Shown here: one piece after another, positions 1 through 22,464 of the stretch
Numbering within the stretch: the stretch's first letter is position 1
How the letters are laid out: each line of letters starts with the position of its first letter
Origin: a virus
Reading direction: 5' to 3' (one strand)
IMG/VR virus record: IMGVR_UViG_3300009448_000018
Location: 1-22,464 of that record
DNA: 22,464 bases
The notes under the pieces: model-generated
What the model was told of the DNA's origin: nothing
What the model saw: the letters and a program-made list of their open reading frames with translations, nothing else
Database searches by the model: none
Made by a program: the position numbers and the translations under genes

Positions 1-16
1 GCGCGGGGTGGAACGC

Positions 17-52
17 GGGGAGGGATGACGATACGGGGAGGGATGACGATAC
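17..52. repeat. Two tandem copies of an 18-bp unit
   Basis: The unit GGGGAGGGATGACGATAC occurs exactly at 17-34 and 35-52, followed by a partial third copy (GGGGA, 53-57). There is no gene context. It lies at the very edge of the window, so the array may extend further left. Confidence 0.85.
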
Positions 53-295
53 GGGGAAGCGTGGAGGCGACGCTCGGCGGATGGTGGTACGTCGATGCGA
101 CGATGCGCACACGTGGCCCTAGTACCTCATTCGTTCACAAAAAAAACCTACGTGGGTGGGAGGAGGGGGGTTTCAAGCCGTTTTTCTTTTCGCCGGGGGG
201 GGCTGCGGGCTGTGAACGAGTGGGCCACTAGGGATACGTGTGGGCGTATATGGACTGGTGACACTGGACGCACGCTGCGTACCGTCGCCTCTGCA

Positions 296-463
296 TTTCG
301 TTGTTTCGATACGGCCTAGTTCGCCGCCTCGTCGAGGCCTCTCATCCGCGTTTCGTTGTTTCGACGCCGCCCCACAATCAGGCCGTTCCATATCCCGCAG
401 CGGCGCAGCTGGCCTCTGTGCTTCGACGCGGCGCAGCTGGCTTCCGTGCTGCGCCGTATCGAA
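296..463. repeat. Cluster of short direct and inverted repeats (TTCGAYRCSGC motif)
   Basis: The motif TTCGAYRCSGC is present at 305-315, 360-370 and 422-432, with an inverted copy at 453-463 that is the exact 11-bp complement of the first. A 14-bp direct repeat (TTTCGTTGTTTCGA) at 296-309 and 351-364 overlaps two of these. The array resembles a set of protein-binding sites, but no binding protein can be named. Chance recurrence in GC-rich DNA cannot be fully excluded. Confidence 0.5.
400..455. repeat. Imperfect 28-bp tandem repeat
   Basis: Two units lie at 400-427 and 428-455. Each begins GCGGCGCAGCTGGC, contains the palindrome CAGCTG, and ends near a TTCGA-type motif. They differ at only a few positions in the second half. 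The repeat lies inside the motif cluster at 296-463. Confidence 0.7.
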
Positions 464-724
464 GCGTTTCTGCCGCGTGGAGGCGCTTATTCCCCGACAC
501 GCCAAGCCCTTCCGCGACGATGCGCAGATTCCATACACCTTCTATTTGAGGGTTCATGCACGCTTCATTGGGTGGTGTGGAGGCGCTTCTGTTGGCTGCT
601 TCGCTCGTCTTCGCCTCTGCGCGTCCCGGTTGTGCCGCTGCGTTGCGGCTTTGGGCGCGGTTGTGCTTCTTTGCGTTTTCCCGCGTTTGGTGCGGCCTTC
701 GCTTTCGGCGTTTTTGTGTTGTGT

Positions 725-741
725 GGGGGCTGTTCGCCCCC
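725..741 (-). terminator. GC hairpin just after the leftward Ala-rich gene
   Basis: On the minus strand the hairpin reads GGGGGC, loop GAACA, GCCCCC: a 6-bp stem beginning a few bases after the TAA of the leftward gene. No U-tract follows, so this is not a classical intrinsic terminator. The position right after a stop codon still suggests a role in ending or protecting the transcript. Confidence 0.45.
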
Positions 742-744
742 GGC

Positions 745-1071
745 TTACGCTTCTGCGTGGCGCGCTGCTGCGGCGCTTGCGCGGGCGGCTTCGCTCTCGT
801 CCGTGCCGTCTGTCGTCTCGCTCTGCGGGTCGCGGGCGTTCCGTGCGTTGCGGGCGGCGGCGCTTCCGTGTGCGCGGGCTGCGTTCTCGTGCTCGGCTGC
901 GGCGGCGTGGTTCCCGGCTGCGCGCTGCGCTGCGGCGGCGGCTCTGTGCGCGTCGCGGGCGGCGGCGTGGCTTGCTGCGCCCGTCGCGTGGCTGGCGGCG
1001 TTCTCGTCGTTCGTCTGGGCGGCGTGGCTGGCTGCGATGGCGCGGGCGGTGCGGGCTGCGGCTGCTGTCAT
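745..1071 (-). CDS. Small alanine-rich leftward protein (108 aa), function unknown
   Basis: I do not recognise a named family. The product is 43% alanine (47 of 108 residues) and otherwise rich in His, Arg, Asn and Glu. The motif SHA recurs three times in the first 40 residues. It is followed by long Ala/His/Arg stretches with helical periodicity (about residues 35-80) and then an acidic Ser/Thr/Asp/Glu segment (about 80-93). It is predicted soluble and mostly helical, with no signal peptide or membrane segment. The start is chosen by an AGGAG ribosome binding site eight bases before ATG 1071 and by a near-consensus promoter about 50 bases upstream. It is the only gene in the window read leftward. 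A hairpin follows the stop. The composition and the matching promoter and ribosome binding site argue for a real gene despite open frames all round. It could be a DNA-associated or structural helper protein, but this is speculative. Confidence 0.65.
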   Translation of the reverse strand: MTAAAARTARAIAASHAAQTNDENAASHATGAASHAAARDAHRAAAAAQRAAGNHAAAAEHENAARAHGSAAARNARNARDPQSETTDGTDESEAARASAAAARHAEA

Positions 1072-1120
1072 GGTCGTGGCTCCTGTCCTGTGGGCTGCGT
1101 CGTGCCGCCCGATCGTCCCC

Positions 1121-1149
1121 ATCATACCATGCCGCGAGCGCCGTGTCAA
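1121..1149 (-). promoter_or_regulatory. Leftward sigma70-type promoter for the Ala-rich gene
   Basis: On the minus strand there is TTGACA (1149-1144), a 17-bp spacer and TATGAT (1126-1121), with TGG just before the -10 giving an extended -10. The predicted start near 1114 leaves a leader of about 43 bases with an AGGAG before ATG 1071. The -35 is perfect and the -10 matches five of six consensus bases. Confidence 0.75.
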
Positions 1150-1610
1150 GCCCCTCCCGCGCCCGAGGCCATGCTCGCTCTGCATATCTACCCTGCGTCG
1201 GACGCATGGCTCGCCGCCGCGCCGCCCCCTCGCGTCTGGGTTGTGCGCTCGCCCGCCTGCTCGCGCCGCGTGTCTCGCGTCTGGGTTGTGCGCTCGCCCG
1301 CCTGCTCGCGGCGCGTGTCTCGCGTCCGGGTTGTGCGCTCGCCCGCCTGCTCGCGGCGCGTGTCTCGCGTCCGGGTTGTGGGGCTGTGGTGTTGCGTCTG
1401 TTGGTTGTTGCCCGCCCGCGTTGCGGCGTCGCTGCGCTGCGTCCTCTGGTTGTCGCCCCCGGGGGCCGTTTTGCGCTGCCCCCCCATATAGATGCGGATG
1501 CGAAAGTAGCGGGGGGACCCCGCTTCGTCGCGCGTCGTATCGACAATTAATGCCCCCCATACCCCTCCATACGCCCACGTACGTAAATGCGCATACGTTC
1601 CTTTTACCAC
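1150..1610. other. Divergent intergenic region with 45-bp repeats
   Basis: This stretch separates the leftward promoter (1144-1149) from the rightward promoter (1611-1639). It contains the 45-bp tandem array at 1231-1380 and a C7 run near 1479-1485, and becomes more A/T-rich after about 1540. Open frames cross it in several frames, but their translations are simple 15-residue repeats because 45 is divisible by three. I see no supported gene. It is a candidate regulatory or replication-control region. Confidence 0.5.
1231..1380. repeat. 45-bp tandem repeat, 3.3 copies
   Basis: Units lie at 1231-1275, 1276-1320 and 1321-1365, with a 15-bp partial copy at 1366-1380. Each starts CGCGTCTGGG or CGCGTCCGGG and ends GCGTGTCT. 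Units differ at only one or two positions (C/G in the middle, T/C near the start). The array has no spacers, so it is not CRISPR. Near-identity suggests recent expansion or selection on the unit. Confidence 0.93.
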
Positions 1611-1639
1611 TTGACACGCACCCCGCAGCGTGATACAAT
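1611..1639 (+). promoter_or_regulatory. Rightward promoter for the RyR-domain gene
   Basis: TTGACA (1611-1616), a 17-bp spacer, then TACAAT (1634-1639), with TGA before the -10 giving an extended -10. The predicted start is near 1646, followed by a leader of about 37 bases carrying AAGGAAG before ATG 1683. CACG and CGTG sit as an inverted repeat separated by 10 bp inside the promoter, the same arrangement as in the promoter at 2882. Confidence 0.8.
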
Positions 1640-1682
1640 ACTTTGTCGATACTACGCAACAACAACAAAGGAAGTGTTTTCG

Positions 1683-2051
1683 ATGAAGTACTCTGAACAG
1701 GATATCGACGTAGTGGCATGTATCGCCCACCAAGCGAACAAGGCATACTGCGAATCAATAGGCGACGCCTCGCAGCCGAATTGGACCGAAGCTCCTGAAT
1801 GGCAAAAAGCCTCCGCCCGCAATGGCGTACGGTTCCACCTCGACAACCCTAAGGCCAACGCCTCTGCGAGCCACGAAAACTGGTACACCGAAAAGGAAGC
1901 CGACGGGTGGTCTTACGGCCCTGTGAAGGACCCCGACAACAAGCGACACCCCTGCTTCGTGGCCTACAAGGAATTGCCGGTCGAGCAGCAGATAAAGGAC
2001 CACATCTTCCGGTCCATCGTCCACGCGATGAGCAGTATCCGGGGGCTGTGA
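1683..2051 (+). CDS. Stand-alone RyR-domain protein (122 aa)
   Basis: This is a single RyR-type domain, the module repeated in ryanodine receptors and found alone in some bacterial and phage proteins. The signature is clear. Residues 31-56 resemble the usual lead-in (EAPEWQ, ARNGVRFHLDNP). Residues 63-98 carry the core SHENW..EK..DGW.YG..KD...K.HPC...Y.ELP, followed by a helix with KDHIFRSIV (105-113). The protein is essentially the domain and nothing else; no membrane segment or catalytic motif is visible. ATG 1683 is preceded by AAGGAAG and a strong promoter; a longer in-frame opening from 1587 would begin upstream of the transcription start and is rejected. It is first in a rightward block with the genes at 2053 and 2315. 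The domain's ligand in phages is unknown to me; small-molecule or protein binding is plausible. Confidence 0.85.
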   Translation: MKYSEQDIDVVACIAHQANKAYCESIGDASQPNWTEAPEWQKASARNGVRFHLDNPKANASASHENWYTEKEADGWSYGPVKDPDNKRHPCFVAYKELPVEQQIKDHIFRSIVHAMSSIRGL

Positions 2052-2052
2052 C

Positions 2053-2418
2053 ATGTCTAATTCGGACGCGTCACCCAAGGCAATCGAGCTTTCCTACTCC
2101 GAAGTATGGGCCGCTTTCGACGCCATGCCGAAGATTATGAGAGAAGCAGTTTCTAGGGCCGCTTTCGAATACGACACGATAGCTATCCTCGCGGACTACA
2201 ACGCGAGGAAGAACGACATTTTCAACAGCGTCACGCCGTATGAATACACCCAGGTAATGGAGTCTAATTTTCGGCGCGACGCCATGGAACATTCAGTCAC
2301 AAAGGCAGAAAAGAATGGACAATACATCCTCACTCGTCGACGCTTACACAAAGTTCATGTTGGATATGAACCAGAGCGAACGGACGTTCACCGCGAAGCA
2401 CCAACACAGCGTCGATGA
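2053..2418 (+). CDS. Hypothetical protein (121 aa) overlapping the next gene
   Basis: I do not recognise a family. The first 80 residues look like a normal soluble, mainly helical protein (YSEVWAAFDAMP, AVSRAAFEYD). The last 35 residues are Arg/His-rich and lie entirely within the start of the following gene. ATG 2053 begins one base after the RyR stop codon, and a G-run in the preceding codons could serve as the ribosome binding site, so translational coupling is likely. The 104-base overlap with the gene at 2315 is unusually long for this window. Either the C-terminus is genuinely dual-coded, or a frameshift has displaced the stop. The N-terminal part is more secure than the tail. Confidence 0.6.
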   Translation: MSNSDASPKAIELSYSEVWAAFDAMPKIMREAVSRAAFEYDTIAILADYNARKNDIFNSVTPYEYTQVMESNFRRDAMEHSVTKAEKNGQYILTRRRLHKVHVGYEPERTDVHREAPTQRR

Positions 2419-2872
2419 TATCGTCGACTTCAACACGCTGTGGAAAAACGACGTCGGAACCAACAAGGTCATCGTGTTCAAGCTTCCGGATGCAGTGCGA
2501 ATCAAGAAGACGGCGGAATACCAAGGTGCGAACATGGCCACCCCGTCTCTGCAAATCGGGGACGACTCAGCCGCGTCGGTGCAGAAAACCCCTTGGCGCG
2601 TCAGCCTCGCCTCGATGAAGAAACAAGTCGCGAAGGTTGAATACCTGTATCCGGAAACACTCCCGCACATGACGATCGCCGTTTTGACGCTTCACAATGG
2701 CTACGCCTTGCAGGGCATGTCGGCCCCGGCAGACCCAACCAACTTCGATGCCGAGAAGGGCAAGGAGTTCGCTTACGAGGATGCGATCCGCAAGATGTGG
2801 AGCCTCGAAGCCTACCTGATGCGTGAATACCTACACGGCAGCATCACTGTTGACCCGCGCCGCTGGGAATAG
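2315..2872 (+). CDS. N4 gp49/Sf6 gp66-family phage protein (185 aa)
   Basis: The C-terminal part (about residues 101-172) matches the N4_Gp49/Sf6_Gp66 family: a beta-strand segment (VEYLYPETLPHMTIAVLTL), then NGY..QG.SA..DP.NFD...G...AYEDAIRKMWSLEAYLMRE. This family is widespread in phages and its biochemical role is not established. Residues 1-100 form an extra N-terminal extension not needed for the domain. ATG 2315 lacks a strong ribosome binding site (GAAAAGA upstream), and ATG 2357 or 2366 are alternatives. Codons between 2315 and 2534 end mainly in C or G, as in the rest of the block, which supports the longer form. It overlaps the upstream gene by 104 bases. A promoter for the next gene follows the stop. 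Confidence 0.85.
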   Translation: MDNTSSLVDAYTKFMLDMNQSERTFTAKHQHSVDDIVDFNTLWKNDVGTNKVIVFKLPDAVRIKKTAEYQGANMATPSLQIGDDSAASVQKTPWRVSLASMKKQVAKVEYLYPETLPHMTIAVLTLHNGYALQGMSAPADPTNFDAEKGKEFAYEDAIRKMWSLEAYLMREYLHGSITVDPRRWE

Positions 2873-2881
2873 CATCGGGTA

Positions 2882-2910
2882 TTGACACGGGCATGCCCTC
2901 GTGATACACT
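2882..2910 (+). promoter_or_regulatory. Rightward promoter for the gene at 2942
   Basis: TTGACA (2882-2887), a 17-bp spacer, then TACACT (2905-2910), with TGA before the -10. The spacer contains the palindrome GGGCATGCCC flanked by CACG and CGTG. The predicted start is near 2917, and AAGGAG lies in the short leader before ATG 2942. Confidence 0.75.
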
Positions 2911-2941
2911 GCGGGGGCGTGCAACCTTAAGGAGCATTATC

Positions 2942-3343
2942 ATGACTGACAAGTCCCAAGCCGCACCGGCCAATCCGGTTCCCGGCCCGCAGAGCACGAA
3001 AACCGTCGCCCCCGCAACCAACGTCGACAAGGACGAAGCCGCCGAAAAGAAAGCTCAGGCCGAGGCGGAAAAGATCAAGGCCGAAGCGTTGGCCGCTGGA
3101 TCCAAGGACGACGAAAAGGCACTCGAAAAAGTGCTCGACGCCGACGCCGAAAAACACCCTGAGCCGATTCTCGAACGCGACGATGAGCCGGCTTGGTACG
3201 CCGAAGGTCGCGCTGCGATCACCAAGCTGCGCCGCCTCGTCTCGCTGATTCCGCGTGAAACCCCCGACGAACACAAAGTCTGGGGTGCGGCTGGCATTTC
3301 GCTGACTCTCGGCGACCTGCGGGCGTTGGCCCGCGAAGCCTAA
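2942..3343 (+). CDS. Charged Ala/Lys/Glu-rich hypothetical protein (133 aa)
   Basis: I do not recognise a family. Residues 1-28 are a Pro/Ala/Thr-rich, probably disordered leader. Residues 29-75 are a highly charged Ala/Glu/Lys/Asp helix (EAAEKKAQAEAEKIKAEALA). The C-terminal 50 residues are more ordered (WYAEGRAAITKLRRLVSLIP, then WGAAGISLTLGDLRALAREA) and are the likely functional part. ATG 2942 follows AAGGAG by seven bases; the longer opening from 2882 would start inside the promoter and is rejected. It is apparently monocistronic from its own promoter, with the hairpin and promoter at 3359-3400 after it. It sits immediately before the packaging genes, a position often holding early or regulatory functions, but nothing in the sequence proves a role. 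Confidence 0.75.
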   Translation: MTDKSQAAPANPVPGPQSTKTVAPATNVDKDEAAEKKAQAEAEKIKAEALAAGSKDDEKALEKVLDADAEKHPEPILERDDEPAWYAEGRAAITKLRRLVSLIPRETPDEHKVWGAAGISLTLGDLRALAREA

Positions 3344-3358
3344 TATTCCTGGCATGAC

Positions 3359-3387
3359 TTGACTTCGGGCCAGTAGCGTGGTAAACT
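3359..3387 (+). promoter_or_regulatory. Promoter upstream of the HNH gene
   Basis: TTGACT (3359-3364), a 17-bp spacer and TAAACT (3382-3387), with TGG before the -10. The predicted start is near 3394, leaving a leader of about 27 bases before ATG 3421. The -10 hexamer lies within the loop of the inverted repeat at 3369-3400. Confidence 0.65.
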
Positions 3388-3400
3388 TCCACCTACTGGC
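3369..3400 (+). promoter_or_regulatory. 12-bp inverted repeat centred on a -10 box
   Basis: GCCAGTAG (3369-3376) pairs with CTACTGGC (3393-3400). After a one-base bulge, GTGG (3378-3381) pairs with CCAC (3389-3392). The loop TAAACTT contains the -10 of the promoter at 3359-3387. It could be an operator, a terminator of the upstream transcript (only a weak T-rich stretch follows), or a cruciform-forming element. Confidence 0.7.
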
Positions 3401-3420
3401 TTCGTCGTATTTGGATCCCA

Positions 3421-3882
3421 ATGTCCCAACTACTTGAAAAATACATAGACTCATGGATGCCTGAGCCAAACACTGGTTGCTGCATTTGGCTTGGTTTTGT
3501 GAACGGGTCGAATCAAAAAAGGCCCAGGGTTACGATCAAAAATAAACAGTATTACTTGACCCGGCTTGTGTGTGAGGAAACCCACGGACCACTACGGGAC
3601 GACGAGGTAGGAAGGCACACGTGTCACGTGGAGGTGTGTATTAACCCGCAACACATAATTCCTGGAACACAAACCGACAACGAACGCGACAAATCACCAG
3701 AAAAACGCAGCAACGCTTCCCGTAAAGCTGCCGTTAGTCGCGCAGCTAATAGAGGCCGTGAAATCGGAGTAAGACAAAAACGCGGCTGGTGGATATTTGA
3801 ACCTCACAAAGATAGGCTCCACAGCCGACATTTAACACTGGACGCCGCCAACGAGGCAGCTAGGGGGTTTCATGCCAGCTAA
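3421..3882 (+). CDS. HNH homing-type endonuclease (153 aa)
   Basis: This is an HNH_3-like endonuclease. GCCIWLG (19-25) and RLVCEETHGPL (48-58) lead into the HNH core RHTCHVEVCINPQHIIPGTQTDN (starting at residue 65), with His66, Cys68, Cys73, Asn75 and His78 as likely metal or catalytic residues. Residues 88-120 are a basic linker. The tail (GWWIFEPHKD...LTLDAANEAARG) resembles DNA-binding add-ons of homing enzymes. The enzyme would cut DNA lacking its own gene and so spread by repair copying. The base composition is visibly richer in A/T than neighbours, consistent with acquisition. ATG 3421 has only a weak GGAT upstream. The end overlaps the terminase small-subunit start by 11 bases. It has its own promoter at 3359. 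Confidence 0.88.
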   Translation: MSQLLEKYIDSWMPEPNTGCCIWLGFVNGSNQKRPRVTIKNKQYYLTRLVCEETHGPLRDDEVGRHTCHVEVCINPQHIIPGTQTDNERDKSPEKRSNASRKAAVSRAANRGREIGVRQKRGWWIFEPHKDRLHSRHLTLDAANEAARGFHAS

Positions 3883-4336
3883 CTTGCCTCGCGACCTCAT
3901 TCCACTACCCACCATGCCTTTCGATTATCGCCCTGACTCCCTGCCGCTGGACATAGAGGAATGCCGCACTGCGATTTGGAGGGCACGAGGTAACATCACC
4001 GTTGCGGCGGATATCCTTAAGGTCACGTCCAACAGGCTTCGCGGTTTCGTCTCCCGTTCCCCCTATCTTTCGGCGGAACTGAACGAAGCCAAAGAGCAAT
4101 TGAAGGATCTAGCGGAAGACACGGTCTACGACGCGTTGACTGACGCGGACGACAAAGGTCGTCGCGACGCAATGGCGCGTTTCGTGTTGCAGGGTATCGG
4201 CAAAGATCGCGGTTGGGGTTCAGGTGGCTCGAAAATTCAGATCGACAATTCGAAGGGCGGGACGGTCATTGTGGGCTGGGCTGACGGAACAATATTCCAG
4301 CCCGAAGCCCAAGAGAAAGTGATCGACCATGATTGA
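3872..4336 (+). CDS. terS: Terminase small subunit (154 aa)
   Basis: This is the small, DNA-recognising subunit of the packaging motor. Residues 30-65 look like a helix-turn-helix ([37 protein letters not shown]), followed by a helical segment ([23 protein letters not shown]) and [20 protein letters not shown], a pattern common in phage small terminases and a likely oligomerisation region. The C-terminus ([16 protein letters not shown]) may contact the large subunit. ATG 3872 follows a GGGGG ribosome binding site; the internal ATG 3914 has none. It overlaps the HNH gene upstream by 11 bases and the HNH-like gene downstream by 8 bases, so it is sandwiched between two probable mobile genes. The call rests on the fold pattern and position before terL. 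Confidence 0.82.
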
Positions 4337-4724
4337 AGTCGAAAAACCAGTTTGGCGCGGCCCTGCTTTTAAGCGTGAATACGACCGACAGTACCGCGAG
4401 TACAACAAAGAAGAAGTGCTGCGTCGCCAGCGTGATTGGTACGACCGCAACCGAGGTAAAAAGATTGCCTCGGTTCGTTCCCGGCAAGATCACAAAATCA
4501 ACAAAGCTCAATTGGATCGTAAGTACAGTGCGGAAATCCAAAAGTTTTACACAGAGGCTCGTCGCCTTACCGATCAGACTGGTGTGGTACATACCGTTGA
4601 TCACGTTTGGCCGCTCAACGGTAAACATAGTTGCGGGCTTCACGTTCCGTGGAATATGCAAATTCTTACGCAGGCCGCTAATGACTCCAAGGGTAATAAC
4701 GAGCCAGAGGTATGGTGGGAATGA
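4329..4724 (+). CDS. HNH/endonuclease VII-like nuclease between terS and terL (131 aa)
   Basis: The C-terminal half carries a phage nuclease signature. [10 protein letters not shown] (90-99) supplies the Asp91-His92 pair; [12 protein letters not shown] (103-114) and ANDSKGN (117-123) supply the remaining conserved His, Asn and Lys. This pattern is usual in HNH-type or endonuclease VII-like phage proteins. The N-terminal half (10-70) is a strongly basic, Tyr/Arg-rich helix likely to bind DNA. In some phages an HNH protein beside the large terminase takes part in packaging cleavage, so a packaging helper is an alternative to a homing enzyme. ATG 4329 overlaps terS by eight bases, and the stop overlaps the terL start as ATGA. 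Codons are rich in T-ending forms, as in the first third of terL. Confidence 0.8.
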
Positions 4725-6046
4725 CCGACGGCCCAAAATACGCTGAAATGCAAGGGCAGGATCAACCCCGCAAAGTTGTCATCCCGTATACGCCTCGTAG
4801 CCATTTCCTCCCACTGCACTTATCGCCGAAAAGATGGAAGTTCGTAGTCGCTCATCGTCGCGCTGGTAAGTCGGTTGCCGCGATCAACGAAATGATCAAA
4901 CGTGCGTTGGAGAACACACGCAAAGATCCACCACCGAGGTATGCGTATGTTGGGCCGTCATTCGATCAGACCAAGGACCTCATCTGGGGTTATCTTAAGC
5001 ATTTTGCGGGGCAGATTCCGGGGGTCGAATTTAGGGAGGGTGATCTTATGTGCATCCTTCCTAATGGCGCTACTATTCGCCTCTACGGCGGTGCAGCTGC
5101 TTATGAGCGTATGCGTGGTCTTTATTTCGATGGTATCATGCTGGACGAGTTCACGCTACTTAATCCTGCCGTATTCTCTACTGTCGTTCGACCTTGTCTT
5201 GCTGACTATCGCGGGTGGGCCATCATTTCTGGCACTTCTAATGGTGATGACCATTTTGCTGCTCTCCGCAACAAGAACCTGAACAACCCGAATTGGGACA
5301 TCTTCTCGATCCCAGTCACCGAGACCGACGCTCTGCACCCCGACGAAGTCAAGGAAATGACGGCGGACATGTCGGCGGAAGAGTACGCTCGAGAAATGCT
5401 TTGCAGCTTCGATGCGCCGGTCGAGGGGTCCTATTATGGGGACATTCTCAACGATATGGCCGCGACGAACATCACCGTCGTTCCTTATCAGCCGCAACTG
5501 CCCGTGTACACGATGTGGGACTTGGGCATCGACGACGCGACGGCAGTCTGGTTCTTCCAGTTTGTCGGCAAAGCGATCCACTTTATTAAGTACAAGCAAT
5601 ACACCGGGAAGGGCTTGCCCGAAATCTACGCCGACATCGCGTCGATGGGTTACCAACTCAGCGACCTTATAATGCCTCACGATATCAAAGCTCGTGAGCT
5701 TGGCACCGGCAAATCCCGTTACGAGGTTGTTATGAACCTCCACGGCGACGTTCCGGTAGTCACCCCCCTCCACCGTGTTGAGGACGGGATCGAGGCTGTC
5801 AGGTCATTCCTGCGCATCTGCTTCTTCGATGAGAAAGAGTGCGAAGAGGGCCTTTCGGCGTTAAAGAATTATCATCGGAGCAAACAGGGTCGTCCGGTCC
5901 ACAATTGGGCCTCACACGGTTCTGATGCTATTCGCACGGGCGCAATGGGTATACACCTAATTACAAGTTGGGGCAGTGTATCCGGCGGCAACGTAGTTTC
6001 AATGCGGCGCGGGGGCTTGCGTCGTCGAATCGGAGGAACCCGATAA
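4721..6046 (+). CDS. terL: Terminase large subunit (441 aa)
   Basis: This is the ATP-driven DNA packaging motor and nuclease. ATPase domain: Walker A-like AHRRAGKS (44-51), Walker B GIMLDEF (138-144) with catalytic Glu143, and coupling motif SGTSNGD (170-176). RNase H-like nuclease domain: WDLGIDDA (Asp267), MPHD (Asp321) and SHGSDAIR (Asp402) supply the three acidic metal ligands. The length is normal for the family. ATG 4721 forms an ATGA overlap with the upstream stop and lies about ten bases after AGAGG; ATG 4712 is possible but badly spaced. Codon use changes around base 5270 (about residue 183), from T-ending to C-ending codons. The end overlaps portal by one base (TAATG). Confidence 0.95.
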
Positions 6047-8136
6047 TGGAATCCATTTTTTCTCACCTCGGCACCGCAAAGTCGGCCAATGTAGACGTCG
6101 ACGCTGTTGACGAGTACGAAGCACGCGTCAAGGCGATGATCGCAGACTCTGTCGACTATAATGACAGTGAGCTTTCGCCGCAGCGGGAAGACAACCTCAA
6201 GTATTATTACGGTGAGCTTCCCGGTCTCGACAGCGATGACGATCCAGATTCCGTGATCATGGGGGACGGCACCACTCAAGGCACCGACGCGGCCAACCGC
6301 TCGACCATCGTTTCCACAGACGTTCGCGACACGGTTATGGCGATCATGCCGTCGCTGATCCGCATCTTCACGTCGTCCGAGCATATCGCGGACTTCACCC
6401 CAAGGGGTCCCGACCAGGAAGACATGGCCAAGCAGGCCACTGACGATGTTCTCTACACCTTCTGGGAAGAGAACGAAGGCTTCCTGATCATTCACAACCT
6501 GCTCAAGGACGCGTTGATCGAAAAAGTTGGCGTCGTCAAATGGTACACTGACAACGCCGAAAAGTACACCGAAAAGACCTTCCACGGGATGCTGCCCGAA
6601 CAAATCCAGATGGTACTGGACGAGGCCAACGAGGTCGGCAACCAGAAGGCCGAACTGAAGGATCTTGGTAAACAGGACGCTGACGGCTTCTACGACGTGG
6701 TGACATTCGGCTTCGTCGAGACCAAGCCCACCTACTGCGTTGAGTCGGTGCCCCCGGAAAACTTCCGAGTATCACGTAGCGCTCGCACTGTCCGCAAGTC
6801 CGGCCTCGTCGGCACGTCGGAAATCGTTCCGGCCTCTGACATCGTTCAGATGGGCTATGATCCGGAAATGGTGGCCCAATACACGGGCAACTATGATTAT
6901 TACAGCCCGGAGCGTTCCATCCGTAACCCCGCCATCGATATGTCGTTGATAAACGAGCAGATGGTTGAGTTTGGTGAATACTTCATCCGCATCGACAAGG
7001 ATGGTGACGGCATCGACGAGCTTCGTAAGATCCGGACGCTCGGCTCGAATTGGGACATCATCGAAGACGAAATCGCCGACGCGATCGATCTGGCGGTGTT
7101 CTGCGGTGACCCACGGCCCCACACGGTTATAGGGGACGCCATGGCGGACCTAGTAACTGACATTCAGGAAATCAAGAGCCGCTTGCTTCGCGGCGGTCTT
7201 GACAGCTTGTCTGCATCGATGTTCCCCGACCTTGCGGTCAACGAGAATATGGTCAACATGGGCGACGTGTTGGCTGATGGTGTCGGTCGTGTCATCCGGA
7301 TGAAGGGTGACCCCAACGGCGTCATGAAAGAAATGCGATCCACTTTCGTCGGCCAGCAGGTCTTCGAAATGATGGGAGTTATGGACGCTACTCGTCAGAG
7401 CCGCACAGGTATCTCGGAAGCGTCGAAGGGTGTTGACCCTAAGGCGCTGCAGTCGACCAACCTCATGGGTATCGAAGCGATTGTCAACGGCGCTCAGGAG
7501 CGTATCGAGCTGATCGCCCGCATCCTCGCTGAAACGGGCTTCAAGGACCTGATGCGGGGCCTTCTTCGTGAAATCACCCGCGCACCCAACCGCAAGCGCA
7601 CGCTCAAGCTGAATGGCAAATGGGTCGAGTACGACCAGTCTTTGTATGACCCCGACCTTTCGGTGAAGGTCAATCCGTCGCTTGGTCGTGGCAACGACAT
7701 TTCCAAGATGATGACGCTGCAGAACATTCAGCAGACGCAAATGATGATCATGACGCAGATGGGTATCGACAACCCCTTCGTCACCCCAGAGCAATACCTG
7801 AACACGATCAAGGACCAGCTGGCTCTCGTCAATATCCGCAATACGCAGCGTTATTTCACGGACGTCACCCCCGAAATCATGGCGTCGGTGTCTGGCCCCA
7901 AGGAGCCAACCCCGGAAGAAAAGATCGCCACTGCCGAGGTCGAGAAGGTCAAGTCTACAACGGCCATCGCGATCGACAAGCATCGCATCGAGCGGGAAAA
8001 AATCGCGGCGGACGACGACTTTCGGCGCGACAAGTTGGGTCTCGATACCCTTGTCAACCTCGTCAAATCACTTGGCGAGTATCCGGAGGCCCTTGCCGAG
8101 GCTGAGACGGTCGTGGATGAAAGGAACCAGCCGTGA
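6046..8136 (+). CDS. Portal protein, podovirus type (696 aa)
   Basis: This forms the dodecameric ring at the capsid vertex through which DNA enters and leaves. The length and sequence fit podovirus-type portals: an N-terminal alpha-beta region (YYYGELPG near residue 50, VSTDVRDTVMAIMPSLIRIF near 90), a wing with the typical DKDGDGIDELRK segment (about 315-326), a crown and stem region (SGISEASKG-like stretch near 450, then LMGIEAIVNGAQERIELIARILAETG), and a long helical C-terminal barrel-like tail (620-696). ATG 6046 follows GGAGGA by eight bases and overlaps the terL stop by one base; the in-frame opening from 5968 lies inside terL and is rejected. The end overlaps the next gene's GTG start. 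Confidence 0.92.
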   Translation: MESIFSHLGTAKSANVDVDAVDEYEARVKAMIADSVDYNDSELSPQREDNLKYYYGELPGLDSDDDPDSVIMGDGTTQGTDAANRSTIVSTDVRDTVMAIMPSLIRIFTSSEHIADFTPRGPDQEDMAKQATDDVLYTFWEENEGFLIIHNLLKDALIEKVGVVKWYTDNAEKYTEKTFHGMLPEQIQMVLDEANEVGNQKAELKDLGKQDADGFYDVVTFGFVETKPTYCVESVPPENFRVSRSARTVRKSGLVGTSEIVPASDIVQMGYDPEMVAQYTGNYDYYSPERSIRNPAIDMSLINEQMVEFGEYFIRIDKDGDGIDELRKIRTLGSNWDIIEDEIADAIDLAVFCGDPRPHTVIGDAMADLVTDIQEIKSRLLRGGLDSLSASMFPDLAVNENMVNMGDVLADGVGRVIRMKGDPNGVMKEMRSTFVGQQVFEMMGVMDATRQSRTGISEASKGVDPKALQSTNLMGIEAIVNGAQERIELIARILAETGFKDLMRGLLREITRAPNRKRTLKLNGKWVEYDQSLYDPDLSVKVNPSLGRGNDISKMMTLQNIQQTQMMIMTQMGIDNPFVTPEQYLNTIKDQLALVNIRNTQRYFTDVTPEIMASVSGPKEPTPEEKIATAEVEKVKSTTAIAIDKHRIEREKIAADDDFRRDKLGLDTLVNLVKSLGEYPEALAEAETVVDERNQP

Positions 8137-8390
8137 GGAAGTTCGAGGATCTACCAGCAATGGAACGCGAAGAAATGATGGCCGACGCAAGAGCGGCCCT
8201 CAGCTCAACTGCTGTCAACTACGTGTTTGATGAACTACAGCAGGAATACCTGAACGAACTCATTCAGGCGGAAGTAGGGGGATTGACAGCCAGCACGGCG
8301 CATGCTAGTATGAAGGTGCTAGCTAGCGTGCAATCGAGGCTGCAGTCCATAGTCAACGAAAAACTCATGCAGGCTCGAAAAGGAAGATAA
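8133..8390 (+). CDS. Small protein between portal and scaffold (85 aa)
   Basis: I do not recognise a family. It is a short, mainly helical protein (MEREEMMADARAALSST, VFDELQQEYLNELIQAEVG, VLASVQSRLQSIVNEKLMQARKG) without membrane segments. Position between portal and scaffold suggests a minor head-assembly role. It starts with GTG at 8133, overlapping the portal stop as GTGA, with AAAGGA upstream, so coupled translation is likely. A promoter for scaffold and capsid lies inside its 3' part at 8283-8311. Codon choice is less GC-biased than in its neighbours. Confidence 0.75.
   Translation: MRKFEDLPAMEREEMMADARAALSSTAVNYVFDELQQEYLNELIQAEVGGLTASTAHASMKVLASVQSRLQSIVNEKLMQARKGR
8283..8311 (+). promoter_or_regulatory. 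Intragenic promoter driving scaffold and capsid
   Basis: TTGACA (8283-8288), a 17-bp spacer, then TAGTAT (8306-8311), with TGC before the -10. The first twelve bases (TTGACAGCCAGC) are identical to those of the promoter at 12336. The predicted start is near 8318, about 75 bases before the scaffold ATG. Confidence 0.6.
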
Positions 8391-8392
8391 CA

Positions 8393-9493
8393 ATGGCAGA
8401 CTCAATCGAACAAGCCGCAGCGGCCTTCGACGTAGCTCTCGGAAACACTCAGAAGAGTGCCCAAGAGTCATCTGCAGACAACGGCCCCATCGAAGTGATG
8501 TTCGGAAATGTTGGCGACCTCGAAGTCGACGACGAAAGCCCGGCTCGCGGCGGCGGTGATGACGACGACACTGGCCTCCCAATCCCGCGCAAACAGCGCG
8601 CCGCCAAGGCTGAAGAGGACGCAGATGACTTTGAGTCCATCCTCGATCAGGGCGAAGATGAAGACGATGCCGACGCCGAAGTTGCCGACCCCGATGAGGA
8701 CAGCGAAGGAGAAGAAGACAAAAAAGAGGACGAAGAAGACGTTGAAATCTACGAAGTTGTTGTAGATGGTGAACGCGTCGAAGTTGACCTGCGCGAAGCC
8801 CTTGACGGGTATATCCGCAAGGAGACTTTCCATCGTCGCCTCAACGATCTGAGCGAAGCGAGCAAGGTTATCCGCAGCGAGGCGGTGCAGGTCATCGAAG
8901 ACCGCAAGCGCTATACGGACCTGATCGCCACAATGGAAGCGCACCTTGAACAGTTGGTGCCGCCAGAACCGGATTGGGACGCCGAGTATGCCCGCGATCC
9001 AGCGGCTGCTCGTCTCCTCGAAAAGAAATATGCCGAAATCAAGTCGACCCGTGCCGCCCTTGAGGCCGAGAAGGGTCGCGTCAGCGCCGAGCAGCAAGCT
9101 CAAGACGAGGCCGAAATGAAGAAATTCATCTCGGCCGAGAACCAAAAGATCCTGGCCAACAACCCCGCGTGGAAAGACGAAAAGGTCATGACGCGGGACC
9201 TGACCTTGATGATGAATACCGGCAAGAAAGCCGGTTTCTCCGAGAAGGAAATTTCGGAAGTATATGACTCCCGGATGATCAACATCCTTCTCAAGGCCGC
9301 GAAGTACGATCGCCTTCAGGAATCGAAGCCGAAGCCGATCCGTCGTGGCAAAAAGCCGCTTAAACCCGGAGCGGGAAGCGCACGCACGGCTCCGAGGGGT
9401 GATAAAGCGATGAGCAATTTGAGCCGCACTGGCTCGGTGGATGACGCCGCAAACGTCATGCTTCAACTCATCAGCCCCAAAAGGAAACGATAA
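8393..9493 (+). CDS. Capsid scaffolding protein (366 aa)
   Basis: This is an internal scaffold that guides procapsid assembly and leaves before or during packaging. The evidence is position between portal and capsid plus composition: a very acidic stretch (about residues 43-120, many Asp/Glu), a helical charged middle (DRKRYTDLIATMEAHLEQL, then KKYAEIKSTRAALEAEKGRVSAEQQ, likely coiled coil, 180-245) and a basic C-terminus (KPKPIRRGKKPLKPG, ending in KRKR) of the kind that binds coat protein. No enzymatic motif is visible. ATG 8393 follows AGGAAG. The stop overlaps the capsid start as TAATG. Its own promoter lies upstream inside the 85-aa gene. Confidence 0.85.
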   Translation: MADSIEQAAAAFDVALGNTQKSAQESSADNGPIEVMFGNVGDLEVDDESPARGGGDDDDTGLPIPRKQRAAKAEEDADDFESILDQGEDEDDADAEVADPDEDSEGEEDKKEDEEDVEIYEVVVDGERVEVDLREALDGYIRKETFHRRLNDLSEASKVIRSEAVQVIEDRKRYTDLIATMEAHLEQLVPPEPDWDAEYARDPAAARLLEKKYAEIKSTRAALEAEKGRVSAEQQAQDEAEMKKFISAENQKILANNPAWKDEKVMTRDLTLMMNTGKKAGFSEKEISEVYDSRMINILLKAAKYDRLQESKPKPIRRGKKPLKPGAGSARTAPRGDKAMSNLSRTGSVDDAANVMLQLISPKRKR

Positions 9494-10497
9494 TGGCGAA
9501 GGTATCGCAGGCTTACACCACATATGGCGCTCAGGGCAATCGTGAAGATCTGTCCAACGCTATCTACAACATCGACCCGTTCGACACCCCCGTGATGTCG
9601 GCGGCTCGTCGCCGCAACGCCAAGGCTCGTCAGTTCGACTGGCAGACTGAAAACCTGCCGACCGTTGATCTGAACAACGCCCAGGTTGAAGGTTTCGAAC
9701 TCGAACGCACGGCGGCTCAGCCGACTGTTCGTCTGTCCAACGTCACGCAGATCTCGAAGCGCGACGCGACTGTTTCTGGCTCGCAGGAAGCGTCTGACGC
9801 AGCCGGCAAGGGTTCGGAAATGGCCCACCAGATGGCGCTGAAGTCGAAGGTCCTCAAGTCGGACATCGAGTCGATCATGTGCAGCCGTCAGGCACGCAAC
9901 GATGGCGACGATGCCACCGCCCGCAAGACCGAATCGATCCCGCACTTCATCGCGCGTGGTCGTGACCGCAACAACGTGCAGGGCCAGGCCGTCGTCGGCG
10001 TCGTTGCTTCCGTAGGTTCCCCGCTTCCTCTCACCTCCACAGCTGCTTTCGCTGCTGTCGCGGGCGGCGAGCAGGTGGCGTTCTCGGAAGTCCTCGTCGG
10101 CAACGCCATGCAGGAAGCCTTCGAAAACGGTGCCTCGCCGAACCTCCTCATCGTGCCGACCGCGATCAAGCGCACTGTTTCGACCTTCAAGGGCCGTGAC
10201 TCTTCACAGGTTCAGGTCGGACGCACCGAGGTTGTCGCTACCGTTGACGTCATTGCAACGGATTTCGGTCGCATCAAGGTCATCCCTTCGCGCTGGCTTC
10301 CTGCCGACGTTGCGCTGCTCGTCGATCCGGCTTATCTGGCCGTCGCGTTCTTCCGCAACTTCCGCCAGATCCCGCTGGCGAAGATCGGCGACGCCGAAAC
10401 CCGGATGATCCTGGCCGAGTGGGGCGTCGAAATGCGCAACCCGATGGGCCACATCCTGTTCAACGGCGTCAAGCAGGGTGCCGTCATCGGCGCGTAA
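9493..10497 (+). CDS. Major capsid protein, SU10/DUF5309 family (334 aa)
   Basis: This is the main shell protein of HK97-like fold. The N-terminus is characteristic: TYGAQGNREDLSNAIYNIDP (about residues 9-28), DTPVMSAARRRNAKARQFDWQTENLP, then NVTQISKRDATVSGSQEASDAAGKGSEMAHQMALKSKVLKSDIESIMC. This matches the DUF5309/SU10-type capsid family. The C-terminal half holds a normal A-domain-like region ending in EWGVEMRNPMGHILFNGVK. The length is typical and no protease site is evident. Codons are the most strongly C-ending in the window, as expected for a highly expressed gene. ATG 9493 overlaps the scaffold stop by one base. A strong hairpin follows the stop at 10513-10542. Confidence 0.94.
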   Translation: MAKVSQAYTTYGAQGNREDLSNAIYNIDPFDTPVMSAARRRNAKARQFDWQTENLPTVDLNNAQVEGFELERTAAQPTVRLSNVTQISKRDATVSGSQEASDAAGKGSEMAHQMALKSKVLKSDIESIMCSRQARNDGDDATARKTESIPHFIARGRDRNNVQGQAVVGVVASVGSPLPLTSTAAFAAVAGGEQVAFSEVLVGNAMQEAFENGASPNLLIVPTAIKRTVSTFKGRDSSQVQVGRTEVVATVDVIATDFGRIKVIPSRWLPADVALLVDPAYLAVAFFRNFRQIPLAKIGDAETRMILAEWGVEMRNPMGHILFNGVKQGAVIGA

Positions 10498-10509
10498 TAC
10501 CCTCCCAAG

Positions 10510-10545
10510 GGCGGGGGACCCGGAGTAACGTCTGGGTCCCCCAAT
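10510..10545 (+). terminator. Strong hairpin after the capsid gene
   Basis: GGGGGACCC (10513-10521) pairs exactly with GGGTCCCCC (10534-10542). Three more pairs (one G-U) extend the stem to 12 bp with a GTAACG loop. No U-tract follows, so it may be a partial terminator or an mRNA-stabilising 3' element rather than a full intrinsic terminator. Confidence 0.65.
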
Positions 10546-10567
10546 TCCGTAACAAATGGAGGCTAAT

Positions 10568-10888
10568 ATGGCGGACTTCGCCCCAACCTACATGGACACA
10601 TACGACGAGGACGGCCCTGACGTTGCCCTCGGCGCGATCACCTTGAGCGCATCTACCGTGACTGCAGTTTCTGCTGCGGGAACAGTCATCGGTGCTCTCG
10701 GAAACAAATCTGCACGCGGCACTCTTTCTATTCTCGACGACAGCGGTCGTTTCGCAATCAGCGGTAGCAACCTAGTCAAGGGTTCTGTTGCGTCGGTTGC
10801 CGGAAGCTACCCGGTTCAGGTTATGGAAGACTCGCAGTACTCGATGCCGAATCGTCGGGTCACTGTTTTCACGATCACCGTGACGTAA
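10568..10888 (+). CDS. Putative capsid decoration protein, cadherin/Ig-like fold (106 aa)
   Basis: After a short acidic N-terminus (DTYDEDGPD), residues 25-106 read as a beta-sandwich similar to cadherin- or Ig-like modules: AAGTVIGALG, then LSILDDSGRFAISGSNLVKG and VQVMEDS...VTVFTITVT, with the DDSGRFAI.G..LV core. Its location directly after the capsid gene suggests a protein that studs the capsid surface; a head fibre base is an alternative. ATG 10568 follows GGAGG by four bases; the upstream ATG 10556 overlaps that ribosome binding site and is rejected. Hairpins lie on both sides of the gene. Confidence 0.72.
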   Translation: MADFAPTYMDTYDEDGPDVALGAITLSASTVTAVSAAGTVIGALGNKSARGTLSILDDSGRFAISGSNLVKGSVASVAGSYPVQVMEDSQYSMPNRRVTVFTITVT

Positions 10889-10894
10889 AGGCGA

Positions 10895-10916
10895 GGCCGG
10901 GGGCAACACCCCGGCC
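10895..10916 (+). terminator. GC hairpin after the decoration gene
   Basis: GGCCGGGG (10895-10902) pairs with CCCCGGCC (10909-10916) around the loop GCAACA. It lies seven bases after the stop codon. Only CGCAACTTT follows, so it is U-poor. It is likely an attenuator or RNA-stability element between the capsid genes and the lysis genes. Confidence 0.65.
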
Positions 10917-10936
10917 CGCAACTTTGGGAGAGTGGT

Positions 10937-11671
10937 ATGTTAACTAACATCGAAATCGTTTCAGCCGTCCAGCAGCGCCTCAAAGAACTCGGCTATTACA
11001 GTGGTAAGGTCGACGGCGACGCGGGCAACCAGACCCAAGATGCTATTATTGCTTTCAAGCGGGCCAGCGGCCTAGCCGAGCGTTCCTACGTCGGCGTTGT
11101 CACCCTGCACGCCCTTTTCGATGATACGGCCATTCCAGCCCGCCAGCCGGTGCTGTCGGCCCCCACTACTGGCACGGACACCCCGTGGATGGAATACGCC
11201 CGCAGCCTTATCGGGACCAACGAAGTGGCCGGTGCGGCCTCAAGCCCTACCATCATGCAGTGGGCCAAGGACGTCGGTGTTTCCAAACAGTACGCCAATG
11301 ACGGCGTCGCATGGTGCGGACTTTTCGTCGGCAAGGTCATCCACCATTGGGACCCCAAGGAAATGTTGCCCGCTGGCCTTCTCGGTTCGCGCAACTGGCT
11401 CAACTTTGGCGTTCCGGTGTCTCCCGGATACGGAGCTATCCTCGTGTTTTGGCGCGGTTCCAAGACCGCTTGGACAGGCCACGTCGGATTTTACGTTGGC
11501 GAGGATGCCAACAACTACTATGTGCTTGGCGGCAATCAGTCGAACACCGTCAGCATTACCAAGGCCGCCAAAAACCGACTCCTTGGAGCAAGGGCACCGA
11601 AAAACCTTCCGTTTACGCCCCGGAAGGTCTCGATGTCAACGTCTGGTAAAGTTTCAACAAACGAGGCATGA
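10937..11671 (+). CDS. Endolysin: peptidoglycan-binding plus NlpC/P60-CHAP-like peptidase (244 aa)
   Basis: This degrades host peptidoglycan at the end of infection. Residues 7-61 are a PG_binding_1 domain (AVQQRLKELGYYSGKVDGDAGNQT..AI..FK...GL). After a Pro/Thr linker (64-82), residues 83-210 match the TIGR02594/CHAP-like cysteine peptidase group: PWMEYARSLIGTNEV, AWCGLFV with catalytic Cys127, then VFWRG...WTGHVGFYVGED with His182 and a following polar residue. It cuts peptide bonds in the stem or cross-link. There is no signal peptide, so export depends on the holin. ATG 10937 follows GGGAGAG. It overlaps the possible upstream start of the holin gene. Confidence 0.92.
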   Translation: MLTNIEIVSAVQQRLKELGYYSGKVDGDAGNQTQDAIIAFKRASGLAERSYVGVVTLHALFDDTAIPARQPVLSAPTTGTDTPWMEYARSLIGTNEVAGAASSPTIMQWAKDVGVSKQYANDGVAWCGLFVGKVIHHWDPKEMLPAGLLGSRNWLNFGVPVSPGYGAILVFWRGSKTAWTGHVGFYVGEDANNYYVLGGNQSNTVSITKAAKNRLLGARAPKNLPFTPRKVSMSTSGKVSTNEA

Positions 11672-11673
11672 AG

Positions 11674-11850
11674 ATGGACAAGATCTCAAAAGCAATCGGC
11701 GCTGCTGCAGGTGGCGCTATCACAGGCACAATCGGCGTTCCATTCATGCCAGCGGATACACCTTGGTTCGGGTACTTGGCTCTCTACGCCATCACCATCG
11801 GCCTTCCGGCTATCCTGACCTATCTGGCTCCCAAGAATAAGGACGTCTAA
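11674..11850 (+). CDS. Holin-like small membrane protein (58 aa)
   Basis: The protein has two hydrophobic segments (about residues 7-25, glycine- and alanine-rich, and 32-52, WFGYLALYAITIGLPAILTYLA) joined by PADTP, and a charged end (PKNKDV). Size, topology and position right after the endolysin fit a holin that opens the inner membrane. GAGG at 11663-11666 favours ATG 11674 (seven-base spacing). ATG 11668 would give two extra residues and an ATGA overlap with the endolysin stop, but leaves only one base after the ribosome binding site. No family name can be assigned from the sequence alone. Confidence 0.78.
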   Translation: MDKISKAIGAAAGGAITGTIGVPFMPADTPWFGYLALYAITIGLPAILTYLAPKNKDV

Positions 11851-11889
11851 TACCACGCGGGGGCGCGAGTGACAAAGGAATACGATCCG

Positions 11890-12339
11890 ATGGCAATCAA
11901 CTGGACCCAAGTAAACGTTCCGACTATACTGGCCGTTGCCGGAGCCGCAATTGGGCTGTTCAACTACATCGGTGACTTCGACAAGCGCTTGAGCGAACAG
12001 GAGCAGTATCGCACCATTCGCTCTTCGCAGACCGACAGCAACTTCGCAATGGTCAACAAATCTATTGAGGGCCTGCGATACGATCAGAATCTGGTTCGGG
12101 AAAGTGTTGAGAATATCCCCTACCGTGTTGGCGTCGTTGAGCAGGGCCTCATCGAACAAGGTAAGCGTACTGACCGTCTTTCGGAGCTAATCCTGAATAA
12201 CATGGATGTGTTTCGCAAGGACATCAACCAGCTTGGAACTAAAATCGAAGTTCTCGCCAGCAAGATTGACGATAACTTCCCGTCGAAACGAACCCAATTG
12301 ATGTTGTCAACACCTCCGGACATTCCGGCACGGAATTGA
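11890..12339 (+). CDS. Membrane-anchored coiled-coil protein, possible spanin-like lysis protein (149 aa)
   Basis: An N-terminal hydrophobic segment (about residues 10-27, VPTILAVAGAAIGLFNYI) is followed by about 110 residues of polar helical sequence with heptad-like spacing (FDKRLSEQEQYRTIRSS, SIEGLRYDQNLVRESVENI, RTDRLSELILNNMDVFRKDINQLGTKIEVLASKI). This is the architecture of an inner-membrane spanin or an accessory holin. No partner outer-membrane lipoprotein ORF was seen. ATG 11890 follows AAAGGA by about ten bases; a GTG at 11869 would start before that site. It is third in the lysis cassette after endolysin and holin. Confidence 0.65.
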   Translation: MAINWTQVNVPTILAVAGAAIGLFNYIGDFDKRLSEQEQYRTIRSSQTDSNFAMVNKSIEGLRYDQNLVRESVENIPYRVGVVEQGLIEQGKRTDRLSELILNNMDVFRKDINQLGTKIEVLASKIDDNFPSKRTQLMLSTPPDIPARN

Positions 12340-12364
12340 CAGCCAGCCCGCAGCGTGGTATACT
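12336..12364 (+). promoter_or_regulatory. Promoter at the start of the connector/tail block
   Basis: TTGACA (12336-12341), an exact 17-bp spacer, then TATACT (12359-12364), with TGG before the -10. The -35 overlaps the stop of the preceding gene. The expected transcription start (about 12371) lies just inside the next annotated gene, which is unusual. It is closely similar to the promoter at 8283. Confidence 0.75.
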
Positions 12365-12367
12365 CCT

Positions 12368-12667
12368 ATGGAAAGTCGACTGGTATACAAAAACGAGGAT
12401 GGGGTCCGGCGGACCTTCATCACCGACACCGACAACCCTCACCAATTGGTCGTCAAGACCGAGGTTGTGATGGACGGCGTGATCGAGACGAATAAGATCA
12501 TGCGGGAGTTACACCCCACCAAATCCACCAATAAGTTGGTGGCCCGTGGAGTTCCCCTTACAGTGTACGAAAGGTCTGTACACGAGGGTTGGGACGACAA
12601 AGATTGGGACCGCTGGTTGAACGATTCGGACAACGCGGTATTTAGGGTTTGGGAAGGCCGAGTATGA
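12368..12667 (+). CDS. Hypothetical phage protein (99 aa)
   Basis: No family name can be given. It is soluble and mixed alpha/beta, with a C-terminal WDDKDWDRWLNDSDNAVFRVWEGRV pattern that resembles small proteins seen before the adaptor gene in other podoviruses. The only early in-frame ATG is at 12368; the next is at 12470. No ribosome binding site precedes 12368, and the ATG lies four bases after the -10 box, so a transcript from that promoter would either be leaderless or lack this ATG. Readthrough from upstream could still express it. The stop overlaps the next gene as ATGA. Confidence 0.7.
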   Translation: MESRLVYKNEDGVRRTFITDTDNPHQLVVKTEVVMDGVIETNKIMRELHPTKSTNKLVARGVPLTVYERSVHEGWDDKDWDRWLNDSDNAVFRVWEGRV

Positions 12668-13266
12668 CCGACTACACCGTTTTCCAAGATGCAGTTCGTG
12701 ATTGGGTGGGGCGCTCGGACTTTTCCGACGCCACCGTCACGTCTATCATCCGGATGGCGGAAACTACGCTTTCCCAGTCTCTACGGGTTCGCCAGATGGT
12801 AGTCCGCGCCGATGCTATCATAGCCAACGGTCGCGTTGCGTTGCCGTTGGACTTCATCGAGGCAGAAATCATTCGCATCACCAACGGTGCGCCGCTCGTG
12901 TTCCGCACCCCTGACGAGTTTTACGTCAATACCGTGAGGCCGAAAGAATGGTACACGATCCTCGGCGAAGAAATCGAATTTGGTGCTCCGATCCCTGAGA
13001 TCGAGGGCCTCCGGATCACGATGAGCTACTTCCAACACGTCCCGACTTTCGTCGACGTCGCGACATGGCTCTACACCTATCACTACAATATCTACCTTCA
13101 AGCCTGCAACGCCTCCGCTGCGCTTTATGCGCAAGAGTTTGAGCGTGCGACCTCCATCGAAGGCATCGTTTCTGGGTTGGTTGAAATCGCCAATATGAAT
13201 TACAACAAGGGCAAGATCAGCGGTTCTACGCTCCGCACTCGCCTAGTACGCAAAAGGATCGGATGA
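12664..13266 (+). CDS. Head-tail adaptor (SU10-adaptor-like, 200 aa)
   Basis: This is likely the ring protein that joins the portal to the tail. It begins with the helical pattern of the phage adaptor group (FQDAVRDWVGRSDFSDATVTSIIRMAETTLSQSLRVRQM), then a beta region (ALPLDFIEAEIIRITNGAPLVFRTPDEFY) and a helical end (YLQACNASAALYAQEFERA, NMNYNKGKISGSTLR). The adaptor call fits the SU10-type capsid upstream. ATG 12664 overlaps the preceding stop as ATGA; the longer opening from 12649 is rejected. The stop overlaps the next start. Confidence 0.82.
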   Translation: MTDYTVFQDAVRDWVGRSDFSDATVTSIIRMAETTLSQSLRVRQMVVRADAIIANGRVALPLDFIEAEIIRITNGAPLVFRTPDEFYVNTVRPKEWYTILGEEIEFGAPIPEIEGLRITMSYFQHVPTFVDVATWLYTYHYNIYLQACNASAALYAQEFERATSIEGIVSGLVEIANMNYNKGKISGSTLRTRLVRKRIG

Positions 13267-13637
13267 TGTCCCTTACCGAAGCAGGTGAAAATCGCGCTCT
13301 CAACGGTGTCCTCACCCCGGCGACCTACGTGGGTTTGCACACGGCCTTGCCTTCCTTAGGCGGCAACGAAGTAGCGGGCGGCGCTTACGCTCGACAGGCC
13401 CTCGGTGCTTACACTATTACCGGGACTGAACCCGCTATCGCGTCGAATGATGCCCTCATCCAATTCCCCACCGCCACGGCGGCTTGGGGCGAAGTTACCC
13501 ACGTGGGCATCTGGTCGGCAGTCGCCGCAGGAACACTGCTCGCAGAAGAGCCCATCACAATCCCGAAGGACATCGCAATCGACGACTCCTTCCGGTTCCT
13601 CGCAACGAAACTCAAAATCCGCTGCTCGGTGCCATAA
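13263..13637 (+). CDS. Gp80-like tail/head-closure protein (124 aa)
   Basis: This resembles a common family of short phage structural proteins often annotated as tail fibre or head closure: YVGLHTALPSLGGNEVAGGAYARQAL (about residues 22-47), then FPTATAAWGEVTHVGIWSA...GTLLAEEPITIPKDIAIDDSFRF (about 68-115). It is beta-rich, with the conserved T/SxWGxVTHxGI motif. The exact virion location is not determined by the sequence. Two ATGs lie in tandem (13263 and 13266). The first overlaps the preceding stop as ATGA; the second is better spaced from AAGGA. Translational coupling is likely either way. Confidence 0.75.
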   Translation: MMSLTEAGENRALNGVLTPATYVGLHTALPSLGGNEVAGGAYARQALGAYTITGTEPAIASNDALIQFPTATAAWGEVTHVGIWSAVAAGTLLAEEPITIPKDIAIDDSFRFLATKLKIRCSVP

Positions 13638-14167
13638 TGTCTAAAAAGTACGGTGTTGGGGTCTACAATTCCGGTCTCTACTCTGCAGCGACAAACGCAG
13701 CGGGCGAGGCCACCCTTGACATCGTACTTGACCTGCAGCCCTACGGTTCGGTTGGTTTCGGCAACACTGCCACTATCGACTACGCCGTCGACGTCCAAGC
13801 CCACGGTTCTTCTTCTTTCGGTGCTGCTTGGGCTGTCAATTTTAACGTGGGGTTGGTACTAACGGGTGCTGTAAGCGTTCACTTTGGTTCGTCGTACACT
13901 ACCGACGCCACGTTCGACATGTCCGCCGAGGGGCGGATAGCAATGAATTACACCGAAGAACTCAACTTCGACGTAGCCGTGCGGTTAGTGGCCGTTGGAA
14001 ATGTCAATTACGGGGGTGAATACTCTCTCTTAGTCAGCGTCGACGGTGTCTTCGAGCCAGAAGAGTCAAAGTTCTGGGGTCCGCAGTTGCCTTCCGGCGT
14101 TTGGGTCCCGCAGTCCGATAATCCGGGTATTTGGGTGGTTCAACCTAAATCGAATCCTTGGGGGTAA
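13637..14167 (+). CDS. Beta-repeat tail structural protein (176 aa)
   Basis: I do not recognise a named family. Residues 27-130 consist of five tandem units of 20-22 residues (starting near 27, 47, 67, 89 and 109) with alternating hydrophobic residues and a Gly-x-h-x-(Phe/Tyr)-Gly ending, which suggests stacked beta-strands. The C-terminus is Trp/Pro-rich with two near-repeats ([11 protein letters not shown] and [11 protein letters not shown]). This looks like a tail shaft or fibre-attachment protein. ATG 13637 overlaps the previous stop (TAATG); the longer opening from 13484 lies inside the upstream gene and is rejected. Confidence 0.75.
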
Positions 14168-14168
14168 C

Positions 14169-14984
14169 ATGGCCGATACAGTAACAACCAATCTAGGCTT
14201 GGTGAAGCCCGAACCGGGAGCGTCCGACGACACTTGGGGCGCCAAACTTAACACGGACATGGACGTCATCGATGCGGCGGTGAACGACTTGGATGAAGCG
14301 GTAGCCGACATCATCTTGAATTACTTGCGTGCTGATGTGGCGCAAGTGTTTGACGCCACCCAAAAGGCGCAGCTCGTTGCGAATATTGGCAAAGCATCTG
14401 ACGCTCAAGCCGGCGCTGCAGCGCCCGTGGATACGGTATTTGTCACCCCATATTCGAGCCGTCGTGTCGCTGCCGCCTACAATAAGTGGGAAACAGTACC
14501 AGATGGTCTGGTAAACCTTGCTGGCGTTTCAGTGGTTGACTGGGCGGGGCTTAGCGTATTTGAGCACCTTCGGCTTACCGTCGAAGGCATCCCGGCCGCC
14601 AGTTCACTTTTCCCTTTTTTGCGGGTAAGCCAGGATAACGGGGCCTCGTTTAACGCAGGTGCCGCCGACTACGGTTTCACCGCTCTGGGGGTCTTTACTT
14701 CGGCAGGTGTAGCTTCGTTGGCCTCCTCTTCATACTTCCCACTATCAAATAGTGCGATGGAAACCAACGTGTTCGAATTTGTCGTTTCGCTCACCGGATT
14801 CAACAAAGCAAGGGCCACGATCATGCACTCAAACGGGTCTTTGTTTATCGACGTTGGCCACGCCAAGCTGGAAACTTGGGGGTATCGCAACAACAGTACG
14901 GCTCACAATGCGCTGCGCTTTTCAAATACAGCAGGGTTCGCCTTCACCAGTGGCATGGCCCATCTTCAAGGAATACGCGGATGA
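14169..14984 (+). CDS. Short tail fibre or receptor-binding protein (271 aa)
   Basis: The N-terminus carries a typical phage tail-fibre attachment pattern, [36 protein letters not shown] (about residues 6-41), followed by a helical linker and a beta-rich C-terminal body (about 100-271). The length is short for a fibre, so it may be an adaptor for a larger spike outside the window or a compact receptor binder. ATG 14169 follows a run of G; the longer opening from 14046 overlaps the upstream gene and is rejected. The stop overlaps the next gene as ATGA, and that gene may encode its assembly partner. Confidence 0.78.
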
Positions 14985-15355
14985 TCAAAGTTGTAGATGG
15001 TGTCCATGTCGAGATGACTGACGAAGAGGTCGCAGAATTTCTCGCGTCTTTTGTGGTTTCACGTGAACCCGTGCCCCCCGTCATCAGCGACCGCCAGTTT
15101 TTCCAAGAACTGGCGGTGCGCAAGATCATTACTGAGGAGCAAGCGCTCGCCGCAGTAATGACCGGCACGATGCCCCCGGCCATCGTCGGTTTTATCGCCG
15201 CTATGCCCGAAGACCAGCGCTTCTCTGCTAACATGCTTCTGTCGGGTGCCACCACGTTTGAGCGTACACATTCTATCACGACGGTTTTTGGCGTTATGTT
15301 CGGGATGGACGACGCGGGCATCGACCAATTCTGGCGGGACGCTTTCACACTTTGA
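14981..15355 (+). CDS. Tail-fibre-associated protein, possible assembly chaperone (124 aa)
   Basis: I know this as a recurrent gene beside tail-fibre genes but cannot name the family. Helical segments include [28 protein letters not shown] (about residues 35-62), [34 protein letters not shown] and [23 protein letters not shown]. It is acidic and soluble, with no membrane segment. Position right after the fibre gene suggests a folding or attachment helper. ATG 14981 follows AAGGA by about eight bases and overlaps the fibre stop; the opening from 14876 is rejected. Confidence 0.68.
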
Positions 15356-15363
15356 GGTAGGTA

Positions 15364-16884
15364 ATGATCGAGCCAATTTCTATCGAGCTACCTGCCGGTG
15401 TTTTCGCCGCACCGACGAAAACAAGCAAATCGGCTAATTGGCTTGAGACCAACCTTGTGCGGTGGGTTAACGGGAAATTGTCGCCAATCGGCGGGTGGTC
15501 GAAGGCTTCGTATCCGCCCACTGCTTCGCCTATTATGGCAGTACACCGTTGGTCCTTGAATAACGGGACTAGGGTTATTGCCTATCTGTGCGAGGCCCAC
15601 GTTTACGTCGATGTGGGCGGAGAGCTGACCGACATTTCCCCAGTGGCCCCTCTTGTGGCGCCTTCCACAGGTTACGTAGCCGGGGGTTATGGCGACTTTG
15701 GGTACGGTGTGGGGTCTTATGGAACACCCCGACCGGACAAGCAAGCCCGCTTTGTCATTCCGGAGTGTTACACACTCGACAATTGGGGTCAAAATCTCCT
15801 CGTAATGACCAGCACCGATGGCCGCTTATTGGAGTGGGACGCCTCGTCAATGGCCAACAAATGCGAGGCCGTCGAAAACGCACCAATTAGCAACCGCACT
15901 TTCGTTGTTTCGCCGTATCGCCATGTCATCCTTTTCGGGATGGGTGGCGTCCCCGGCGACTACGGATGGTGCGACGAAGAAGACAACACAAACTGGGATT
16001 TTGCGACGGTAAGCTCCAAGGCGGGGAAGAACAATATCCAACCAGCATCGGGCGTGGTGTCAGTGTCGAAGTCTGGGTCCGAAGTTATTGTATTCACCGA
16101 AGACAACGTGGGCCATGTGTTGAATTATATCGGCCTTCCTTTCATATTCAGCATGGACGTCATTAACGTCGAAAGTGCTCCTCTTTCGGTGGACTCAATC
16201 ATCGATACCCCGGGGGGTTGTGTTTGGGCTTCTAGTGATGGCTTTTGGCAATATTCGGCTGGCTCCGCTGTCCCACTGCCGTCCTCCGTGTGGACATGGA
16301 TCAAGGACCGAATGGACAAAGACGTCGCTCGCTTTAAGGCCAGTTTCGTAACCGTTCCAGACTTTTCCGAGCTGTACTTCTTTTTCCCCGCGTTTGGTGA
16401 GACTACTAACTCTCACTACGTGTCGTGGAATTACAAGGAAAATTGGTGGTCGACAGGCAAGATGCGTCGTACTTGCGGTGCTAAATCGAGCTTCACTGGG
16501 TACCCGATAATGTCGGACGGCACTGATGTGTACATTCACGAGTACGGCGACGTATATGCGTTGCAGCCGGGGGAGGAACTGCCTTGGGCTAAAACCCACA
16601 ACATCAACTTTTCCGGCGGCGCGAGCATGTTAACTGTCGGTCGTATGCTTCCTGACATCGGGGACGATACAACGGGACTTGAGTTCATCCTTGACTACAG
16701 CTTGTTCCGCTCCGGGCAAAAGGTGGAAATGACTTCCGGCCCCAAGGAGTTTTCACGGGGTATTGTTGGGTTCCGTGACACGGGCCGGGATTTCCAAATG
16801 ACCGTCCGCCAGAACGTCAACGAAGTGTTGGACTGGACTATGGGCAACAACATGATCGAAGTTGTGCGGAGGGGCAGACTATGA
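15364..16884 (+). CDS. Nozzle/tail-tube-like structural protein (506 aa)
   Basis: This is a large beta-rich structural protein. The N-terminus (LPAGVFAAPTKTSKSANWLETNLVRWVNGKLSPIGGW) and repeated blades with Trp/Gly turns (VMTSTDGRLLEWDA, HVILFGMGG, GCVWASSDGFWQYS, YVSWNYKENWWSTGKM) fit a beta-propeller nozzle or tail-tubular protein, as in short-tailed phages that seal the DNA and contact the fibres. A P22 gp10-like DNA-stabilisation role is an alternative with the same location. ATG 15364 follows AGGTAGG. The end overlaps the next gene. Confidence 0.72.
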   Translation: MIEPISIELPAGVFAAPTKTSKSANWLETNLVRWVNGKLSPIGGWSKASYPPTASPIMAVHRWSLNNGTRVIAYLCEAHVYVDVGGELTDISPVAPLVAPSTGYVAGGYGDFGYGVGSYGTPRPDKQARFVIPECYTLDNWGQNLLVMTSTDGRLLEWDASSMANKCEAVENAPISNRTFVVSPYRHVILFGMGGVPGDYGWCDEEDNTNWDFATVSSKAGKNNIQPASGVVSVSKSGSEVIVFTEDNVGHVLNYIGLPFIFSMDVINVESAPLSVDSIIDTPGGCVWASSDGFWQYSAGSAVPLPSSVWTWIKDRMDKDVARFKASFVTVPDFSELYFFFPAFGETTNSHYVSWNYKENWWSTGKMRRTCGAKSSFTGYPIMSDGTDVYIHEYGDVYALQPGEELPWAKTHNINFSGGASMLTVGRMLPDIGDDTTGLEFILDYSLFRSGQKVEMTSGPKEFSRGIVGFRDTGRDFQMTVRQNVNEVLDWTMGNNMIEVVRRGRL

Positions 16885-17093
16885 TACCGGTTCCGCGCTT
16901 CACGGGGTTTCCCGCCGTCTTGGATTACCTCAACATACTCATCAAGTACCTACGTAAGGAGTTGGATGCTCGCCCGCCGCAGAATACCGCAGTGAGTTCC
17001 GTACTACTTGCGTCACCGAACGGGTCAGTGTATACTGTACAGGTCACCGACGCTGGTGTCTTAGAGGCGGTATTAACGTATGAAGCACCGTAA
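16881..17093 (+). CDS. Small conserved-looking phage protein (70 aa)
   Basis: No family name. It has a helical N-terminus (FPAVLDYLNILIKYLRKELDARPP) and a short beta hairpin (SVLLASPNGSVYTVQVTDAGVLEAVLTYE). Coupled starts (ATGA overlap upstream and a 14-base overlap with the next gene) show it is translated with the tail block. It is probably a minor virion component. The PNGSVYxVxVxDAG end resembles other short podovirus proteins I have seen, but I cannot prove it. Confidence 0.65.
   Translation: MIPVPRFTGFPAVLDYLNILIKYLRKELDARPPQNTAVSSVLLASPNGSVYTVQVTDAGVLEAVLTYEAP
17008..17036 (+). promoter_or_regulatory. Weak promoter candidate before the gene at 17080
   Basis: TTGCGT (17008-17013), 17-bp spacing and TATACT (17031-17036). 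The -35 matches only four of six consensus bases, and the TGN extension is shifted relative to the six stronger promoters. It is listed as a weak candidate only. Confidence 0.25.
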
Positions 17094-17427
17094 CTTCCGT
17101 CAACAGATGGAAAGAATGCTTGAATTGCACGGAGGTTTCTATACCTTCGAGGACATCCTAGACCTTATCAAGCAAGGAAGGATGCAGAGTTTTGTTAAGG
17201 GCGACACATGGGTAATAACCCAAGTAAATGAGTTTCCCCGCAAAAAAGTGTTGGAGATAGTGTTCGTCATTGGCGACTTAGACACCCTCCACGAGCTTGA
17301 GCCAGAACTTGAAGCATATCGTGCATCGATAAGCGCAGACATGATGATGGCTACCGGCAGGCTCGGCTGGATCAACAAACACTTCGACGGGTGGAAGCCC
17401 ATCAGCGTCAATTTCATTAAGGTGTGA
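17080..17427 (+). CDS. GNAT-fold-like phage protein (115 aa)
   Basis: Layout resembles the acetyltransferase-like proteins found among podovirus structural genes: an N-terminal helix, YTFEDILDLIKQGRMQSFVKG, a beta strand pair (WVITQVNEFP, LEIVFVIGDL), a helix with LEAYRASISADMMMATGRLGW, and a final strand (WKPISVNFIKV). The usual acetyl-CoA-binding R/QxxGxG/A loop is not obvious, so the fold may be kept for structure rather than catalysis. ATG 17080 follows GAGGCGG and overlaps the upstream gene by 14 bases. The role in the virion or infection is unknown. Confidence 0.6.
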   Translation: MKHRNFRQQMERMLELHGGFYTFEDILDLIKQGRMQSFVKGDTWVITQVNEFPRKKVLEIVFVIGDLDTLHELEPELEAYRASISADMMMATGRLGWINKHFDGWKPISVNFIKV

Positions 17428-17430
17428 CCA

Positions 17431-18474
17431 ATGGTCTCTAAAGCCCCATCCCAAACCACACAGACGACGAAGGTCGAACTGCCCAAGTGGGTGGACGCCG
17501 CGTCGCAGGAAAATTACCAGCTCGCCCAAGAGCTTGGTACGAAGCCGTTCATGCAGTACGGCGGCGAGCGCGTCGCTTCGATGAGCGGCGCTACCCAAGG
17601 CGGCATCAACGGTATCCGCGACAAGATCGCGTCCGGTGACATGACTGGCGTTCTGGCCAATATCGCCAACGGCACCACCAGTATCGCCAACACAGACATG
17701 TCGAGGTACATGAACCCGTACACCGATGAGGTGGTCAACAAGACGCTTGGCGACGTCGACCGCAACCGTATTCAGGCCCTGATGGGCAACAGCGACGCAG
17801 CAGCGAAAGCGGGGGCGTTTGGTGGATCGCGGCACGGGGTCGTGGACGGCGTCACCAACGCTGAGAATCTCAAGGACATGGGCACGCTTTCGGCGCAGCT
17901 ACGCTCCAGCGGATACGACAAGGCTCTCGCCTCGGCATCGCAGGACATTTCCAACCAAGGTTCGTCGGCGCAGGCCGCTATCGACGGTCGTTCCAAGGAG
18001 CTGGCCGCTCTCATGCAGGCCGGTCTCATGGAGAAGACGCAGGGACAGGAACGCATCGACTCGGATATGGCCAAGTTTGGCGAAGGCCGCGATTACGACC
18101 TCGAAAATCTCAACCTTCGCCTCTCCGCGCTCGGCATGTCGCCTTACGGCAAGAGTGACACCACCCAGAAAACCACCACCGGGGGTTCCAGCGGTACCGA
18201 TATCGGTCAGCTTGGCATGGGCATGTTTTCGCTGCTTCTCGGCCTATCCGAGGACGACACCAAGACCGACAAGGAAAAGGTCGGCAAGATCCCCGGCACC
18301 GACCTCGATCTTTATGCGTACCGCTACAAGAAGGATCCGAAGACCTACCCGAAGGTTGTTGGCCCGATGGCCTCCGACGTCGAGAAGAAGATGCCGGAAT
18401 TTATCAGCAAGATCGACGGCAAGCGCGTAGTCGACTACGGCGGCATCATGCAGAGGGCTATGGCAAATGGCTAA
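17431..18474 (+). CDS. Internal/neck protein with C-terminal S74-like chaperone domain (347 aa)
   Basis: Residues 80-160 carry a pattern common in phage internal virion proteins (SRYMNPYTDEVVNKTLGDVDR, then AAAKAGAFGGSRHGVVDGVTNAE). Residues 150-240 are helical and Ala/Gln-rich. The last 75 residues resemble the intramolecular chaperone (peptidase S74) of tail spikes: LSEDDTKTDKEKVGKI, LYAYRYKKDP, GPMASDVEKKMPEFI and VVDYGGIM. Ser273 and Lys278 have the Ser-x4-Lys spacing of the self-cleavage dyad. If active, cleavage would release the C-terminus after folding. ATG 17431 follows AAGGTG. It overlaps the next gene by 8 bases. Confidence 0.75.
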   Translation: MVSKAPSQTTQTTKVELPKWVDAASQENYQLAQELGTKPFMQYGGERVASMSGATQGGINGIRDKIASGDMTGVLANIANGTTSIANTDMSRYMNPYTDEVVNKTLGDVDRNRIQALMGNSDAAAKAGAFGGSRHGVVDGVTNAENLKDMGTLSAQLRSSGYDKALASASQDISNQGSSAQAAIDGRSKELAALMQAGLMEKTQGQERIDSDMAKFGEGRDYDLENLNLRLSALGMSPYGKSDTTQKTTTGGSSGTDIGQLGMGMFSLLLGLSEDDTKTDKEKVGKIPGTDLDLYAYRYKKDPKTYPKVVGPMASDVEKKMPEFISKIDGKRVVDYGGIMQRAMANG

Positions 18475-19237
18475 CCAGCTCGAACAGTACATTCGCGAAG
18501 CAGCCCGCAAGCGCAAAATGGACGAGGAAATTGTCCTGCGAGTCGCACGAGCCGAGGGGGGCCTCAAAGATCCCATCCGCCAGAGCGACGTGATGAAGGG
18601 CAACCTGCGCGAGCCATCTTACGGCCCGTTCCAGATGCTAGTCGGCGGCGAGGGTACAGGGTTCCCGGCTGGCCTCGGTAACGATGCGTTGGCTCGTGGT
18701 ATCGACCCGCGTGACCCGAATCAATGGCAGCAAACCGTTGATTTTGCCCTTGACACTGCAAACCGCGACGGTTGGGGCCGTTGGTACGGGGCCAAAGACG
18801 CTGGCGTCGGCAACTATGATGGCATCGTCGGCGGTACGACACTCAACAGTGTTCCACCTATGGTTTCCGGCTACTCGGCCCCTGCTTTGCCACCGCCCAC
18901 GGACGTTAAGTCTTATAGCGTGGCTGGCGTGGCGGAACCGACGTTCGGGGACAAAATCGGCACGGCACTTTTTGGTGACAACGCCGACAAACTCAAAGGG
19001 TTATTTGGTGACGGAGCAACACCAAACGCGGCGTCGAAGGGGCTTACCTTGGCCGGGGGTGCCTTCAAGGGTGGAGGCGATGATGCATTGGCTCGGGAAC
19101 ACTCGACGCCCATTCAGTCATCGTTGCCTGCGATGGAAGCTGCCGATGGCCAACGCATGGCGGCGGCACAACAGCTTATGAGCACGCTTCTTATGAATCG
19201 TAAGAAGTTGGGCGGCATGATGGGGGCTAGGGCATGA
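18467..19237 (+). CDS. Virion-associated lytic transglycosylase (256 aa)
   Basis: This is a lysozyme-like enzyme carried in the particle to open peptidoglycan at entry. Residues 20-110 show the expected layout: VLRVARAEGG with catalytic Glu30, EPSYGPFQM (49-57), a Gly-rich loop and WQQTVDFALDTANRDGWGRWYGA (87-109). The remainder is low-complexity Gly/Ala/Pro linker with a helical end, which may anchor it in the virion. ATG 18467 follows AGAGG and overlaps the previous stop; the end overlaps the next start as ATGA. Transglycosylase rather than true lysozyme activity is inferred from the glutamate motif. Confidence 0.85.
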   Translation: MANQLEQYIREAARKRKMDEEIVLRVARAEGGLKDPIRQSDVMKGNLREPSYGPFQMLVGGEGTGFPAGLGNDALARGIDPRDPNQWQQTVDFALDTANRDGWGRWYGAKDAGVGNYDGIVGGTTLNSVPPMVSGYSAPALPPPTDVKSYSVAGVAEPTFGDKIGTALFGDNADKLKGLFGDGATPNAASKGLTLAGGAFKGGGDDALAREHSTPIQSSLPAMEAADGQRMAAAQQLMSTLLMNRKKLGGMMGARA

Positions 19238-20709
19238 GCATCGGTTCGACAATTCTTTCCCTTATGGGCACTAAGGACCCACGGCAGGCGCTGCTGGAGT
19301 CCATAGCGGGCGGGGGCGGCGCCAGCGGCGCACAGTACGCGGACCCGGCAGCGGGCGGGGCAGGCACTACCGCCCCTGCTGGTACTGTGCCCGCTGGCGC
19401 ACCGCAGCCAGCACCGCGTCCAACGGGTTTCGATAGTCCGCCCGACCTTTCGGCGCTTTACGGGGATTTGTTGAAGTATCAGGGCAAGGCAACCAACATT
19501 GACCGGGGTTTCGGTCTCATCGGCTCGTCGATCTCTCAAGACGGCAACCGGGATTCCACCCTGAAAGCCTTTACGGGCGACGGTTCCGGTGTTGCCATCC
19601 CCGACCCCGCATCGATCGCGACGATGGGCATGGAAATGCAGAAGGCCGCGCTGAGCCGCCAGAGCCGCGCTGCGATGATGGCCAACCTTCCGGCTATCGC
19701 CAAGCGCTACGGCCTTGACCTGGAGACTGCCCGCCTGTTGTACGAGCAGGGCAAGCTCGAAGACGTGATTTCCGAAAAGGAAAAGCCGAACCTCGAAACC
19801 GTCACCGACGCGAACGGCCAGACACTGCTCATCGACAAGAACACGGCGACGCAGCAGGGTGTATTCGGCACCGAAAAAGACCAATCCGACGTCATTGACG
19901 GCCCTAACGGAACAAAGCTTCGCTACGATCCGGTCACACAATCGGTTACCCCAATCACGGGTCCGGACACGATGACTGCTGACACCCGCGAGTATGATCG
20001 TTACGTCGCTGATGAGAAGATGCGCAACAATCAGTCGCCACTATCCTTTCAAGAATGGCGACTCACCAAGCCAGCGTCGGTGAAGGTTGAAAACAACCTC
20101 GGCGACAAGGCTGACCCACAAAAGAAGCGATTTGCTGAAAAATCCGGCGACTTCTTTGCCGAGGACTACCAAAACCTCCGCAAGGCTCGCAACTCCGGCA
20201 GGGATATGTTGGGCCAGTATGCGTTGGCCGAAAAAGCCCTCGACAACAATGTTAACACCGGCGCTTTCGGCGAATACGAACAGTCGTTGCGCAAAATCGG
20301 CGCTTCGCTCGGGATCGACACGGATATGGAGAAGGTTACAGGGGGCGAATTGCTCAAGACCGTAACCAACCGTATGGCGCTTCTGATGCGTAACCCCGAA
20401 AGCGGGATGGGTATGCCGGGTTCCGTTTCGGACCGCGACTTGACGTTCTTGAAGGACGCGCAGGTCGGCCTGACTACTCAGAACCCCAGGGCGATGATTG
20501 ACGTATTCCGCCGGATCGAGAAGCGTAAGATCGATATCGCCAATCTGGCGGACGACTACGTTAAGAAGAATGGCAACCTCGATGCTGGTTTCGACGCCGT
20601 GGTGTCCGACTTCGTTGACAAGAACTCAATGTTCGAGGGGATTAACCTCAAGGGCAATGATCCAGAGGCGTATCGTAAGTCGGTGTACGAGCAGTATAGG
20701 AGCAAGTAA
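19234..20709 (+). CDS. Internal virion/ejection protein (491 aa)
   Basis: No named family, but the pattern is that of internal virion proteins. Residues 26-68 are a Gly/Ala/Pro-rich flexible segment. Residues 120-190 are helical (MEMQKAALSRQSRAAMMANLPAIAKRYGLDLETARLLYEQGKLEDVI). A region near 196-245 has short beta elements (TVTDANGQTLLIDKN, DGPNGTKLRYDP). Residues 300-491 are long helices. There is no membrane segment. Position between the transglycosylase and the glycine-rich last gene supports an ejected internal protein. ATG 19234 overlaps the previous stop as ATGA; the stop overlaps the next ATG by one base. Confidence 0.72.
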   Translation: MSIGSTILSLMGTKDPRQALLESIAGGGGASGAQYADPAAGGAGTTAPAGTVPAGAPQPAPRPTGFDSPPDLSALYGDLLKYQGKATNIDRGFGLIGSSISQDGNRDSTLKAFTGDGSGVAIPDPASIATMGMEMQKAALSRQSRAAMMANLPAIAKRYGLDLETARLLYEQGKLEDVISEKEKPNLETVTDANGQTLLIDKNTATQQGVFGTEKDQSDVIDGPNGTKLRYDPVTQSVTPITGPDTMTADTREYDRYVADEKMRNNQSPLSFQEWRLTKPASVKVENNLGDKADPQKKRFAEKSGDFFAEDYQNLRKARNSGRDMLGQYALAEKALDNNVNTGAFGEYEQSLRKIGASLGIDTDMEKVTGGELLKTVTNRMALLMRNPESGMGMPGSVSDRDLTFLKDAQVGLTTQNPRAMIDVFRRIEKRKIDIANLADDYVKKNGNLDAGFDAVVSDFVDKNSMFEGINLKGNDPEAYRKSVYEQYRSK

Positions 20710-22464
20710 TGGCGACGCGCAAAGAACTCGAAGATATGATGATCCGCGCCCATGAGGCCGGGGACACCCAAGCTGCTAAGCTTTTTGCTGACGATATCGC
20801 TAAGATGGACGTTGCGCCGCCTCGCGACGTCAAGGCTGAATACGATGCTCAGGGTCCGCTCGGCCAGATCGGCACGGCGGCGGGCGACGTTGCACGACTC
20901 GCGGGTTCCGGTGCGGGGTTCGGGTATGCTGAGAAGGCTCTGGCGGGCATCAAGTCGACGCTCGGTGGCGAAGATTACGACAAGGCTCTCGCGGCCGAGC
21001 GTCAGGCTACCCAAGACGCAAGGGATCGTTCGGGTTCCGCCGGCGTTGCAGCGTCGGTGCTTGGTCCCGTAGGTATCGGGGGCGCTCTGTCGAAACTGGG
21101 CCTTTCGATGTACAACGGGGCTTCGTCGCTCCCGTTCATGAACAGGCTGCTTGGTGCGACTGCCGGTGGCGCTGTTGAGGGGATGGGGTACGGCGCTGTT
21201 GAAGCGGCGGGCAATGACCGCGATATCGCGGACGGCGCTGAAATGGGGGCACTGTTTGGCGGCGGGGGCGGCGCTCTTTCGGAGGTCGGTTCTACCCTCG
21301 CCAACATGGTGGGCAACCGGGGGCAGGGGTACGCGCCGAAAGCGCCGACAGCTGATGAACTACGGGCGGAATCGGCTCGGCTGCGTAAAGAAATGGCCGA
21401 CCAAGACGTGTGGATCAATCAAGACGCGGTCGCTGATCTCAACAACACCCTACGTAATCAAGTGGGCGAAGGTGCTCAACAGGGCGCACGCCGAGGCCGT
21501 CATCCGGCTGCAATGACGGAGCTGGACCGCCTTGGCGAGTATTCCCCCAGCCTACAGGCACCGAAGTCCAGTGCGGTGCGGACCTTTAGCACCACTGACG
21601 GGAAGACCGCCGGGACAACGGTCCGTAACGGCAATCCACCCAACACGAACGTGCTTGACTTCAATCGATCCAGCGACATCGAGAAGACTTCCACCCGCAT
21701 CAACACTGCGCCGGACCGGGGAATGGGTCTCTACGATCTGGATCAGCACCGTCAGACGGTGCGCAAGAACGTGGCTCGTCATGCCGACGCGTCTGAAGGC
21801 GAAATGGGTCGGCGCACCATCGAACAACTCGATCGTTTCGCTGACAAGCTCGACGATACGATGGCCACAGCCAGTCAAGGTACTGTCCCTGAGGCCACGG
21901 CCCGTCTCAAAGAGGCTCGCGGCCTCGATCACCGTCGTCTTAAACTGGACGAAATCTCACAAGAGGTCCAAGCGGCGGGGCGAAACGCCGAGGCGTCGGG
22001 CAATGCGTCTAACGGCGTCGAGCTGCGCAACCGGATCACTGGCATTCTCAATAACCCGCGCAAGGCCGAAGGCTACACGCCGAAAGAACTGGAACTGATG
22101 GAGGCCATCGTGTCTGGCTCGACATCGGCCGACGTGTGGCGCAAGCTCAGCCAGTATTCACGCGGCATGACCGGTGGAGCTATCGGCGCAGCAGTCGGTG
22201 GGGGCCTTGGTGGCATGATGGGCGGGGTTGGCGCTGGAATGGGCGGCGGCGCTGCTGGCGTTGGTGCCGCCCGTCTTTTCGGCGATTTCGCAGCCGGGAA
22301 GGCAGCAAAAGAAACTGGCCGTCAAGCCACCGAGCTAATGGACACGATTGCTCGCGGATCGCCAGCAGCGTCCCGCCAAACGACCAACCTTGTAGCAGCA
22401 GACGAGAAAGAAGCTCTCGCCCGCGTCCTGATGCTTCTTGGGCTTGAAGATCAAAATCCCCAGA
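20709..22464 (+). CDS. Large internal/ejection protein, partial at the window edge (at least 585 aa)
   Basis: The frame stays open from ATG 20709 to the end of the window, so the gene is truncated by the edge. The N-terminus is helical and charged (KELEDMMIRAHEAGDTQAAKLF). Two Gly/Ala-rich stretches suggest membrane-inserting or pore-forming parts: about residues 111-195 (GVAASVLGPVGIGGAL, GATAGGAVEGMGYGAVEAAG, GALFGGGGGAL) and about 487-525 (GGAIGAAVGGGLGGMMGGVG). Between them lie long helical, Ala/Asp-rich segments. This pattern fits ejection proteins that form a channel for DNA through the host envelope. Codon use and the one-base overlap match the preceding operon. Confidence 0.82.
   Translation, partial: MATRKELEDMMIRAHEAGDTQAAKLFADDIAKMDVAPPRDVKAEYDAQGPLGQIGTAAGDVARLAGSGAGFGYAEKALAGIKSTLGGEDYDKALAAERQATQDARDRSGSAGVAASVLGPVGIGGALSKLGLSMYNGASSLPFMNRLLGATAGGAVEGMGYGAVEAAGNDRDIADGAEMGALFGGGGGALSEVGSTLANMVGNRGQGYAPKAPTADELRAESARLRKEMADQDVWINQDAVADLNNTLRNQVGEGAQQGARRGRHPAAMTELDRLGEYSPSLQAPKSSAVRTFSTTDGKTAGTTVRNGNPPNTNVLDFNRSSDIEKTSTRINTAPDRGMGLYDLDQHRQTVRKNVARHADASEGEMGRRTIEQLDRFADKLDDTMATASQGTVPEATARLKEARGLDHRRLKLDEISQEVQAAGRNAEASGNASNGVELRNRITGILNNPRKAEGYTPKELELMEAIVSGSTSADVWRKLSQYSRGMTGGAIGAAVGGGLGGMMGGVGAGMGGGAAGVGAARLFGDFAAGKAAKETGRQATELMDTIARGSPAASRQTTNLVAADEKEALARVLMLLGLEDQNPQ

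Follow-up and report, generated by a model that had tools for sequence, protein, structure and literature searches.

A promoter whose -10 box lies in the loop of an inverted repeat raises two questions: what the repeat does there, and which genes it serves. Such a site is located at positions 3359-3400 of IMG/VR virus record IMGVR_UViG_3300009448_000018, of which we analysed positions 1 to 22,464 (22,464 nucleotides, here called the window). The window covers part of the genome of a tailed phage, with genes for the large terminase (4712-6046), the portal, the major head protein and others. A sequence-only reading had assigned the promoter to an HNH gene and proposed that one element could act both as a terminator for the upstream gene and as a repressible or supercoil-sensitive promoter. 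The features around the site are as follows, with the evidence for each in brackets where it is not a gene.

2882-2929, + strand: second promoter, which precedes the gene at 2942 and has its -10 box (TACACT) in a hairpin loop between the imperfectly pairing arms GCATGCCCTCG and CGGGGGCGTGC (sequence, arm swaps)
2942-3343, + strand: upstream gene of 133 amino acids, function not assigned, whose transcript would enter the hairpin
3359-3387, + strand: extended -10 sigma70-type promoter of the packaging/head operon, with TTGACT at 3359-3364, a 17-nt spacer at 3365-3381 and TAAACT at 3382-3387, directly preceded by TGG (motif recurs in related records)
3369-3381, + strand: left hairpin arm within the promoter spacer, consisting of GCCAGTAG (3369-3376), a bulged C (3377) and GTGG (3378-3381) (sequence, folding, arm swaps)
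3382-3388, + strand: 7-nt hairpin loop TAAACTT, which holds the -10 hexamer TAAACT (sequence, folding)
3389-3400, + strand: right hairpin arm, consisting of CCAC (3389-3392) and CTACTGGC (3393-3400) (sequence, folding, arm swaps)
3401-3420, + strand: leader, in which a (C/T)GTATTTGGA box upstream of the start codon is conserved (alignment of 13 elements)
3421-3882, + strand: HNH endonuclease gene (PHROG 1872/826), between the promoter with its leader and terS
3872-4336, + strand: putative small terminase gene (terS), so called for its synteny with the large terminase, and originally the first gene served by the promoter

The site at 3359-3387 has the elements of a sigma70-type extended -10 promoter (TTGACA-like -35, spacer of about 17 nt, TGn and TAnnnT), and positions 2400-5000 contain three sigma70-like matches including this one, where 1.6 were expected. 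As described by the sequence-only reading, the -10 box is located in the loop of a 12-bp inverted repeat with GTGG and CCAC innermost, and the stem is more precisely composed of 8 and 4 bp separated by a one-base bulge. In RNA, two G-U pairs, 3367-3368 with 3401-3402, would extend it. The folding energy is -24.9 kcal/mol, compared to -13.3 +/- 2.8 kcal/mol when the spacer and leader were shuffled, and only one of 500 shuffles was as low. The evidence from the window alone is nevertheless modest and suggestive only, because GC-rich stretches elsewhere give equally strong duplexes (113 of 22,384 window positions); the comparative data are decisive. The repeat search overlooked the hairpin because of the bulge, and there was no Rfam match at the gathering score in the window. 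In the stretch 3344-3358 and in relatives, a (G)TTCC box is located about 10 nt 5' of the -35 box; it is seen again at many promoters of these phages and may help in recognition from upstream.

The promoter does not belong to the HNH gene by origin. In the relatives examined, the HNH gene is missing at this spot, and terS is the first gene behind the element, followed by the large terminase gene. Since the terS start codon is located about 62-66 nt past the -35 box in most relatives, and the HNH start codon is found at the same distance in the window, the gene order indicates that the HNH gene was inserted here and adopted the promoter and leader formerly serving terS directly. The element is thus attributed to the packaging/head operon, with the HNH gene inserted behind it. 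The leader at 3401-3420 is probably the ribosome-binding region of terS, now used by the HNH gene. The assignment of terS is putative and derives from its location ahead of the large terminase gene and from the relatives, whose terS proteins are 56-79% identical to that of the window; the window protein had no family match in PHROG or Pfam, a PDB profile search was also empty, and no relatives of terS were found by a search in bacterial genomes. Between terS and the large terminase gene, there is an endonuclease VII-like gene (PHROG 1035/26577) at 4329-4724, with a homolog at the same place in L011 and none in the other relatives compared. On the other side of the element, the stop codon of the gene at 2942-3343 ends 15 nt 5' of the -35 box, and the GC-rich hairpin starts about 25 nt past this stop. 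The protein encoded by this gene had no matches in PHROG or Pfam.

To learn how general the arrangement is, we collected relatives by searches of IMG/VR, which yielded 17 loci with the large terminase and 70 with the small terminase, and by a GenBank search that added Ochrobactrum phage vB_OspP_OH (L020). A -10 box enclosed by a hairpin before terS, here called the collapsed form, was found in 14 distinct sequences including the window (L004, L005, L006, L008, L009, L011, L020, L032, L065, L081, L083, L086 and L087 being the others), with z-scores of -3.0 to -7.6. The promoter hexamers are conserved among the 14, while the arms are widely divergent: over the final 15 nt of the spacer, the near relatives L004 and L005 are 87% and 80% identical to the window, respectively, and the other members 27-60%. 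In several members, the stem extends into the ends of the -10 hexamer, and in L087 into half of it. Upstream of more distant large terminases, there was no clear new member, with L154 as a borderline case.

Because the MAFFT alignment misplaces the right arms, covariation was measured by swapping arms between the phages. Across the 14 elements, the mean pairing energy of the left arms is -25.5 kcal/mol with their own right arms and -13.1 kcal/mol with the right arms of other phages, and none of 10,000 partner permutations reached the observed pairing sum. The pairing is, as judged from these arm swaps, conserved through compensatory sequence change. The expectation that relatives would conserve the arms was thus borne out for their complementarity, while the letters themselves vary. 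G-U pairs make up 28 of 263 pairs when the + strand is folded and 10 of 239 when the - strand is folded (Fisher p 0.007, which is only a guide because the elements are related). This bias speaks for selection on RNA transcribed from upstream rather than on a two-sided palindrome in DNA, and the bulges and internal loops in several members likewise point to RNA.

The same junction is arranged differently in other relatives, which provide a natural comparison. Among the 21 distinct relatives with a terS promoter, 20 also have a hairpin, which is collapsed with the promoter in 14 and separate and upstream of it in six; L090 is the sole terS promoter without one. In the six (L035, L042, L045, L059, L063 and L073), the hairpin is located about 110-180 nt and the promoter about 50-66 nt upstream of terS, in a gap of 144-185 nt, while the gap in the collapsed form is 60-98 nt. 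Another five relatives (L040, L049, L055, L060 and L062) have a hairpin but no promoter at the junction. Where the gap is shorter than about 45 nt, most relatives lack a promoter, and the folds are weaker and lie inside the upstream coding sequence. With 20 of the 21 terS promoters carrying a hairpin, and with this pattern of gaps, hairpins go together with the start of a new transcription unit, and the collapsed form achieves in 60-98 nt what the separate form does in 144-185 nt. The collapsed form is scattered over deep branches of the terS tree, so that several gains or losses are needed, at least three of which are forced by well supported branches, and we therefore do not claim a single origin. 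In the six relatives with separate elements, the terS start codon, or a nearby in-frame ATG, is found about 5-7 nt past the -10 box, and a leaderless terS mRNA is therefore predicted.

Taking the promoter, the hairpin, its covariation, the location before terS in the relatives and the HNH insertion together, as deduced from sequence comparison, we consider it reasonably likely that the element is a collapsed terminator, or former of 3' ends, and promoter between the small upstream gene and the packaging/head operon. The same DNA would then probably end one gene unit and start the next. This retains the dual role of the sequence-only reading, which is favoured by the 20 of 21 relatives, and replaces the HNH gene with the packaging/head operon as its original beneficiary. 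A polymerase arriving from upstream would produce an RNA with both arms, which would fold into the strong hairpin and end the upstream transcript, through release or pausing that depends on the hairpin or through a protected 3' end, and thereby lower readthrough. A host polymerase of the sigma70 type would begin a new RNA at the embedded promoter, with the start predicted, from the usual 7-nt distance, at about 7 nt past the -10 box in the right arm. The new RNA would therefore lack the left arm and could not fold the hairpin, so that the stretch of about 45 bp would block readthrough transcripts and spare its own.

A canonical intrinsic terminator is not supported. No U-tract directly follows the stem in the window (the tail is TTCGTCGT), and the site was not listed in the scan for intrinsic terminators. 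The eight bases past the stem contain one to five Ts in most members, and a true T-run is only found in L086 (TTTTTG); the Ts in the leader may instead serve ribosome binding. We place the terminator-promoter reading no higher because the U-tract is missing in most members. The main text of the paper on vB_OspP_OH mentions neither promoters nor terminators (PMC7139368).

The missing U-tracts bear most directly on an alternative in which transcription is not ended at the site but reads through, and the hairpin shapes the transcript ends, as the target of an RNase III-like cut or as a block to 3' exonucleases. The stems are long and sometimes bulged, and the separate hairpins of the sister relatives also mostly lack long U-tracts, all of which would suit RNA processing or stabilisation. 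In phage T7, which is likewise tailed and has hairpins at gene boundaries near promoters, RNase III sites are found beside promoters; the T7 promoters serve a phage polymerase, whereas here the -35 and -10 boxes are of the host type and the -10 box is in the loop. Processing by itself leaves the association of hairpin and promoter unexplained, since a processing site could be anywhere between the two genes, and we regard this alternative as unlikely, though worth weighing.

It is more doubtful that the inverted repeat is an operator, at which a repressor or activator would bind as a dimer, cover the -10 box and regulate the late operon. The -10 box is at the centre of the site, where a repressor would block, and coevolution of operators with their repressors, in which sites drift with their proteins and retain palindromy, would also yield covarying palindromes. 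However, in several members bulges and internal loops break the symmetry of the half-sites, the G-U pairs favour one strand, the relatives with the uncollapsed form have a separate hairpin in its stead, and no second full arm pair was found in the sequence searched, although an autoregulated single site is conceivable. The comparison cautions that -10 boxes within palindromes need not be operators.

The G-U bias towards one strand, the bulged helices and the single copy argue against both a repressible promoter and a supercoil-sensitive one, the latter of which we consider very improbable. In the latter, extrusion of a cruciform under negative supercoiling would expose or remove the -10 box, whose non-template strand would sit in the loop. 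Extrusion would, however, use up the spacer and part the -10 box from the -35 box, and the stems, being rich in GC, would be slow to form a cruciform. Furthermore, each G-U pair becomes an A-C mismatch in the arm of the other strand, so that such pairs would be selected against. A chance palindrome in a GC-rich promoter is practically negligible, since strong duplexes are not rare in the window but the pairing is retained in 14 members with widely differing arms, with the permutation result given above.

Overlaps between terminators and promoters are usually reported as single cases, while covariation keeps this one in 14 diverged phage sequences. In Clostridium saccharoperbutylacetonicum, the promoter P_asr similarly overlaps the loop of an upstream operon's terminator, that of the sol operon (PMC9402939). 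The antisense RNA made from P_asr runs back across the operon, whereas transcription from the phage element continues forward into the next gene, and covariation across relatives, present in the phage element, was not found in the available parts of the description of P_asr (PMC9402939). In E. coli, the frd terminator is also the ampC attenuator, so that the terminator of one unit shares DNA with the control region of the next, as in the phages (PMC11838884, citing Grundstrom and Jaurin 1982). The attenuator is located downstream of the start (+17 to +37) and acts on ampC's own transcript, unlike the phage element, where the start would be inside the hairpin and its own RNA should escape. A literature search that ran mostly outside subscription journals found no description of the arrangement in phages, and no same-direction promoter with both a -10 box in the loop and covariation. 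If the terminator-promoter reading is right, about 45 bp are enough to keep two transcription units apart in a compact genome, and the element is a ready template for compact insulated promoters.

A further step would be a hand-over, in which the polymerase that ends at the hairpin is released onto the embedded promoter and restarts. In vitro, the polymerase of E. coli can slide along the DNA after intrinsic termination and begin again at a promoter close by, and the authors expect this to depend on the distance between terminator and promoter (PMC6978380). By analogy, the hairpin could in principle pass the polymerase on to the promoter, although that system has a separate promoter and a distance of zero is not described in the part of the report available to us (PMC6978380). 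We consider a hand-over, with a geometry that could be reused at several promoters such as that at 2882 in the window, quite speculative; if true, upstream transcription would feed the initiation of the late operon without a joint transcript.

The promoter motif is found 9-17 times per related phage record, compared to 0-1 times in the reversed control. For eight of 105 promoters outside terS, the own downstream sequence is a better pairing partner than about 99% of the other downstream sequences (about one expected), and for 14 it beats 95% of them (about five expected). The promoter at 2882 in the window is among the eight, and no other promoter's downstream sequence matches the pairing of its spacer. 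By this measure, the promoter-in-hairpin design is strongest at terS, though found beyond it too.

Several other sites in the window were also observed. The promoter TTGACAGCCAGCCCGCAGCGTGGTATACT at 12336-12370 ends 3 nt before the ATG of the gene at 12368-12667, which suggests either that translation begins without a leader or that the true start codon is further downstream. Another promoter-like match, TTGACAGCCAGCACGGCGCATGCTAGTAT at 8283-8311, is placed within a coding region and at the same place in most relatives, and may merely be conserved protein sequence. The spacers at 1611-1639 and in several relatives often contain CACGC...GCGTG, an inverted repeat formed by the bases after the -35 box and before the -10 box. 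Strong hairpins at 10513-10542 and about 10891-10918 flank the gene after that for the major head protein and, like the terS hairpins, have no U-tract.
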